Below are positions 1-64,000 of a stretch of 64,000 nt of DNA, piece by piece. This stretch comes from Winogradskyella eckloniae (GTDB taxonomy: Bacteria > Bacteroidota > Bacteroidia > Flavobacteriales > Flavobacteriaceae). The notes under the pieces are model-generated. The model saw only the letters and a list, made by a program, of their open reading frames with translations. It ran no database searches and was not told where the DNA came from. The position numbers and the translations under genes were made by a program. Where the stretch lies: NCBI RefSeq assembly GCF_013249045.1, contig NZ_JABRWP010000003.1, positions 1 through 64,000 on the forward strand, in the 5' to 3' direction. Numbering within the stretch: the first letter of the stretch is position 1; every line of letters starts with the position of its first letter.

Positions 1-87
1 GTTTAATTTTCCAGTTGTAAGTTCGTCTAAAATTTTCAGTTTAAAAGGTTCTGAATACCGTCTAATTACTTTGTCATTTTTGTACAT
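1..87 (-). CDS. IS3-family transposase OrfA, N-terminal 29 residues (partial)
   Basis: Reading from an ATG at 87-85, the minus strand encodes 29 residues beginning MYKNDKVIRRYSEPFKLKIL. This fits the first helix region of the helix-turn-helix OrfA (IS3/IS911 type, HTH_Tnp_1), which recognises the terminal repeats. In this family OrfA is normally about 100 residues and is joined to the DDE catalytic OrfB by -1 frameshifting. Only the N-terminus is in the window, so integrity cannot be judged. The call is made by recognition of the sequence style; confidence is moderate to good. Confidence 0.65.
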   Translation of the reverse strand, partial: MYKNDKVIRRYSEPFKLKILDELTTGKLN

Positions 88-126
88 AATGTTTAAAATT
101 ATGTAGCCTTTATTCAGGACGGGTCA
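1..126 (-). mobile_element. Right-hand end (transposase 5' side) of an IS3-family element, cut by window edge
   Basis: The stretch at 102-126, read on the minus strand, begins TGACCCGTCC and runs into an AT-rich leader and the start of a transposase OrfA. This is the usual layout of an IS3-family terminus: a terminal repeat starting TG, then OrfA within about 40 bp. The element continues to the left outside the window, so its other end, OrfB and any target duplication cannot be seen. Its outer end lies within a few bases of the far end of the 135-bp repeat at 131-274, so it appears to have inserted at the edge of that repeat. The family call rests on the OrfA N-terminus and the shape of the terminus; the exact IS name is unknown. 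Confidence 0.65.
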
Positions 127-130
127 AAAT

Positions 131-274
131 GTATGCTAACGTGTTTGTGTATGGTTAGTTGCGTGGTTAAGCAACTAAGTTAGCAAACATTTACGAACCC
201 GTGAAAATTCCGCAGGAATTTTCGCAAGTAAGCACGTAAAAAGCAATTAATTATACACGGTGTTACCCAACGTT
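131..274. repeat. 135-bp imperfect-palindromic repeat, full copy 1 (attC-like)
   Basis: This non-coding stretch shares its layout with the copy at 15,752-15,889: an outer arm with GTGTAT-type bases ending GTTGC, the shared block GCGTGGTTAAGCAACTAAGT (161-180), a central hairpin (GAAAATTCC, loop GCA, GGAATTTTC, at about 203-223) and a closing arm AGCAATTAATTATACAC (242-258). The outer arms are imperfect complements, so the whole unit can fold as one long hairpin. The central stem differs in sequence from the second copy but stays paired, which argues for a selected structure. The right end runs into box GGTGTTACCCAAC (259-271), whose exact complement lies at 768-780 on the other side of the next gene. 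Confidence 0.7.
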
Positions 275-282
275 TTTTGTTT

Positions 283-765
283 TCAGTTCAACAGTAGTTT
301 TTCCGTTCGATTATTAAAAATTCGAATAAAATCCTCCGTTTTATTATTCACGATACAACCTCCAGAGCAAAAGTTCAAGATTGTAACTTTCGTTTCATTA
401 TTTAATTCACTCGTCACTAACTGTTCAGGACATCCAGAGTATCCTCCAACACTTTCGATAATAATTGGCTTTTTTTCCAGAAAATAAGCAACTGCTAATT
501 GATTAATTTGGTCTTCCAACCATTTAATTTCGTTATCGTTTAGTTTGTCTTTCAATTCATACGCAAACTTTAGTTTCCAAATTGAATTCAGTTCAGTTTT
601 TAGAAATTCGCTCGAAGGTTTATTTTCTAAATCAATTTTAAAATTCTTTGGCGTATAGTTTAATAATTCCAGATACTCTTTTTCAGATTCAGGAATAGAA
701 TCATTGTTTTGAGCAGTACAGATTGTACTTAGAAGGAAAATTGTTATGAATATGATGTTTCTCAA
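283..765 (-). CDS. Secreted hypothetical protein in a cassette-like unit (TTG start)
   Basis: The product has 160 residues with an N-terminal signal peptide (about residues 1-18, hydrophobic core IIFITIFLLS, likely cleavage after CTAQ), so it is probably exported. The mature part is acidic and has four cysteines in a C-terminal cluster (GCPEQ, FCSGGCIV) that may form disulphides. I do not recognise a family. No ATG is available in frame: the start is TTG at 765, immediately inside the 13-bp inverted box that flanks the gene at 259-271 and 768-780. The stop is only 11 bases from the other box. This very tight fit between gene and boxes is like an integron gene cassette. No promoter is evident inside the boxes. 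Confidence 0.6.
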   Translation of the reverse strand: MRNIIFITIFLLSTICTAQNNDSIPESEKEYLELLNYTPKNFKIDLENKPSSEFLKTELNSIWKLKFAYELKDKLNDNEIKWLEDQINQLAVAYFLEKKPIIIESVGGYSGCPEQLVTSELNNETKVTILNFCSGGCIVNNKTEDFIRIFNNRTEKLLLN

Positions 766-767
766 AT

Positions 768-780
768 GTTGGGTAACACC
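768..780. repeat. Inverted box partner of 259-271
   Basis: GTTGGGTAACACC at 768-780 is the exact reverse complement of GGTGTTACCCAAC at 259-271. The pair encloses the 160-residue gene on the minus strand. GTTGGGT also matches the integron core-site consensus GTTRRRY, and ACCCAAC on the other side matches RYYYAAC. No second 135-bp repeat follows on this side; the sequence runs into the ssb upstream region. Confidence 0.65.
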
Positions 781-988
781 TAAATATAATCAATTTTAAT
801 TTCTTTTTTAAGAATCGTGTTAAGCGTAATGTTTTTAGGCTATTAGTTATTTTTAAGCGTTTACAATTACTTACAAACGTATGTAAGTATGTAAATACCG
901 TTTAGGATGTGCTTGGTGTCACATCTTTACAGTGTCGAAACATAAGAACTCGATAGTATTAACTGTTTAACCATTAAAATTAGAAATT

Positions 989-1321
989 ATGAACACACTT
1001 AAAAACAAAGTACAGTTGATTGGTAACTTAGGTAATGATCCAGAAATCACCAATTTTGAATCTGGTAAAACGCTAGCTAAATTCTCTATTGCTACAAACG
1101 ATAGTTATAAGAATGCCCAAGGCGAAAAAATTACGGATACGCAATGGCACAATATTGTCGCTTGGGGAAAAACAGCACAAATTGTAGAGAAGTTTATTAC
1201 AAAAGGAAAAGAGGTCGCCATTGAAGGGAAATTAACAACAAGGTCTTGGCAAGATAAAGATGGTATTAAACGTTATATCACAGAAGTGGTATGTAGCGAG
1301 CTATTAATGTTAGGAAAATAA
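989..1321 (+). CDS. ssb: Single-stranded DNA-binding protein, short form without acidic tail
   Basis: The 110-residue product is a single OB-fold that binds single-stranded DNA as a tetramer in replication, repair and recombination. The hallmarks are NKVQLIGNLGNDPEI at the N-terminus, TLAKFSIATN, the TQWHNIVAWGKTA strand and the KGKEVAIEGKLTTRSWQDKDG hairpin. Housekeeping SSB proteins are 140-180 residues and end in a disordered tail with an acidic DDDIPF-like tip that recruits partner proteins. This one stops right after the OB-fold (SELLMLGK), so it probably cannot make those contacts. It stands alone, away from other replication genes, which suggests an accessory paralogue. It is followed by a strong hairpin terminator shared with the convergent gene. 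Confidence 0.9.
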   Translation: MNTLKNKVQLIGNLGNDPEITNFESGKTLAKFSIATNDSYKNAQGEKITDTQWHNIVAWGKTAQIVEKFITKGKEVAIEGKLTTRSWQDKDGIKRYITEVVCSELLMLGK

Positions 1322-1342
1322 TAGACGTCACTGTTTTAAACT

Positions 1343-1383
1343 AAAAAAGGAGCAACCTAATTAAGGGTTTGCTCCTTTTTTTA
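1343..1383. terminator. Bidirectional hairpin terminator between ssb and the cupredoxin-like gene
   Basis: AAAAAAGGAGCAACC and GGGTTTGCTCCTTTTTTT form a stem with a short AT loop and one bulge. The A-run on the left and the T-run on the right let it stop transcription from both converging genes. Confidence 0.85.
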
Positions 1384-1400
1384 ATCCTTTGCGTATTACG

Positions 1401-1787
1401 TTACTCTACAGTTAGCGTATATTGTGGTGTTTCATTTAAAGGGCAGAAATAAATGTATTCGCCTTTGGTTAACGTAGTAACCTTACTCGTTTCTGTAGTA
1501 TTGTTTTCTACCGCTTTTGTAACATAAGCTGTTTTTATATGGTTTTCTGGGTTAGAGGCATCTTTGCCTTTAGGCACTAATACAAAACCAACTTGCTTAC
1601 CGACATTATGGTTGGCAATTTCAAAAATATAATCGCCTTCGGATAATGTTAATGCTTTTTGTGTAAATTCTCCTTTAGTTTGTTCTAAGGTAACCGAAGT
1701 GGCCTTAGTTTTCATCATCTTGTCTTGTGCATTTACTGTTGCTGTTAAGGTCAATGCTAATACAATTATTGCTATAAATTTTTTCAT
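1401..1787 (-). CDS. Periplasmic cupredoxin-like domain protein
   Basis: The 128-residue product has a signal peptide (residues 1-20, ending TVNAQ) and a beta-rich body. The pattern EGDYIFEIANHNVGKQVGFVLVP followed by KGEYIYFCPLNETPQYTLTVE resembles a small blue-copper (cupredoxin_1) fold, with a His in the first conserved position and a Cys in the strand near the C-terminus. The His that normally follows the Cys by a few residues is absent, so copper binding is doubtful. It is preceded by an AhpD-like gene on the same strand 32 bp upstream, so the two may share a transcript started at the AraC-type promoter near 2,440. Function remains inferred; a redox or metal role in the periplasm is possible. 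Confidence 0.7.
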   Translation of the reverse strand: MKKFIAIIVLALTLTATVNAQDKMMKTKATSVTLEQTKGEFTQKALTLSEGDYIFEIANHNVGKQVGFVLVPKGKDASNPENHIKTAYVTKAVENNTTETSKVTTLTKGEYIYFCPLNETPQYTLTVE

Positions 1788-1819
1788 CTTTTGTTTGTGT
1801 TTTAATGGTTTATTGTGAA

Positions 1820-2368
1820 TTAAATTGTTTCTAATTTTAAAGGTTGCGCTAATGGAAAATCAACGGGTACTAATGTTGTACTATGGACATAATTAGAGAT
1901 AGTTTTGTCTCCTACTAAAGCGATAGTGTCTATTAGATTTCCCTTTGTATAACCTGCGTTAAAGTAATTTTCTAAGACGTCTTGGTCGGTTTTCCCTCTG
2001 TTTTCTGTAATGTTTTTGGCTAATTTTGCCAAGGCATCAAACTTTGTATTTATGGTTGAATAACCTGCCCTTAGTTCTAAAATTTGCGCCTCTGTAAAGC
2101 CATTCATTTTGCCTATGGCTGTATGAGCAGATAAGCAATAAATACAATCGTTAACTTGGCTTACTGCTAAGTTGACAACTTCTTTTTCTTTTGCAGATAA
2201 TGATGTTTTTGCATTAGCAAAGTTTAAATAATTCTCTAGCGCTGTATCACTATGAGCGTATGTTGCATACAGGTTTGGAACAAAGCCCAGTGCTTTATTT
2301 AAGTTGTCAAATATGGCTTGGTTATTAGCGCTTACTTCTTCTCGTTTTAAGATATTAAATGTACTCAT
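1820..2368 (-). CDS. AhpD-like carboxymuconolactone decarboxylase family protein
   Basis: The 182-residue protein carries the AhpD-fold redox motif DCIYCLSAHTAIGK (about residues 75-88), with the CxxC and following His that reduce peroxides or accept electrons in AhpD. The start MSTFNILKREEVS and the GFVPNLYATYAHSDTALENYL segment are typical of the peroxidase-related CMD subfamily. The likely role is cytoplasmic peroxide or thiol redox protection. The gene lies upstream of the cupredoxin-like gene and downstream of a small ORF, and a 30-bp element 105-134 bp upstream of its start is repeated in front of that small ORF. Regulation by the nearby AraC protein is therefore likely. The substrate is not known. 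Confidence 0.88.
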   Translation of the reverse strand: MSTFNILKREEVSANNQAIFDNLNKALGFVPNLYATYAHSDTALENYLNFANAKTSLSAKEKEVVNLAVSQVNDCIYCLSAHTAIGKMNGFTEAQILELRAGYSTINTKFDALAKLAKNITENRGKTDQDVLENYFNAGYTKGNLIDTIALVGDKTISNYVHSTTLVPVDFPLAQPLKLETI

Positions 2369-2435
2369 GTTTTTAATTATTAGATTCTAACTGTTGGTTA
2401 GAATAGTTAGTATTTGATTTAATGTTTTGTGGGTA

Positions 2436-2502
2436 CAAAGTTGCTTCTATTTGTAGTGTAATAAAATGCTTTATTTGCCCAATGTCTTGTCGATTTTTCC
2501 TA
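2436..2502 (-). promoter_or_regulatory. AraC-type operator and promoter, copy 1 (before the AhpD-like gene)
   Basis: On the minus strand, the 30-bp element at 2473-2502 begins TAGGAAAAATCGACA and ends GGGCAAAT. Twenty-nine bases further on is CAACTTTG (2443-2436), a close match to the TAnnTTTG -7 box, and a shared CATTTTA lies between them. The copy at 2695-2761 has 25 of 30 identical bases and the same 29-bp spacing to its box. Equal spacing at two promoters next to an araC-type gene is what an activator site would show. Confidence 0.6.
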
Positions 2503-2512
2503 CTTACTTGGT

Positions 2513-2668
2513 TTAGTCTATATAGGGTCTTTCGGCATCACAGTAAAAATCATGCATATGTTTTTGAGCACAATGCGTTTCTGTATTAATGGTGCTGACG
2601 ATTTTTTTAGGTCTTTGATTTCTAAAGATCTCTATGAGATTAAATATGGATGTGATTTTATTTTTCAT
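2513..2668 (-). CDS. Small hypothetical protein (51 residues) in the AhpD locus
   Basis: From an ATG at 2668 the minus strand is open for 51 codons, ending in TAA at 2513. The peptide begins MKNKITSIFNLIEIFRNQRP and contains a cysteine- and histidine-rich tail (THCAQKHMHDFYCDAERPYID) that could bind metal. The AAAACAATAACAAG just before the ATG is a typical A-rich flavobacterial translation leader, and a -7 box with an upstream AraC-type element sits at the right distance. Those signals are the main reason to treat it as a gene. I recognise no family. It would be the first gene of a unit followed, after a second promoter, by the AhpD-like gene. Confidence 0.45.
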   Translation of the reverse strand: MKNKITSIFNLIEIFRNQRPKKIVSTINTETHCAQKHMHDFYCDAERPYID

Positions 2669-2694
2669 CTTGTTATTGTTTTAATATTACAATG

Positions 2695-2761
2695 CAAAGA
2701 TGCAATAGGAAATGATGTCTTAAAATGAAGAATTTGCCTAAAGGCATGTCAATTTTTCCTA
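2695..2761 (-). promoter_or_regulatory. AraC-type operator and promoter, copy 2 (before the small ORF)
   Basis: The element at 2732-2761 on the minus strand begins TAGGAAAAATTGACA and ends AGGCAAAT, and lies 29 bp from CATCTTTG (2702-2695), a -7-like box. It overlaps the last codon of the araC-type gene that ends at 2759. Its TGCCTTTAGGCA core is itself a short palindrome. It matches copy 1 in sequence, orientation and spacing. Confidence 0.6.
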
Positions 2762-3607
2762 ACTATTTTGTTTTAAGCGTTTTTTGTAGTCTGAAGGTGA
2801 TACTGAGGTTTGTTTTTTAAACAAACGACTTAAGTGTGAGGCGTCATCAAATCCAATATCATAAGCAATTTCTTTTGCTGTTTTATCGGTATATGCCAAT
2901 TGACGTTTGGTTTCTAACACTATGCGATTGTGTATTATTTGTAAGGGACTTCTGTTTAATTTCGCGAAGTTATTAGATAATGTTTTTGGGGATTTAAATA
3001 GTTTGTCAGCATAAAAGGAAACGCTGTGCTCCGCTTTAAAATGCTGTTCTACAAGGTAATTAAATTCGCGTAGAAGATCTACTTTTGAGCTTTTTGGCGA
3101 TGCAGAAATGTTTTCTTTTGCTTTTAGTAATCGTGTGCATTTTATAATAAATCGAGCCATTAACATTCTAAGCATTTCAGACTGTATGTTGTCTTCGGTT
3201 TCGAGTTCGTCAATAAATACATTGTGAAGTACTTTAAACTTTTGTTGTTCTGCGTTATCTAAATGTATAATTGGAATATTAATATTACCAAAAAATAATA
3301 TCCCGACGCAACTTACTTCTTGGTCGTGATCTTTAATGCAATAGAATTCACGGTTAAATTGGTAAACTATAATGTGCTTACCGTCTAAGTACTGGAGATA
3401 CTGTATGGGCGTAAGTGCTACTATACTATGTGGTGGAATGGTAAGTGGTACATTGTCAATGACTAAGGATACAGCTTCTGATGTAGACCAAATAAATGTA
3501 AATAGTTCGCATTGTTTTGCTTCTTTAAAAGGGAGCAAATCGGTCTCGTTTCCAATGTTAAAAATGGCGTTTGTAGAAAATTCTTTAAATGTATACATCA
3601 TAACCAT
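2759..3607 (-). CDS. AraC-family transcriptional regulator
   Basis: The 282-residue protein has an N-terminal sensing half of cupin-like character (PPHSIVALTPIQYLQYLDGKH, about residues 57-80) and a C-terminal double helix-turn-helix (about 180-280). The signature of AraC/XylS proteins is clear: TAKEIAYDIGFDDASHLSRL followed by FKKQTSVSPSDYKKR. It would bind DNA as a dimer and activate in response to an unknown small molecule. The two 30-bp elements near 2473 and 2732 lie downstream of it, in the same orientation and with the same spacing to promoter boxes, so the small ORF, the AhpD-like gene and the cupredoxin-like gene are its probable targets. ATG codons also occur at residues 3 and 4; the exact start is uncertain by a few residues. 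Confidence 0.9.
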   Translation of the reverse strand: MVMMYTFKEFSTNAIFNIGNETDLLPFKEAKQCELFTFIWSTSEAVSLVIDNVPLTIPPHSIVALTPIQYLQYLDGKHIIVYQFNREFYCIKDHDQEVSCVGILFFGNINIPIIHLDNAEQQKFKVLHNVFIDELETEDNIQSEMLRMLMARFIIKCTRLLKAKENISASPKSSKVDLLREFNYLVEQHFKAEHSVSFYADKLFKSPKTLSNNFAKLNRSPLQIIHNRIVLETKRQLAYTDKTAKEIAYDIGFDDASHLSRLFKKQTSVSPSDYKKRLKQNS

Positions 3608-3696
3608 TTAGTCTAAGGTTTGACTTAAAAATTACAACAGCATAAAAAATTTTAGAAATACAATAGTTTTCAAAATAAATGGACCTAGGTGTAGTG

Positions 3697-3834
3697 CTAT
3701 TGAGCGGTCCAGCCACCATCTAAAACAAAAGAAGAACCTGTGATCGTTGAAGCGCTGTCTTTTGCTGGGCGTAGAGCAGCATAAACCGCTAATAAAACCC
3801 ACATGTATGTAACCCATTTTTCTGATGCTATCAT
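3697..3834 (-). pseudogene. C-terminal remnant of a short-chain dehydrogenase/reductase
   Basis: In the otherwise empty stretch 3608-4099, a minus-strand reading frame of 45 codons (ATG at 3834, TAG at 3697) ends in AKDSASTITGSSFVLDGGWT. This is the classic C-terminus of classical SDR enzymes (xSFITGxxxxVDGGWxA), which closes over the cofactor site. The Rossmann fold, the catalytic Tyr-Lys and everything upstream are missing; the preceding residues (WVTYMWVLLAVYAAL) look unrelated. It is therefore a decayed or recombined gene end. The rest of the stretch, 3835-4099, is AT-rich and shows no gene. Confidence 0.6.
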
Positions 3835-4099
3835 TTGAATAGTTGTCTATAAAAACAAGAAACAAACTTTAAATAATTTATACGTTCGGTATTTAAAATT
3901 CTAAAGGTGTGAATTTTGTTGTTTTCTATTAAATTAACCTTAATTTGTTAAATATATATAATTATTTTCTCAATGTGACTTTTAGAATTTAAAAGGTAAA
4001 ATTATGAGGTGACAATAATTCTCTAGTTTGTTCTAATGTCTAGATATTACACTAAAAATAGGGAAGAGGACTGTACAATTAAGCAAATGGATACATGCA

Positions 4100-5233
4100 C
4101 TAAACAGTATTTAATTTAAATAGGTATTCGTTTTGTTTTCTGTTAATACTGGCAGGCGTTATTTGTAATAATTGATTGCGAAGCGCAATGAGCATTGGGT
4201 TAGATAGATGTGCTAATTTACCAATGCGCCAACTTGTTTTTACCACGTGATGTACTTTGGGCAATCGTAATGTTTGGTAGATTTCAAAGGCCTTGTTAAA
4301 TTGATGTTTGGATAAACATTCAGATAAGATAAATGCATCTTCTATGGCTTGGCAAGCTCCTTGCCCAATATTTGGCGTGGTAGCGTGAGCAGCATCTCCA
4401 ACTAAACACACATTGTGTTTAAACCACGTATGTGTTGGTTTTAAATCTGAAATTGCTGCGGTGTGTATGTGTTCCTTATGCGTTGATTTTATAAGGTCTT
4501 TAATTAATATGTTGTAGTGACTAAAATAGTCTTCTAAGGCATGTACGGACAGTTCATTTTTATGTGATTTAAAAGATTTTACAGCATACCAATACACAGT
4601 ATTCTCTGAAATTTGAACAAATCCAAATCTAGACGATTTACCCCAAGCTTCGTTTATTTCATTTTTAAATGCCTTTGATAATTTATAGGTGGTAATGCCT
4701 CGCCAACATATTTGATTCGTATTTCTAATTTGATGGTCTGGTAGTATATGTTGCCGTACTATAGAATTTAAACCATCTGCACCCAATACAATGGAAGATT
4801 GTATGTGTTGTCCATTTTCAAAGGTTAGCTGACATTTGTTTTTTTGAGCATTGATGGATGTGAGTTTGTGATTGAGATTTATTTCTGTAGATTTTAACGT
4901 GTCAATCAGTATTTGTTGTAACGTTCCTCTGTGAATTGCAATGTTTTTGGTATGGTATTTTTTTTCAAAGTAAGTTAAGTCAATTTTAGAAAGCGGATTT
5001 AGATTTGATCTGGTAATATGCATTGAAGAGATAGGATTTCCGTTGGCTTCTATTATAGCCTTAAGACCTAGTTTTTCATAGACCTGCATGGCATTATTTG
5101 CTAAAATTATACCTGCGCCAACATGTTTTAGTTCTGCGGATTGCTCAAAAATCCTGGTTTTTATTCCTTTTTGTTCAAGGGCAATTGCGGTTGTTAGTCC
5201 ACCTATTCCGGCTCCAATGATATCAATATGCAT
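4100..5233 (-). CDS. FAD-dependent aromatic monooxygenase-type protein
   Basis: The 377-residue protein belongs to the class A flavin monooxygenases (PHBH/zeaxanthin-epoxidase/TetX group). It starts with the FAD-binding GxGxxG motif in MHIDIIGAGIGGLTTAIAL, followed by an acidic residue in IFEQ. It has the VLGADGLNSIVRQ motif (DG, about residue 150) and the second FAD motif CLVGDAAHATTPNIGQGA (about 275-292), which holds the ribityl chain. These enzymes use NAD(P)H and oxygen to hydroxylate or epoxidise small molecules in the cytoplasm. The substrate cannot be read from sequence. It is flanked by a TPR lipoprotein gene on the same strand 32 bp upstream; no functional link is evident. Confidence 0.88.
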   Translation of the reverse strand: MHIDIIGAGIGGLTTAIALEQKGIKTRIFEQSAELKHVGAGIILANNAMQVYEKLGLKAIIEANGNPISSMHITRSNLNPLSKIDLTYFEKKYHTKNIAIHRGTLQQILIDTLKSTEINLNHKLTSINAQKNKCQLTFENGQHIQSSIVLGADGLNSIVRQHILPDHQIRNTNQICWRGITTYKLSKAFKNEINEAWGKSSRFGFVQISENTVYWYAVKSFKSHKNELSVHALEDYFSHYNILIKDLIKSTHKEHIHTAAISDLKPTHTWFKHNVCLVGDAAHATTPNIGQGACQAIEDAFILSECLSKHQFNKAFEIYQTLRLPKVHHVVKTSWRIGKLAHLSNPMLIALRNQLLQITPASINRKQNEYLFKLNTV

Positions 5234-5265
5234 AGCGTTTTGGTTTAAGGTGTTTTAAAAATGCT

Positions 5266-5988
5266 TTAATTGCAATTTGCTTTTATTTTTTTGGTCAATG
5301 CTACTGTTCTAGGATCGCCTTTTTCAATAGCTGTTCTCCAATCTGTACAAGCTTTATTTACACGGCCTACAGTGAAGTAAGCATTGCCACGGTCATAGTA
5401 TGTTCTATAGTCCTCGTCATCTAATTTTAAAGCCCTATTGTAATCTAAAATAGCAGATTCATAGTCGTTAAGTTCTTCAGTATTAAAAGCTCTTAGTATG
5501 TAATATTCAGGATTTTTTGGCTTTAATTCTATAATCTTGTTAAAATCTATTTGAGCTTTTTCGTAGGCTTCAATGGTCCAATAAATTCCGGCTCTATCTT
5601 TTATATAACCGTCGTTGTTGGGTTGTAATTCAATGGCTTTGTTAAGGTACGCAATGGTATTAGTGTAATCTTTTAAACCATTATAACAAACACTTATTTT
5701 GTAATATAAGTCATCGTTTTCTGGTTCTGTTTTGCTTAATATTTGTAAATCTAATAAGGCAAGTTCATAATGTTTAAAGTTGAGATAATTAGTGGATCTG
5801 TTGTAGCGTGCAATATAATGTGTTGAATCTAACTGAAGCGCTTGGGTTAATAATTCAATTGATTTTTGAGGATTACCACGATCAGCATAGTCTTTTGATT
5901 CTGATATCAATAGATCTATTTTATTTGGCTTTTTGCAGCTTATTACAAGTAGAACAAGTGTGGAAAATAATATGGATTTAAAAGTCAT
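5266..5988 (-). CDS. TPR-repeat lipoprotein
   Basis: The 240-residue product begins with a lipoprotein signal (MTFKSILFSTLVLLVISCKK; lipobox VISC, Cys 18) and continues with about five tetratricopeptide repeats (for example SIELLTQALQLDSTHYIARY, AIAYLNKAIELQPNNDGY-like and AILDYNRALKLDDEDYRTYY units) over residues 35-235. TPR helices usually mediate protein contacts. It should be anchored to a membrane facing the periplasm or the surface. The partner is unknown and there is no operon context that gives one. Confidence 0.85.
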   Translation of the reverse strand: MTFKSILFSTLVLLVISCKKPNKIDLLISESKDYADRGNPQKSIELLTQALQLDSTHYIARYNRSTNYLNFKHYELALLDLQILSKTEPENDDLYYKISVCYNGLKDYTNTIAYLNKAIELQPNNDGYIKDRAGIYWTIEAYEKAQIDFNKIIELKPKNPEYYILRAFNTEELNDYESAILDYNRALKLDDEDYRTYYDRGNAYFTVGRVNKACTDWRTAIEKGDPRTVALTKKIKANCN

Positions 5989-6133
5989 ATACTTTGTTTA
6001 GATCTATAATGGATTAATTGTGCATTTGTAAATTGAGTTCTAAGTTAATTAGAAAAAATGAGTAGAATCGTTTTGAAAGTTTTCTATAACATAAAAGTTA
6101 AATAAAGATAATGTTGCAACTATTGTGTTTAGG

Positions 6134-6712
6134 TTAATCCCAATAGTTTTTTATTATGTGATATATAATTTCGTTATCAATATCAATGGCAAGGTAATTT
6201 TCATATGGAAATTTATTACATCGGTAATATTCAATCGATTTAATCGCTTTTAGGTCGTTAAAAAAGGATATGTTGTTTTTGAAATTAGGTAATTGCTCTT
6301 CTATAAACTCTAAGCTTTTATGCATATAATATTCATCGGTCTGTATTGGTTCTTTATCAAAAATGTCATTTGGTTTGGTATTTAAATTCGATAGAAACTC
6401 TAAGATTTCTGTTTTGTTAGATTTATATTTAAAAAAACACGTGTAAAAATTAGGAGGACAGTTAATTCGAACACCATTTATTTTATCCATTTCTGGAAGG
6501 TCCTCCTCGCTATAAATATCTATTAAGCTAATGTTTTCAGCATAGGACAATGAATTAAAGGCGTAATTTATTGACTTTTCCCATGCTTTCTTTGAAACAT
6601 TAGAAATTTCATTTTTTGAGGTCTTAATGATTTCTTTTCCTTTGTTTTTAGCTCTTTGACAAGAATAGATGCTAATTAATAGTACTAGTAATATCGTAAA
6701 TTGTGACTTCAT
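6134..6712 (-). CDS. Hypothetical lipoprotein
   Basis: The 192-residue product has a lipoprotein signal (MKSQFTILLVLLISIYSCQR, lipobox IYSC, Cys 18), then a lysine-rich linker and a mixed alpha/beta domain with conserved-looking GVRINCPPNFYTCFFKYKSN. The C-terminus contains YRCNKFPYENYLAIDIDNE. I do not recognise the family. It ends one base from the next gene's start region (its own start at 6712 and the upstream gene's stop at 6714), so it is cotranscribed with the 227-residue gene and probably translationally coupled. Confidence 0.7.
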   Translation of the reverse strand: MKSQFTILLVLLISIYSCQRAKNKGKEIIKTSKNEISNVSKKAWEKSINYAFNSLSYAENISLIDIYSEEDLPEMDKINGVRINCPPNFYTCFFKYKSNKTEILEFLSNLNTKPNDIFDKEPIQTDEYYMHKSLEFIEEQLPNFKNNISFFNDLKAIKSIEYYRCNKFPYENYLAIDIDNEIIYHIIKNYWD

Positions 6713-6713
6713 A

Positions 6714-7397
6714 TTATGATTTCATAACTTTTATCCATTCGTTAACCTCCAATGGTTTTAAGTTTTGGTTGGTGTAAACACTATAAATGTAATTATATAA
6801 TGCTTGGTTTAAGAAAATTAAGCGTCCATCGTTTCCCGCTGAAGCTAAATAAACGAGGTCTTCTACACCTTGATTTTTGGCTTCTTGATTTATAATTTGT
6901 GCAAAGCGCATTACGGCTTCTGCCCAACCATAATCTTTAAAGTTTTTAAAAATAACGTACTCAGCGCCGTTAATTGTAATTCTGTGATTTAACCATTCGT
7001 TTTTTTGATCCCATTCTTCAAAATGATTGGTAACATGTATTTTGAGTCCAATTTTATGCAGCGTTGGTTGTACCTGTTCTAAAAGTGCTATAAATCCGCC
7101 TGCTTCAAAAACCGTTTCGCCATCACACCAATAATATCTATAGTCTAACGGAACTCCGGAATCTTCATTCCAAATGGTTACGAATTCATTGGTAGGATCA
7201 TAATTTTTTATGAGGTCATTTTTTAAACTATCAATAGTTGATGCTTCTGCGTATTTATAATAGCCAAGTTTTTCTAATGTGGTAACAAATTCCGTTGCCG
7301 ATACTTTTTGAATCGGTTTAGGCGTATTGTTATTTTGGATAAACCCTAAAACAATTAATCCCACAATTAATCCAAATGTTATTTGCAATTTTTTCAT
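6714..7397 (-). CDS. Hypothetical secreted or membrane-anchored protein
   Basis: The 227-residue product has one N-terminal hydrophobic segment (residues 5-21, ITFGLIVGLIVLGFIQ), either a signal anchor or an uncleaved signal. The remaining domain includes KLGYYKYAEASTIDSLKNDL and EAGGFIALLEQVQPTLHKIG. The mention of YAEA and TIWNEDSG does not match a family I can name with confidence. It forms a two-gene unit with the downstream lipoprotein. The 287-bp space upstream (7398-7684) holds the divergent start region for the MFS gene and no further gene that I can see. Confidence 0.65.
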   Translation of the reverse strand: MKKLQITFGLIVGLIVLGFIQNNNTPKPIQKVSATEFVTTLEKLGYYKYAEASTIDSLKNDLIKNYDPTNEFVTIWNEDSGVPLDYRYYWCDGETVFEAGGFIALLEQVQPTLHKIGLKIHVTNHFEEWDQKNEWLNHRITINGAEYVIFKNFKDYGWAEAVMRFAQIINQEAKNQGVEDLVYLASAGNDGRLIFLNQALYNYIYSVYTNQNLKPLEVNEWIKVMKS

Positions 7398-7684
7398 TTG
7401 CTAACTATTAAAGTTATTGGTTTCAAGTTCTTCTACGTGTTATCTAAAGATTTCTAATCTACATTAATTCATCTTTAGGAATTTGTACAAATACTGAAAG
7501 TGCAACTAATTTAGCAAATAAAACGTAGATATCATTAGCCTTAAGATTAATGTTGCGTAAAGAAGTTAATGGATTTTGTAAAATGGGCTATGTGATTTAG
7601 ATCATTTCTTCAAATTTCCATTTTGGGATACTATATTAGAAAATAGGTGAAGCCGTTTTGTTAGAATAAGTTGAATTTTGTACT

Positions 7685-8821
7685 ATGAAAAAAGTATCAA
7701 ACATCGGCATATTTACACTGCTTTTGGTAAGCAGTTTAACCATTATGGTAGGTTCAGTGATTGCACCTGCGCTAACAGGTATTGTAAAACACACTAATTT
7801 TGGTTTTTCGCCAAGTTGGTTAATAACCTTACCATCATTGGGTGTTGTGGTATTTGCTCCATTTGTAGGACGATTAATAAACAAGTTAGGGACTTTTAAT
7901 TTGCTCGTTTTAAGCTTAGCGCCATATGCTATTTTAGGTGTTTTGGGAGCATTTATTGCTAATGATTATATCCTCATATTAAATCGCTTTTTTCTTGGTG
8001 TAGTCACGGTTGGTATTCAGGTTTCTGTAACCGCATATATTGCAGAATTTTTTACGGGTGATGTGCGAATGAAAATGATAGCTTGGCAAGGTATGGCCAT
8101 AGAGTTGGGAGGTGTTGTTTTTCTTGGAATTGGTGGTGTTTTAGGTGAGCTGCATTGGCAATATCCTTTTTATGTTTACGCTGTGGCTTTGCTCTGTTTA
8201 GTATTGGTCGTAAAAACCTTGCCTAAACCTACAGCAAAAAAGTTAGAAAAATCCACGACTATAGAGGCAACTAATGCCAATAAAATAAAGGTTCAACTAA
8301 TTTTCTTTGCATCATTGTTTGCGATGATGTTATTCTTTGTTGGCTTTGTAACATTACCATTATATTTACCAGAGACGTTTGGTTTTAGTGAGTCTCAAAC
8401 AGGTTATTTAATGGCTTTTATTTCGGTTGTTGCTGTGCTTTCTGCGAGTCAAATGCCAAAGGTGGTTAAGCAATTAAGCGATCGTAAAACGGTAGCGTTA
8501 GGTTTTCTGTTTTTTATGCTAAGTTATATCGTTTTGGCTATGGCTGGTACTGTACCAATGTTGGTGCTTATGGCCATTTTTATGGGAATTGGTTTTGGAT
8601 TTACAATTCCGCTATTAAACCACATGATGATTGAGGTCAGTACCATTCAAAATCAAGGAAAAAATTTAGGGTTGTATTCTATGGGTGTTTTTGGTGGCCA
8701 GTTTTTGTCTACGTTTATAGAATATATTTCAGACAATTATATTGTGGTCTACAGTGTTTCTGCAGTTTTAGCAGTTGGAATTGGAGCGGTTATTTTATAC
8801 ATGTTTAAAAAATTTAGCTAA
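7685..8821 (+). CDS. MFS transporter
   Basis: The 378-residue protein is almost wholly hydrophobic, with about 12 predicted transmembrane helices typical of a major facilitator drug-efflux or sugar-type permease. The A-like loop between helices 2 and 3 reads GRLINKLG, and a charged cytoplasmic loop (KTLPKPTAKKLEKSTTIEA, about 182-205) separates the two six-helix halves. It moves a small solute across the inner membrane, probably as a proton-coupled exporter. The araC-type gene 51 bp downstream on the same strand is the likely regulator. The substrate is unknown. Confidence 0.88.
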   Translation: MKKVSNIGIFTLLLVSSLTIMVGSVIAPALTGIVKHTNFGFSPSWLITLPSLGVVVFAPFVGRLINKLGTFNLLVLSLAPYAILGVLGAFIANDYILILNRFFLGVVTVGIQVSVTAYIAEFFTGDVRMKMIAWQGMAIELGGVVFLGIGGVLGELHWQYPFYVYAVALLCLVLVVKTLPKPTAKKLEKSTTIEATNANKIKVQLIFFASLFAMMLFFVGFVTLPLYLPETFGFSESQTGYLMAFISVVAVLSASQMPKVVKQLSDRKTVALGFLFFMLSYIVLAMAGTVPMLVLMAIFMGIGFGFTIPLLNHMMIEVSTIQNQGKNLGLYSMGVFGGQFLSTFIEYISDNYIVVYSVSAVLAVGIGAVILYMFKKFS

Positions 8822-8845
8822 AAATTAAGTTTAAATATTTCTTTT

Positions 8846-8871
8846 TACATTTGAAACACACATCAAATGTA
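8846..8871 (+). promoter_or_regulatory. Inverted repeat over a -7 box, one base before the AraC start
   Basis: TACATTTGA (8846-8854) and TCAAATGTA (8863-8871) are exact reverse complements with an 8-base spacer. The left arm contains TACATTTG, a perfect match to the Bacteroidota -7 consensus TAnnTTTG, and the right arm ends at the base before the ATG at 8873. The site could be an operator for autoregulation or an RNA hairpin occluding the start; with TACATTTG as promoter the leader would be only about 15 nt. Confidence 0.5.
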
Positions 8872-8872
8872 A

Positions 8873-9646
8873 ATGAGCAACCAGCATTGGAATTCTAAAA
8901 TTCAAATTTTACAACCGTTTGAGAAAAGCGCCAAAATGCTCTCCGATAATTCTATGGGAATTTATTTTGAGTGGCATGCTAAAAATGCAATACATGTACA
9001 TTTTAAGCCATTAAATGAGGTATTTAGCCATTCCGTTTTTAATGAAAATGACGGTGTTTTAATAAATTTTGAACGCGACCTTATTGATGAAGACGACATA
9101 GAATACGCATTAGACGTGCTGTCTGTGTTTAATAAATATCCGCAGTTACATATCAATGAAGCGCAGCAGGTAATCCGCATAAAACAATTGGTTGATCTTT
9201 TAAAAGAAGAGTATGCTAATGATGATGTGTCTTACATTATGCTTAAAACCTTGCTGAAGGTATTGTTGCTGCATTTAATTCGTTATCAAAACGATGTCTT
9301 TTTAGAGCAAGATTTAAATCAAAAAAGGGTATTTCAGTTTTTAGAGTTGATGGAAGTTACGTTTTTAAAAGAAACTAATACAGATTATTATGCCAATGAA
9401 ATTGGGATTAGTAGTAAACGATTAAACCAAATATTAAAGCAAAAACTTAATGCTACTGCCAAGCAAATTATTCAGCAACGCCAGCTCACAGAAGCCAAAA
9501 GAGAGCTTGTAAAAGGAGATATTACCACCAAAGAATTGGCGTTTTATCTTGGTTTTAATTCGTTAAGTAGTTTTTCGCGATTTTTCAAGAACAGTGTCGG
9601 AGTAAGTCCATCCGATTTTAAGACGCATATCTCGTTTAAGAATTAA
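8873..9646 (+). CDS. AraC-family transcriptional regulator
   Basis: The 257-residue protein has an N-terminal ligand-sensing region without a recognised motif and a C-terminal AraC-type double helix-turn-helix (about 155-255). The signature is DITTKELAFYLGFNSLSSFS followed by RFFKNSVGVSPSDFKTH. It follows the MFS gene and is probably cotranscribed or read from its own promoter inside the palindrome at 8846-8871. The likely target is the transporter gene. It converges on the nitrilase-GNAT gene, with 40 bp between the stops and no clear terminator. Confidence 0.9.
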   Translation: MSNQHWNSKIQILQPFEKSAKMLSDNSMGIYFEWHAKNAIHVHFKPLNEVFSHSVFNENDGVLINFERDLIDEDDIEYALDVLSVFNKYPQLHINEAQQVIRIKQLVDLLKEEYANDDVSYIMLKTLLKVLLLHLIRYQNDVFLEQDLNQKRVFQFLELMEVTFLKETNTDYYANEIGISSKRLNQILKQKLNATAKQIIQQRQLTEAKRELVKGDITTKELAFYLGFNSLSSFSRFFKNSVGVSPSDFKTHISFKN

Positions 9647-9686
9647 AATGGCCTTACGTACAGTAGACGAAATCTAGGTATTAAGT

Positions 9687-10931
9687 TTATATAGTGTTGT
9701 CGATGGCTATTATTTTCTTTTCCATACAATGAAATGGATGTGCGCGTTTAGGGAAATTCACTTGGCCACGTATCACATATGCTCGTTTCTTATAAAATTC
9801 TACAACCTTCTTGTTTTGACTATAAGCGTCGAGTCTAATTGAGGTATAGTTATTTTCTCTTGCGAATTTCTCAGCAAAGTCCATGAGACGTCTGGCATAG
9901 CCATTTCTCTGGTGTTTGGGCGCAATCACCAATCTATGAATCACTAAGACCTTTAAGGCATTGAACTCCCAATTTACAGTTTTGTATTCGGTTTCTTGTT
10001 CCTCACTAATGTTTATGGCACCAATGATTTCTCTGTTAGTTTTAAGAATGAATAAAACGCCTTTGTCTATATCTTCCGCAATGATTTTTTTTGTTGGATA
10101 ACTGTCAACCCATTGGTAAATCCCGTTTTTCTCTAACGCGGTTTTGCAGTTAAGGTAAATTGTAAACAATGGGTCTAAATCAGCACGTTGACCTTTAGCG
10201 ATTTGAGGTTGAAAAACTTCTGTGTATTCCGTGTCGCTATCGTAAATGAGGAGGCCTTGATTTATAGCATCGATTTGGTTAATGCGTTCGCCGTTAGAAT
10301 TCCAGACTGCGCTTAATCCGTTACTCATAAAATTGTCGCTATAGCCAATAGAATTACACATCAGTATAGGTGTTTTAAATTCTTTCGCTATTGCAGAAAA
10401 ATGGAGATACGCTTGGTTGGTGCCCCTTTTTGGTTTTGCGACGCTTGCAACATACAGGTCGGCATTATTTTCTTTTGCTTTTATAAAATGTGCTCTTTGA
10501 AGCGTTTCATAACAGATGCCAAGGGCAATTTTTTGTCCTTTGATTGTTAAGGTAGGTTGGTTGTTGCTACTTATAAAATAGGGGAGTTCGTCAGAATGCA
10601 GGAGGTTTTTAGAATATACTGTGCGCTGTTTATTTGGTTGAAAAATCAACATGCTTATATGAATTCCGTCGGTTGCTTTTGTAGGCATTCCTATGCCAAT
10701 GGTAATATGATTATGGTCAGAAAGGTGTTGAAATGGATTAAAAATGCTGTTTTCTACATCTGTTGAAAGTGCTTTTGCTAAACGAGGTTCGTAATTAGTA
10801 ATTGACAATTCAGGAAAGATGATGAGGTCGGCATTTAATAGGATTGCGCGTTCAATAAATTTCAAGTGGTTTTGAATATTCTCTTGAACTTTTCCTTTTT
10901 CGGATTTTACTTGAGCTAAACAAATTTTCAT
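9687..10931 (-). CDS. Fusion of carbon-nitrogen hydrolase and GNAT N-acetyltransferase
   Basis: The 414-residue protein joins two enzymes. Residues 1-250 form a nitrilase-superfamily domain with the Glu-Lys-Cys catalytic triad visible as FPEL (Glu 41), YSKNLLHSDE (Lys about 108) and LGICYETLQ (Cys about 144); such enzymes hydrolyse amide or nitrile bonds. Residues 275-405 form a GNAT domain with the acetyl-CoA loop HRLVIAPKHQRNGYARRLM and a C-terminal VVEFYKKRAYV motif. The two activities might act one after the other on the same amide or amine, for instance deamidation then acetylation, but that is inference. The gene is monocistronic. Upstream lies the decayed repeat near 10,941. Confidence 0.88.
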   Translation of the reverse strand: MKICLAQVKSEKGKVQENIQNHLKFIERAILLNADLIIFPELSITNYEPRLAKALSTDVENSIFNPFQHLSDHNHITIGIGMPTKATDGIHISMLIFQPNKQRTVYSKNLLHSDELPYFISSNNQPTLTIKGQKIALGICYETLQRAHFIKAKENNADLYVASVAKPKRGTNQAYLHFSAIAKEFKTPILMCNSIGYSDNFMSNGLSAVWNSNGERINQIDAINQGLLIYDSDTEYTEVFQPQIAKGQRADLDPLFTIYLNCKTALEKNGIYQWVDSYPTKKIIAEDIDKGVLFILKTNREIIGAINISEEQETEYKTVNWEFNALKVLVIHRLVIAPKHQRNGYARRLMDFAEKFARENNYTSIRLDAYSQNKKVVEFYKKRAYVIRGQVNFPKRAHPFHCMEKKIIAIDNTI

Positions 10932-10940
10932 CTCTTGATT

Positions 10941-11049
10941 GTGGCATGTTTAAGCACCTAAGTTATTAAATAATTGACGAGTAGGAAAGCTGTTTGGGTT
11001 TTGGAAAGTATGTAATTGTAAAACTGTTAATTATGCATGAAGTTGTGCT
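10941..11049. repeat. Decayed copy of the 135-bp repeat
   Basis: TTAAGCACCTAAGTTATTAAA (from about 10,950) matches the shared block TTAAGCAACTAAGTTAGCAAA of the full copies at 17 of 21 positions, GAGTAGG lies at the place of the copies' GTAAGTAGG, and TTAATTATGCATGAAGTTG matches the closing arm TTAATTATACACATTGTTG with small changes. Order and spacing agree with the full copies, but the central hairpin is lost. I treat it as a degenerate member. Confidence 0.4.
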
Positions 11050-11063
11050 TTCGTGGTGCCTAG

Positions 11064-11372
11064 TTATTTTAAACGATAGATGGTCTTATTTTTTTTTCCT
11101 ATTTTTTCAAATAAATTCAATTCGGTGCCTTTCTTTAAATCTCTACTCGCTGTCGCTGATGAAATATTTTTAAAAATAGCCATATAATCTTTTCTTGTAA
11201 ATTCAGTTTTATTTAATGCAACATAATATTCTAATCTATCTTTTTCATTTAACGTTCGATTATTAAAATCTAATAATTGACTTATTGAAATGTCAATTAC
11301 CTTGAGCATATATTCAATAAACTTTGTTGATTTTCCTGATTTATCACTTTCAGCGAGGGCTTTGTAATTCAA
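11064..11372 (-). pseudogene. C-terminal remnant of a Fic-family protein
   Basis: This 102-residue frame (nominal TTG start at 11,372, stop at 11,064) resembles the C-terminal winged-helix end found after the Fic domain in many Bacteroidota Fic proteins: SGKSTKFIEYMLKVID, then NRTLNEKDRLEYYV, FTRKDYMAIFKNISSATASR and DLKKGTELNLFEKIG. The HxFxDGNGR catalytic core that should precede it is absent. The frame stays open upstream for about 20 codons without an ATG, directly into the half copy of the 135-bp repeat, so the repeat has replaced the 5' part of the gene. It is almost certainly non-functional as an AMP transferase. Confidence 0.65.
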
Positions 11373-11436
11373 ACCAAATAGAAAATCTATTAGGAATTTT
11401 GCAAGTAGGCAATAACTAGCAATGAATTATACACGG
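11371..11436. repeat. Half copy of the 135-bp repeat
   Basis: The run AAACCAAATAGAAAATCTAT, then GCAAGTAGG and a TTATACACGG end aligns with the right half of the full copies (ACCGAATAGAAAGTCT..., GTAAGTAGG, AATTATACAC). The left half is missing and is replaced by Fic coding sequence. The breakpoint sits at the base of the central hairpin. Confidence 0.6.
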
Positions 11437-11528
11437 CTTAAGTTTACAATTCATTAAATTAGACAATAAACAAGAAAAGACAAAAGAGAGGATTAAGGTT
11501 ATAATACACGTAGAAGCTTAAGACTTCG

Positions 11529-11939
11529 TCAACATTGAAAATCCCCTCTCCTTTCCTTCGCAGATTTCGTACAGTTCTGTGAGGCTTTAATTTTATTTTT
11601 CAAACTTTCGTCCGTTATGTTTTCCAATTCCGAATATGTTTCTTTTACTTGATTCGGGTTGAGATATTGAGCTGGTCCATATCCAAGGTCTTGTTCTTCG
11701 TCAATAATTTGAAAACTAAATAGAGCTCTTTGTAATTTATTCGGTTCGTTTTCAAGTCCTCCAATTATTTCTCCTATCAGAATATAATTAATTCCGTCCC
11801 AAGATTTGTCTAAATCAAGAAACCAATCTTCCGCATAGCTTTCGTCTGCGTAAATTTTATTTTCAAGAGCTTTAGAGTCCTTTAGAAAAGTATTTAATTC
11901 CTCTTCAGATACTCTAATTACCGTTCCAATCATTCCCAT
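11529..11939 (-). pseudogene. DUF1877 (YfbM-like) protein with deleted or frameshifted C-terminus
   Basis: The start MGMIGTVIRVSEEEL (ATG at 11,939) and the block AEDWFLDLDKSWDGINYILIG identify the DUF1877/YfbM family, small cytoplasmic proteins of unknown function and about 160-170 residues. An upstream in-frame ATG at 12,032 would add 31 residues that do not look like the family, so I prefer 11,939. From that start the frame has only 136 residues and ends in an atypical tail (SQNCTKSAKERRGDFQC). In another frame the last stretch reads LTELYEICEGKERGFSML, which looks like the normal family end. A deletion of about 30 codons with a frameshift near 11,580-11,600 explains both. Confidence 0.6.
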
Positions 11940-12043
11940 ATTTCTTTTTTTTAGGGTTGCTGATAAATTGTTTGCAACGTCTCCGTATACGAAAAGTAGC
12001 GGATTAATAAGCACGAACTTTTCGGAAAGCAATATACTTATTT

Positions 12044-12088
12044 AAAAATAAAAGCGGTTTAGGTGCTTACCTAAACCGCTATTTTTTT
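12044..12088 (-). terminator. Perfect hairpin terminator after the acetolactate decarboxylase fusion gene
   Basis: AGCGGTTTAGGT (12,053-12,064), loop GCTT, ACCTAAACCGCT (12,069-12,080) is a perfect 12-bp stem. The minus strand continues into a T-rich tract (12,052-12,044), so it ends the minus-strand operon; the T7 run on the plus side also makes it usable in the other direction. Confidence 0.85.
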
Positions 12089-12109
12089 ATATACATTGTT
12101 AGCAACTGC
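12089..12109. repeat. Isolated cassette-end box of the 135-bp repeat family
   Basis: TATACATTGTTAGCAACTG resembles the right end of the copy at 15,752-15,889 (TATACACATTGTTGGCAGTAG). It lies 8 bp past the stop of the decarboxylase fusion gene, as the other boxes lie just past their genes. The rest of the repeat is absent. It may be chance; the match is short. Confidence 0.35.
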
Positions 12110-12116
12110 CCTTTGT

Positions 12117-13694
12117 TCATTGCTTTCCTTGTTCCACTTTTCGCAACGATTCGTTTTCAGCTTTTATAAATTCAAAGTCTTGAAATCCTTTGTCATTTGG
12201 TGTGTCCATTTCAAAGGTTTTTAGATATGCAATTTCAATTTTCAAGTCTTTTCCGTTAAATTCCAAAATATGACCACCTTGTTTTGTGTCGTTTGACAAA
12301 TAGTGAAAATGAAAACCTCCTGCGTTGATTCCATTCAAATAGCTTGGTAAAAAGAAACCAACTAAAGTTCCATCTGCGTTTTCATAATCAAAGAATTGTT
12401 GTTGGTCAAGTATGTTTGCCAATTTTGGAAAAGGTTCGTTTTCAACTGGTGGAAATGCTCTTGTTTTTATGCGGTCGAAATTTCCTGAAATTTTAATTGC
12501 GTACATTTTATTTTTACTTGGCAACATTTTTTCGATGGTATTCAAGATTGCATTTTTATCGGCTGATGAATTTTGAACAAAAGTGGTGTCCGCTTTAAAA
12601 AACGTAACCGAAGCAAATGATGTTAAATGATTATTTTCAAGTTCAATGGTTTCTCCCGTTGCTTGTGTTTGGTAAGCTCTACCATTTAGCATTGTTAGTT
12701 CTCCATTTAGCATATTTGGTGCTCCAAGTCCGAAATCTCCTTTCAGTTTTAAATCCTTCATAGGAAGCGTGCCACGATAAAGTCCGCCAATAAAAGCATC
12801 AATTACACCATAATTGTAAAGATTGTTGATTTCATTTTGGTTTTTGCTCAATTGTTCCCAATCCGAAATTAACACCTTATTGTGAAACATTTGAGGCATA
12901 TATATTTTTGAAGTTGTATTGTCATAATAAATATCTGCAATACTTTCTTCCGTGATATTGAATTCTGATTGTTGGCTTTTAAGGTCGTAAACCCATAATT
13001 TTCCATAGCCATTTACTGGAAAAGTTATCCAATCTGAAATTATTATGTGTTCATTATCAATCCACTCGATACCATCAAAAAAGCCATTCGCAATATTAGG
13101 AAGTTCTTTAAATTCTGAATTTTCTGTCTTTAAATATACAGAACCATCTCCATAATTTTCGCCATTACTGCAAACCAATAATTGGTTTGTTTTTTGATTG
13201 TAAGCAACTCCGTTAGCTGTTGGAATGTTGCCAATAATTTCAAACGATTTTTTGTCAATTTTGATTTTATAGATATTGCCTGACACGGTTTCTGTAACTG
13301 CAATAAAACCATTTTCTAATTCGCAAATGTCATTTAAAAGTTTTGCTTCATCAATTACAAGTTCAAAAACCGTTTTTCTATTTTTAATGTTATAGCCAAC
13401 AACTCTGTTCAAGTCGGCAACATAGAGGATGTTGTTTACAATGGTCATTCCTTTTGGTGCATTCAAAACACCTTTTAAAGGAAGAAATTTGTGATTTAGG
13501 ATTTTTCCATCTGATGAAATTTCGCTTATAAAGCCATCTCCATCTTTGGTCATAAAATCTTGACCTTGACTTGAAACGAAAAATCGTTCGCCATTAGATG
13601 TGATGCTTTCTGGCATTGAAAAGCCATTGGTTGTTTGTTGTGAAAGTACTATTTGGGATAGCATCAGAAAGATGCCAATTAGTATATGTTTCAT
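12117..13694 (-). CDS. Fusion of a beta-propeller (SMP-30-like) domain with alpha-acetolactate decarboxylase
   Basis: The 525-residue product has a signal peptide (about 1-18, ending IVLSQ), a beta-propeller of SMP-30/NHL type (about 22-285; repeats such as NAPKGMTIVNNILYVADLNR and LNDICELENGFIAVTET) and a C-terminal alpha-acetolactate decarboxylase domain (about 290-515). In the latter, YGVIDAFIGGLYRGTL, GDFGLGAPNMLNGELTMLNG and FHFHYLSNDTKQGGH are clear; HxH plus a His 11 residues on are the zinc ligands. The reaction would be acetolactate to acetoin plus carbon dioxide, but export to the periplasm is unusual for that enzyme. It is the last gene of a unit with the MDR oxidoreductase 5 bp upstream. 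Confidence 0.85.
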   Translation of the reverse strand: MKHILIGIFLMLSQIVLSQQTTNGFSMPESITSNGERFFVSSQGQDFMTKDGDGFISEISSDGKILNHKFLPLKGVLNAPKGMTIVNNILYVADLNRVVGYNIKNRKTVFELVIDEAKLLNDICELENGFIAVTETVSGNIYKIKIDKKSFEIIGNIPTANGVAYNQKTNQLLVCSNGENYGDGSVYLKTENSEFKELPNIANGFFDGIEWIDNEHIIISDWITFPVNGYGKLWVYDLKSQQSEFNITEESIADIYYDNTTSKIYMPQMFHNKVLISDWEQLSKNQNEINNLYNYGVIDAFIGGLYRGTLPMKDLKLKGDFGLGAPNMLNGELTMLNGRAYQTQATGETIELENNHLTSFASVTFFKADTTFVQNSSADKNAILNTIEKMLPSKNKMYAIKISGNFDRIKTRAFPPVENEPFPKLANILDQQQFFDYENADGTLVGFFLPSYLNGINAGGFHFHYLSNDTKQGGHILEFNGKDLKIEIAYLKTFEMDTPNDKGFQDFEFIKAENESLRKVEQGKQ

Positions 13695-13699
13695 TCTTA

Positions 13700-14707
13700 T
13701 TAGAATTTGATGATTATTTTTCCAAATGCTTTTCCTGATTTTAATTTCAAGAAAGCATCTTTGGTTTTTTCAACTGTGAAAACACTATCAACAACTGGTT
13801 TGAGATTGTTTTTTTCGATTGCGTTTACCAATTCTGTTAATTCTTGTGCGTTGCCAACAGAATAGCCTTGAAGTCTGATATAGTTCATTATTAAGGGAAA
13901 AACGTCAATGGTTATTTCACTACCTGACATAAAGCCAACCAAGCCAATAAAGGCATTTTCTTTACAAGAAAGTATGCTCTGTTCAATGGTTTTGCTACCT
14001 GCAACGTCTAAAGTAATATCAACTCCGATTCCGCCATTCATGCGTTTTACTTCGTTACTCCATTCCTTTATTTCATTGTAGTTAATTACTTCGTCTGCAC
14101 CTAATGCTTTGAGTTTAGCTTCTTTTTCCTTGCTTCCTGTAGTAGCGATTATTTTAAGTCCGAATATTTTAGCGATTTTAAGTGCGAATAAAGAAACTCC
14201 TCCGCTACCTTGCACTAAAATTGTTTGACCAGCTTTAATGTTTGCTTGTGAAACCAAATTTGCCCAAGCTGTTAAGCCTGCGACTGAAAGCGATGCAGAC
14301 TCTTCGTCTGTAAGATTTTTAGGTGCAAGAACCAAAGTGTTTTCAGGTTGAACCGAAAATTCAGCTAAAGTACCTGATAGCTGCATTCCAGTTCGGTTTT
14401 GATTGTTGTAAGTCGTGATTTCTCCAGATTCCCATTTTGGTATAAAAGGAATTAGTACTCGGTCTCCCTTTTTCCAACGAGTTACATTTTTTCCTACTTG
14501 CTCCACAACTCCCATTCCTTCGGAAACTGGTATGTGTGGAAACTTCAAATCAGGAATTACATTGCCCTCAACCATTATTAAGTCTAAATATTGAAGTGAA
14601 ACTGCCGATGTTTTTACCAAAACTTCATTTTCTCCAATATGTGGTGTTGGAATATCTACCAATTTTAAATGGTCTATTCCAAACAGTTCTAATTGTATTG
14701 CTTTCAT
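13700..14707 (-). CDS. Zinc-independent MDR oxidoreductase (quinone oxidoreductase / alcohol dehydrogenase type)
   Basis: The 335-residue protein is a medium-chain dehydrogenase. The N-terminal catalytic domain includes VSEGMGVVEQVGKNVTRWKKGDRVL; the Rossmann NADP-binding motif is GQTILVQGSGGVSLFALKIAK (about 160-180). The catalytic zinc ligands of true alcohol dehydrogenases are missing, so it fits the quinone oxidoreductase branch. With a decarboxylase making acetoin-like products directly downstream, reduction or oxidation of a ketone or diol is plausible, but that is only a guess from context. The AraC-type gene 69 bp upstream on the same strand is the likely regulator. Confidence 0.88.
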   Translation of the reverse strand: MKAIQLELFGIDHLKLVDIPTPHIGENEVLVKTSAVSLQYLDLIMVEGNVIPDLKFPHIPVSEGMGVVEQVGKNVTRWKKGDRVLIPFIPKWESGEITTYNNQNRTGMQLSGTLAEFSVQPENTLVLAPKNLTDEESASLSVAGLTAWANLVSQANIKAGQTILVQGSGGVSLFALKIAKIFGLKIIATTGSKEKEAKLKALGADEVINYNEIKEWSNEVKRMNGGIGVDITLDVAGSKTIEQSILSCKENAFIGLVGFMSGSEITIDVFPLIMNYIRLQGYSVGNAQELTELVNAIEKNNLKPVVDSVFTVEKTKDAFLKLKSGKAFGKIIIKF

Positions 14708-14776
14708 ATGTTTTGTTTTTATGAAGCAAAATTAGAACCTTGATGATTGTCAAAATTATGCTAATCAAACTATTCG

Positions 14777-15682
14777 TTATGAAATGGCAACACCTTGTTT
14801 TCTGAAGGAATTTGGTGTGTTTCCTGTTTGGTTTTTGAAGAAAATATTAAAATTTGAAGGATGTTCAAAACCTAAAGAATAACCAATTTCGGCAATATTC
14901 CAATTGCTGTTAAGCAATAGTGCTTTTGCTTCTTTAGCGTTTCGTTCAGCAATCCATTGGCTTGTGGTTTTTCCGGTTACCTCTTTTAATGCTTTGTTTA
15001 AATGATTTGTATGCACATTTAATTGTGTGGCATACTCGTTGGCATTTTTTAATTTAATTGTTTGATTAGGCGAATCAATTGGGAATTGTCTTTCCAATAA
15101 TTGCAGAAACAATGTCGAAATTCTTTCGGATGCATTAGTTGGCTTATAGAAAGTTTCAGGTGGTTGCATTTTTAATGCTTCGTGCATAACGATTTGCACA
15201 TAACTACGTATGAGTTCATATTTGTTAGGGTAATCAGATTGGATTTCCTTAAACATTCCCTCAAATGCTCGGATTAAGGATTGTAAATTTTCTTCGTTCG
15301 GACAAAAGACAAAGTTCCCTCCAACTTTGAACAAAGGTGATTGTGAAAGACTCTCATTTTTAAGATTTTGGTTCACAAAGTCTTCTGTGAAAAGGCAGAA
15401 ATATCCTGTTTGATTTGTCGATTTCGGTTCCCACGAATAGGGTATAAGCGGATTCATAAAAGTTATTGTATTGCCTTTTATGTTAATAGATTGTCCTGCG
15501 GAAGATATTATTCCTTCTCCATTTAAGATTAGGGAAATTTTATAAAAATCCCTTCGGTTGGTCGGTAAAGAAGTGGAGTCGCAAGCAAATTCCTCACGCT
15601 TATATATATTGAACTGTCCTTTTGTTCTGTTTTCTTGATTGTGTTGAGCGTAAAAGTCCGCAACCGTTTCTTTTGATTTCAT
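14777..15682 (-). CDS. AraC-family transcriptional regulator
   Basis: The 301-residue protein has an N-terminal cupin-type sensor (GEGIISSAGQSINIKGNTIT, about 53-72, then NPLIPYSWEP) and a C-terminal AraC double helix-turn-helix (about 195-298) with SNWNIAEIGYSLGFEHPSNF followed by NIFFKNQTGNTPNSFRKQ. This arrangement (the cupin plus HTH_18) is common in regulators of oxidoreductase genes. It heads the same-strand unit of MDR oxidoreductase and decarboxylase fusion, which it probably controls. Upstream is the full repeat at 15,752. Confidence 0.9.
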   Translation of the reverse strand: MKSKETVADFYAQHNQENRTKGQFNIYKREEFACDSTSLPTNRRDFYKISLILNGEGIISSAGQSINIKGNTITFMNPLIPYSWEPKSTNQTGYFCLFTEDFVNQNLKNESLSQSPLFKVGGNFVFCPNEENLQSLIRAFEGMFKEIQSDYPNKYELIRSYVQIVMHEALKMQPPETFYKPTNASERISTLFLQLLERQFPIDSPNQTIKLKNANEYATQLNVHTNHLNKALKEVTGKTTSQWIAERNAKEAKALLLNSNWNIAEIGYSLGFEHPSNFNIFFKNQTGNTPNSFRKQGVAIS

Positions 15683-15751
15683 TTGACAAAGTTATGAAAT
15701 TCAAATAATACTTTCCGAATGTTTGTTGTTTAGTTCGAATTTTTGTCTAAT

Positions 15752-15889
15752 GGTTGGCAACGTGATTGTATATGATTCGTTGCGTGGTTAAGCAACTAAG
15801 TTAGCAAATAAAAACCGAATAGAAAGTCTGCGAGGACTTTCGTAAGTAGGCTAGAAGCCAGCAATTAATTATACACATTGTTGGCAGTA
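15752..15889. repeat. 135-bp imperfect-palindromic repeat, full copy 2 (attC-like)
   Basis: The left arm GGTTGGCAACGTGATTGTAT, the shared block GCGTGGTTAAGCAACTAAGT (15,782-15,801), a central hairpin GAAAGTC-loop-GACTTTC (about 15,822-15,841) and the closing arm AGCAATTAATTATACACATT (15,860-15,879) have the same order and orientation as copy 1. Outer arms pair imperfectly (TGTATA.ATT..TTGC on both sides). The central stem differs from copy 1 by paired changes. The right end merges with TGTTGGCAGTAGTAT (15,879-15,893), complemented at 17,028-17,042 across the next gene. Confidence 0.7.
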
Positions 15890-15895
15890 GTATTT

Positions 15896-17011
15896 TTATT
15901 TCCATTCTTGATTAAATCGTAATTCGTAAAACATTTCATAAACTCTATTAAGTCCATAAGTTCCAATTAATCCGTTGTCTTTAATAGTCTTAATTTTTCC
16001 ACCATCAAAAGTGATTTTTAATGCAACAGAACTTGAATGCATTGCACCAGAATAATATGAATTATCTAGATTCGGAAAGTCTAAATAATTGATAATTCCA
16101 TAGATTTCATTAAAATGCTCAGTAGAAACTATAGTTTTAAATTCTCCATCAATGTCGTTTGGTTCTAAATCGGAAGAGAAGTCTTTATCAAACCAATTGT
16201 AATTTAGAGCATTGAATTTGCCATTTCTATTACTGTCGATTGAAATAATAAATTCTGAACATCCAGCTACACAACCGTCAGCAATAAATTCTATATTCTC
16301 AATTTCGTGCTCTTTGTTTTTTGTGTTACGCTCAATAAAAGTTCCATATTTATAAATTAAAGGAATTGTTTTGTTAACAATTTCTAACTTTCTATTTTCA
16401 TAATTGTATTCTTGAGGTTTATGTAATTCTATAAATGAACCAAGCTCTGTATCAATAATTTTAGGAACTAATGACAACGACTGGGTAATAAAATTCAAAT
16501 CAATAGAGTTAATAGAATCATTCCCAAAATTCATAAGAGAATAAACACTAAAATCACAAGAGATATATTTTAACTTTTCGGGTCCTTCGCATTCGTCACA
16601 ATTTTCACAACCTTTAGGGCTTGCACAATTATGACTATCCCCAATAATCAATAAATCCGTATATCCATTATTATCAAAATCTGATTTATAGAAGCTTTTA
16701 TTTATTTTTAAAGAGGCAGCAATTTGTTTAGTTAGAATGTCCTCATCATATTCACAGTTTCGATTGAATTCGCTTATTTTTTTTAATTCAAATTCCTCAA
16801 ATTTTCTATAAACTATAACTGAATCTTCGGATATTTTTTGCTGATAAAAAGGATGCTTTAATTTTTTAACAAAAGCTTGAACTTCTTTTTCAGAATTCAA
16901 ACTGTCAATTTTTGAGGGAATAATTTCTGCTTTTATAAATTCAGGTTTATTTTCTTTTTTTTGACAATTCACAAACACCAAAAAAAGCAAAAAACTTGTT
17001 AAATATTTCAT
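15896..17011 (-). CDS. Hypothetical lipoprotein in a cassette-like unit
   Basis: The 371-residue product has a lipoprotein signal (MKYLTSFLLFLVFVNCQKKE, lipobox FVNC, Cys 16). Two calcium-loop-like stretches are visible: SDFDNNGYTDLLIIGD (about 130) and SIDSNRNGKFNAL (about 245), the kind found in FG-GAP and dockerin-like repeats. A cysteine cluster NCASPKGCENCDECEGPEKL (about 147-166) could bind metal or form disulphides. I recognise no family. The gene is enclosed by inverted boxes of 15 bp with one mismatch (15,879-15,893 and 17,028-17,042); its stop is 2 bp from one of them. Confidence 0.65.
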   Translation of the reverse strand: MKYLTSFLLFLVFVNCQKKENKPEFIKAEIIPSKIDSLNSEKEVQAFVKKLKHPFYQQKISEDSVIVYRKFEEFELKKISEFNRNCEYDEDILTKQIAASLKINKSFYKSDFDNNGYTDLLIIGDSHNCASPKGCENCDECEGPEKLKYISCDFSVYSLMNFGNDSINSIDLNFITQSLSLVPKIIDTELGSFIELHKPQEYNYENRKLEIVNKTIPLIYKYGTFIERNTKNKEHEIENIEFIADGCVAGCSEFIISIDSNRNGKFNALNYNWFDKDFSSDLEPNDIDGEFKTIVSTEHFNEIYGIINYLDFPNLDNSYYSGAMHSSSVALKITFDGGKIKTIKDNGLIGTYGLNRVYEMFYELRFNQEWK

Positions 17012-17027
17012 TGTTTGAGGTTTGGTT

Positions 17028-17042
17028 ATATTACTGCCAACA
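17028..17042. repeat. Inverted box partner of 15,879-15,893
   Basis: ATATTACTGCCAACA is the reverse complement of TGTTGGCAGTAGTAT at 15,879-15,893 except for one base. It lies 16 bp upstream of the lipoprotein start and is followed by ATTCG-type sequence resembling the outer end of the 135-bp repeats. Confidence 0.6.
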
Positions 17043-17110
17043 CACGAATATAATCAATAAATAAAATAATATCCTGTAGGTTTATAGGTATTACAGTTAT
17101 AAATGGAGTG

Positions 17111-17764
17111 CTAATGAAGTGAGGTGTCTATTTGTTGTATTAACATATCACAACTTTCTATACCGAGTTTTGTAGCGTCTAACTTATCTCCAAAGGTGGT
17201 GAGCAAAGCGCGTACAATGTTTTTTAACTTTATTTCGTCTAAAAAGGGTGCATTTCCTTTTGGGATCTGATCGTAATCTGCATTGTTAACGAGATAATTG
17301 CCTAAATAATCTTTTATTAAACTGGTGTGTCTATGATAGACATCAGAGAGTTCATCATAGTTGCTGTAATGTTGTTGAATGCTCGTTTTTAGTTTAAAAT
17401 CTTCTATAAGTTTTAAATCACCAGAATTAATAAGTGTTTTGTAGGTTATATTTTTTGGGCTGAAATTTTCGTATTTTAAAATTGAAAAAATGTTATTCAT
17501 CAATTGCATATTCTGGCCATTTTCAGAATTTAATTTTGGGATGATTTCTGAGCAAATAGCGATTTTTTTAGAAATGGCTGTCATGTTTTTATTGAGTTCA
17601 ATCTTATCCGCCTCAATATCGCTCTTTAGATTAATTAAATATTCTTCTCTAAGATTGTTGTCTTTTAAATTGTCTGAACACTTGTTCATGCTAAACGCAA
17701 TGGTAATTCCTATAATAACTATTATAATCTCTCTTAACGTATATTTCCAAGTGGTTTTTGACAT
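17111..17764 (-). CDS. DUF6090 family membrane protein
   Basis: The 217-residue protein starts with a short basic segment and one transmembrane helix carrying REIIIVIIGITIAFSMNKCS (about 11-30), the hallmark of the DUF6090 family common in Flavobacteriia. The rest is a helical, coiled-coil-like domain with LREEYLINLKSDIEADKIEL. Function in the family is unknown; the topology suggests an inner-membrane anchor with a periplasmic helical domain. It sits downstream of groEL beyond a terminator, so it is a separate unit. Confidence 0.8.
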   Translation of the reverse strand: MSKTTWKYTLREIIIVIIGITIAFSMNKCSDNLKDNNLREEYLINLKSDIEADKIELNKNMTAISKKIAICSEIIPKLNSENGQNMQLMNNIFSILKYENFSPKNITYKTLINSGDLKLIEDFKLKTSIQQHYSNYDELSDVYHRHTSLIKDYLGNYLVNNADYDQIPKGNAPFLDEIKLKNIVRALLTTFGDKLDATKLGIESCDMLIQQIDTSLH

Positions 17765-17810
17765 AGACTAAATGCTTTAGTGGTCTAAAGCTAAGAAATT
17801 AATTTAAAAC

Positions 17811-17842
17811 AAAAGCCTTTGATGGGTATCAAAGGCTTTTAC
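17811..17842 (-). terminator. groEL terminator
   Basis: AAAAGCCTTTGA, loop TGGGTA, TCAAAGGCTTTT forms a perfect 12-bp stem that reads into a T-run on the minus strand, 46 bp past the groEL stop. Confidence 0.88.
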
Positions 17843-17888
17843 GTTGCGTACAGAATAAGATTCTATACGTTATGTTTGTACATTGGTA

Positions 17889-19532
<1,644 letters not shown>

Positions 19533-19556
19533 TCATTCCTGCGGAGGCAGGAATCT
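19533..19556. repeat. REP-like short palindrome between groES and groEL
   Basis: ATTCCTGC (19,535-19,542), loop GGAG, GCAGGAAT (19,547-19,554), preceded by TGTC and followed by CT. It has the CATTCC...GGAATCT frame of dispersed palindromic repeats found in many bacteria. A second related sequence, GATTACGCATCAAGTGCG (19,579-19,596 region), a common partner of such palindromes, lies a little further on. A related palindrome is inside hsdS at 58,884-58,903. In the groESL transcript it would form a hairpin between the two genes. Confidence 0.6.
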
Positions 19557-19621
19557 AATTTATTTAAGTTTATATTTTGGATTACGCATCAAGTGCGAAA
19601 TAACATAATTTAGAATTGGGA

Positions 19622-19897
19622 TTAGATTATCGCCAAGATGTCACTTTCGCGCATCATTAAATAATCTTTACCTTCTAGTTTAAGTTCAGTTCCTCCATAT
19701 TTTCCATAAAGTACAGTGTCGCCAATTTTAACAGTTAAAGGTTCGTCTTTTGTTCCGTTTCCTATTGCAACTACAGTCCCTTTTTGAGGTTTTTCTTTTG
19801 CATTATCCGGAATTATTATTCCTGATGCTGTTTTAGTTTCAGCTTGCTTAGGTTCTACAAGAACGCGGTCTGCTAATGGTTTAATGTTTAAGCCCAT
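19622..19897 (-). CDS. groES: Co-chaperonin GroES (Hsp10)
   Basis: The 91-residue protein is the lid of the GroEL chamber. The features are [21 protein letters not shown] (split: [21 protein letters not shown]), the mobile loop [16 protein letters not shown] (about 22-37) that docks on GroEL, and [25 protein letters not shown] at the end ([23 protein letters not shown]). It is the first gene of the groESL unit. Upstream, the minus strand has TTGGCATAATTTTCG as a possible promoter and a short palindrome TACGCTTTAGCGTA in the leader. Confidence 0.97.
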
Positions 19898-19934
19898 TTT
19901 TGATATGTTTTTTAAAATTATTTAATTATTAATT

Positions 19935-19948
19935 TACGCTTTAGCGTA
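19935..19948 (-). promoter_or_regulatory. Short palindrome in the groES leader
   Basis: TACGCTTTAGCGTA (19,935-19,948) is a palindrome with 6-bp arms, 38 bp before the groES start and just downstream of a promoter-like TTGGCATAATTTTCG on the minus strand (about 19,950-19,966). It could be a heat-shock operator or an RNA hairpin. It is not the CIRCE sequence. Confidence 0.3.
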
Positions 19949-20020
19949 GTTCGAAAATTATGCCAATTACGGTTGACTGACAAAGTTTCATATTGGATTG
20001 CGTTTTAAATTTGAGAATAA

Positions 20021-20050
20021 AAAAAGCCAACTGTTTAAGTTGGCTTTTTG
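20021..20050 (-). terminator. secG operon terminator
   Basis: AAAAAGCCAACT, loop GTTTA, AGTTGGCTTTTT forms a 12-bp stem followed on the minus strand by T-rich sequence, 24 bp after the secG stop. It separates the secG unit from groES. Confidence 0.88.
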
Positions 20051-20073
20051 TAGTGTTTTATAACTAGAATGTG

Positions 20074-20421
20074 TTATTCTGTTGCTGCTCCGTCTGTTGT
20101 AGCACCATCATTTGTTGCTGGTGTAGACATTGGTAATTCTGTTGACGTTTCATCAGCATCATATGCTTTAGATTCTGAAGAACCTCCTGAACCAATAGTT
20201 AAGTTAGATGCTAGGATTAATACGATTAAAGCCGTTGCTAAAAACCAAGTACTCTTATCTAAAAAGTCTCCAGTTTTTTTAACGCCACCCATTTGCTGTG
20301 TACCACCACCTCCAAATGAAGAGGATAATCCTCCACCTTTTGGGTTTTGTACCATAATTACTACGACAAGTAAAAAGGCAACGATTACGATTAGTACTAA
20401 AAATATTGTAAATGCACTCAT
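20074..20421 (-). CDS. secG: Preprotein translocase subunit SecG
   Basis: The 115-residue protein is the small inner-membrane subunit that assists SecYE and SecA in export. It has two transmembrane helices (about 4-23 and 55-75) separated by the conserved loop VVIMVQNPKGGGLSSSFGGGG. The C-terminal Ser/Thr/Glu-rich tail (about 80-115) is longer than in enterobacteria but usual for Bacteroidota. The TPR gene starts its stop one base upstream, so secG is coupled to it and the lptE group. Confidence 0.95.
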   Translation of the reverse strand: MSAFTIFLVLIVIVAFLLVVVIMVQNPKGGGLSSSFGGGGTQQMGGVKKTGDFLDKSTWFLATALIVLILASNLTIGSGGSSESKAYDADETSTELPMSTPATNDGATTDGAATE

Positions 20422-20422
20422 T

Positions 20423-21361
20423 TTATATTGTATTATTATCTTTTAATTCTTTCACCAATTTTATTTGGTGTGCAAAGAAACTACTTTTTTCTGGATATTT
20501 CAAACTTAAAATTTTGTAAGATTGAATTGCTTTATCGTAATTTTTTTGCTCTAAATAAATTCTTGCCAAAGTTTCAGTCATTAAACTATCCGAAATGACG
20601 TCGTCATTGTTTACTAGCTTGGGTTTAGGCGCATTGTTAGATATTGGTTTTATCTTTGGGTTTTCGCTAATAAATTTATCAATTATGGCCAATTTGCTAT
20701 CTAATGGCGAAGCTGGTTCAGGGTTGCTGATGACTTCTTCGGCCTCTTTTGTTTTGGTAGTTTCACGATTTATAGGCTTAAAACTTGTGATTTTTAACCA
20801 TTCTGTAAAGGAATGATTTTCAGTTTTATCAAACTCTAAAGGTTTTCCTATATTAAGTTGTTTTTCGGGTGTAATGTTTTTGACATCTACGGCAATAATA
20901 GTATCCTCAATTTTTGGTGCCGAAGTTTCTAATTTGGGCTGCTCTATTGGTTTGGCTTCAAACAAATCTGGATCTAAAACCCCTTCTGTAGCCTTTATTT
21001 GTTCTTTTAGGGCATCATCTATTGTAACACTTCTGTTAATGGAAATGTCGTCTACAGCATTGACTTCAATACTTTTTATGTGCTCTATGTTTTGTTTTAT
21101 TTGCTTAGAAATTTCGTTCTGATTAAAGGCTTCAGAAGTGATATATTCAAATAAAACGCTTCGGTCTGTGGTATGTGCTGCCGTTATTTTTAAGGCATTG
21201 TTATACTTATAACTATCTGTTTGTTTTAGTCCTTTTAAATACAGTGCTCTTAAGGTTTGAAAATACGGATAGGTCTTTATAGCCGCAGAGAGTTCATCGG
21301 TTTGAGCGGCTGAAATAACGTCAGGCTTTTGAATTAATGTGGTTAAATTTTCAAGCTGCAT
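20423..21361 (-). CDS. TPR-motif protein of the lptE-secG locus
   Basis: The 312-residue protein begins with an alpha-helical domain (MQLENLTTLIQKPDVISAAQ; YPYFQTLRALYLKGLKQTDS) and has a long low-complexity middle (about 130-240) rich in Pro, Lys and Glu. Near the C-terminus one TPR unit is clear: TLARIYLEQKNYDKAIQSYK and KYPEKSSFFAHQI. No signal peptide is present, so it is probably cytoplasmic. Its place between lptE and secG is commonly seen in flavobacterial genomes, but the function is not known to me. It ends one base from secG. Confidence 0.8.
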   Translation of the reverse strand: MQLENLTTLIQKPDVISAAQTDELSAAIKTYPYFQTLRALYLKGLKQTDSYKYNNALKITAAHTTDRSVLFEYITSEAFNQNEISKQIKQNIEHIKSIEVNAVDDISINRSVTIDDALKEQIKATEGVLDPDLFEAKPIEQPKLETSAPKIEDTIIAVDVKNITPEKQLNIGKPLEFDKTENHSFTEWLKITSFKPINRETTKTKEAEEVISNPEPASPLDSKLAIIDKFISENPKIKPISNNAPKPKLVNNDDVISDSLMTETLARIYLEQKNYDKAIQSYKILSLKYPEKSSFFAHQIKLVKELKDNNTI

Positions 21362-21364
21362 AGT

Positions 21365-21868
21365 TTACCAATCTGCAAGAGAAGCGTTAAGAATATCTTG
21401 TGTTAAACGTTCTAATATTTCGTCGAAAGCAGTGTCTTTAATGCTTCCTGATAATTGTTCGTTGGCACCATAGTCATAAAAGAAAGAGAAGCGTTTGTCA
21501 AAATCTTTTTCCTCGTCTTTTGTGTTAATATAGCGCACTTGCACACTGATCGTTAATCGGTTTTGGGCTGCAGTATTTTCTGCAGTTGCAGTCATTGGTG
21601 CTATTCTATATTCTGTAATTTCGCCTTCGTATATGACTTCACCACCTGTGTTTACTAAGTTAGAGCTCGTTTGATTTACAATTAAATCTTGAAGCGCATT
21701 TGTAAATAATTGATCTAAGCCTGGCTCTACTAAATCGGCCTTGTTTTGAAAAAAGTTAACCTGAAAAGTCTCTGGAGTATCTGTAATACCTGTAAACGAA
21801 TAATTGACTTTACAGCTTGTGCTTATAGCGCAAATGACCAATATAAATATGTATTTAAAGTTATTCAT
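21365..21868 (-). CDS. lptE: LPS assembly lipoprotein LptE
   Basis: The 167-residue lipoprotein (signal MNNFKYIFILVICAISTSCK; Cys 19) has the Bacteroidota LptE pattern YSFTGITDTPETFQVNFFQN, LDQLFTNALQDLIVNQT and GGEVIYEGEITEYRI. LptE plugs the LptD barrel in the outer membrane for delivery of lipopolysaccharide to the surface. Its start follows directly on the stop of the 65-codon gene, and the TPR gene follows after 3 bp, so this is one operon running miaB to secG. Confidence 0.88.
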   Translation of the reverse strand: MNNFKYIFILVICAISTSCKVNYSFTGITDTPETFQVNFFQNKADLVEPGLDQLFTNALQDLIVNQTSSNLVNTGGEVIYEGEITEYRIAPMTATAENTAAQNRLTISVQVRYINTKDEEKDFDKRFSFFYDYGANEQLSGSIKDTAFDEILERLTQDILNASLADW

Positions 21869-22066
21869 TTAATAGGTGTTTGGCTTTTTCATTGTTATAA
21901 AAGCGTAAATATAACCAGCATTATCGGCAACATCAAAATCTACATTAATAAGTCGGTAACCTTTATAATGTTTGTCGTTAATAAGATCTTCTGCTTCTTG
22001 TCTAATAGCTTCTGAACTGTTTCTAGTAAACGATTTACGAATCATAAAAATTTCTACGGCTTTCAT
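21869..22066 (-). CDS. Small conserved-type hypothetical protein before lptE
   Basis: The 65-residue product starts MKAVEIFMIRKSFTRNSSEA and continues IRQEAEDLINDKHYKGYRLI, then DFDVADNAGYIYAFITMKK. It has no signal or membrane segment and looks like a small alpha/beta domain. Its stop abuts the lptE ATG with no space, and its coding pattern is even, which supports a true gene inside the operon. I cannot name the family. Confidence 0.65.
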   Translation of the reverse strand: MKAVEIFMIRKSFTRNSSEAIRQEAEDLINDKHYKGYRLINVDFDVADNAGYIYAFITMKKPNTY

Positions 22067-22162
22067 TTTACGAATTTATACAATGTTAGTGTTAATCAGT
22101 AATTTATAGTTTTAAAAACTTAAAAAAGAATGATTTCGTATAAGGCATTTCATAATTCTTTC

Positions 22163-23437
22163 TTAAAGATCAAACTGTTTAATTTTTCTATATAACGTGC
22201 GCTCACTAATGCCGAGTTCTGCTGCAGCTAATTTACGTTTGCCACTATGACGTTCTAGTGACTTTTTTATGAGTTCTAATTCTTTATCATGTAAAGATAG
22301 GGTTTCTTCTTCTTCAATTTCTTCAGCAAAATGATATTTGTCATCAGTCTCAATAGGCAAATCGTCGGTCTGAATGGTATTGGGTGTGTGTGCCGGAATG
22401 GATAAGACTTCTAAATTGTCCATAGAAGCTTCAAATTCTTCTTCTTTATCTTCGCCGTAGATTTTCTGAATTAAATGTTCGTTGTCTTTTTGAACCTCAG
22501 AGGTACTTCCGGTTTTCATGAGTTCCATAGTCAGTTTTTTTAGATCATTAAGATCGCTCTTCATGTCAAATAAAACTTTATATAATATCTCACGCTCGCT
22601 ACTAAAATCGCTTTCCGATTTTGTGCTGTTAACCACTGCTGGTAAATTACTGCCTGTATTTGGTAAATAATTTTGAATGGTTACGCCATTGATGGTTCTG
22701 TTTTGTTCTAAAACCGAAACTTGCTCTGCAACATTACGGAGTTGTCTTATATTACCATTCCAGCGGTATTTCATTAATAAGTGAACCGCATCATCTGTTA
22801 ACTTTACAGTTGGCATTTTGTATTTTAACGCAAAATCACTCGCAAATTTTCTAAACAATAAATGAATATCATCTTTACGATCTCTTAGAGGAGGAAGGTT
22901 AATCTCTACGGTACTTAATCTGTAATATAGATCTTCTCTAAATTTTTCTTTTTTAATGGCATCAAACATATTAACATTTGTAGCTGCTACAATTCTTACG
23001 TTGGTTTTTTGAACCTTACTAGAACCTACTTTTATAAATTCGCCATTTTCTAAAACACGTAATAAGCGCACTTGCGTGGTTAACGGTAATTCGCCCACTT
23101 CATCCAAAAATATAGTACCACCATCTGCAACTTCAAAATATCCAGAACGAGTAGATGTGGCACCTGTAAAAGCACCTTTCTCATGCCCAAATAATTCACT
23201 GTCTATTGTGCCTTCTGGTATAGCACCACAGTTTACTGCAATATATTTGCCGTGCTTTCTATGCGATAATTGATGAATAATTTTAGGGACACTTTCCTTA
23301 CCAACACCACTTTCTCCAGTAACTAATACAGAGATGTCCGTAGGTGCCACTTGTATAGCTTTTTCTATGGCACGATTTAGTTTAGGGTCATTCCCTATAA
23401 TACCGAAACGTTGTTTTATGGCTTGAATAGATTCCAT
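22163..23437 (-). CDS. Sigma-54-dependent transcriptional activator
   Basis: The 424-residue protein is a bacterial enhancer-binding protein without a receiver domain. The AAA+ domain spans about 10-245, with Walker A GESGVGKES (about 40-48), the sigma-54 contact loop GAFTGA (within ELFGHEKGAFTGAT), Walker B GGTIFLDEVGELP and the arginine finger region NVRIVAATN and FREDLYYRL. A Fis-type helix-turn-helix closes the protein (HSGKRKLAAAELGISERTLY, about 400-419). It opens promoters bound by RpoN. It starts 2 bp after miaB, so its own expression is tied to that gene. What it senses is not visible. Confidence 0.93.
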   Translation of the reverse strand: MESIQAIKQRFGIIGNDPKLNRAIEKAIQVAPTDISVLVTGESGVGKESVPKIIHQLSHRKHGKYIAVNCGAIPEGTIDSELFGHEKGAFTGATSTRSGYFEVADGGTIFLDEVGELPLTTQVRLLRVLENGEFIKVGSSKVQKTNVRIVAATNVNMFDAIKKEKFREDLYYRLSTVEINLPPLRDRKDDIHLLFRKFASDFALKYKMPTVKLTDDAVHLLMKYRWNGNIRQLRNVAEQVSVLEQNRTINGVTIQNYLPNTGSNLPAVVNSTKSESDFSSEREILYKVLFDMKSDLNDLKKLTMELMKTGSTSEVQKDNEHLIQKIYGEDKEEEFEASMDNLEVLSIPAHTPNTIQTDDLPIETDDKYHFAEEIEEEETLSLHDKELELIKKSLERHSGKRKLAAAELGISERTLYRKIKQFDL

Positions 23438-23439
23438 AA

Positions 23440-24885
23440 TTAATTTTGTTTAGAGTAACCTACAGCCTTACCAATGAGCGTTGCACTTGTGCAATCTGTA
23501 ATATGTACATTAACTAAATCTCCTACTTGGTAATGCTCTTTTGGGAACACGGCAACGGTGTTGTCTGAAGTTCGACCAGACCATTGTTCGTCAGATTTCT
23601 TAGACGCTTTTTCTATTAATACTTCAACGGTTTTATTAAGATTTTGACGCGTGTTTAGTTCACTATATTTACGTTCTAATTGTACAATTTCTTTAAGTCT
23701 ACGTTTTTTTACGGCTTCTGGTACATCGTCTTCCATTTTACGACCAGCCAATGTTCCTGGACGTTCTGAATATGTAAACATATAGCCAAAGTTATATTTT
23801 ACGTAATCCATAAGACTTAATGTGTCTTGGTGGTCTTCTTCAGTTTCAGTTGGGAAACCTGCAATTAAATCGACACTAATAGAACACTCAGGTATAATGC
23901 GTTTTATGTTGTCTATGAGCTCAAAATATTCTTCACGCGTATGAAGTCTATTCATTTCTTTTAATATGCGGTCGCTACCACTTTGTACTGGTAAGTGGAT
24001 ATGCTTACAGATGTTATCATATTTTGCCATGGTTTCTATAACATCTAAGGTAAAATCTTGAGGATTAGATGTAGAAAAACGAATACGCATCTTCGGTTGT
24101 GCTTTGGCACATAATTCTAGAAGATTGGCAAAGTTGACAGCCGTTGCTTTTTGTAAATCAGAGGCGTTTGCAAAATCTTTCTTCAAGCCACCACCATACC
24201 ATAAATAACTGTCTACATTTTGCCCTAAAAGCGTTATTTCTTTAAAGCCTTTAGCCCATAAATCGTTGACTTCTTCAATAATACTTTGTGGGTCTCTACT
24301 GCGCTCGCGTCCTCTTGTAAATGGTACAACACAAAAAGTACACATGTTATCACAACCACGCGTAATCGATACAAAAGCAGTAACACCATTGGTGTTTAAT
24401 CTTACTGGCGAAATATCGCCATAGGTTTCTTCTTTAGATAAAATAACGTTTATAGCATCTCTACCTTCATCGACTTCTGCAAGTAAATTTGGCAAGTCTT
24501 TATAGGCATCTGGTCCTACAACAAGGTCTACAATTTTTTCTTCTTCTAAAAACTTTGTTTTTAAGCGTTCTGCCATACAGCCTAAAACGCCAACCTTCAT
24601 TTTTGGGTTAGTGCGTTTTACAGCATTGTACTGTTGTAAACGTTTTCTAACGGTTTGTTCGGCTTTATCTCTAATTGAGCAGGTGTTTACTAACACTAAG
24701 TCAGCCTCCTCAAGGGTTTGAGTGGTGTTAAAACCTTGTTCTGATAAAATAGAAGCTACAATTTCACTATCGCTAAAGTTCATAGCACAGCCATAACTTT
24801 CTATAAATAGTTTTCGTTTATTACCTTCTTTTTTGTCTAAAATTAAGGTTTCGCCTTGTTTATTTTCGTCTATAGTTTTTTCCAT
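23440..24885 (-). CDS. miaB: tRNA-2-methylthio-N6-dimethylallyladenosine synthase MiaB
   Basis: The enzyme methylthiolates i6A37 in tRNAs reading UNN codons. The N-terminal UPF0004 domain supplies three cysteines ([31 protein letters not shown]) for one cluster, the radical SAM domain has [16 protein letters not shown] (CxxxCxxC) for the other, and a TRAM domain ends the protein. An ATG at 24,924 is in frame, but it lies inside the -7 box of the likely promoter (24,922-24,929). I therefore start at the next Met, [12 protein letters not shown] (24,885), giving 481 residues, a normal length. It heads the operon that runs to secG. Confidence 0.93.
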
Positions 24886-24921
24886 CAGTTGTAGTGAATA
24901 CTGCAAAATGCAATAAGCATG

Positions 24922-24954
24922 CAAAGATAATATTATTTTGTAGATTATGACAAA
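24922..24954 (-). promoter_or_regulatory. miaB promoter
   Basis: On the minus strand, TTTG (24,954-24,951), 21 bases, then TATCTTTG (24,929-24,922) match the Bacteroidota -33 (TTTG) and -7 (TAnnTTTG) boxes with good spacing. Transcription would begin near 24,915. Confidence 0.65.
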
Positions 24955-25089
24955 GTGGCAGTTATAAAATCGTTAATGTTTTTATTTTACATCATATAAA
25001 AATGGTGTATTTTGGGAGTGGTCTGCGCATTTGCTTGAATATTTGCAAAAAATAGATTTCTTTTGAAGTACTAACCAAAATATTAAAAG

Positions 25090-25875
25090 ATGACTACCAT
25101 TAAAATGAAACGTAAAATTGAAGGCGCTAAAGATTTAGACTTCGGAACCATTTTTAATCAATCTATTGAGTTGTTTAAGAAAGTTTGGGTTCAGGGCTTG
25201 GTGGTTTTGTTACTAGGAATGGTGTTGGCAATGCCAATAGGAATGCTGGTTTATGTTCCTTTAATTCTTACAGGTTTTCTAGATGTTTACTCGAGTACGT
25301 ACGATGCATATAGTACAGTGCAGCCAGAAATTGGCGCCATGTTTTTTGTCTCTTTTGGATTTGTATATCTTATTTTAATTTTAGGAATGAGTATAATAAC
25401 GTTGGGTTTATATGCTGCATTTTATAGAATTTGTAAGTTGAAGGACTTAGAACAAATGGGAAGTGAAGACTATTTCTATTTCTTTAAAAAACCATACTTG
25501 GGTAAAACAATAAAACTAGGATTGGTATTTGGCGGTATTTTGTTGTTGGCCTTACTGTTGTGCGTATTTCCAATAATATATGTTTTTGTTCCATTAGCTT
25601 TTTTGGTTACCATTTACGCATTTAATCCAGATATGGCCATTTCGGATATAGTAAAAATGGCCTTTGACTTAGGAAATAAAAAATGGTTTATGGCTTTTGG
25701 ATTAATTGTTGTTTCTGGGATATTAGCCTCTGTTGTTGGGTTTTGTATGTGTTTTGTAGGCATGTATGTTACAAGATCTTTTTCGAGTTTACCAGTATAT
25801 TTTATATATAAGGAAGTGATCGGTTTTGATGATGAAGACGAAACGCCTCAAATTGAGGAAAATACAAGATTCTAG
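25090..25875 (+). CDS. Multi-pass membrane protein, unknown
   Basis: The 261-residue protein has a short basic start with DLDFGTIFNQSIELFKKVWVQ followed by five or six transmembrane helices (about 33-60, 80-112, 140-175, 195-230). The layout resembles the DUF975/glycerophosphodiester-phosphodiesterase membrane-domain group, whose members have an amphipathic start and paired helices, but I am not certain of the family. The C-terminus is acidic. It leads a same-strand series of small genes to 27,176. Function unknown. Confidence 0.7.
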   Translation: MTTIKMKRKIEGAKDLDFGTIFNQSIELFKKVWVQGLVVLLLGMVLAMPIGMLVYVPLILTGFLDVYSSTYDAYSTVQPEIGAMFFVSFGFVYLILILGMSIITLGLYAAFYRICKLKDLEQMGSEDYFYFFKKPYLGKTIKLGLVFGGILLLALLLCVFPIIYVFVPLAFLVTIYAFNPDMAISDIVKMAFDLGNKKWFMAFGLIVVSGILASVVGFCMCFVGMYVTRSFSSLPVYFIYKEVIGFDDEDETPQIEENTRF

Positions 25876-25919
25876 CACAACCTAATTATTAGTTTAATAC
25901 CTATATGATAAATGGTCTG

Positions 25920-26351
25920 ATGAAAAATACGAAGTTTATAGTGTGTGTCTTAATGTGCGTGTTGTTGTTAAATATGCAATGTGATACTGATGAAACAGTC
26001 AGTAGTGAGCCTTGTGGATTAGACATATCTATAGATCATTCAGCTTACACTGAAAGTGACAGTTATGCCATTAACGAGGTCTTGGTTGAAAATGACTGCA
26101 TAACACTAACAATTTCGGGTAGTGGTTGTGATAGTGCCAATTGGGTTATGACGCTAATAGATTCTGGGACTATAGCAGAATCATTGCCACCACAACGGTA
26201 TTTAAAGTTACACCTATATAATAATGAGGTTTGTTTAGCATTTTTTAACAAGCAAGAGCAATTCGATTTAACACCTCTAAAAGTTGAAGGAGTGAATGAA
26301 GTGTTGTTACATATTGAAGGGTTTTCAGAGCCCATACTTTATACCTATTAG
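25920..26351 (+). CDS. Hypothetical lipoprotein
   Basis: I start at the second Met (25,920), since MKNTKFIVCVLMCVLLLNMQ followed by C is a proper lipoprotein signal and the upstream MINGL is not needed. The mature part (about 120 residues) has Cys residues in SSEPCGLD, ENDCITLTI and SGCDSANWV that may pair. The repeated strand-like pattern suggests a beta sandwich. Family not recognised. It sits 44 bp after the membrane-protein gene and probably shares its transcript. Confidence 0.65.
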   Translation: MKNTKFIVCVLMCVLLLNMQCDTDETVSSEPCGLDISIDHSAYTESDSYAINEVLVENDCITLTISGSGCDSANWVMTLIDSGTIAESLPPQRYLKLHLYNNEVCLAFFNKQEQFDLTPLKVEGVNEVLLHIEGFSEPILYTY

Positions 26352-26378
26352 AGATGAAACGATATTAAATAACTAAAT

Positions 26379-26624
26379 TTGAAAGGTAAAATAGGTGTGC
26401 TGCTTATAGGAATTTTAATAGTGTCTAAGTTTTGGATAGGCATCTACACACATGATGAATTCGGCGGAAGGCATTTGTTTATGAAACACCGACCAATTTG
26501 GAAAACATTTTTCTATTCGCCAATAGGTATGAGTGATGTACAATTATCGGCATTGACAATAGAAAAACAAAAAGAACACATACTATTTAAGGAATTTATC
26601 ACTGATCGTGGTTTAAGTAAATAA
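26379..26624 (+). CDS. Small hypothetical membrane-anchored protein (TTG start)
   Basis: The frame of 81 codons opens at TTG (26,379); no ATG lies in frame near it. The product has one N-terminal hydrophobic helix (KGKIGVLLIGILIVSKFWIG) and a basic/aromatic tail (HLFMKHRPIWKTFFYSPIG). The stop is 3 bp from the next ATG, which supports it being translated in a series. The start codon is uncertain. Family unknown. Confidence 0.5.
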   Translation: MKGKIGVLLIGILIVSKFWIGIYTHDEFGGRHLFMKHRPIWKTFFYSPIGMSDVQLSALTIEKQKEHILFKEFITDRGLSK

Positions 26625-26627
26625 ATT

Positions 26628-27176
26628 ATGAGTGCAAAAGTGCCAACAGTAAGACAAACCAATTGGATTTCAATAATCCCTCATTTTATTGTAATGGGCA
26701 TTATTATTTTAATTTGGTATCAATTTCATCCAGAAAATGCATTTCTTTATGGTGCTTTGACCTATTTGGTGATTTCTATTGCCTTAAGAAACTTCATTGC
26801 AAGAGATCATAGAAAGGGCATAAAGAATAATCATGCCGAAAAATTTAAAGCGGCAATTTCCGACTTTGAGAAAAGTTATGCCTTTTTTAAAAAAAATGAA
26901 TGGATCGACCAATACCGCTTTGTGACCTTATTAAGCTCTTCTAAAATATCATATAGAGAAATGGCTTTGGCGAATATCGGATTTTGCTATGCTCAAATAG
27001 GTGATGGTGTAAATTCTAAAGCCTATTATGAAAGAACTTTAAAAGAGTTTCCAGAAAGTGTATTAGCAAAAACAGCTCTAAAAATGATGAGTGCTATGGA
27101 GAACAGTGTAGCACAACCAAATGGAACTGTTGTAGCAACGGATTCCGCAACGTCTCAAACTGAGCGAAATAGCTAA
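26628..27176 (+). CDS. Membrane protein with a TPR-like C-terminal domain
   Basis: The 182-residue protein has two transmembrane helices (about 14-31 and 37-56), then a soluble helical region with YREMALANIGFCYAQIGDGV and SKAYYERTLKEFPESVLAKT, a TPR-like pair. The tail is Ser/Thr-rich. A role as a scaffold at the inner membrane is possible. The gene closes a small-gene series; the 208-bp space after it holds the topA promoter. Confidence 0.7.
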   Translation: MSAKVPTVRQTNWISIIPHFIVMGIIILIWYQFHPENAFLYGALTYLVISIALRNFIARDHRKGIKNNHAEKFKAAISDFEKSYAFFKKNEWIDQYRFVTLLSSSKISYREMALANIGFCYAQIGDGVNSKAYYERTLKEFPESVLAKTALKMMSAMENSVAQPNGTVVATDSATSQTERNS

Positions 27177-27338
27177 CACTTCAGCTATAAAAATAAATAG
27201 AGGTAATTTGTTTTAGCTCCAGGTAGATTCTTAATTTTTTTTTAAAACATAGAAAGTCTTGCAATTCGTAGGGCTTTTTTAGTACATTGAGCCAAGAAAG
27301 TTACGTTAAAATGTATGCTATTTACGACCAAATTAGGA

Positions 27339-27365
27339 TTGTAACTGAATTTTCACATACATTTG
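27339..27365 (+). promoter_or_regulatory. topA promoter
   Basis: TTG (27,339-27,341), 16 bases, then TACATTTG (27,358-27,365), a perfect TAnnTTTG -7 box, 19 bp before the topA ATG. The distance between boxes is a little short of the usual. Confidence 0.55.
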
Positions 27366-27384
27366 TAAACGCAAAATTTTAAGA

Positions 27385-29913
27385 ATGTCAAAAAATCTAG
27401 TTATTGTTGAGTCACCTGCAAAGGCAAAAACCATAGAGAAATTTTTAGGGAAAGATTATAAAGTAGAGTCCAGTTTTGGGCATATTGCAGATTTGCCTTC
27501 AAAAGAATTGGGAGTTGATGTAGAGGGCGATTTTATGCCAAAATATCAAGTGTCAAAAGACAAGAAAGATGTCGTAAAAAAATTAAAGGATTTAGCGAAG
27601 AAAGCAGATATTGTATGGTTAGCGAGTGATGAGGATCGTGAAGGAGAAGCTATTGCGTGGCATTTAGCAGAGACATTAAAATTAGATAAAGAAAAAACGA
27701 AACGTATTGTTTTCCATGAGATTACGAAAACAGCGATAAATAAAGCGATAGAAAATCCTAGAAGTATTGATTATAATTTAGTAGATGCACAGCAAGCAAG
27801 ACGTGTATTAGATCGTATTGTGGGCTATGAATTATCTCCTGTATTATGGCGTAAAGTAAAAGGAGGATTGTCTGCTGGGCGTGTGCAGTCTGTGTCTGTT
27901 CGTTTAATAGTAGAGCGAGAGCAAGATATACAAGCCTTTAAGGCCAAAGCATCGTATAGAGTAGATGCAGAATTTACTACTGAAAATGGCAATTCATTTA
28001 AAGCTAAGTTGCCAAAGAATTTCAATTCAGAAAAAGAAGCATTACAATTTCTAAATGACAATTTGGGTGCAACTTATGAGGTTTCAGAATTATTAAAGAA
28101 GCCTGCTAAAAAATCTCCAGCAGCACCATTTACAACCTCTACATTACAGCAAGAAGCTTCGAGAAAATTAGGGTTTTCGGTAAGTAGAACCATGTCTAAT
28201 GCACAACGATTGTACGAGGCAGGTCTTATTACTTATATGAGAACAGATAGTGTTAACTTATCTGACGAAGCTAAAAAGGGTGCAGAAAAAGAAATTATTT
28301 CAGCATATGGTGCGGAATTTAGCAACCCAAAAAATTATAAAGGCAAATCAAAAGGAGCACAAGAGGCTCACGAAGCCATAAGACCTACTGATTTTTCAAA
28401 CCACACAGTAAATGCAGAGCGCGATCAAGCAAGATTGTATGATCTTATTTGGAAACGTGCCATAGCCTCACAAATGAGTGATGCTAAGTTAGAGCGTACG
28501 AATCTTAAAATTCAGATTAACACTAAAAATAAAATTAACGAACAGTTTACTGCAAACGGAGAAATCATCACTTTTGAAGGCTTTTTAAAAGTGTATTTAG
28601 AAGGTACAGATGATGAAGATGCGGAGCAAGAAGGTATTTTACCAGATTTAAAAGTTGGTGAATTACTTCAAAATAAGTACATCACAGCGACGGAACGTTT
28701 TAGCAGACCACCAGCAAGATTTACTGAAGCATCTTTGGTAAAACAGCTCGAAGAGTTAGGTATTGGTCGTCCGTCTACATATGCGCCAACAATTTCTACG
28801 ATTCAAAATAGAAATTATATTGAAAAAGGAACGCATGAAGGTGATGAAAGAAAATATAAGCAACTAGTATTTGAAAATCAAAAGATAAAAGATAATACAT
28901 TATCAGAGCAAACCGGATCTAACAAAGGAAAATTAGTGCCAACAGATATTGGTATGATTGTAACCGAGTTTTTGGTAAAACATTTTGAAAGTATCTTAGA
29001 TTATAACTTTACTGCAAAAGTTGAAGATAAATTTGATGATATCGCAGAAGGTAAAGAAGACTGGAGAGAAATGATGAAAGATTTCTACAAAGGTTTTCAT
29101 CCGCAGGTCGAAGATGTTCAAGAAAATGCAGAACGCGAGTCAGGAGAACGTATTTTGGGTACAGATCCTAAAACAGGTCGTCAAGTCAGTGTACGTTTAG
29201 GTAAATTTGGACCAATGGTACAGTTAGGTGTCATGGAGGACGAAGAAAAGCCAAAGTTTGCCAGTTTATCGCCAGATCAGCAATTAAATTCTATAACCTA
29301 CGAAGAAGCAATGGATTTGTTTAAGCTTCCAAAAGCGTTAGGTCATTATAAAGAAGAAGAAGTAGAAGTAAACAATGGCCGTTTTGGGCCTTATGTGCGC
29401 TTTGGTAAAAAGTTTGTATCACTACCAAAAGGTGTTGACCCATTAAGTGTAGATATGGATGAGGCGATGATATATATTAAGGAGAAAGAATTAGCAGATG
29501 CTCCTATATATATGTATAAGGATTTAGAGGTTACAAAAGGTAAAGGACGATTTGGGCCCTTTATAAAGTGGAACAACATGTTTATTAACGTCAACAAAAA
29601 GTACGATTGGGATAATTTATCTGAAGAAGATATAGTAACTCTAATTGAAGAGAAAATTCAAAAAGAGATAGATAAAGTTATCCATAATTGGGAAGATGAA
29701 GGTGTTAGAGTGGAAAAAGCAAGATGGGGAAGACACAATATAATAAAGGGTAAACAAAAAGTAGAGCTAGCTAAAACCGTAGATGTCACTAAAATGACTT
29801 TAGAAAAGGCATTAGGTATTCTCGAAAAAAACGCCCCAAAAAAGAAGGCGACTAAAAAAAGAGCCACAAAAAAAACGACAGCCAAAAAGAAGACGACAAC
29901 TAAAAAGAAATAA
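27385..29913 (+). CDS. topA: DNA topoisomerase I (type IA)
   Basis: The 842-residue enzyme relaxes negatively supercoiled DNA by cutting one strand. The N-terminal Toprim domain begins LVIVESPAKAKTIEKFLG with the acidic DEDREGEAIAWHL motif (about 77-89); the catalytic Tyr is in GLITYMRTDSVNLS (about 281-294), and GRPSTYAPTISTIQNR is present near residue 460. After the core come several GxFGP(M/F/Y)-type C-terminal repeats (for example KFGPMVQLG, RFGPYVRFG, RFGPFIKWN) and a lysine-rich tail of about 25 residues instead of zinc fingers, as is usual in Bacteroidota. Confidence 0.97.
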   Translation: MSKNLVIVESPAKAKTIEKFLGKDYKVESSFGHIADLPSKELGVDVEGDFMPKYQVSKDKKDVVKKLKDLAKKADIVWLASDEDREGEAIAWHLAETLKLDKEKTKRIVFHEITKTAINKAIENPRSIDYNLVDAQQARRVLDRIVGYELSPVLWRKVKGGLSAGRVQSVSVRLIVEREQDIQAFKAKASYRVDAEFTTENGNSFKAKLPKNFNSEKEALQFLNDNLGATYEVSELLKKPAKKSPAAPFTTSTLQQEASRKLGFSVSRTMSNAQRLYEAGLITYMRTDSVNLSDEAKKGAEKEIISAYGAEFSNPKNYKGKSKGAQEAHEAIRPTDFSNHTVNAERDQARLYDLIWKRAIASQMSDAKLERTNLKIQINTKNKINEQFTANGEIITFEGFLKVYLEGTDDEDAEQEGILPDLKVGELLQNKYITATERFSRPPARFTEASLVKQLEELGIGRPSTYAPTISTIQNRNYIEKGTHEGDERKYKQLVFENQKIKDNTLSEQTGSNKGKLVPTDIGMIVTEFLVKHFESILDYNFTAKVEDKFDDIAEGKEDWREMMKDFYKGFHPQVEDVQENAERESGERILGTDPKTGRQVSVRLGKFGPMVQLGVMEDEEKPKFASLSPDQQLNSITYEEAMDLFKLPKALGHYKEEEVEVNNGRFGPYVRFGKKFVSLPKGVDPLSVDMDEAMIYIKEKELADAPIYMYKDLEVTKGKGRFGPFIKWNNMFINVNKKYDWDNLSEEDIVTLIEEKIQKEIDKVIHNWEDEGVRVEKARWGRHNIIKGKQKVELAKTVDVTKMTLEKALGILEKNAPKKKATKKRATKKTTAKKKTTTKKK

Positions 29914-29918
29914 TACCT

Positions 29919-31085
29919 ATGAATTTTAATTTTCTCACTCCTGTATCCGATGCGGTATTAGCTCACAACGAACTAACAGCGCAACAATCACTAGGAAAAA
30001 AAATTAAAGTTCATTCGCGCCAAAACGGAATTCCAGATTTAGAAGGTGTTCAATTATCCATAATAGGTGTTAAAGAAAATAGGAATGACGTCAATTATAT
30101 AGGTGCTAAAATTGATTTTGATTCCATTAGGAAAACCCTATATACACTGTTTCCAGGAAATTGGTACACTACAATTGCAGATCTTGGCGATATAGAACCT
30201 GGTGAAACGGTAGAAGATACATATTTTGCTATTCGTACAGCCATAGCTGTTTTAGTAGAAAAAGATATTATACCTATAGTATTAGGAGGCAGTCAAGACT
30301 TAACATATGCAAATTACCGAGCATATGATGCCTTGTTGCCAATGGTAAACATTGCGAGTATAGATACCAATTTTGATTTAGGAGATGCAAGTCTTCCTAT
30401 TAAGAACAATAGTTATGTAGGGAAGATTATCGTAGAAGAGCCATATAACTTGTTTAATTATGCAACATTAGGGTATCAAACTTATTTTAATTCTCAAGAA
30501 GAAATAGATCTCATAGAAAAATTGTATTTTGAAGCCTATCGATTAGGAGAGATTTCAGGAGATATAAATAAAGTAGAACCTTTGTTGCGAGATGCGCATA
30601 TTGTTTCTGTAGATTTAAAATCAGTGAGAGCTGCAGAGGTTAGTGATAATCAAAAGTATTCGCCAAACGGATTTTCTGGAAAAGAAATATGTGCCATAAG
30701 TAGATATGCAGGTATAAGTAATAAGGTATCTTCTTTTGGTATATATGAATACCATGGATCTAAAAACGATAGTGCAACATCAATGTTAGTAGCGCAGATG
30801 ATATGGTACTTTGTAGAAGGTGTCAATTGCCGCGTTAATGATGATGCATTTAATAATGAAACATATTATCAAAAATATAATGTATTAGTAGAAGAGGATG
30901 AACTAATATTTTATAAAAGTTTGAAAACAGGCAGATGGTGGATTGAAATTCCTTTTTTACCAAATGTTAATAATAAATTAAAAAAGCATACGTTATTACC
31001 ATGCATGCATTCCGATTATGTGTTGGCAACGCAAGGTGAAATACCAGAACGCTGGTTTAAGGCCTATAGGAAGAATAGCTTCTAA
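29919..31085 (+). CDS. Arginase-fold protein with altered metal-binding residues
   Basis: The 388-residue protein has the ureohydrolase (arginase/formimidoylglutamase) fold, located 5 bp after topA and upstream of gldK. However the manganese ligands are changed: GGSQD (about 122-126) stands where GGSHD is usual, IDTNFD (about 147-152) where DAHxD is usual, and VDLKSVRAAE (about 231-240) where DxDxxDP is usual. At least three of the six ligands are thus lost. It may bind rather than hydrolyse a guanidino compound, or have a structural role linked to gliding. Annotation as formimidoylglutamase would be misleading. Confidence 0.8.
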   Translation: MNFNFLTPVSDAVLAHNELTAQQSLGKKIKVHSRQNGIPDLEGVQLSIIGVKENRNDVNYIGAKIDFDSIRKTLYTLFPGNWYTTIADLGDIEPGETVEDTYFAIRTAIAVLVEKDIIPIVLGGSQDLTYANYRAYDALLPMVNIASIDTNFDLGDASLPIKNNSYVGKIIVEEPYNLFNYATLGYQTYFNSQEEIDLIEKLYFEAYRLGEISGDINKVEPLLRDAHIVSVDLKSVRAAEVSDNQKYSPNGFSGKEICAISRYAGISNKVSSFGIYEYHGSKNDSATSMLVAQMIWYFVEGVNCRVNDDAFNNETYYQKYNVLVEEDELIFYKSLKTGRWWIEIPFLPNVNNKLKKHTLLPCMHSDYVLATQGEIPERWFKAYRKNSF

Positions 31086-31171
31086 AATGTGCACTTTGTC
31101 GGATTTTTGTGTTTTTTTAGTCGATGAAATGCTTATTTTAAGGATGAAATGCAAAAAAAATGCGAAAAAAG

Positions 31172-31202
31172 TTGTTTATTCGAAAATATATAAATATGTT
31201 TA
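31172..31202 (+). promoter_or_regulatory. Candidate promoter for gldKLMN
   Basis: TTG (31,172-31,174), 20 bases, TATGTTTA (31,195-31,202), one base off TAnnTTTG, 42 bp before the gldK ATG. Spacing is good; the -7 box is imperfect. Confidence 0.45.
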
Positions 31203-31244
31203 CGACCTCAAAATTATTAATGACTAATTTAACCTCGAGTTACT

Positions 31245-32597
31245 ATGAATATTAAGAAGTTTATTTTACTAACCGCAGTACTAGCTTTGGTAGCCAGTTG
31301 TAATTCTGGAGACCGTGGACAATTGGTAGGAGTCAAAGGGAAAGCTTGGCATCCTGAGAAGCCTTATGGTATGACGCTTGTTCCAGGCGGAGCTTTTATT
31401 ATGGGAAAATCTGATGATGATTTAGCAGGTGTTCAAGATGCACCTACAAGAACTGCAACAGTTCGTGCATTTTATATGGACGAAACAGAAATTACAAATA
31501 GCGAGTATCGCCAATTTGTAGAATGGGTAAGAGATTCCATTCTAAGATTAAAATTAGCTGAGATGGCTGACTTAGAGGGAAAAACACCTGGAAATGGAGA
31601 TATTGGTGAATTTGCATATAAAGATGCAAACCCAGAAGATCTTAACGCTTATGAAAGCTATATGCAAAACACATATGGTAATGAGCAAAGAAAAATTAAT
31701 CGTGATGTAGAATTATTTCTAGATACAGATGAGTATCCAGATGAATTGTATGCAGAAGTTATGGACGGTATGTATTTACCTTTAGAAGAGTCTTATAACG
31801 GACAACGTACTTGGGATGTGAAACAATTTAAGTTTCAATATACATTTATGGATATTCAAAAAGCTGCAAAAAACAGAGGTCTTAAGCGATCTGAGGTGGT
31901 TGTACAGCAAGAAGTTGAGGTTTATCCAGATACAACCGCTTGGATTAGAGATTTCGCATACTCTTATAATGAGCCAATGCATAATGACTATTTCTGGCAT
32001 GATGCTTACGGTGCTTATCCTGTAGTTGGTGTATCTTGGAAACAAGCACAAGCGTTCTGTCAATGGAGAACCTTATATCACAATGCAGATAGAAAGAAAA
32101 GAGGTGTACACGCAGTAAACTCATATAGATTACCATCTGAAGCAGAATGGGAATATGCAGCGCGTGGTGGCTTACAAGGTGCTTCATACCCTTGGGGTGG
32201 ACCTTACACTAAAAACGATAGAGGATGTTTTATGGCAAACTTTAAGCCGTTACGTGGTGATTACGCAGCAGATCAAGCATTATATACTGTAGAAGCTGAT
32301 GCTTATGATCCTAACGATTTCAACTTATACAACATGGCTGGAAATGTCTCAGAATGGGTAAATGGGTCTTACGATCCTGCATCTTACGAATATGCGTCGT
32401 CAATCAATCCAAATGTAAACGATCCAAATAATGCACGTAAAGTGGTAAGAGGTGGATCATGGAAAGATGTTGCTTACTTCTTACAAGTAAGTTCAAGAGA
32501 CTATGAATATGCAGATTCTGCTAGAAGTTATATTGGATTTAGAACAGTTCAAGATTATATGGGAACTGAAGTCACAAATAACGCAGCAACAAATTAA
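31245..32597 (+). CDS. gldK: Gliding motility / T9SS lipoprotein GldK
   Basis: The 450-residue lipoprotein (signal MNIKKFILLTAVLALVASCN, Cys 19) has the formylglycine-generating-enzyme-like (SUMF1) fold: MTLVPGGAFIMGKSDDD near the start, DETEITNSEYRQFV, PVVGVSWKQAQAFCQWR, YRLPSEAEWEYAARGG and NMAGNVSEWVNGS near the end, closing with VVRGGSWKD. In the type IX secretion system GldK forms a periplasmic ring with GldN on the outer membrane. It is the first of four genes in the invariant order KLMN. A long insertion (about 95-180) between the first two motif groups is usual in GldK. Confidence 0.95.
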   Translation: MNIKKFILLTAVLALVASCNSGDRGQLVGVKGKAWHPEKPYGMTLVPGGAFIMGKSDDDLAGVQDAPTRTATVRAFYMDETEITNSEYRQFVEWVRDSILRLKLAEMADLEGKTPGNGDIGEFAYKDANPEDLNAYESYMQNTYGNEQRKINRDVELFLDTDEYPDELYAEVMDGMYLPLEESYNGQRTWDVKQFKFQYTFMDIQKAAKNRGLKRSEVVVQQEVEVYPDTTAWIRDFAYSYNEPMHNDYFWHDAYGAYPVVGVSWKQAQAFCQWRTLYHNADRKKRGVHAVNSYRLPSEAEWEYAARGGLQGASYPWGGPYTKNDRGCFMANFKPLRGDYAADQALYTVEADAYDPNDFNLYNMAGNVSEWVNGSYDPASYEYASSINPNVNDPNNARKVVRGGSWKDVAYFLQVSSRDYEYADSARSYIGFRTVQDYMGTEVTNNAATN

Positions 32598-32675
32598 CAA
32601 ACTTAACTTAAACTATATATTAATCCCAAATTGAGTCTAACAACCAAACTCAATTGAAAACTAAAATTTAAAATC

Positions 32676-33314
32676 ATGGCACAAAAGAAATTATCAACAA
32701 TGAATATGGTCTACGGACTTGGAGCGGCAATTGTAATTATTGGAGCATTATTCAAAATCCAACACTGGCCTTACGGATCAGCAATTCTTACCTTAGGTAT
32801 GATTGTAGAAGCCGTGGTATTTACAATTTCAGCTTTTGAAAAGCAAGGAGATGACTTAGATTGGTCATTAGTATATCCTGAATTAGCTGGAGGTCAATCA
32901 TTAGGAGGTAAGAAGAAAAAAGCTATTGAGGAGCCAAAAGATGCTGAAGGTTTATTATCTAAAAAATTAGATAATTTATTAAAAGATGCAAAAATTGATG
33001 GTGAGCTTATGGCAAGTCTTGGTAATAGTATCAAAAACTTTGAAGGTGCAGCAAAAGGAATCTCTCCAACAGTAGATTCAATGGCAGCTCAAAAGAAATA
33101 CAGTGAAGAAATGACTTTAGCAGCAGCGCAAATGGAGTCTTTAAATAGTCTTTATAAAGTACAAATGGAAAGTGCTAATCGTCAAGCTGCTATTAACGAA
33201 GAAGCTGTTGAAAACGCTACTAAATTAAAAGAGCAAATGCAATCGTTAGCGTCTAACTTGTCATCATTAAATGGTGTCTATGGAGGTATGTTATCTGCAA
33301 TGAACAAAAACTAA
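32676..33314 (+). CDS. gldL: Gliding motility / T9SS inner-membrane motor protein GldL
   Basis: The 212-residue protein has two transmembrane helices at its N-terminus (NMVYGLGAAIVIIGALFKIQ and AILTLGMIVEAVVFTISAF) with the membrane-embedded acidic residues needed for proton flow, followed by a cytoplasmic helical tail (about 65-212). GldL pentamers surround a GldM dimer; together they are the proton-driven rotary motor that powers gliding and type IX secretion. The length matches the family. Confidence 0.95.
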   Translation: MAQKKLSTMNMVYGLGAAIVIIGALFKIQHWPYGSAILTLGMIVEAVVFTISAFEKQGDDLDWSLVYPELAGGQSLGGKKKKAIEEPKDAEGLLSKKLDNLLKDAKIDGELMASLGNSIKNFEGAAKGISPTVDSMAAQKKYSEEMTLAAAQMESLNSLYKVQMESANRQAAINEEAVENATKLKEQMQSLASNLSSLNGVYGGMLSAMNKN

Positions 33315-33364
33315 TTAAGTTTTTAAATCAAATTAATTAATTAACAATTAAAAACTAATTAGAA

Positions 33365-34936
33365 ATGGCAGGAGGAAAACAGTCCGCAAGGCAAAAAATG
33401 ATTAACCTAATGTACTTGGTATTCATTGCAATGATTGCAATGACCATGTCAAAAGAAGTATTATCTGCATTTGGGTTAATGAATACAAAGTTTGATAACG
33501 CTAATGAGTTAGCAGCAACTTCAAATGAAGGAATTCTTAGTCAACTAGAAAAGAAGGCTGAAGAAAAACCACAAGAATTTGCAGTAGTAGCAAGTAAGGC
33601 ACAACAAATTAGTAAAATATCTGATGCTTTTTATAAGTTTATCGAATCCGTAAAGGAAGATGATATCATTAAAAAAGGTGGATATATTAGAGAAGAAAAT
33701 GGTCAATTACCTTTTGAAGAAATGGATAAAGGTGATAAACTAGATGAACTATGGTTTACAGGTGATCGTTATACAAAGCGTGGTGATGAAATCGTTGCTG
33801 CTATCGCAAAGTATAAATCAGACATCAAGCAAATTGTAGGTGATGATGTAAAGTGGTCTAAAGTAATTGAGAGCTTTGAAAAGCGTTTTAGCTTAGAAGA
33901 AGTTGTTGATGGTGATGGTGCTAAAAAGAAATGGTTAGATTATCATTTCCAAGGGTTTCCAGCTATTGCATCTTATACAAAGTTAACAGCAATGCAAAAT
34001 GATATTAAAGCTACTGAGACTAACATGTATAATGGTTTCTTAGGAAACTTAGTAACAGAAGCAGTATCATTAAAGAATTATAAAGCTATTGTATTAGCAG
34101 ATAAGTCAGCATTCTTTGCTGGTGAAAAGTTCCAAGGACGAGTAGTATTAGGAAAATATGCTAATGTAACACCTACGAAATTAAATGTACAAGGTCAAGA
34201 AATTGATTTAACAAATGCAATTGATTCTACTGGAGCAGCTAAATTAGACTTTAGTGTTGGAAATGTTGGTGAGCACCAAGTAGAAGGTAAATTTACATTT
34301 ATTGAAGATGGTAAGCCTTTAGAAATTCCTATTATTGGAAACTATGTTGTTGTTCCAAGACCTAATTCTGCTACTATTTCTGCAGATAAGATGAACGTTG
34401 TTTATCGTGGTGTTGCTAACCCAATGACTATATCTTTTGCAGGTGTACCAGACAATAAAGTAAAAGCAACTGGTGCTGGTCTTAAGCCAACAGGTAAAGG
34501 GAAGTATGTTATGAACCCAGGATCTGGTAGAGAAGTAACGATTAACGTATCTGCTACTTTAGATGATGGTTCTCACGCAAGTGATAAAAAGACATTTAGA
34601 ATTAAAGATATTCCTAAGCCTACTGGAACGATTTCTGGTAAAGATGGAATTGTAAAATTACCAAAGCGTAACTTAGAAATAGGTACTGTTGGAGCTAAAT
34701 TAGATGACTTTGTATTTGATTTACCAATCAATGTAACATCATTTAAAGTAAAAGTTCCTGGTCAACCTACGGTTATAGTATCTGGTACTAAAATGAATAG
34801 CCAAGCGAAATCTGCTATTGGTAGAGCACGTAAAGGTGATGTGGTTACAATCTTTGATATTAAAGCTGCTATACAAGGTAATTCGTCTTACAGATTAAAA
34901 GGCGTAACACCAGTAGCTGTTGAAGTTACTAACTAA
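33365..34936 (+). CDS. gldM: Gliding motility / T9SS motor protein GldM
   Basis: The 523-residue protein has a cytoplasmic start (MAGGKQSARQKMINLMYLV) and one transmembrane helix (about 13-33) that inserts into the GldL ring, then four periplasmic domains (about 40-523). It forms a long dimeric shaft from the motor to the GldKN ring. Landmarks are NLMYLVFIAMIAMTMSKEVL and the C-terminal repeats with VVYRGVANPMTISFAGV. Both order and length are typical. Confidence 0.95.
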   Translation: MAGGKQSARQKMINLMYLVFIAMIAMTMSKEVLSAFGLMNTKFDNANELAATSNEGILSQLEKKAEEKPQEFAVVASKAQQISKISDAFYKFIESVKEDDIIKKGGYIREENGQLPFEEMDKGDKLDELWFTGDRYTKRGDEIVAAIAKYKSDIKQIVGDDVKWSKVIESFEKRFSLEEVVDGDGAKKKWLDYHFQGFPAIASYTKLTAMQNDIKATETNMYNGFLGNLVTEAVSLKNYKAIVLADKSAFFAGEKFQGRVVLGKYANVTPTKLNVQGQEIDLTNAIDSTGAAKLDFSVGNVGEHQVEGKFTFIEDGKPLEIPIIGNYVVVPRPNSATISADKMNVVYRGVANPMTISFAGVPDNKVKATGAGLKPTGKGKYVMNPGSGREVTINVSATLDDGSHASDKKTFRIKDIPKPTGTISGKDGIVKLPKRNLEIGTVGAKLDDFVFDLPINVTSFKVKVPGQPTVIVSGTKMNSQAKSAIGRARKGDVVTIFDIKAAIQGNSSYRLKGVTPVAVEVTN

Positions 34937-34986
34937 TTGATTTAAGAATCAATAAAATAAAATCCCAAATTATAATAAAGAATAAG

Positions 34987-35898
34987 ATGAATTTAAAAAG
35001 CTTTTTATGTATAGGAATAGGAGTCTTAGCGGCAAATACAATGTTTGCTCAAGCTAATATCCTAAACGCAAAAATACCAGAAGAAATTGGTATGAAAACT
35101 GAAGCGCAGTTACTTCTAGATAATGACAAGCCTTTAGAATATGGATATGTTGGTGATAGAGATATCTTGTTTTCTAAAATGACTTGGGAGAAGATTGTCT
35201 TAGACGAACGCGCTAACTTTCCGTTATATTTTCCAATTGAAGATAACTTAGGTGATGATAGAAAATCATTATTTAAAGTATTAATGTCTAATATTGAAGA
35301 TGGTACCATTCCTAAGGTATATGCAGATGCATATTTCACAGAAGAACGTACAATGGAAGACTTAGCACCTGCGTTAAGAACAGAATTTATTACGGATGAA
35401 GGTATTGAGTGGATGAACGCAGAAGGTATTTCTGATACCTCTCAAGTCCCAGAAGAGTATGTAATTCGTCGTGAAATTGGAGCCGCTGATATTAACTCTT
35501 ATTTAGTTAAAGGTTTATGGTATTTTGATAAACGTCAAGGTGAATTAAAGTATCGTATTTTAGCAATTGCTCCAGCAGCACCAGATGTTAACTTTATTGA
35601 TTCTGATGATGAAGCTAATAAAGAACCAATCGGATTATTTTGGGTATTTTTCCCAGAAATAAGAGATATTCTTCATGAAGCTAAAGCATTTAACAATAAA
35701 AATAGTGCTGTACCACTTTCATTCGATCACTTATTAAACAGTAGACGTTTTAGTGGTGTTATCTACAAAGAAGAAAATGTTTATGGTGATAGAGAAGTAA
35801 AAGAATATGTTGCAGAAAATGCATTAATGCAATTATTAGAATCTGAACGTATTAAGGACAAAATTAGAAATTTTGAACAAGATATGTGGAGCTACTAA
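34987..35898 (+). CDS. gldN: Gliding motility / T9SS ring protein GldN
   Basis: The 303-residue protein has a signal peptide (about 1-21, MFAQANIL cleavage region) and the GldN family body: MTWEKIVLDERANFPLYFP, RREIGAADINSYLVKGLWYF and KEPIGLFWVFFPEIRDILHE. It builds the periplasmic ring with GldK that touches GldM. It closes the gldKLMN unit and is followed by a strong hairpin terminator. Confidence 0.95.
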   Translation: MNLKSFLCIGIGVLAANTMFAQANILNAKIPEEIGMKTEAQLLLDNDKPLEYGYVGDRDILFSKMTWEKIVLDERANFPLYFPIEDNLGDDRKSLFKVLMSNIEDGTIPKVYADAYFTEERTMEDLAPALRTEFITDEGIEWMNAEGISDTSQVPEEYVIRREIGAADINSYLVKGLWYFDKRQGELKYRILAIAPAAPDVNFIDSDDEANKEPIGLFWVFFPEIRDILHEAKAFNNKNSAVPLSFDHLLNSRRFSGVIYKEENVYGDREVKEYVAENALMQLLESERIKDKIRNFEQDMWSY

Positions 35899-35920
35899 TT
35901 AGCCATAGCATAGATAATAT

Positions 35921-35953
35921 AAACGCTCACTTTTTAAGTGGGCGTTTTTTTTT
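35921..35953 (+). terminator. gldKLMN terminator
   Basis: AAACGCTCACT, loop TTTTA, AGTGGGCGTTT forms an 11-bp stem with one G-T pair and is followed by nine T residues on the plus strand, 23 bp past the gldN stop. Confidence 0.9.
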
Positions 35954-36013
35954 GTTTAATATTATTGTTAAGACTTCAGTTCTCTCAAGGTGGAATTATT
36001 TATTTTTACACTT

Positions 36014-37057
36014 ATGAAAGAACTAGATTATATCATAGTAGGCTGTGGCTTGGCGAGTATTGCATTTTGCGAAGCGTTACAAAAAAACAATAAACGTTTT
36101 CTTGTATTTGATGATGGCTCTCAAAAATCATCACGCGTAGCGGCAGGTTTATATAATCCAGTCATTTTAAAACGATTTTCAGAAGTTTGGAAAGCCAAGG
36201 AGCAGCTCAATATTGCAATGCCTTTTTATACAGCCATAGAAAACAAATTAGGCGTTACCATAGATTATAAACTTCGTATTTTAAGACGATTTACCTCAAT
36301 TGAAGAGCAGAATAAATGGTTTACAGCTAGTGATAAACCGAGTCTTGAAACATTTCTATCCACGCAATTGGTTAAAAATAATAATGAAAATATAGATGCA
36401 ACTTTAGGCTTTGGCGAGCTGTTACACGCAGGTCGAATAGATACGGAAACCTTAATACATACATATCAAAATTATTTGGTAAATAAACACTGTTTGCAAC
36501 ACGAAACGTTTAAGTATAATGATCTAGAGGTAAATTCGGATCATGTTATTTATAAAGATTTTAAGGCGAAACAGGTGGTGTTTGCAGAAGGCTTTGGTGT
36601 AAAACGCAATCCGTTTTTTAATGATATTCCCTTAACAGGTTCTAAAGGAGAACTGATAACTATAAAAGCGAAAGATTTAAAAATAAATTACGCCATAAAA
36701 TCTTCCGTTTTTATAATTCCGTTAGGTGGAGATTTATACAATGTAGGTGCTACATATAATAATGAAGACAAAACCAATACACCAACGCATAAAGCTAAAG
36801 AAGAACTTATAGTAAAATTAAAATCTTTTTTAATATGCGATTTTGAAATCGTTAATCATGTGGCAGGTATAAGGCCTACGGTTAAGGATAGACGACCAAT
36901 TGTAGGTAGGCATGCAGAACATAGTCGGTTATATATACTTAATGGATTGGGTACACGAGGTGTAATGATTGCGCCTTATGTAAGTCGTAAATTATATAAT
37001 TGTATAGAGCATAATGACGTCTTAGATGCTGAAATTGATGTAAGACGATTTCAATAA
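36014..37057 (+). CDS. FAD-dependent oxidoreductase of the DAO family
   Basis: I start at the ATG at 36,014 (MKELDYIIVGCGLASIAFCE), because the earlier ATG at 35,990 only adds eight hydrophobic residues before the FAD motif. The 347-residue protein has the dinucleotide-binding GCGLAS pattern at the start, SSRVAAGLYNPVILKRFSEV, and a C-terminal RPTVKDRRPIVGRHAE / LNGLGTRGVMIAPY segment, as in D-amino-acid-oxidase-type enzymes such as glycine oxidase or MnmC-like domains. The substrate is unknown. The gene stands alone after the gld terminator. Confidence 0.85.
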   Translation: MKELDYIIVGCGLASIAFCEALQKNNKRFLVFDDGSQKSSRVAAGLYNPVILKRFSEVWKAKEQLNIAMPFYTAIENKLGVTIDYKLRILRRFTSIEEQNKWFTASDKPSLETFLSTQLVKNNNENIDATLGFGELLHAGRIDTETLIHTYQNYLVNKHCLQHETFKYNDLEVNSDHVIYKDFKAKQVVFAEGFGVKRNPFFNDIPLTGSKGELITIKAKDLKINYAIKSSVFIIPLGGDLYNVGATYNNEDKTNTPTHKAKEELIVKLKSFLICDFEIVNHVAGIRPTVKDRRPIVGRHAEHSRLYILNGLGTRGVMIAPYVSRKLYNCIEHNDVLDAEIDVRRFQ

Positions 37058-37095
37058 CCACAAGAAAAAAGGTTATCGTAGCTAAGGTCGTTGTA

Positions 37096-37479
37096 CTAAA
37101 CGCCGTTTTTTTCTTTGTCGTAACTTATAAAAAAGTTGATCCAAATATTTCGAGAAAGCCTCATGATAATAGGCATTAAAACCACTAAAGTGACAATAAT
37201 AGCAATAAATGCCGTAATTATTGAAGTTGAAAAAATAGAATAGCTTATCACAAAGGCAGTTACAGCAAAAGCAACGGCTACAGCGTAACTTACATACATA
37301 GAACCGTAGAAAAATGAAGGTTCTATCTGGTATTTTGTTTTACAATGAGAACATGTATCATTCATTTTAATAATATCAGATAATACATATGGATTTTTGT
37401 TGACATACATGGATTCTTGATGACATTTAGGGCAGGCGCCAAAAAGAATACTATATAATTTCATTCCTTTTCTAATCAT
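37096..37479 (-). CDS. DUF983 family membrane protein with zinc ribbon
   Basis: The 127-residue protein has two CxxC pairs in the N-terminal half (GACPKCHQESM and DTCSHCKTKYQ), which likely bind zinc, and two transmembrane helices (about 62-82 and 86-108) in the C-terminal half. That layout is DUF983, a family of unknown function frequent in Bacteroidota and alphaproteobacteria. The start may instead be Met 6 (MKLYSILFG). It is divergent from the ABC-F gene. Confidence 0.85.
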   Translation of the reverse strand: MIRKGMKLYSILFGACPKCHQESMYVNKNPYVLSDIIKMNDTCSHCKTKYQIEPSFFYGSMYVSYAVAVAFAVTAFVISYSIFSTSIITAFIAIIVTLVVLMPIIMRLSRNIWINFFISYDKEKNGV

Positions 37480-37591
37480 AATTAAACCTTTACTTTTGCA
37501 GTTTTAAAAACAATACAAAGATAAAATATTAAAATTCTAGTATTGTAACAATTGTAACTTAAAAAGGTGCGCTGTCATATCCTAAAATCGT

Positions 37592-39496
37592 ATGTTAAAT
37601 ATCCACAATCTTTCTATCTCATTTCAAGGAGAATATCTTTTTGAAGAAATTACCTTTAAGCTAGGCCTAGGTGACCGTATCGGTTTAATTGGCAAAAATG
37701 GCGCAGGAAAATCCACAATGCTCAGAATATTGTCTAAAGAGCAAGAAGCGGATTCTGGGCAAATAGCTGCTGATAAGGATATGAAAATTGGTTTTTTAAA
37801 GCAGGACATCGATTTTGATTTAGGTAAAACAGTTTTAGAAGAATCGTATCAGGCATTTAAGGATATTAAAGCTTGTGAAGCGCAGCTTGAAAAAATAAAT
37901 ACCCAGTTAGCCGAAAGAACCGATTACGAAAGTGAATCCTATAATCAACTTATGATTGATTTAAATGATATTCAGCATCAGTACGAAATTTTAGGAGGCT
38001 ATAGTTACCAAGGTGAAACCGAAAAAATTCTTCAAGGCTTAGGATTTAAGCGAGACGATTTTGATAAGTTAACAGATACGTTTTCTGGTGGTTGGCGAAT
38101 GCGAATAGAATTGGCAAAATTGTTATTACAAAATAATGATTTATTACTATTAGATGAGCCTACAAACCACTTAGATATAGAATCGATTATTTGGTTAGAG
38201 AATTTTTTAAAAACCTATACAGGAGCTGTAGTTATTGTATCTCACGATAAAATGTTTTTAGATAATGTTACCAATAGAACGATTGAAATTTCTTTAGGAA
38301 GAATTTATGATTATAATAAGCCTTATACAAAGTTCTTAGCGTTACGAAAAGAAATGAAAGTTCAGCAATTAGCGGCTCAGAAAAACCAAGAGAAAAAAAT
38401 AGAGCAGACAGAAAAGCTAATAGAAAAATTTAGGGCTAAAGCGTCTAAAGCAACCATGGCGCAATCGCTTATTAAAAAGTTAGATAAGATTGATAGAATT
38501 GAAGTAGACGAGGATGATAATAGTGTTATGTCTCTTAATTTTCCGGTTTCCGTAACACCAGGTAAAATTGTTGTAGAATTAAACAATGTTTCTAAAAGTT
38601 ATGGCGATTTACAAGTTTTACATCATGTGAATTTAGCTGTACCAAGAGATATAAAAACGGCATTTGTTGGCCAGAATGGACAAGGGAAATCTACTCTAGC
38701 AAAGATCATTGTTGGAGAACTTGAGCATGAAGGCACTTTAAACCTTGGGCATAATGTGCAAATTGGATATTTTGCTCAAAATCAAGCAGAGTATTTAGAT
38801 GGAAATAAAACAGTTTTAGATACCATGATTGATGCTGCTAATGAAACCAATAGAAGTAAGGTAAGGGATATTTTAGGATCCTTTTTGTTTCGAGGAGAGG
38901 AAGCTGAAAAGTATGTAAGAGTGCTCTCTGGTGGTGAACGCAACCGTTTAGCATTGGCTAAATTATTATTACAACCATTAAATGTTTTAATAATGGATGA
39001 GCCGACCAATCACCTAGATATAAAATCTAAAAATGTTTTAAAAGAGGCATTAAAGAAATTTGAAGGCACTTTAATTTTGGTTTCTCACGATAGGGATTTT
39101 TTACAAGGACTTACAGATACGGTTTATGAGTTTAAAGATCAAAATATAAAAGAATATTTAGGAGATATTGATTTTTATTTAGAACAACGCAATCTAGAAA
39201 ATTTAAGAGAAGCAGAAAAGAGAACCGTCGTTGCTAATAAGCCTAAAGAAAGTAATAAGCAGAGTTACGAAGACCAAAAGAAGTTAAAATCTTTAAATAA
39301 TAAACTTAGCAATATCGAGTCTAAAATTAATCAACTAGAAAAAGACATTAAATCTGACGATGTAAAATTGGCTACAGATTATGACCAAACGGCTTCAGAT
39401 CCAAAGTTTTTTGATCGCTATCAAAAAAAGAAAAGAGATTTAGAAAAATTGATGGAAGATTGGGAGTCTGTTCAGTTAGCACTTGATCAATTTTAA
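37592..39496 (+). CDS. ABC-F family ATPase (ribosome-associated, Uup/EttA-like)
   Basis: The 634-residue soluble protein has two ABC domains and no membrane part. Domain 1 carries Walker A GLIGKNGAGKST (about 33-44), signature FSGGWRMR and Walker B LLLLDEPTNHLD; domain 2 carries FVGQNGQGKST (about 360), LSGGERNRLALAKLL and VLIMDEPTNHLDI. Between them is the charged arm linker (about 240-310, rich in Lys and Gln) that enters the ribosomal tRNA-exit site in this family. A helical C-terminal extension (about 560-634, coiled coil) suggests the Uup/YheS branch. The likely role is to rescue or regulate translating ribosomes. Confidence 0.92.
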   Translation: MLNIHNLSISFQGEYLFEEITFKLGLGDRIGLIGKNGAGKSTMLRILSKEQEADSGQIAADKDMKIGFLKQDIDFDLGKTVLEESYQAFKDIKACEAQLEKINTQLAERTDYESESYNQLMIDLNDIQHQYEILGGYSYQGETEKILQGLGFKRDDFDKLTDTFSGGWRMRIELAKLLLQNNDLLLLDEPTNHLDIESIIWLENFLKTYTGAVVIVSHDKMFLDNVTNRTIEISLGRIYDYNKPYTKFLALRKEMKVQQLAAQKNQEKKIEQTEKLIEKFRAKASKATMAQSLIKKLDKIDRIEVDEDDNSVMSLNFPVSVTPGKIVVELNNVSKSYGDLQVLHHVNLAVPRDIKTAFVGQNGQGKSTLAKIIVGELEHEGTLNLGHNVQIGYFAQNQAEYLDGNKTVLDTMIDAANETNRSKVRDILGSFLFRGEEAEKYVRVLSGGERNRLALAKLLLQPLNVLIMDEPTNHLDIKSKNVLKEALKKFEGTLILVSHDRDFLQGLTDTVYEFKDQNIKEYLGDIDFYLEQRNLENLREAEKRTVVANKPKESNKQSYEDQKKLKSLNNKLSNIESKINQLEKDIKSDDVKLATDYDQTASDPKFFDRYQKKKRDLEKLMEDWESVQLALDQF

Positions 39497-39541
39497 CGTA
39501 ACAATTAAGTTTTTTTTAACGGATAAGCATAGGTATATGGG

Positions 39542-39549
39542 TAAATTTG
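39542..39549 (+). promoter_or_regulatory. Candidate -7 box for the RND efflux operon
   Basis: TAAATTTG matches TAnnTTTG exactly and lies 21 bp before the ATG at 39,571. No clear TTTG -33 box is seen at the usual spacing, so confidence is low. Confidence 0.4.
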
Positions 39550-39570
39550 CAATTTACCGACCATCATATT

Positions 39571-40710
39571 ATGTTAAGAAAAATTATTTTATCTGTTATA
39601 GGCATTGCATTTCTTGTAGGTGCCTTCATTTATGCTAATTATTTAATTGATAATAAGCACAAACCGAAACCTGTTGTACCTAAAGTTGTTAAAACCGTCA
39701 TAGTAGATACCGTTAAAAATGGTATTGTTCCGGTTGTGATTTCTGCTAACGGAAATTTAAATAGTAAACAACGTGTAGAATTGTACTCTGAAGTACAAGG
39801 CATTTTTAAAACGGGTTCAAAATTATTTAAACCAGGACAAAAATTCACTAAAGGAGAGACACTTATTCGCTTAGACGCCTCTGAATATTATGCAAGCGTG
39901 CAATCTGCAAAAAGCGATTTATATAACAGTGTAGCTGCAATAATGCCAGATTTGCGATTGGATTTTACAGAAGTGTATCCTAAATGGCAAGCTTACTTAA
40001 ATGGTTTTGATTTAAATAAAACAACACCAAAACTGCCAGAGATGTCGGGAGAAAAGGAGAATTATTTTATCACAGGTCGTGGTATTGTTAGTGCCTATTA
40101 TAATGTAAAAAATTTAGAACAACGATTAACTAAATACAGAATTGCTGCACCTTTTACTGGTATTTTAACAGAAGCATTGGTTACGGAAGGAACTTTAATT
40201 AGAAGTGGTCAAAAATTAGGAGAGTTTATAGATCCTTCGGTTTACGAAATGGAAGTGGCTATAAGTAAGTCTTATGCCGATATTTTAAAGGAAGGTGAAA
40301 GTGTTAGTTTAACGAGTTTAGATAAGACTAAGGTTTATCAAGGAAAAGTCTCTCGTGTTAATGGTAGCATTGATGCCACCACCCAAACAATTACGGTATA
40401 CATTGAGGTAAAGCATCAAGATTTAAAAGAAGGCATGTATCTCGAAGCTAATTTAAATGCTGAAAACATTGAAAATGCTATAGAAATAGATAGAAACCTG
40501 TTATTAGATAGTCAAGAAATTTACGTTGTTAACGATAGTTTATTGGATGTCATTCCTGTGAAACCAGCGCATTTTTCTAGTGAATCGGTTGTTTTAAAGG
40601 AAGTGCCAAACGGAACGGTTATATTAAAAAAGTCTGTTCCTGGAGCCTATGCTGGTATGCATGTTAAAGGTGTAAAAAGTAATGTTTCAACAAATGATAC
40701 TATTCAATAA
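39571..40710 (+). CDS. RND efflux periplasmic adaptor (membrane fusion protein)
   Basis: The start chosen is ATG 39,571 (MLRKIILSVIGIAFLVGAFI); the upstream ATG at 39,547 overlaps the -7 box. The 379-residue protein has an N-terminal membrane anchor (about 4-22), a lipoyl/barrel-sandwich pair (GSKLFKPGQKFTKGETLIRL and RIAAPFTGILTEALVTEGTL) with a short helical hairpin, and a beta-barrel domain (KVSRVNGSIDATTQTITVYI). It bridges the inner-membrane pump to the outer-membrane channel. Its stop overlaps the permease start by one base (TAATG). Confidence 0.92.
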   Translation: MLRKIILSVIGIAFLVGAFIYANYLIDNKHKPKPVVPKVVKTVIVDTVKNGIVPVVISANGNLNSKQRVELYSEVQGIFKTGSKLFKPGQKFTKGETLIRLDASEYYASVQSAKSDLYNSVAAIMPDLRLDFTEVYPKWQAYLNGFDLNKTTPKLPEMSGEKENYFITGRGIVSAYYNVKNLEQRLTKYRIAAPFTGILTEALVTEGTLIRSGQKLGEFIDPSVYEMEVAISKSYADILKEGESVSLTSLDKTKVYQGKVSRVNGSIDATTQTITVYIEVKHQDLKEGMYLEANLNAENIENAIEIDRNLLLDSQEIYVVNDSLLDVIPVKPAHFSSESVVLKEVPNGTVILKKSVPGAYAGMHVKGVKSNVSTNDTIQ

Positions 40711-43700
40711 TGAGAAAAATAATTGAATATTTCATAAGATATCATGTCGCAGTAAATGTTTTAATAATAGCATTTATCATTTTTGGTGTAATTGGAGCTG
40801 TATCCTTAAAGTCGTCCTATTTTCCGCTTACCGAATCTAAAATTATTACCGTTGCTATTGCGTATCCAGGTGCATCGCCACAAGAGATAGAAGAAGGTAT
40901 TGTACTTCAAATCGAAGATAACCTTAAAGGCTTAAAAGGTGTTGATAGAGTAACATCTACATCTAGTGAAAATAGTGGAACTATTACAGTTGAGATTGAG
41001 AAAGGTGAGAGTTTAGATTTTATGCTACTAGAAGTGAAGAATGCTGTAGATCGCGTACCTTCATTTCCTACAGGCATGGAACCTTTAGTAGTGTCTAAAC
41101 AAGAAGCGGTTAGAGAAACCATATCATTTGCTATAAATGGAAAAGCCATACCGCTAAAAACTTTAAAAGAATTAGCAAGACAGGTTGAAACAGATTTACG
41201 TGCTATAGATGGGATTTCTCAAATTGAATTATCAGGATTTCCAGAAGAGGAAATTGAAATTGCAGTTAATGAGCTCGATTTATTGGCCTACGATTTAACC
41301 TTTACTGATGTTGCCAATGCAGTAAGTAATGCCAATATTTTGGTCACTGGTGGAAACGTAAAAACGGTAGCTGAAGAATATTTAATTAGAGCAAACAACA
41401 GACAATATTACGGTAAGGAACTTTTAAATATTATTGTAAGAGCGTCATCGGATGGTAAAGTCATTAGGTTAAAAGATGTTGCTGTGGTAAGAGACCGTTT
41501 TTCTGAAACGCCTAATGCTACATATTTTAATCAAAATTTAGCGGTAAATATTACGGTTACAAGTACTAATAACGAAGATTTAATTTCTTCAGCAGATAAC
41601 ATTAAAGCCTATATAGACGAGTATAATCAAAAGTATAATAATGTTAAATTAGAAGTTGTTAGTGATAGATCTATTACCTTAAATCAAAGAACAGATTTGT
41701 TAACAGAAAATGCCATTGTAGGTATGCTTCTGGTATTATTGTTTTTATCGATTTTCTTAAATACACGATTGGCATTATGGGTAGCTTTCGGTCTTCCAAT
41801 TTCATTTTTAGGAATGTTTATTTTTGCTGCGCAATTTGATGTTACCATCAATGTGTTGTCATTATTTGGGATGATTATCGTAATAGGAATCTTAGTTGAT
41901 GACGGTATTGTTATTGCAGAAAATATCTATCAGCATTACGAAAAAGGTAAAAAACCAATACAAGCGGCAATTGATGGAACATTAGAGGTAATTCCGCCAG
42001 TAGTTTCGGCTATTATAACAACGCTTTTAGCATTTTCTTTATTTTTCTTTTTAGATAGTAGAATAGGTGAGTTTTTTAGTGAAGTTGCAGTCATTGTTAT
42101 ATTAACATTGGTAGTTTCTTTAATAGAAGCATTGGTAATTTTACCAGCCCATTTGGCGCACTCTAAAGCCTTAAGAGTTCAGAAGGTAGATGAAAACCCT
42201 TCTAAGATAAAGCGCTTTTTCTCTTTTATGAGAGTGATTAATACTTTTGGAGACCGTTTAATGGCTTTTTTGAGAGATAAAATTTATACACCAATTTTCG
42301 ATCGTGTTCTTAAATATAAAATATTCTCTTTAGGTGTTTTTATTGCGCTATTGGTATTGACGTTTGGTTCACTTGGAGGTGGTGTAATTGGTGTGACGAT
42401 ATTCCCAAGAATTGCTAGTGATGCTGCAAACATAGAATTAGTAATGCCTGCTGGTACTAATGTTAAAATTACAGATTCTATCATTTCGTTAATTGAAGAA
42501 AAATCATTTATCGTCAACCAAGAACTTACAGAAAAGTACTTAAAAGGAACTGGAAAGCAATTGTTTGAAAATACAATTGTAGATATTAGCAGTAGCTCTA
42601 GTGCAAGATTAAGAATTAACCTGCTGCCAGGTGAGGAACGACCAGATGAGATAAAAGCAGATTTGGTAACTAACCGATTAGAAGAATTAGTTGGACCTGT
42701 AATAGGAACTGAGCGATTAATTTATGGTTCTGGAGGTAATTTTGGTGGTAGTCCGGTTTCTGTATCCTTACTGAGTAATAATATTGAAGAATTAAAAGCT
42801 TCAAAATTAGAGCTTAAAAAATATTTAGAATCTAATCCTTTACTTAAAGATATTGGAGATAACGATCCAGCAGGTATAAAAGAAATTCGGTTAGAACTTA
42901 AAGAAAGTGCTTATTTATTAGGTTTAGATTTAAGTACCGTAATGGCACAAGTACGAGCTGGTTTTTTTGGTGCGCAAGCGCAACGTTTTCAAAGAGGACA
43001 AGATGAAATTAAAGTTTGGGTACGTTACGATATTGAAAATAGAAGTTCTATCAACGATTTAGATGCTATGCGTATTGTAACACCAACGGGTGAACGCGTT
43101 ACGCTAAAAGATATTGCAGATTATAGTATTGCCAGAGGTGATGTTGCCATAAATCACTTAGAAGGTAAGCGAGAAATACAAGTGTATGCCGATTTAAAGG
43201 ATCCAAGTACGAGTAATACAGATATCATAGACGATATTAAAACATCGTTTATTCCACAATTACAATCTAAATACCCTTCTATTAATGCGTCTTATGAAGG
43301 TCAGAATAGAGAAAAAGATAAATTAACAGGATCTTTAGGCGTTGCAGGACCTATAATTCTGTTATTAATTTATATTACCATAGCTTTTACATTTAGAAGT
43401 TACTCTCAACCCTTTTTACTTATTTTATTAATTCCATTAAGCTTAACAGCAGTTGCTTGGGGACACTGGTTGTTAGGTTTTCAAGTTAATGTATTATCAC
43501 TTTTAGGTATTATTGCCTTAATAGGAATTATGGTAAATGATGGATTGGTTTTAATCGGTAAATTTAATAGTAACTTAAAAGAAGGAATGCCTTTTGAATT
43601 GGCATTGTCTGAAGCAGGAAAATCAAGATTTAGAGCTATTTTCCTAACCTCAGTAACTACTATTGCAGGTTTGGCGCCTCTATTATTAGAGAAAAGTAGA

Positions 43701-43907
43701 CAAGCTCAGTTTTTAAAACCAATGGCAATTTCAATTTCTTTTGGTATTGCTTATGCAACGATATTAACCTTATTAGTGTTGCCATTATTTTTGTCATTTA
43801 GTAACAGTATAAAAAAGAGTTTTAAGTGGTTAGCAACAGGTAATGAAGTTACAAAAGAGGAAGTAGAACGTGCAATTAAAGAACAAAATGAAGCTAATGA
43901 TCACTAA
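40710..43907 (+). CDS. RND efflux transporter permease (AcrB family)
   Basis: The 1065-residue inner-membrane pump has 12 transmembrane helices in the RND order and two large periplasmic loops. The proton-relay residues are visible in GIIVIGILVDDGIVIAENIY-type sequence (MIIVIGILVDDGIVIAENIY, TM4, about 392-411) with paired Asp; the second half has GIIALIGIMVNDGLVLIGKF. Porter-domain motifs such as YPGASPQEIEEGI and RAGFFGAQAQRFQRGQ are present. It expels lipophilic solutes with the adaptor and TolC-type protein encoded on either side. The 3' end overlaps the channel gene by 11 bases. Confidence 0.94.
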   Translation: MRKIIEYFIRYHVAVNVLIIAFIIFGVIGAVSLKSSYFPLTESKIITVAIAYPGASPQEIEEGIVLQIEDNLKGLKGVDRVTSTSSENSGTITVEIEKGESLDFMLLEVKNAVDRVPSFPTGMEPLVVSKQEAVRETISFAINGKAIPLKTLKELARQVETDLRAIDGISQIELSGFPEEEIEIAVNELDLLAYDLTFTDVANAVSNANILVTGGNVKTVAEEYLIRANNRQYYGKELLNIIVRASSDGKVIRLKDVAVVRDRFSETPNATYFNQNLAVNITVTSTNNEDLISSADNIKAYIDEYNQKYNNVKLEVVSDRSITLNQRTDLLTENAIVGMLLVLLFLSIFLNTRLALWVAFGLPISFLGMFIFAAQFDVTINVLSLFGMIIVIGILVDDGIVIAENIYQHYEKGKKPIQAAIDGTLEVIPPVVSAIITTLLAFSLFFFLDSRIGEFFSEVAVIVILTLVVSLIEALVILPAHLAHSKALRVQKVDENPSKIKRFFSFMRVINTFGDRLMAFLRDKIYTPIFDRVLKYKIFSLGVFIALLVLTFGSLGGGVIGVTIFPRIASDAANIELVMPAGTNVKITDSIISLIEEKSFIVNQELTEKYLKGTGKQLFENTIVDISSSSSARLRINLLPGEERPDEIKADLVTNRLEELVGPVIGTERLIYGSGGNFGGSPVSVSLLSNNIEELKASKLELKKYLESNPLLKDIGDNDPAGIKEIRLELKESAYLLGLDLSTVMAQVRAGFFGAQAQRFQRGQDEIKVWVRYDIENRSSINDLDAMRIVTPTGERVTLKDIADYSIARGDVAINHLEGKREIQVYADLKDPSTSNTDIIDDIKTSFIPQLQSKYPSINASYEGQNREKDKLTGSLGVAGPIILLLIYITIAFTFRSYSQPFLLILLIPLSLTAVAWGHWLLGFQVNVLSLLGIIALIGIMVNDGLVLIGKFNSNLKEGMPFELALSEAGKSRFRAIFLTSVTTIAGLAPLLLEKSRQAQFLKPMAISISFGIAYATILTLLVLPLFLSFSNSIKKSFKWLATGNEVTKEEVERAIKEQNEANDH

Positions 43908-45213
43908 GAGCAAACTTATTCTATTATTATTTGTGTGTAGTTTTTATAGTTATGCACAAAATGTATTAACAAAATCAGAAGCTATTTCTACGGCTTTAGA
44001 GCACAATTACGGTATACAAATAGCAAATAACGACGTCTTAGTTGCAGAGCAAAATCAAAGTATTCTTAATTCTGAATTTTTACCAACGCTTACGGCAAAT
44101 GCTGGTTCTAATTTTAACTTAGATAATACCGAAGCAGAATTTTCTAATGGAGAAACTACGATTTTAAATGGTGCAGAAAGCTCAAATTACAATGCAAGTG
44201 TGAGTTTAAACTACACCTTATTTGATGGTTTAGGCAGACGATATAATTATAAACGCTTAAAAGAACAGTACCAATTATCTGAATTACAAGCTCGAGAAAC
44301 CATAGAAAATACCATAATACAATTGTTTTCTGTGTATTATAATGTAGCACAATTAACAGATAATTTAAAAACTTTAGAGGAGACTTTAAACATTACAAGA
44401 GATAGATTGGTACGAGCCGAGTATCAGTTTGAATATGGTCAAAATACGAAGTTAGAAGTTCTCAATGCAGAAGTGGATATTAATAACGATAGTATTAATA
44501 TCATTAATATTAAGCAAGAGATAATAAATGCCAAACGTGATTTAAAATTGGTACTAGGCGAAATCTATACGAATGATTTTGACGTAGAAACCGACGTGCA
44601 GTTTACACTTCAATTTCAAAAAGATAGTTTATTTCAAAAAGCGTTAACAAGAAATGTGGCCTTACTGCAAACAGAAAAAAATATTGAAATATCTAAATTA
44701 GATATCAATTCAGAGAAATCTGCATACCTGCCAACACTAGGCTTAATAGGGTCTTATGGATGGAATAAAAACAATAATAATGCCGCATCATTTGTGTCCG
44801 TTTCAACAAATACAGGTTTATCAGGAGGACTTAGTTTAAGCTGGAATTTATTTGATGGAGGCGCAACAATTACAAGAGTAAGAAATGCAAAAGTTAATCT
44901 AGAAACGCAAAAGCTCCTTAAAGAAAATTTATTGCTAAGTATAGAAACGGATTTTAATAATGCTTGGGATAATTATCAGAATAAATTAGAGATTTATAAT
45001 ATTCAAGAAAAGAACATACAAACAGCTCAAAATAATTTTGAAAGAACACATGAGAAATTCAAAATTGGGCAAGTTAATTCAATTGAGTTTAGACAAGCAC
45101 AACTCAATTTGTTGAATGCAGAATTAAGTAGAAATCAAGCCAAATTTTCTGCTAAACTTTCTGAATTAGACGTCCTTCAATTAAGTGGAGAATTGTTAAA
45201 TGTTCAGTTCTAA
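43897..45213 (+). CDS. TolC-family outer-membrane efflux channel
   Basis: I use the ATG at 43,897, giving the signal peptide MITKSKLILLLFVCSFYSYA with cleavage before QN; the ATG at 43,870 lies deeper in the permease gene. The 438-residue protein has the duplicated outer-membrane factor pattern of helical hairpins: SEAISTALEHNYGIQIANND, LARGETIENT-like (LQARETIENTIIQLFSVYYN) and FERTHEKFKIGQVNSIEFRQ. It forms the trimeric exit duct for the RND pump. It ends 12 bp before the CPXCG frame. Confidence 0.92.
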   Translation: MITKSKLILLLFVCSFYSYAQNVLTKSEAISTALEHNYGIQIANNDVLVAEQNQSILNSEFLPTLTANAGSNFNLDNTEAEFSNGETTILNGAESSNYNASVSLNYTLFDGLGRRYNYKRLKEQYQLSELQARETIENTIIQLFSVYYNVAQLTDNLKTLEETLNITRDRLVRAEYQFEYGQNTKLEVLNAEVDINNDSINIINIKQEIINAKRDLKLVLGEIYTNDFDVETDVQFTLQFQKDSLFQKALTRNVALLQTEKNIEISKLDINSEKSAYLPTLGLIGSYGWNKNNNNAASFVSVSTNTGLSGGLSLSWNLFDGGATITRVRNAKVNLETQKLLKENLLLSIETDFNNAWDNYQNKLEIYNIQEKNIQTAQNNFERTHEKFKIGQVNSIEFRQAQLNLLNAELSRNQAKFSAKLSELDVLQLSGELLNVQF

Positions 45214-45225
45214 ATTACATAAAAA

Positions 45226-45377
45226 ATGTTAAATATTTTTTTCAATGTCCGTATTGTTGGGAACAGATTTCTATGCTTTTTGATACGTCTCAAACAAACC
45301 AAAAATACATTGAAGATTGCGAAATTTGCTGTAATCCCATACAAGTATCGGTTAGGTCTAGTGCTCATAAAATTTAA
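45226..45377 (+). pseudogene. CPXCG-motif cysteine-rich zinc-ribbon protein, frameshifted at a T7 run
   Basis: From 45,243 the plus strand encodes QCPYCWEQISMLFDTSQTNQ, then KYIEDCEICCNPIQVSV, an unmistakable CPXCG (Cys-rich, PF14255-type) zinc-ribbon with all four cysteines. In this frame there is no start codon; the only good ATG (45,226) is in another frame, separated by a run of seven T (45,236-45,242). One more T would give MLNIFFQCPYCWEQ, the normal start. The frame then stops at TAA 45,375 after 48 codons, a little earlier than usual, and the sequence beyond (VFSLKT) looks like the old C-terminus. Slippage, assembly error and real decay are all possible. Confidence 0.6.
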
Positions 45378-45538
45378 GTTTTTTCGCTGAAAACATAGAA
45401 TAGTGATAAAACGTATATAATTGATTATTAGGTATTTGTAAATATAGATAGTGTAGTTCATCGAAAAATGTTGTAGTTTATAGTCATTTTGATTATGTTT
45501 GTTATGTTATTGTGTCCCTCCACAAAAATCTACCAGTT

Positions 45539-46381
45539 ATGAAGACACTTAAAATAACATTTCTTTTCTGTTTAATTTCGGCATTATGTTTTGCTGAAGT
45601 TTCTCCAAATCAAAAAGCAGCACTTGTAGATTTATTTAATGAAACGAATGGTTCATCTTGGAAAAATACCTGGGATTTGGATCAGCCAGTTTCAACATGG
45701 TTTGGTATCACTTTAGAAGATGATAATGTCGTTGAAATTAATATGAGTTTTAACGCGTTAGAAGGAAAATTACCAGAATCTATTTCAAATTTAAAATATC
45801 TAAAAGTACTTAACTTAGCTTTTAATAAGTTAGAGGGCGAATTACCAAAATCACTTACAAGTTTAATCTCCTTAGAAGAGTTAAAATTGTTTTCGAATAA
45901 ATTTAGTGGACCAATACCTGCTGATATTGGGAATTTAGTGAACTTGAAAACCTTAGAATTATATAATAATGACCTTTACGGTGCAATACCAGATTCAATT
46001 GGTGACTTAACAAAATTAGAAAGCCTCATGTTAAGTAGTAACTTATTAATGGGAACATTACCATCGAGTTTATCGAAATTACAAGCATTAAAAGTTCTAA
46101 GTTTATTTGATAATAATTTATTTGGAACTATTCCAACGTCTATTGGTCAATTAACAGAATTAGAAGAATTGGTGTTGTCTAATAATGCTTTTTACGGAAA
46201 TTTACCAGGTGTGTTGGTAGAATTAACGGGTTTAAAAACTTTACTTTTAAGTAATAATCAGTTTAAAGGGAATTATGCTGTTTTAAAAGAAGTATTACCA
46301 AATATCGTAGATTTTGATTTAGACGAAATTAATTTACAAGAAGCTGTAGCGACCTTAGATAGTGAAGATGACGAGGATTAA
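45539..46381 (+). CDS. Secreted plant-type leucine-rich-repeat protein
   Basis: The start is ATG 45,539, giving the signal peptide MKTLKITFLFCLISALCFAE; the upstream ATG at 45,512 adds nine residues. The 280-residue protein has an N-terminal cap (ALVDLFNETNGSSWKNTWDL) typical of bacterial copies of the plant-type LRR, then about seven repeats of the form LxxLxLxxNxLxGxIPxxIGxL (for example LKTLELYNNDLYGAIPDSIG). The tail is acidic (DSEDDED). It is probably surface exposed and binds protein or polysaccharide. A T9SS C-terminal sorting domain is not seen. Confidence 0.85.
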   Translation: MKTLKITFLFCLISALCFAEVSPNQKAALVDLFNETNGSSWKNTWDLDQPVSTWFGITLEDDNVVEINMSFNALEGKLPESISNLKYLKVLNLAFNKLEGELPKSLTSLISLEELKLFSNKFSGPIPADIGNLVNLKTLELYNNDLYGAIPDSIGDLTKLESLMLSSNLLMGTLPSSLSKLQALKVLSLFDNNLFGTIPTSIGQLTELEELVLSNNAFYGNLPGVLVELTGLKTLLLSNNQFKGNYAVLKEVLPNIVDFDLDEINLQEAVATLDSEDDED

Positions 46382-46470
46382 GACCTAAATAATAGAGGAA
46401 GATTTAAGTAGCGCTAATTTTTATTATGCGTTATTTTTTTGTTTAGTCTTTTATATATTAAAAAAAGTAT

Positions 46471-46478
46471 TATCTTTG
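46471..46478 (+). promoter_or_regulatory. Candidate -7 box of the initiator tRNA gene
   Basis: TATCTTTG matches TAnnTTTG exactly, 73 bp before the tRNA. The leader between contains AAAATGATT and its complement AATCATTTT (9 bp) around a GGTCGGC stretch, which may form a processing hairpin. A TTTG -33 box is not seen at the usual distance. Confidence 0.4.
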
Positions 46479-46550
46479 CAGTCCTAAAATGATTGGGTCG
46501 GCATTATGAACCGAGAGTTAGAAGCTAAGAAAATCATTTTAAATTAAAAT

Positions 46551-46623
<73 letters not shown>

Positions 46624-46646
46624 CAAAGCTTTATGCTAATAAATTC

Positions 46647-46677
46647 AACGGATTGTGTCTCACAATCCGTTTTTTTA
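46647..46677 (+). terminator. Terminator after the tRNA
   Basis: AACGGATTGTG, loop TCT, CACAATCCGTT is a perfect stem followed by seven T. It ends the tRNA transcript before the island integrase. Confidence 0.85.
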
Positions 46678-46701
46678 TGTCTTCTATTTTCTTACTTTTA
46701 C

Positions 46702-46725
46702 AAAACGTACACGAAAACGTACACG
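46702..46725 (+). repeat. Perfect 12-bp tandem repeat upstream of the integrase
   Basis: AAAACGTACACG occurs twice in a row (46,702-46,713 and 46,714-46,725), 8 bp before the integrase ATG at 46,734. This position and length suit an arm-type binding site for the integrase or an operator for it. Confidence 0.6.
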
Positions 46726-46733
46726 GTTTTCCA

Positions 46734-48017
46734 ATGAAATTGAATTATTCCGAACCTAAAATTTATACTGGTGGTGTTGATATTAACACATGGTCTAAAC
46801 TACCAAAAGCAACCCAAAAAGATGCTTTAAAAAAACATTGGTATGTCTATTACTCATTTAGAAACCCTAAAACAGGAAAACTTGTAAGACAACAAAATAT
46901 AAAGGGAGGGATAAATAGACATAAGGATAAAGTTACACGATTACGTCTTCTTAATATCATGAAGAAAAGTTTATTGATATTATTAGATGAAGGGTTTAAC
47001 CCCTATAAGAATAGTATGAGTTTAGCCGAATATATAGAGAAAAGAGAGAAAGGGCAGCACTCAGAAACGGCTGTAAAACAAAAAGTGAAACCTACAGTAG
47101 ATAAAGAAGAGGATATGTCAATGTCTATTTCGCAATCTTTTGAACTAGTTCTTAGAACAAAATCAAAGGTGCTTAGCTCTAATTCTTATGTCAAGTTTAA
47201 AAGTCGAGTAAACAGATTTAAACGTTGGTTAGAAGCTAATAATTTCAAGGAAAAAGACTCTATCAATTGTATTACAAAAAAAGATGTAATACTATATTTG
47301 AACTCTGTGTTGCAATCTTCAAGTCCAAGAAATCGAAATAACACTAGAACCGACCTTGGTTCATTTTTTCAAACATTAATGGATAATGATGTAATACACA
47401 ATAATTTTGTTAAGCAAATAAATGTTTTAAAAAGTACTCCCGAAAGAAATAAAACGTTTACTCCAACTCAGGAAAAAGAGATTTACGAATATTTAAAGAA
47501 AAATAAACCGACGTTATATTTATTTATAAGATTCATTTATTATAACCTATTAAGGCCTATAGAAGTTTGCCGATTAAAAATTGGAGACTTAGATCTTATT
47601 GATAAGAAACTATATGTTAGGGCAAAGAATCAGCCAGTAAAAGCAAAAATTATACCTGATATATTATTAGATGAAATTCCAGATTTAACAAGCTTTGATA
47701 AAGATGATTATTTGTTTACACCCGATGGAATTGGTGGAAAATGGGATATTCAGGAGATAAATAAAAGGGATTATTTTACTAAACAATTTAAAAAAGTAAA
47801 GGATGAACTGGACTATGGAACGAATCATGGTTTATATAGTTTCAGGCACACTTCTATTACTAAATTATACAAAGAAATGGCAAAAACAGCGCCACCTCAT
47901 GTTGTTAAAGGTAGATTACTTTTAATTACGGGGCATGCAACTATGGGTGCACTCGAACAGTATTTAAGAGATATTGATGCGGTACTGCCTGAAGATTATT
48001 CTAAGCTACTTGAATAA
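46734..48017 (+). CDS. int: Island tyrosine recombinase (integrase)
   Basis: The 427-residue protein (start ATG 46,734, MKLNYSEPKIYTGGVDINTW; the ATG at 46,653 would read through the tRNA terminator and the tandem repeat) has an arm-binding and core-binding N-terminal half and a C-terminal catalytic domain. The residues are visible: first Arg in LLRPIEVCRLK (about 272), HGLYSFRHT (HxxR, about 366-371), ITGHATMG (His) and the Tyr nucleophile in LEQYLRDID (about 409). It belongs to the Bacteroidota phage/conjugative-element integrases that use tRNA 3' ends. It catalyses integration and excision of the island to its right. Confidence 0.92.
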   Translation: MKLNYSEPKIYTGGVDINTWSKLPKATQKDALKKHWYVYYSFRNPKTGKLVRQQNIKGGINRHKDKVTRLRLLNIMKKSLLILLDEGFNPYKNSMSLAEYIEKREKGQHSETAVKQKVKPTVDKEEDMSMSISQSFELVLRTKSKVLSSNSYVKFKSRVNRFKRWLEANNFKEKDSINCITKKDVILYLNSVLQSSSPRNRNNTRTDLGSFFQTLMDNDVIHNNFVKQINVLKSTPERNKTFTPTQEKEIYEYLKKNKPTLYLFIRFIYYNLLRPIEVCRLKIGDLDLIDKKLYVRAKNQPVKAKIIPDILLDEIPDLTSFDKDDYLFTPDGIGGKWDIQEINKRDYFTKQFKKVKDELDYGTNHGLYSFRHTSITKLYKEMAKTAPPHVVKGRLLLITGHATMGALEQYLRDIDAVLPEDYSKLLE

Positions 48018-48058
48018 ATGAAAACAAATGTGTTTTTCTAATACTATTTTTATATCAA

Positions 48059-49009
48059 ATGAACTTGCTAGAGAGATTAGACCAACTTATTGAAAAATTG
48101 AACAGTGAAATGTTACGGTTATACCATTTGGAAAAAAAGTATAGTTTAACTGCACTTGGGATAAATAAAAATCTAGATAAATACTCAAAAGAGGAGGTCA
48201 GCGAACTTCTATTAAAGCACAATATAAAAAAAAAAAGTGGTCATGGAATTATTTCATGGAACTCGGAATATAAAGAAGAAGTCTTAAATCATGTTTACCC
48301 TCAAATTTTACAAAATAATCTTGGAAACATTGAACTTTTAATACCTGAATTTAGACAGGAAATTGAAATAGGTAATTCAAAAAAGATTAATAAATTTTTA
48401 TCTAAAAAATTAAAAGGACTTAATAAAAAAATTACAGGTCATGATGGTTTTCTATTTATTGATCCAGATTATAGGCAGAGGAAGAATAATCTTTTAAAAA
48501 ATAGATTTGACGCTATTTGGAATATAAACGAACAGTTTTTGGCATTTCCTTTATCGAAAAGAAATGAAAATAGTTTTGTTATTTCTAGTTTAGATTATCC
48601 ATTCATTGAGTTTGATATGCAACAATGGTGTGACTTGGAATTGTCATATCATTTAATACCTATTTTTAAGGAGGCTATGGGTGTTAAACCGTTAGAATGT
48701 AAAGAGTTAAAAAGTATTTATGTTGAATACGAGCATATCTTTAAGTCTTTTGACGCTTTTAATTTCACATATAAAACAATAAAAAACCTCAAAGAAAATA
48801 TCCCATCTGAGATAGAGAGTCTCTACGAATTTCTTTTCAAAGAAATTTTAATAGTTAACCGAAAAACTAAATTTAAAGAATACCTATTAAACGCGCACGG
48901 TATTCAACAAACTAAGATTAGGGACTACACAAATTTGGTAAACTATCAACATGAAGATAGAGTCAAAAAATATCAAAGCGAATGGACAAAATTCCTCAAA
49001 AAAACCTAA
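48059..49009 (+). CDS. Hypothetical island protein
   Basis: The 316-residue product has no signal peptide. It is highly charged and helical: an N-terminal coiled-coil-like segment (NLLERLDQLIEKLNSEMLRL), a middle with GHDGFLFIDPDYRQRKNNLL, and a C-terminal Lys-rich end. I do not recognise a family. It lies between the integrase and the RHH protein gene, as accessory genes of mobile elements often do. It could be an excision or regulatory factor, but nothing in the sequence shows that. Confidence 0.65.
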   Translation: MNLLERLDQLIEKLNSEMLRLYHLEKKYSLTALGINKNLDKYSKEEVSELLLKHNIKKKSGHGIISWNSEYKEEVLNHVYPQILQNNLGNIELLIPEFRQEIEIGNSKKINKFLSKKLKGLNKKITGHDGFLFIDPDYRQRKNNLLKNRFDAIWNINEQFLAFPLSKRNENSFVISSLDYPFIEFDMQQWCDLELSYHLIPIFKEAMGVKPLECKELKSIYVEYEHIFKSFDAFNFTYKTIKNLKENIPSEIESLYEFLFKEILIVNRKTKFKEYLLNAHGIQQTKIRDYTNLVNYQHEDRVKKYQSEWTKFLKKT

Positions 49010-49129
49010 CTCTTCTATTTTAGGACATAAAATGCCTTTTACGGACATGAAAAGACATGTTTGAGACAAGGTATTGGACATATAAATCTTAATGAATTGC
49101 ATGAAATTGCATTTATTAATACAAATTAT

Positions 49130-49642
49130 ATGGACACAACAATTAATTTAAGATTAGGTGCTGACGTTAAGTTGCAACTAGAAGAATTGGCTAGTTATAA
49201 TATCCAAACACTTTCTCAATATTTGAGAGAATTATTAACGGACCATGTTCTTGATCACAATGAGGTTGATGATGAATTTTTTATAGATATACCAGATTCT
49301 GTAGAGATTTTCAAATCAAACGAACAAAAACCAAAGCGATATGAGCAATCATACGACTTCACATACTTGTTGACTTGGATTTTCTACAAGTCTATGAATC
49401 CTCAAGATTTTAATAACAAGACGTTATTAACATCTATAAAAAATAGGGTTGAATTAGTAATTAATGAAAGTTCTTTTTCTCAAGAGTTGAAGCTCGAGTT
49501 TGTTAAAATACTCAATGACCTTAATAGATTTTTAGTTGAGCCTAATTACGAGCACAAACAATTCTTTTTTTCAACAACTAATCACCCATTGTCATTCGAT
49601 TATTTCAGACTCATGGATGAAATCTGGGCAATCAAATATTAG
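49130..49642 (+). CDS. Ribbon-helix-helix-type DNA-binding protein of the island
   Basis: I start at ATG 49,130, since MDTTINLRLGADVKLQLEEL gives a proper ribbon-helix-helix opening (strand, then LASYNIQTLSQYLRELLTDH); the longer frame from TTG at 49,061 adds residues of no family character. The 170-residue protein then has a helical domain (about 70-170) of unknown function. Such proteins act as repressors or as accessory factors of relaxases and replication proteins. Its gene ends 5 bp before the RepA-like ATPase, so the two are coupled. Confidence 0.7.
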   Translation: MDTTINLRLGADVKLQLEELASYNIQTLSQYLRELLTDHVLDHNEVDDEFFIDIPDSVEIFKSNEQKPKRYEQSYDFTYLLTWIFYKSMNPQDFNNKTLLTSIKNRVELVINESSFSQELKLEFVKILNDLNRFLVEPNYEHKQFFFSTTNHPLSFDYFRLMDEIWAIKY

Positions 49643-49647
49643 AAATT

Positions 49648-50697
49648 ATGGATTGGAATAAAATGTTGAAACCATTTCAAGATGAAGTTTTACGTGAAAT
49701 TAAGAATCAAGAAGCAAGTTTAGGTAATCAGCAAAGTGTTAATTACTGTTTAACGATTAAACCTGCAAATCAATGGGTTGATGAAGCTAAGAACCGTCCT
49801 ATTCCTAACATGCTTTTCAGTGAGTTTTGGTATGAAAATGAACTATGTATTTTATTTGCTGACACAAATATCGGTAAATCAATTTTGGCAGTCCAAATTG
49901 CTGATAGTATAAGTAGAGGGAAAGCCATAGTAGGATTTAAATTTGAATGCGAGCCAAAGAAAGTGTTGTATTTAGATTTTGAACTTTCGGATAAACAATT
50001 TGAGAATAGATATTCTTTTAACTACCAAGATCATTATAAATTCGATTCAAATCTACTTAGAGCAGAAATAAATACAGATGTTGATATTCCTAAAAAGTAT
50101 AATGGCGTTGAAGATTATTTAACTAATTCACTTGAGAAAATCATTATTGATAAAGATGCACAGGTAATTATTATAGATAATCTTACCTATTTAAAGAGTG
50201 ATAATGAAAGAGCAAAAGACGCTCTTGCGCTCATGAAGATTTTGAAGCAATTAACTAAAAAAAGGAATATTTCCATACTGGTGTTAGCTCATACGCCTAA
50301 ACGTGATGCTTCAAAACCAATTACAAAAAATGACCTAGCTGGTAGTAAAATGTTAATGAATTTTTGTGATAGTTCCTTTGCTATTGGAGGAAGTTCTTTT
50401 GACCCCTCATACAGGTATCTAATTCAAATAAAGCAGCGTAATACAGAACATATGTATCATCATAATAATGTGGTGGTTTGTAAACTTACAAAAGAATTTA
50501 ATTTTTTGAGCTTTGAGTTTATTGAGTTTAGTTCTGAGATGGAGCATTTAAAGCAAACCAATTATAATGATTTTGAGGAGCGAGATGCATTAATGAAAGA
50601 TTTAATTTCTCAAGGACTTTCTAACGTTAAAATAGGCGAACAATTGGGGTTGTCTGAAGGAGCTATTAGAAAAAGAAAAAAAGCATTGGGTCTATAA
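49648..50697 (+). CDS. RepA/RecA-like AAA ATPase with C-terminal helix-turn-helix
   Basis: The 349-residue protein has Walker A ADTNIGKS (about 71-78), a DFELSD motif (about 112-117) and Walker B VIIIDNLTYL (about 170-179), followed by VLAHTPKRD and the AGSKMLMNFCD stretch typical of the RepA-type hexameric helicase/RecA family found on plasmids and integrative elements. The C-terminus has a helix-turn-helix (LISQGLSNVKIGEQLGLSEG, AIRKRKKALG). It is probably a replicative helicase or loader of the element, with the Toprim protein as partner. Confidence 0.8.
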   Translation: MDWNKMLKPFQDEVLREIKNQEASLGNQQSVNYCLTIKPANQWVDEAKNRPIPNMLFSEFWYENELCILFADTNIGKSILAVQIADSISRGKAIVGFKFECEPKKVLYLDFELSDKQFENRYSFNYQDHYKFDSNLLRAEINTDVDIPKKYNGVEDYLTNSLEKIIIDKDAQVIIIDNLTYLKSDNERAKDALALMKILKQLTKKRNISILVLAHTPKRDASKPITKNDLAGSKMLMNFCDSSFAIGGSSFDPSYRYLIQIKQRNTEHMYHHNNVVVCKLTKEFNFLSFEFIEFSSEMEHLKQTNYNDFEERDALMKDLISQGLSNVKIGEQLGLSEGAIRKRKKALGL

Positions 50698-50700
50698 TCA

Positions 50701-50898
50701 ATGAATGCTAAGGATGTATATAATATAGCTACTGCACTCTCAAATGAAGAGTTATTTAAGCTATGTGATATGCTAGAACTTAAAATGCAACCAAAGACGC
50801 CTGCAAAACGAAAAAAGAAGCCTATGCCAGACTTCACAGTTGAAGATGGTATAGCGTATTTAATAAATAATCATTTTAATAAAGTGAGAAAACCTTAA
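50701..50898 (+). CDS. Small basic protein following the RepA-like ATPase
   Basis: The 65-residue product opens MNAKDVYNIATALSNEELFK, has a basic linker (PKTPAKRKKKPMPDFTVEDG) and ends in a short helix. Similar small genes often sit beside the RepA/Toprim pair in Bacteroidota mobile elements. It begins 4 bp after the ATPase stop, supporting translation. Function unknown; DNA binding is possible from the basic stretch. Confidence 0.6.
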   Translation: MNAKDVYNIATALSNEELFKLCDMLELKMQPKTPAKRKKKPMPDFTVEDGIAYLINNHFNKVRKP

Positions 50899-50907
50899 AT
50901 ATAAAAT

Positions 50908-50948
50908 TCGTACCACTCGTACCTTTTTTTCAGGTACGAATGGTACGA
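50908..50948. repeat. 16-bp inverted repeat of TCGTACC units
   Basis: TCGTACCACTCGTACC (50,908-50,923) and GGTACGAATGGTACGA (50,933-50,948) pair with one mismatch around a T-rich loop of nine. Each arm carries two copies of TCGTACC-like heptamers, four in all. It sits between the small gene and the Toprim protein gene. It lacks a terminal T-run, so an operator, an iteron-like site or a replication hairpin is more likely than a terminator. Confidence 0.6.
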
Positions 50949-50961
50949 GATAGTAAAAATT

Positions 50962-51837
50962 ATGACTTACAAATACACCTTAGATAAATCAAGCAAAAAA
51001 TTTCAATGTCCATCATGTCTTAAAAAATCATTTGTAAGGTATGTTGATGTTGAAACATTAGAATATTTAGAATCAACCATTGGTAGGTGTGACCGAGAAA
51101 GTAAATGTCAATATCATAAATACCCTAGTGGAAATAAAACAATCACTAATATCAATAATTTGATTTTAGCTTCTGAAGCATCAAGTCATCCAGATAAGGT
51201 AATTGGGTGTTTCGGAAGAAATTATACTAATAACAATTTTATAAAATACTTGCAACAGCACTTTTGTAATACAGATATTAAGAATGTAATACGTAAATAC
51301 TTTATAGGTACTTCAAGCCATTGGAATGGTGCTACCATTTTTTGGCAGGTGGATGAACAAATGAATATATGTGCAGGAAAAGTGATGCTTTACGACAAAA
51401 ATAGCGGTAGCAGAGTCAAAAAACCATATCCTCATATAAATTGGATGCATCGTGTATTACAAATAGATGGTTTTGTATTACAACAATGCCTTTTTGGAAT
51501 ACATAATTTATGTGATTATGATAAAGGGAGCACCGTTTGCATTGTTGAATCTGAGAAAACAGCAATAATAATGAGTGTTTTATTTCCTGCTTATTTGTGG
51601 TTGGCAACAGGCTCTAAATCGAATTTAAAAGAGGAACTATTAAAACCGCTAAAAGGTTATAATATTATTGTGTTTCCTGATAAAACAGAATTTATCGATT
51701 GGAATACTAAAGTTATTCAATTAAAAAATAAAGGTTTTAACATAAGCTGTAGTGATTTTTTAGAGGATAAAAGTATCGAAGAAGGTAGTGATTTGGTAGA
51801 TATGTTTCAGAAAATCAAGTTTGTAAGTCGTTTTTAA
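50962..51837 (+). CDS. Zinc-ribbon and Toprim-like protein (DUF6371 type), primase-like
   Basis: The 291-residue protein has an N-terminal zinc ribbon (FQCPSCLKKSFVRYVD with a later GRCDRESKCQYH) and a C-terminal Toprim-like core with VCIVESEKTAIIMSVLFPAY, WLATGSKSNL and NIIVFPDKTEF, where Glu and Asp would hold metal. This arrangement matches DUF6371 proteins, which look like primases and accompany RepA-like ATPases on Bacteroidota elements. It probably primes replication or transfer of the island. It is the last gene before the defence operon. Confidence 0.75.
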   Translation: MTYKYTLDKSSKKFQCPSCLKKSFVRYVDVETLEYLESTIGRCDRESKCQYHKYPSGNKTITNINNLILASEASSHPDKVIGCFGRNYTNNNFIKYLQQHFCNTDIKNVIRKYFIGTSSHWNGATIFWQVDEQMNICAGKVMLYDKNSGSRVKKPYPHINWMHRVLQIDGFVLQQCLFGIHNLCDYDKGSTVCIVESEKTAIIMSVLFPAYLWLATGSKSNLKEELLKPLKGYNIIVFPDKTEFIDWNTKVIQLKNKGFNISCSDFLEDKSIEEGSDLVDMFQKIKFVSRF

Positions 51838-51844
51838 AATATAA

Positions 51845-51926
51845 TTACGTAAAACCGTAACCATTAATTGAAAAAGATTCATATTTTAGACTTCACTAAG
51901 AATTATATGACATTTCTTTTACGTAA
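51845..51926. promoter_or_regulatory. Pair of TTACGTAA palindromes flanking the hsdR leader
   Basis: TTACGTAAAA (51,845-51,854) and its exact complement TTTTACGTAA (51,917-51,926) bracket the hsdR promoter region, and the second ends at the base before the ATG. Each contains the palindromic octamer TTACGTAA. Two equal operator sites 74 bp apart, one over the start, suit a repressor that holds back the restriction genes. Confidence 0.5.
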
Positions 51927-54900
51927 ATGATATTCAACGAAGACTCTAGAGTTAAAATACCATCCATTTTACATTTAATTCAATTAGGTTATACTTACCT
52001 TTCATTAAAAGACAGTATTTGGGATGAAAATACAAATATCTTTACTGATATTTTTAAAGAACGTATTGAAAAGATAAATTCCTATTTATCAGAAAAGGAT
52101 ATCCAAAAAGTATACGATGATATTTCTATATCCTTGGAAAATGAAGATTTAGGACGAGCTTTTTACAATAAGCTCATAGATCAATCAGGAGTTAAACTTA
52201 TAGACTTTGAGAATTTTGATAATAATTCATTCCATGTTGTAACCGAGTTACCATACAACAAAGACGACGAAAGCTTTAGACCAGATATTATTCTTTTAAT
52301 AAACGGAATGCCATTGGTTTTTATAGAAGTTAAAAAACCGAATAATAGAAATGGTGTTCAAGATGAACATAGACGAATGCAAAGGCGCTTTCAGAACAAG
52401 AAGTTCAGAAAGTTTGTCAACCTAACTCAGCTCATGGTGTTTTCAAATAACATGGCATATAGTGAGGAGGATACGCAAATGTTAGAAGGTGCTTTTTATA
52501 GTACAACAAATTATAAAAAACCAATCTTCAATTATTTTAGAGAAGAAGAAACCTTTGATTTAAACAAGCTACTTCAACCACTTACAGGGGAAGATGAAAA
52601 TTATGTTTTAAAAGACACCAACCTTCTAAGTATAAAAAGCAATAAAGAATACCAATCTAATAAAAGCCCAAATACAGCGACCAATTCTATTTCTACGTCT
52701 TTATTTCAGAGAGAGCGTTTAAAATTCATTCTACGTTATGCTTTTGCTTATGTAGAAGAAGAAAATGGACTAGAAAAACACATTATGCGTTATCCACAAC
52801 TGTTTGCTACTAAAGCGATAGAGAACAAGTTGGAAAACGGTATTAAAAAAGGAATCATTTGGCATACACAAGGTTCTGGTAAAACGGCTTTAGCATATTT
52901 TAATGTAAAACACCTCACGCATTATTTTCAAAAGCATAATATCATACCAAAGTTCTATTTTATTGTAGATAGATTAGATTTATTAGCCCAAGCAGCAAAG
53001 GAATTTACAGCTCGTGGTTTAGTAGTGCATAAAGTAGATTCTAGAGAGGTATTTAGTCGCGACATTAAATCGACAAGCGTTTTGCACAACAGTTCTGGTA
53101 AGCCGGAAATTACAGTTGTAAATATCCAGAAGTTTAAAGATGATCCTGATGTTATTAAAAACAACGATTACAATCTGAGTGTACAACGTGTTTTCTTTTT
53201 AGACGAAGTACATCGTAGTTATAACCCTAAAGGTAGCTTTTTAGCCAATTTAGAATTGGCAGATAAGCATTCCATCAAAATAGGACTAACAGGTACACCT
53301 TTACTAGGTTCAGAATATAACTCTAGAACGCTATTTGGCGATTATATTCATAAATACTATTACAACCTATCTATTAAAGATGGTTACACTTTACGATTAA
53401 TCCGTGAAGAAATTGAAACCAATTACAAGCTTGTACTACAAGAAGCACTCGAAAACATTAAAGTATTACAAGGTAATATTGATAAAAAGAAACTCTATGC
53501 AGACCATAGATTTGTAGAACCTATGCTAGACTATATTGTTAAAGATATGGAACAAGCTAGAATCTCTATGAACGATTATAGCATTGGCGGTATGGTAGTT
53601 TGTGATTCTTCTGATCAAGCTAAAATGATGCAAGAGATTTTTGACGATAAGTATGCTGATAAGTCTGATACATTATTTGATCAAGCAGCAGAAGAACCTG
53701 CTAGTTATGGCAACAAGAAAAAAGAAGAAAGCAAAGTAAACAAAGCACAGGTTATTTTACATGATATTGGCACCAAACAAGACAGAAGAGATTGGGTGTC
53801 CGATTTTAAAGTTGGAAAGCTCGATTTTCTATTTGTTTATAATATGCTATTAACTGGTTTTGATGCCAAACGCTTAAAGAAACTCTATATAGGAAGAAAG
53901 ATAAAATCGCATAACCTACTGCAAACATTGACTCGTGTTAATAGAACCTACAAAACGCATAAATACGGTTATGTAGTTGATTTTGCAGATATACAGAAAG
54001 AGTTCGATAAAACCAATCAAGATTACTTTAATGAGCTGCAAAGTGAGTTAGGAGATGAAATGCAACATTATTCTAATCTGTTTAAAAAGCCTGAAGAGAT
54101 AAAAGAAGAGATTGAAGAAATAAAGGATGTTTTATTCAAATTTGACACGCATAATAAAGAGGTTTTTACTCAGCAAATTTCAGAAATAAACGAACGTTCC
54201 GAAATTCGTCAAATTGCTAAAGTCCTAAACAATTCAAAAGAATTATATAACCTCATTCGTTTGTCTGGTAATTTTGAATTACTCGAAAAATTAGATTTTA
54301 GAAAACTATCTGTTTTAGCACGATTAACTAACGATAGGTTAGCCCTAATAAACACAAGAATTGCTTTAGAAAACAATGTAGATACCGATAACATTTTAAA
54401 CACAGCTTTAGAAGATGTCATTTTTGCTTTTACCAAAGTGAAAGAAGAAGAAATGATATTGGCAGACGAACTGAAAAACACCTTAGGTAATACAAGAGAA
54501 ATGTTAGCAGGAAACTTCGACCAGAAAGATCCTATCTTTATTTCTTTACGTGAGGAGTTAGAACGTTTGTTTAAAAAGAAGAATTTAAGCGAAGTCACTA
54601 AAGAAGAAATGGAAGCGAACATAACAGCTTTAAACGAAATCTATGACAAAGCCAAAAAGCTAGAACGTGAAAACCAATTACTGAAAGCTAAATACGATTA
54701 CGATGCTAAATATGCACGTATTCATAAACGTTTAATGGAAAAAGACCCATTAACCGATAGCGAACGCAAACTGTTTGACGCCTTAATAGGATTAAAAACA
54801 GCAGTAGATAAAGAGATTTTGCAAAACTCTAAGTTATTAGAAAACGAGAGTTATGTAGAAAAAATGATGATGCGTTTAGTTGTTAGCCAATTTAAAAAAG

Positions 54901-54995
54901 AACAAAAAATTGACATTAATACAACTGATGTAAGACGCATTAATAGCCTTATAGTAAAAGAATACATGAACGAATACAACGGTTACGTTGCTTAA
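51927..54995 (+). CDS. hsdR: Type I restriction endonuclease subunit R
   Basis: The 1022-residue protein is the motor and nuclease of a type I restriction enzyme. The N-terminal PD-(D/E)xK nuclease reads RPDIILLINGMPLVFIEVKK (about 118-137). The SF2 translocase has Walker A TQGSGKTALAYF (about 312), FFLDEVHRS (DEAH-like, about 428), GLTGTPLLG and later LLTGFDAKRLKKLYI and TLTRVNRTYK. The long helical C-terminus (about 700-1022) binds the HsdMS core. It cuts unmodified DNA far from the target. It is first in the operon. Confidence 0.95.
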   Translation: MIFNEDSRVKIPSILHLIQLGYTYLSLKDSIWDENTNIFTDIFKERIEKINSYLSEKDIQKVYDDISISLENEDLGRAFYNKLIDQSGVKLIDFENFDNNSFHVVTELPYNKDDESFRPDIILLINGMPLVFIEVKKPNNRNGVQDEHRRMQRRFQNKKFRKFVNLTQLMVFSNNMAYSEEDTQMLEGAFYSTTNYKKPIFNYFREEETFDLNKLLQPLTGEDENYVLKDTNLLSIKSNKEYQSNKSPNTATNSISTSLFQRERLKFILRYAFAYVEEENGLEKHIMRYPQLFATKAIENKLENGIKKGIIWHTQGSGKTALAYFNVKHLTHYFQKHNIIPKFYFIVDRLDLLAQAAKEFTARGLVVHKVDSREVFSRDIKSTSVLHNSSGKPEITVVNIQKFKDDPDVIKNNDYNLSVQRVFFLDEVHRSYNPKGSFLANLELADKHSIKIGLTGTPLLGSEYNSRTLFGDYIHKYYYNLSIKDGYTLRLIREEIETNYKLVLQEALENIKVLQGNIDKKKLYADHRFVEPMLDYIVKDMEQARISMNDYSIGGMVVCDSSDQAKMMQEIFDDKYADKSDTLFDQAAEEPASYGNKKKEESKVNKAQVILHDIGTKQDRRDWVSDFKVGKLDFLFVYNMLLTGFDAKRLKKLYIGRKIKSHNLLQTLTRVNRTYKTHKYGYVVDFADIQKEFDKTNQDYFNELQSELGDEMQHYSNLFKKPEEIKEEIEEIKDVLFKFDTHNKEVFTQQISEINERSEIRQIAKVLNNSKELYNLIRLSGNFELLEKLDFRKLSVLARLTNDRLALINTRIALENNVDTDNILNTALEDVIFAFTKVKEEEMILADELKNTLGNTREMLAGNFDQKDPIFISLREELERLFKKKNLSEVTKEEMEANITALNEIYDKAKKLERENQLLKAKYDYDAKYARIHKRLMEKDPLTDSERKLFDALIGLKTAVDKEILQNSKLLENESYVEKMMMRLVVSQFKKEQKIDINTTDVRRINSLIVKEYMNEYNGYVA

Positions 54996-55049
54996 TAGAA
55001 GTTAAAATATTAATTGTCGCAAAATATACGACAGTTCAAAAAAAAGTAA

Positions 55050-56039
55050 ATGAGTAAGGATAGTCAAATAGTAATCTATCAAGATAAAGATTCTGGTATT
55101 ACAATAGATGTAAAACTAGAAGGAGAAACTATTTGGCTAGACCAATATCAACTTGAAGCGCTGTTTGATACCGATAGAACTTCTATTGGTCGTCATTTAA
55201 GAAATATATATAGTTCTAATGAATTAGATAAAGAGGCAACTAGTGCAAAAATTGCACAAGTTCAACAAGAAGGGGAAAGAGAAGTTAAAAGGACAATAAA
55301 TGTTTATAATCTTGATGCAATTCTTTCCGTAGGTTATAGGGTAAATTCTAAAAAAGGAACTGCTTTTAGAAAATGGGCAAATGCTATTTTAAAAGATTAT
55401 TTAGTTAAAGGCTATGCGCTTAATGAAAAACGATTAGCACAAAAAGAACAAGAAGTAAAGCTACTAAAAGACGGGATTCATATTTTAACTAGAACAGTAA
55501 GCAAAGCTATTGAAGAAAAGGCTTCAGACAATATAATTTTAGAAACCTTTGCTAAAGGCTTAAGCTTGTTAGATGATTATGATCATGAAGAATTAGATGC
55601 TAAAGGACTAACAACAACAGAAGCTAGTTACCCTAGTTTAGACGATTATCAGGAGATAATTAATCAAATGCTAACGGAGTTTGATTCTGATGTCTTTGGA
55701 AAAGAAAAAGATAAAAGCTTCCAGAGTTCTGTGGCACAAATAGCAAAAGGATTTGGAGACGACGATTTTTACCCAAGCATAGAAGAAAAGGCAACCATGC
55801 TTCTATATTTAGTAGTTAAAAATCACTCATTTGTAGATGGCAACAAACGTATAGCTGCTGCTTGTTTTTTAAAGTTTTTGCAACAAAACAATATGTTGTT
55901 TAATAGTGAGCAACAACCCATAATTAGTAACGATACCTTAGCCAGTTTAACGCTGTTTATAGCATCTAGCAAACCAGACGAAATGCAAACCGTAACACGT
56001 TTGGTAATTAGTGTATTAAACAGAAATAACAGCAATTAA
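55050..56039 (+). CDS. RhuM-family / Fic-domain fusion protein within the hsd operon
   Basis: The 329-residue protein has an N-terminal RhuM domain (about 1-130: ETIWLDQYQLEALFDTDRTS and IGRHLRNIYSSNELD, NVYNLDAILSVGYRVNSKKG), a linker helix, and a C-terminal Fic/Doc domain (about 190-320) with NHSFVDGNKRIAAA. This is the Fic motif HxFxDGNKR with the catalytic His; the last motif residue is Lys-Arg, as in Doc, rather than Gly-Arg. Fic enzymes modify proteins with AMP or phosphate. The gene separates hsdR from hsdM, in the same transcript. It may be a toxin or regulator of the RM complex. Confidence 0.88.
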   Translation: MSKDSQIVIYQDKDSGITIDVKLEGETIWLDQYQLEALFDTDRTSIGRHLRNIYSSNELDKEATSAKIAQVQQEGEREVKRTINVYNLDAILSVGYRVNSKKGTAFRKWANAILKDYLVKGYALNEKRLAQKEQEVKLLKDGIHILTRTVSKAIEEKASDNIILETFAKGLSLLDDYDHEELDAKGLTTTEASYPSLDDYQEIINQMLTEFDSDVFGKEKDKSFQSSVAQIAKGFGDDDFYPSIEEKATMLLYLVVKNHSFVDGNKRIAAACFLKFLQQNNMLFNSEQQPIISNDTLASLTLFIASSKPDEMQTVTRLVISVLNRNNSN

Positions 56040-56058
56040 ATAAGAGAGATTAAATATA

Positions 56059-57684
56059 ATGACAAGTACCACACAATTTGAAACCCAAACCAAAGCACTT
56101 ATAGACGACCTAAAAAGCGTCTGTGCCAATTACGGTTTAGGAAATGACGGCAACGAATTTAAAATAATAACCCAAGTATTTTTATATAAATTCTTAAACG
56201 ATAAATACGTTTACGAACTAAAACAACTAGAACCCGAATTAGCAAAAGCCGAAAACTTTGACGATGCACTTAAAACGTATTCTGAGGACGATTTAGAAAT
56301 GCTAACCATGCAAATAAGCGAAAATACCGCACGCATCGCTCCTAAAAACCTATTGTCGCGTTTGTTTGAGCAACAAAACAAAGACAATTTCGCTGCCATT
56401 TTCGATGAAACCTTAGTTAGCGTAGCTAAAGATAATATCGCTATTTTCTCGGTACTTACACAAGGTGGCGAAAAAGTAGTATTGTTCGAAAACCTAAGTA
56501 AATATGTTACCGATAAAAAAGATGATTTCTGCAAAGCCTTAATAAACAAGCTAACCACATTTAGTTTTGAACACATATTCACGCAAAAATTCGATTTTTT
56601 TGCTACTATTTTCGAGTATTTAATAAAAGATTACAATACCAATTCTGGAGGTAAATACGCCGAGTATTTTACACCACACGCTGTAGCCAAAATTATGGCT
56701 GCTTGTTTGGTTACAGGAGACAATGTAAACAACGTAACCTGTTACGACCCAAGTGCAGGTTCGGGAACCTTGTTAATGAATATTGCACACGCCATTGGCG
56801 AAGATAAGTGTACCATTTACTCGCAAGACATCTCGCAAAAATCGTCTGCCTTATTGCGTTTAAACCTTATTTTAAACAATCTGGTACATTCCATACAAAA
56901 CATTATACAAGGCAATACTATTTTAAGTCCGTATCACAAACAAGACAACGGACAGTTAGAACAGTTTGATTATATAGTGTCCAACCCACCATTTAAGTTA
57001 GATTTTAGCGATTACAGTGCAGATTTAGACAGCAAAGCCAATAAAGAACGCTTTTTTGCAGGCATACCCAATATTCCTAAAAGCAAGAAAGACTCTATGG
57101 CTATTTACTTGCTATTTATACAACACATTATGCACAGCTTAACCCCAAAAGGAAAAGCGGCTATTGTAGTACCTACAGGTTTTATAACTGCACAATCTGG
57201 TATCGATAAAAAAATTAGACAAAAACTAGTAGAAAGTAAAATGCTAGCAGGTGTAGTGTCTATGCCTTCTAATATTTTTGCAACTACAGGAACCAACGTT
57301 AGTATTTTGTTTTTAGATAAAACCAATATAAAAGATGTGGTGTTGGTAGATGCCTCTAATTTAGGAACCAAAGTAAAAGAAGGTAAAAACCAAAAAACCG
57401 TTTTAAGCGAAGCCGAGGAACAACAAATTATAAATGTGTTTAATGCGAAAGAAGCCAAAGACGATTTTTCTGTTGTGGTGTCTTACGACGATATAAAAGC
57501 CAAAAATTACAGCCTAAGTGCAGGACAATATTTTGAAGTTAAAATAGAATACATAGATATTACTGCGGAAGAGTTTGCAGCTAAAATGAATGGGTTTGAA
57601 AGCAATTTAGAAAGCCTATTTGTCGAATCTAAAAGTTTAGAAAAGGAGATCCAAATGAACTTAAAGAGTTTAAAGTATGATTAA
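56059..57684 (+). CDS. hsdM: Type I restriction-modification DNA methyltransferase subunit M
   Basis: The 541-residue N6-adenine methyltransferase has the HsdM_N helical domain (about 1-160), the SAM-binding motif I DPSAGSGTLLMNIAH (about 232-246) and the catalytic NPPF (in YIVSNPPFKLDF, about 311). It methylates host DNA at the site read by HsdS and is also needed for restriction. Length and motif order are normal. It overlaps hsdS by 8 bases. Confidence 0.95.
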   Translation: MTSTTQFETQTKALIDDLKSVCANYGLGNDGNEFKIITQVFLYKFLNDKYVYELKQLEPELAKAENFDDALKTYSEDDLEMLTMQISENTARIAPKNLLSRLFEQQNKDNFAAIFDETLVSVAKDNIAIFSVLTQGGEKVVLFENLSKYVTDKKDDFCKALINKLTTFSFEHIFTQKFDFFATIFEYLIKDYNTNSGGKYAEYFTPHAVAKIMAACLVTGDNVNNVTCYDPSAGSGTLLMNIAHAIGEDKCTIYSQDISQKSSALLRLNLILNNLVHSIQNIIQGNTILSPYHKQDNGQLEQFDYIVSNPPFKLDFSDYSADLDSKANKERFFAGIPNIPKSKKDSMAIYLLFIQHIMHSLTPKGKAAIVVPTGFITAQSGIDKKIRQKLVESKMLAGVVSMPSNIFATTGTNVSILFLDKTNIKDVVLVDASNLGTKVKEGKNQKTVLSEAEEQQIINVFNAKEAKDDFSVVVSYDDIKAKNYSLSAGQYFEVKIEYIDITAEEFAAKMNGFESNLESLFVESKSLEKEIQMNLKSLKYD

Positions 57685-58969
57685 TGATACTATTACTTTA
57701 GGAGAAATTAGCTTTGTTACGAAATTGGCAGGTTTTGAACATACCAAATATATACAACATAACGCTACACATGAAGTTAATGATGTTCCTTTAGTTATAG
57801 GAAAAAATGTCAAAGACGGAAAAGTAAGATATGTTTTTGATTGGTATATTCCAATAGAAATTTCAGATGCTTTACCAAGAAGCGTGTTAGACAAGCAATG
57901 TCTTGTAATTCCTTATGTTGGAAGTAAGTTAGGAGAGCTAGCTGTTTTTAGAAACGATTTCAAATGTCATTTAGGAAGCAATGTGGCTAAGGTAGAGCTA
58001 CTAGATGATACTTTAGATATACATTATCTTTATTATTATTTATCGAGTAAATACGGTCAATTACAACTCTTTAAAGGTAAACAGGGCTCTGCTCAACCAA
58101 ACATAACAATGACTTCAATTAGAGAAACTGTTGTTGTTAAGTTTGAAAAAAGTATTCAAAAACAAATAGCCAAAGTCCTTTCCGATTTAGATGCCAAAAT
58201 AGAAGTCAACAACAAAATAAACCAAGAGTTAGAAGCCATGGCAAAAACGCTTTACGATTATTGGTTTGTACAGTTCGATTTTCCTGATGCTAATGGTAAA
58301 CCTTATAAATCGTCTGGTGGCAAAATGGTTTTTAATGAAGTGTTGAAACGTGAGATTCCTGAGGGTTGGGATGTCAAAGAACTGGAATTTTGCGCAGATT
58401 TTAAAAACGGAAAAGGAATGAAAAAGAATCTTCTAGATGATAATGGAGAGTTTCCTGTTTTTGGTTCAAATGGAATTGTTGGAAAAACAGATAAATTCCT
58501 ATTTGATAAACCTGTTATAGCAATTGGTAGAGTAGGTGCAAATTATGGGGAAGTACATTATTCAATTGATTCATGTTGGATTACTGATAACGCTGTTACG
58601 TCCCAACCGAAAAAAAATGAATATTTGTGGTGGCTATTATTAGCGTTAAAAGGGATTAATTATTCCAAGATTGCTGGTGGTTCTGCACAGCCACTTATTA
58701 CACAAGGAAAATTAAAAGCCTTAAATTTTGCAATACCAAGTAGTGATTTATTCCAAAATTTTCATCAGATAATTAATCCAATTTATATAAAAATCAACAA
58801 TGTTCTTAAACAAAACCAAAAACTCTCAGAGCTTAGAGATTGGTTGTTGCCTATGTTAATGAATGGGCAGGTGCGCATAGCGCATTCCCATGCAGATGGG
58901 AATCTTGGTGAGGTGGAGCAAGAGTTGGGTATGGTGGCTGAGGGTAATGAATCTTATAAAACGAAATAA
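57677..58969 (+). CDS. hsdS: Type I restriction-modification specificity subunit S
   Basis: The 430-residue protein has two target-recognition domains (about 1-150 and 230-385), each ended by a conserved helix: QKQIAKVLSDLDAKIEVNNK after the first and KQNQKLSELRDWLLPMLMNG after the second. Together they read a bipartite DNA site; the sequence does not tell which. The last 30 residues (RIAHSHADGNLGEVEQELGM) are unusual and are encoded in part by a REP-like palindrome (58,884-58,903). The ATPase gene follows after 3 bp. Confidence 0.93.
   Translation: MINDTITLGEISFVTKLAGFEHTKYIQHNATHEVNDVPLVIGKNVKDGKVRYVFDWYIPIEISDALPRSVLDKQCLVIPYVGSKLGELAVFRNDFKCHLGSNVAKVELLDDTLDIHYLYYYLSSKYGQLQLFKGKQGSAQPNITMTSIRETVVVKFEKSIQKQIAKVLSDLDAKIEVNNKINQELEAMAKTLYDYWFVQFDFPDANGKPYKSSGGKMVFNEVLKREIPEGWDVKELEFCADFKNGKGMKKNLLDDNGEFPVFGSNGIVGKTDKFLFDKPVIAIGRVGANYGEVHYSIDSCWITDNAVTSQPKKNEYLWWLLLALKGINYSKIAGGSAQPLITQGKLKALNFAIPSSDLFQNFHQIINPIYIKINNVLKQNQKLSELRDWLLPMLMNGQVRIAHSHADGNLGEVEQELGMVAEGNESYKTK
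58884..58903. repeat. REP-like palindrome inside the 3' end of hsdS
   Basis: ATTCCCAT (58,884-58,891), loop GCAG, ATGGGAAT (58,896-58,903), followed by CT, has the same frame as the groES-groEL palindrome (ATTCC...GGAATCT) with different but paired inner bases. It is read as coding sequence (HSHADGN). A second small palindrome, TGCGC-ATA-GCGCA, lies just before it. Confidence 0.5.
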
Positions 58970-58972
58970 CAA

Positions 58973-60925
58973 ATGTATTTAGCTTCTATTTACCTAGAAA
59001 ACCACAATTTATTTGATAAGCCACAAACAATAAATTTTGGAGGAAGGTTTATTTATGATTTCTCAAATATTCTTGGAATTACTAGAAAACAAAATAAAAG
59101 TTTTATAGAGAATTTTTATTCCGTTGATAATTTAGAATTAGTATCCGCTATTGTTGGAAAAAATGGTACAGGTAAAACTACATTATTAAGAGACTTAATT
59201 GATTTTTTAAAAGGAAAAGGATATGGTTATAATTTTATCTTGTTTTTAGAAAAAGGGAGTTCAACGTACACCGTTAGTTCATCAATGGTATTTGGTTGTG
59301 ATTTTATTGAAAGTTCTATAGACCTAAGTTTTGATACTTTATATTACTCACCATATTTAGACTTTAAAGAACCACTAAACGGAATTGATTTAAGTTATGA
59401 TACAATTTTAGAAGAAGATTTTGAAGCTTCTAAAGGTAAGTTTTTAGGTAGTGAAGACATAAATCCTAAACGTTGGTTGAAATCTCAGAACTCTTTGAGA
59501 ATACTTGAATTTCAGTCTTCTGAATATGCTTTAGGATTGAAAAGTTTTTTTGACTTTCCAGAAATTGAGCGTTCAAGAATTTCATTTATACGATACAAAA
59601 TTGATGTAGATAATTCAAATGATAAAATTCAATTCCATAACACACCTATGGATTTGCAATATTCATTACAACCTTTATATAATTTAATTAGTAAAGAAAG
59701 AACAACTATTAATCAGAATAGATATGAAGGTTATAGCTTGGTTGAGCTTCAGAAAAATTTGTTTAAGAATAATTTAATTATGGATGTGATTTGTATGCTG
59801 ATTAAGCAAATGGAAAAGACTAATCAGTATTTACAAGAGGGATTTCTTGAAATCAATTCAAAAGAATTTAATGAGTTAATCGAAAATTTGGATTCAAGAG
59901 AAGCCCTATTTAAATTTCTTGAACTTCACTATTTTAAAATAGGAGTTAATAAATCTCAAATTTTACCTATTGAAGAGACTAAAGACATGGTCAATTATTT
60001 ATTTGATTTAATTGATAATTTAGAAGCTGAAAATGATAGAGATACCAGGAATTTTGATTGGAGTTATAAATCTATTTATTTGAATCTTGAACAAACAAGA
60101 AGATTAATTGAATATCATACTCGATTCTTAAATAAAGTAGATCAATATTATGGAGGTATAGAAGATACAAATGGAAAAGTTTTATTTAAAAAGAGTGAGC
60201 GTATAGAAGGATTAGTCAATTATGAACCTTCTGAGAGAGATTTGAGTTCTGGTGAAACAGCTTTGTTAAATTTTTATTCTCGAATTTATTATTATTTCAA
60301 AAAGCAATTAATAGATTTAGAAAGTATAGAAAAGAAAGATTTCTATATCATCTTATTAGATGAAGCCGATATGGGTTATCATCCAAAATGGAAAAAATCT
60401 TTTGTTAAATCCATTGTCTCTTTTTTGCCGAAGTTTTTTAAAACTTTGGAAGCAGATATTCAAATTATATTTACTACTCACGATCCGTTAACACTATCTG
60501 ACATACCAAAGAATAATGTAACTTATCTTTCTAAGAAAGATAGTGGAGAAACCTATATACTTAATACGGATGAGGTTTGTCATAAAAAAACTTTTGGCGC
60601 AAATATTCACGATCTTCTTGCAGACAGTTTCTTTTTAGAAGATGGCTTCATGGGTGAATTTGCTGAAGAAGTAATTACAGATTTAGTTAACTATTTAACT
60701 TTTGACGTCGAAGAGGAAATTTCGGCCGAGAATGTTAAAAATATTAAAGAATGGAATGAGAAAAAGGCTAAAAAATTAATTGGGATTATAGATGAGCCCT
60801 TAATAAAGGAGAGAGTCCAATCATTATTTAATAAAAAGTTTCTGTATAATGACAAAGATTTGTTGCGATTGAAAATCAAAGAGTTGGAGGGTCAATTAAA
60901 AAAAATAAGTAATGAGGAGGATTAA
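58973..60925 (+). CDS. RecF/SMC-like AAA ATPase, Septu PtuA-like
   Basis: The 650-residue protein has an ABC-type ATPase split by a long helical insert: Walker A GKNGTGKTTLL (62-72), signature LSSGETALLNF (about 423), Walker B IILLDEADMGYHP (about 461-473) and switch His in IIFTTHDPLTLSD (about 502). No TOPRIM nuclease domain is present, so it is not an OLD protein. Such ATPases paired with an HNH nuclease make the Septu (PtuAB) anti-phage system and similar retron effectors. It starts 3 bp after hsdS and overlaps the HNH gene by 14 bases, so the pair is translationally coupled. Confidence 0.88.
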   Translation: MYLASIYLENHNLFDKPQTINFGGRFIYDFSNILGITRKQNKSFIENFYSVDNLELVSAIVGKNGTGKTTLLRDLIDFLKGKGYGYNFILFLEKGSSTYTVSSSMVFGCDFIESSIDLSFDTLYYSPYLDFKEPLNGIDLSYDTILEEDFEASKGKFLGSEDINPKRWLKSQNSLRILEFQSSEYALGLKSFFDFPEIERSRISFIRYKIDVDNSNDKIQFHNTPMDLQYSLQPLYNLISKERTTINQNRYEGYSLVELQKNLFKNNLIMDVICMLIKQMEKTNQYLQEGFLEINSKEFNELIENLDSREALFKFLELHYFKIGVNKSQILPIEETKDMVNYLFDLIDNLEAENDRDTRNFDWSYKSIYLNLEQTRRLIEYHTRFLNKVDQYYGGIEDTNGKVLFKKSERIEGLVNYEPSERDLSSGETALLNFYSRIYYYFKKQLIDLESIEKKDFYIILLDEADMGYHPKWKKSFVKSIVSFLPKFFKTLEADIQIIFTTHDPLTLSDIPKNNVTYLSKKDSGETYILNTDEVCHKKTFGANIHDLLADSFFLEDGFMGEFAEEVITDLVNYLTFDVEEEISAENVKNIKEWNEKKAKKLIGIIDEPLIKERVQSLFNKKFLYNDKDLLRLKIKELEGQLKKISNEED

Positions 60926-61901
60926 AGTAACAAACGAGTTGCAAAATGAGGTTGAGATTTTTAATAAAAATCTTTTCATAGAAAAGAGAGACAAGTCTTT
61001 TGAGTTGCCCATTGATAGATTAAGAAAATTAAGAAATAAAAGGTCTCATAAATATAAAACTTATGTAAAGAATATCATTTTAAATTATGAAGATTTGCTA
61101 AATGCAAATCCAATTGAAATGAAAACTTTTATAACGAAGTTTAATAAAATATTAAAGCCTCATGAATTGGAAAAAAAAATAGGTTCATCTAAGATTAGTT
61201 TTCATGAGGAAGTTGTTAGGGCAATGAGATATGAAGATTTGAGAAGCAAAGAATTTCCAAACTATTTATTGAACTCAAATTTAAAAACATGTGTTTATTG
61301 TAATGCTCAGTCGACCTTAGTTATTGAAAAGAAATTCTATGACAAAAAAAAGCGAAGAGTAAAACAAATTTTAGCGAAACTTCAATTAGATCATTATTAC
61401 CCGAAGTCGAAATATCCCTTCTTGTGTACTTCTTTTTTTAATCTTTATCCAACTTGTGCCAATTGTAATTTAGCTAAAGGGAGTAAAGAGGCTTTGTTTG
61501 AACTATATACCACAACTAATGATTTAGATTTATTTAATTTCAAAATTGATGATAAATCAATAATAAAATATTTAGTCAAGTGTGAATTAAAGCATCTAAA
61601 AGTGGATTTAGAATCGACTACAGGGGATTCTAATTTACTTAAAAATCATAATGAGTTGTTTCAAATTGAAGCGGTGTATGGAAGTCATGTTGATGTTGCA
61701 GAAGAACTTGTATTAAAAGCAAAAGCAAACCCACAAACTTATAGAAGTATGCTTGAAAAAAGCTACTCAAAACTTTTTCCCGATCCGACAATAATAGATC
61801 GACTATTGGTTGGGAATTATACAAAAGCAGAAGAACTAGGAAAGAGGCCAATGGCGAAGTATACTCAGGATATAGCTAGGCAATTGAAATTGATTAAATA
61901 A
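60912..61901 (+). CDS. HNH endonuclease, Septu PtuB-like
   Basis: The 329-residue protein carries an HNH nuclease core in the middle: KTCVYCNAQST (CxxC, about 126-129), LQLDHYYPKSKYPFL (catalytic His, about 158-172) and FFNLYPTCANCNLAKGS (Asn and second CxxC, about 175-191). Flanking helical regions of about 120 residues each make it longer than a typical PtuB. It is presumably held inactive by the ATPase and released on infection to cut DNA or RNA. It overlaps the ATPase gene and is followed after 3 bp by the 525-residue gene. Confidence 0.88.
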   Translation: MRRIKVTNELQNEVEIFNKNLFIEKRDKSFELPIDRLRKLRNKRSHKYKTYVKNIILNYEDLLNANPIEMKTFITKFNKILKPHELEKKIGSSKISFHEEVVRAMRYEDLRSKEFPNYLLNSNLKTCVYCNAQSTLVIEKKFYDKKKRRVKQILAKLQLDHYYPKSKYPFLCTSFFNLYPTCANCNLAKGSKEALFELYTTTNDLDLFNFKIDDKSIIKYLVKCELKHLKVDLESTTGDSNLLKNHNELFQIEAVYGSHVDVAEELVLKAKANPQTYRSMLEKSYSKLFPDPTIIDRLLVGNYTKAEELGKRPMAKYTQDIARQLKLIK

Positions 61902-61904
61902 CTT

Positions 61905-63482
61905 ATGAGTATAATCCAATTACAAACTAATCAAGTTAAAGCACCTTATTTAGGTAAACCGCATTATCCCATTACAGGTCTAGATCAATTAGGTTTAAAC
62001 ATTACAAGTGAGCGTATCTTTGAATGTCTACTTCCAGGACTTAATAATGTAACACAACGTATTCGTTATTATTCGTTTTATAGTTGGTTTTTTCAATGGT
62101 ATGCTGCACATATTGGTAGCACATCTGTGAAACAACAAAACAGTTATTTAAGGCGTGCAGAATTTATATTAGCACTTATTTCAGCGCATAACCAAAAAGG
62201 TGGTGTGCCAGGTATTACAAAAGCACAGCATATCTATGAAATTTCAGACGAGGTTATAGAATTAAAGAAGGGGACACAAGAAGGGGATACTAGTGTCGGT
62301 TCATATTGGAATAACAGTCGTGGCGTGCTTGGTCAGTATTATATTAGTTCAGTAAAGCAATTAGGGATTTTGGCAGATCAAGGCTCTATTAACGGTTTGT
62401 ATATTCGTACTGATTTTGAGAATAAGACCAAAGTGTCAGGAAAAAAATTGGCTGATGCCTTTATAGAGAATACAGCGTCCAATCTTCCTGTTTTTATTAA
62501 AGCTATAGAAGATAATAGTATTTCTAAGTTAGCTTTAAATGACTTAAAAACGGATTTCGATATGCAACTTATTCCTAATAATAGCAATGAACAAAAATTA
62601 TTCTGGCAATTGTTTTCTGGTGTTGATAACCCAAAACTTAAAATAGATACTTTTTATAGAAAAGAAACTATAAAATTGGTGTTGCAAAGTTTTAATGATG
62701 CCGATAACAACCAAAAGTATAATCAACTCCATGTACCTTTTTCTCTATATGATAAGCAATGGGATTTGCTAAGCACAACGACTGAGAAATTATGGTATTT
62801 GTATATGATGGAGCAATTTTGGAGTGTTGCCTGTACAAGTGCTCTTGATATTTTTTTATTAATACTTAAAGACGAATCTCATGATAATTGGATAGATGAA
62901 ACAAAACTTGTTGACGGAATAATTAAGAAACTTGATGCTGTATTTGAATCTGAAAGTATGCAGCCTAAGCAAGATTTGTTTATTACAGAGCAGTTTATGG
63001 GTTTTTCGGTTCCTCAATTAATTGAATCAGCTCGTAAAGAGGAGGATCTGTTTGACAGATTGGGCTTTGTACTTTATGCAATTCAGAAGCTGTATTTAGA
63101 GAATTGGCTACATTATAAAAGTATTTTAGAGTTTGCTAACACTTTTAATATGCATTCAGCAAGTAGTTTTATCGTTTCAATGGCAGATATTGAATCTAAA
63201 AAACAATTAACCATTTCAGATTTTAGTCATTACTTTTTAACCCGTTACATCATTAATAGGCATTATTATGTAGCTTTAAGGAAATTGAGTGCAACTCAAA
63301 ATAGTGCTAAGTTTTACAGAGAAGAAGGACAGATACGCTATGTAGATAAATTTATATATGGATATTCATCGCCTAGAATACACACTCTTGTTGATTTTTT
63401 AAAAGACCTTAATCTTATCCATAAAGATAAAACGGAACTTACCGAACTTGGTCAGCTAAAACTAGAAGCTTTATCTATATGA
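61905..63482 (+). CDS. Unrecognised 525-residue protein in the defence operon
   Basis: The protein begins MSIIQLQTNQVKAPYLGKPH and contains LNNVTQRIRYYSFYSWFFQW (about 46-65), TEKLWYLYMMEQFWSVACTS (about 288-307) and a C-terminal winged-helix-like end (RIHTLVDFLKDLNLIHKDKT, ELTELGQLKLEAL). It is largely helical, rich in aromatic residues, without signal peptide or membrane segment and without nuclease or ATPase motifs that I can see. Its stop overlaps the next start (ATGA), so it acts with the phospholipase-D-type protein. I cannot assign it to a family. Confidence 0.8.
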   Translation: MSIIQLQTNQVKAPYLGKPHYPITGLDQLGLNITSERIFECLLPGLNNVTQRIRYYSFYSWFFQWYAAHIGSTSVKQQNSYLRRAEFILALISAHNQKGGVPGITKAQHIYEISDEVIELKKGTQEGDTSVGSYWNNSRGVLGQYYISSVKQLGILADQGSINGLYIRTDFENKTKVSGKKLADAFIENTASNLPVFIKAIEDNSISKLALNDLKTDFDMQLIPNNSNEQKLFWQLFSGVDNPKLKIDTFYRKETIKLVLQSFNDADNNQKYNQLHVPFSLYDKQWDLLSTTTEKLWYLYMMEQFWSVACTSALDIFLLILKDESHDNWIDETKLVDGIIKKLDAVFESESMQPKQDLFITEQFMGFSVPQLIESARKEEDLFDRLGFVLYAIQKLYLENWLHYKSILEFANTFNMHSASSFIVSMADIESKKQLTISDFSHYFLTRYIINRHYYVALRKLSATQNSAKFYREEGQIRYVDKFIYGYSSPRIHTLVDFLKDLNLIHKDKTELTELGQLKLEALSI

Positions 63483-64000
63483 TTATTGAAAGAGCTAATA
63501 TTCTAGAACTAATAGGTACTGGTAAAAACAAATATCATAGTTGTGTAATAACCAGTTATAGTATGGATTTGTCGTTTTTTGAGCATTTGGTTTTACCCAA
63601 ACTAAAAGCAGCAGGAGTTACTAATATTAATGTATTTGTAGATGCGGCAATGCTTGAGAAATATTTAGGTTCACATACGGCTTATAATCATATAAATTAT
63701 AAAGTTAATTACAGTATTACACCAATGGATAAGTCAGGTGCTTTTCACCCAAAAATGATGTTTCTAGCGGGTAAGACTAGGGGGTATTTATCTATAGGTA
63801 GTGGTAATATAACATCCAGTGGAATGCTCTATAATGACGAAATATGGGCTTCATTTTATTTAGCTAATGATAAGTTAAAAGCACAGCCCATATTTAAACA
63901 AGCATGGAATTACATCCAAGATTTTGTAATACACAGTCATAGTATTAATAGAACTAAGATACAATGGATAGAACAGCATGCTAAATGGATACAGTCACTT
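63479..64000 (+). CDS. Phospholipase-D-type nuclease, N-terminal part (cut by window end)
   Basis: From ATG 63,479 (overlapping the upstream stop as ATGA) the frame runs open to the window end, 174 codons. It has a PLD/HKD half-motif: AFHPKMMFLAGKTRGYLSIG (HxK at about 91-93) with SGNITSSGM carrying the Asn that follows in this superfamily. Proteins of this group act as nucleases (drmC, BfiI, Nuc) or are fused to helicases. The second HKD motif and any further domain are outside the window. The coupling with the 525-residue gene suggests a two- or three-gene defence unit. Confidence 0.82.
   Translation, partial: MIIERANILELIGTGKNKYHSCVITSYSMDLSFFEHLVLPKLKAAGVTNINVFVDAAMLEKYLGSHTAYNHINYKVNYSITPMDKSGAFHPKMMFLAGKTRGYLSIGSGNITSSGMLYNDEIWASFYLANDKLKAQPIFKQAWNYIQDFVIHSHSINRTKIQWIEQHAKWIQSL

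Follow-up and report, generated by a model that had tools for sequence, protein, structure and literature searches.

The stretch of Winogradskyella eckloniae DNA analysed here (64,000 nucleotides, positions 1 to 64,000 of contig NZ_JABRWP010000003.1, referred to as the window) ends with two overlapping genes, A and B, which form a tight, co-diverging pair. As judged by profile comparison, the pair is a divergent, helicase-free module related to Azaca, and hence a variant of a known system type; it seems to be a member of a wider group that joins DPLG/ZacA proteins with PLD nucleases. We favour, with modest confidence, the reading that the two genes specify an anti-invader nuclease of two components, which is distantly related to the ZacA-ZacB core and works without ZacC. 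The defence role is probable from the genomic context. A sequence-only reading of the window had regarded the two genes as a candidate new defence unit. The conserved two-gene unit in the neighbourhood of defence genes has stood, while its independence from every described system has given way to the matches with ZacA and ZacB reported below.

The two genes overlap as ATGA, as had been read from the sequence, and only the first 174 codons of B lie inside the window (Table 1). The contig (510276 bp) extends past the window, and B could be read there to its end at contig position 66172. The complete protein has 897 amino acids, and its second half-site (H282, K284, N302, N317, E319) lies past the window end. 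A helicase had been suggested as a third gene beyond the window. None follows B on the contig read past the window; its place is taken by approximately 595 bases without any ORF of at least 80 amino acids, a terminator-like hairpin (contig 66767-66791, 11 pairs and a T run; three such sites were observed in the region, where chance alone would give 2.4) and, beyond the hairpin, a Fic gene convergent with A and B (contig 67069-68178). The Fic-like protein shares 31% identity with a Fic ORF of locus L027. It is encoded in addition to the RhuM-Fic fusion upstream. Further downstream, a protein of 1594 amino acids with several near-identical long repeats is encoded at contig 71683-76467. The genes hsdR, the RhuM-Fic gene, hsdM, hsdS, an AAA ATPase gene and an HNH protein gene are located 5′ of A on the same strand. 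The RhuM-Fic fusion (55050-56039; PADLOC PDC-S23, E 3.6e-127) is absent between hsdR and hsdM of the Lacinutrix locus L004. Composition and tRNA scans were uninformative.

Table 1. Positions of the A-B pair and its parts in the window.
Feature	Position	Strand	Basis
Gene A, 525 aa; helical, with ZacA-like N-terminal block and winged-helix-like C-terminus; proposed recognition/control subunit	61905..63482	+	ORF
Block shared with ZacA/DUF6361, A residues 23-106 (GLDxLG...LLPG...RYY..Y.W)	61971..62222	+	hhalign, PADLOC ZacA
Winged-helix-like C-terminal end, A residues 492-523	63378..63473	+	L012 HTH_45 match at equivalent residues 478-510; model helices
Gene B, PLD-family nuclease, proposed effector	63479..64000 in window; whole gene contig 63479-66172	+	ORF, PLDc_2
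First PLD half-site of B (H90, K92, N110, N119, E121)	63746..63841	+	invariant in 22/22 relatives

Relatives of A occur in distant bacteria. The named genome collection, where the scan reaches close relatives only, yielded a single one in Lacinutrix algicola (84% identity). A search of a sample of 395 genomes of the same phylum, taken to be Bacteroidota, gave seven genomes with A. One of these, G385, was dropped as doubtful, its partial match (E 1.2e-4) lying within a protein of 1119 amino acids. Twelve of 72,556 plasmid records carry A, the carriers belonging to Myroides, Prevotella, Sphingobium, Roseovarius, Polaromonas, Sphingopyxis and Undibacterium. Nine of the twelve were used; H2, H3 and H6 were left out, their identity, coverage and bit score being equal to those of H1, H1 and H5, respectively. 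A tblastn search of A against 50,697 phage records found nothing. Six usable contigs with the pair were obtained from IMG/VR, and four of them were checked for phage genes; structural or integrase genes were present in all four (portal, capsid, terminase, integrase and tail genes adjoin the pair in L027, L028, L035 and L036). The contigs L040 and L041, in which the A match spans only 60 and 36 residues, were dropped, and L034, L037, L038, L039 and L042 were left out as second copies of contigs already counted. Bacteroidota and both Alpha- and Betaproteobacteria are represented among the 22 loci kept, as are plasmids and prophage-like contigs.

B overlaps the end of A in all 22 loci. The overlap ranges from 1 to 38 bases, the latter value resting on a TTG start, and is exactly the four-base ATGA in 14 loci. 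Family profiles detected full-length A and full-length B in an identical set of six of the 395 genomes, the recovery of these six being by construction, as the profiles were partly built from them. No full-length solo A or solo B was detected by these profiles among the 395 genomes, and three further genomes gave partial PLD matches only. Between A and B, the correlation of pairwise divergence is 0.975 over the 22 pairs and 0.954 over the 18 pairs that remain without near-copies; none of 5000 permutations reached a correlation as high. The possibility that these are chance ORFs was rejected on account of their conservation and pairing far beyond the source genome.

The PLD active-site motif noticed in the second gene was confirmed by the Pfam PLDc_2 match in the whole B protein (E 2.5e-11), with two HxK/GSxN half-sites. 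The residues H90, K92, N110, N119 and E121 of the first half-site and their five counterparts in the second are invariant in the 22 proteins. B has the two-lobed make-up of a PLD nuclease, and neither half-site is damaged. For the Lacinutrix B protein, the structural model has a mean pLDDT of 52.6; averages over blocks of ten residues range from 41 to 87 as far as residue ~450 and for the most part lie under 50 beyond it. A Foldseek search of the PDB with this model retrieved PLD3 (6e-9), TDP1 (1e-8), SauUSI (7e-6) and the NgoAVII R protein (6e-4). The alignments with PLD3 and TDP1 span ~390 columns and are loose, with TM-scores to the target of 0.43-0.45 and an rmsd of 7.6-7.7 Å; over the best rows in general these values are about 0.4-0.5 and about 7-8 Å. 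The profile search of B against solved structures gave no usable relative (best E 0.062). SauUSI is a known PLD restriction nuclease. By analogy with such enzymes, DNA may be regarded as the likeliest target of B.

The alignment of the A family comprises 22 members and has 16 invariant positions, among them R54, Y55, W61, R83, E229, R252, H453, K460 and R491. The aromatic block RYYSFYSWFFQWY, which had been described as conserved-looking, is among the best-conserved parts of the protein; three of the 16 invariant residues, R54, Y55 and W61, fall within its positions 54-61. The searches of Pfam (E <= 10), of NCBIfam (E <= 1) and of PHROGs (E <= 1e-4) assigned A to no family, and its PADLOC match is a partial ZacA match only. 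The AlphaFold2 model of A (pLDDT 76, pTM 0.76) is almost wholly helical and ends in the helices 492-501 and 514-524. The winged-helix-like end proposed earlier has gained support: besides these helices, the C-terminus of the A protein of L012 exceeds the cut-off of Pfam HTH_45 (26.1 bits against 25.5), but the other nine A relatives of the same Pfam scan gave no match. Structural searches with the A model remained weak. The best Foldseek hit had an E value of 0.03, none lay at or below 0.001, and Z did not exceed 5.6 in VIA. Most of the rows retrieved were transporters or 14-3-3 proteins, and chains of Wadjet JetABC appeared at Z 4.2-4.3; the scores are too weak for any of these to be taken as structural kin of A. 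The best match among profiles of solved structures, an anti-apoptotic membrane protein (E 0.0065, residues 303-430), was judged unusable. A has no convincing solved relative among the structures searched with its model, and we do not claim a new fold from that.

The pair is enriched near defence genes. Recognised or candidate defence genes are present in 14 of the 22 loci. Type I R-M genes account for nine of them within the stretch available (the window, L004, L011, L012, L014, L020, L022, L024 and L029; in L024 and L029 they were identified by BLAST or by eye only). The remaining neighbours are the DrmD-like helicase of L013, the Zorya system of L015, AbiEii in the near-copies L018 and L019 and an Hhe/PDC-S37 protein in L023. 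In the other eight loci, several of which are cut contigs or prophage-like, no defence gene was found by annotation, BLAST or scans of a few proteins. HsdR is encoded within 10 kb of the pair in four of the five genome-sampled loci whose contig exceeds 5 kb, or in three of four when the window's own locus is left aside. The background is ~1% per point (HSDR_N has 94 matches over the 181 Mb of the 41 listed genomes with at least one), which gives probabilities of about 6e-8 and 4e-6, respectively.

The relationship to Azaca was found at the level of both proteins. Zac stands for Azaca, which consists of a DUF6361 protein (ZacA), a PLD protein (ZacB) and a helicase (ZacC). Azaca is reported to have anti-phage activity, in work by Millman in 2022. 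The order ZacA, PLD, helicase holds in seven of seven loci, one in G076 and the others on six plasmids that were picked out of 45 with a ZacA match. ZacA is annotated by NCBI as 'DUF6361 family protein', and in the locus L047 it is annotated as three pieces. A passage of a 2026 review lists Azaca among the systems of unknown mechanism (PMC12926258), and a PLD-like domain is listed for Azaca and Mokosh in an excerpt of another article (PMC10952713). Among the window proteins, PADLOC ZacB matches B with an E value of 6e-14 and ZacA matches residues 26-107 of A with 1.9e-4, covering 82 of the 396 model positions. Over the first 16 family members, every one of the B proteins gave a ZacB match at E <= 0.01 (the strongest at 5.7e-18), and 13 of the 16 A proteins matched ZacA at E <= 0.1 (the strongest at 1.5e-5). 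With hhalign, B aligns to ZacB over 299 columns (probability 99.1, pairwise E 7e-19), and A aligns to ZacA over 82 columns, restricted to A residues 23-106 (probability 90.9, pairwise E 1.1e-6). Pfam DUF6361 did not match A at E <= 10 and was found in two of 16 A relatives at E <= 1 (best 0.07); in one of these two the match reaches 12.5 bits against a cut-off of 25 and covers residues 24-108 only.

No ZacC-like ORF of at least 200 amino acids was found in the 22 pair loci except the DrmD-like SNF2 helicase upstream in L013, which scores 45 bits on the ZacC profile compared with 1284-1550 bits for the seven sequences that built it. This search reached at least 4.3 kb after B in 20 of the 22 loci, 765 bases in L021 and 0 in L027. 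In two loci the gene after B encodes a helicase of another kind, which is HsdR in L011 and DpdF-like in L022; the latter could possibly serve the pair there as an alternative motor. This DpdF-like helicase of 1376 amino acids (L022:14655-18785) directly follows B and has a DUF559-like segment below the Pfam cut-off. Of the features of Azaca, the pair has the ZacB-like PLD protein, and has neither a ZacA that is a DUF6361 protein over its length nor a ZacC directly after B; it was not filed as Azaca. The PADLOC and profile comparison proposed as a check on novelty gave weak, consistent matches to ZacA and ZacB.

We propose the following route for the two-component anti-invader nuclease. A would bind B and hold it inactive. 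The helical body of A and its winged helix would recognise the DNA of an invader or else a DNA state that infection brings about, and only upon this recognition would B be released to cut the DNA through a metal-independent PLD active site. Having no helicase of its own, the pair would act on DNA that is already exposed or borrow a translocase of the host island. Against the recognition step stand the lack of a convincing fold match for A and the C-terminal half of B, which is modelled mostly at pLDDT <50. The proposal is also weakened by the short span of the homology of A to ZacA, the loose Foldseek fits of B, the eight loci without a recognised defence gene, the winged-helix match in a single scanned relative and the tree of the PLD part described below.

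The type I R-M genes in nine of the loci fit another reading, which we consider rather unlikely: that the pair is a type I R-M accessory within the hsd operon and acts through the R-M system or guards it. It could, for example, be a back-up triggered when phage anti-restriction proteins hit HsdRMS, or use HsdR as the missing translocase. A precedent for a back-up triggered by anti-restriction is PrrC/Ecoprr. The R-M genes are found upstream of the pair on the same strand in six loci (the window, L004, L012, L020, L022 and L029), and they flank it on the Myroides plasmid, where HsdM, HsdS, A, B and HsdR are encoded on one strand with the pair between hsdS and hsdR (L011:8650-17335). The comparison with Lacinutrix L004 is also in line with an accessory role, as HsdR (90% identity), HsdM (92%), A (84%) and B (73.5%) are much alike in the two genomes, and HsdS (42%), the ATPase (33%) and the HNH protein (30%) between them are not. 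The association with hsd genes is not constant, however, and because 13 of the 22 loci show no type I R-M (they include Zorya-linked, prophage-like and isolated pairs, some on short stretches), the R-M system is seemingly unneeded. The Lacinutrix comparison bears equally on the ATPase and HNH genes, which overlap each other at 58973-61901 and match Septu-like PDC-M62A (E 9e-68) and PDC-M62B (E 6e-43). Their tight one-strand spacing with A and B in the window, their presence near the pair in L004 and these PADLOC matches would suit a system in which all four proteins act together. We regard such a system as very improbable. Relative to Lacinutrix algicola, in which hsdR and hsdM are about 90% identical, the ATPase and HNH genes are diverged or exchanged, and L004 has one extra gene between HNH and A. 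Among 14 loci screened by BLAST, M62-like genes occur only in the window's genome and L004, and the annotation of nine plasmid loci has no ATPase and HNH pair before A. Since their identities of 33% and 30% contrast with 84% and 73.5% for A and B, the two genes look like a separate, exchangeable module.

Two further readings concern what the pair itself is. It could be a true Azaca system, degenerate or split, with ZacC lost or located elsewhere in the genome, as the weak homology of A to ZacA and the clear homology of B to ZacB would allow. We think this improbable: apart from the L013 helicase no ZacC-like ORF was found near the 22 pairs, 20 of which were covered for at least 4.3 kb after B, A and B are longer than ZacA and ZacB, and both genes are intact over a wide divergence and are therefore not decaying. 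The overlap and co-divergence of A and B would also fit a non-defence nuclease pair, and this weighs against the anti-invader reading. Such a pair would serve the stability of a mobile element or be toxin-antitoxin-like, with the nuclease as the toxin. Plasmid and prophage-like carriage and the AbiEii genes beside two closely related copies agree with it, but both proteins are large and the pairs cluster with R-M systems, so that we judge a non-defence function to be quite improbable.

The anti-invader nuclease remains the preferred reading, and a more far-reaching version of it can be put forward as a speculation. The pair might be the smallest self-sufficient form of a superfamily of 'DPLG protein + PLD nuclease' systems that includes Azaca. 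A would then be an undescribed sensor of invader DNA that licenses the nuclease without an ATP-driven motor, and in several lineages the pair would have docked into type I R-M operons, where HsdR would give the motor or its failure would be the trigger. A relative that has no helicase and stays stable across wide divergence allows the roles of the components to be told apart, with A and B seemingly acting without need of ZacC. With only two genes, it lends itself to bench tests of how a PLD nuclease is kept safe and released. The 22 pairs can be used as a basis for building family models, A having no NCBIfam or Pfam match. No title or abstract among the literature matches listed describes the A-B pair, the scope of that search leaving most subscription papers outside.

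Compared with known systems, the PLD nucleases of DISARM (DrmC), Dpd (DpdK), SauUSI and NgoAVII share the PLD nuclease domain with B but have other partner proteins. PADLOC DrmC matches B only weakly. The PADLOC families shown for the eight proteins at 51927-64000, at most 25, include neither DrmA nor DrmB, and DrmB (DUF1998) had no Pfam match in the eight window proteins scanned. The Septu-like PDC-M62A/B genes are located immediately upstream of A on the same strand, but have no reported similarity to A or B. Closer relatives are two three-gene operons, L064:4021-10392 (G002) and L065:5108-11282 (G132), which are two of the three loci reached through partial B matches. In G036, no A-like or ZacC-like neighbour of the PLD match was found. 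Both operons begin with the gene of a short DPLG-signature protein, followed by genes for a PLD protein and a helicase resembling ZacC, and are possibly unnamed branches of Azaca. They resemble the pair in the B-like PLD domain (64 and 71 bits), in a first protein with weak likeness to A (16.4 and 7.9 bits) and in the gene order. They differ from it in the short first protein (379 and 434 aa) and in the helicase, which is kept (66 and 67 bits on ZacC). An unrooted tree built from the PLD part places ZacB, L064 and L065 together, beside the branch of the proteobacterial pairs (support 0.944); it is compatible both with a single clade of helicase-free pairs and with more than one. Azaca proper shares with the pair the order of A and B, in overlapping or adjacent genes, the homology of the PLD half of B to ZacB over ~300 columns and that of the N-terminal ~80 of the 525 residues of A to ZacA, and also the location beside R-M genes and on plasmids. 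It is distinguished by the ZacC helicase gene directly after ZacB, by a ZacA of 388-422 amino acids compared with 504-553 (as aligned) for A, and by a ZacB of 486-622 compared with 776-938 for B. Past the N-terminal block, A shows no detected similarity to ZacA and instead has its winged-helix-like end.
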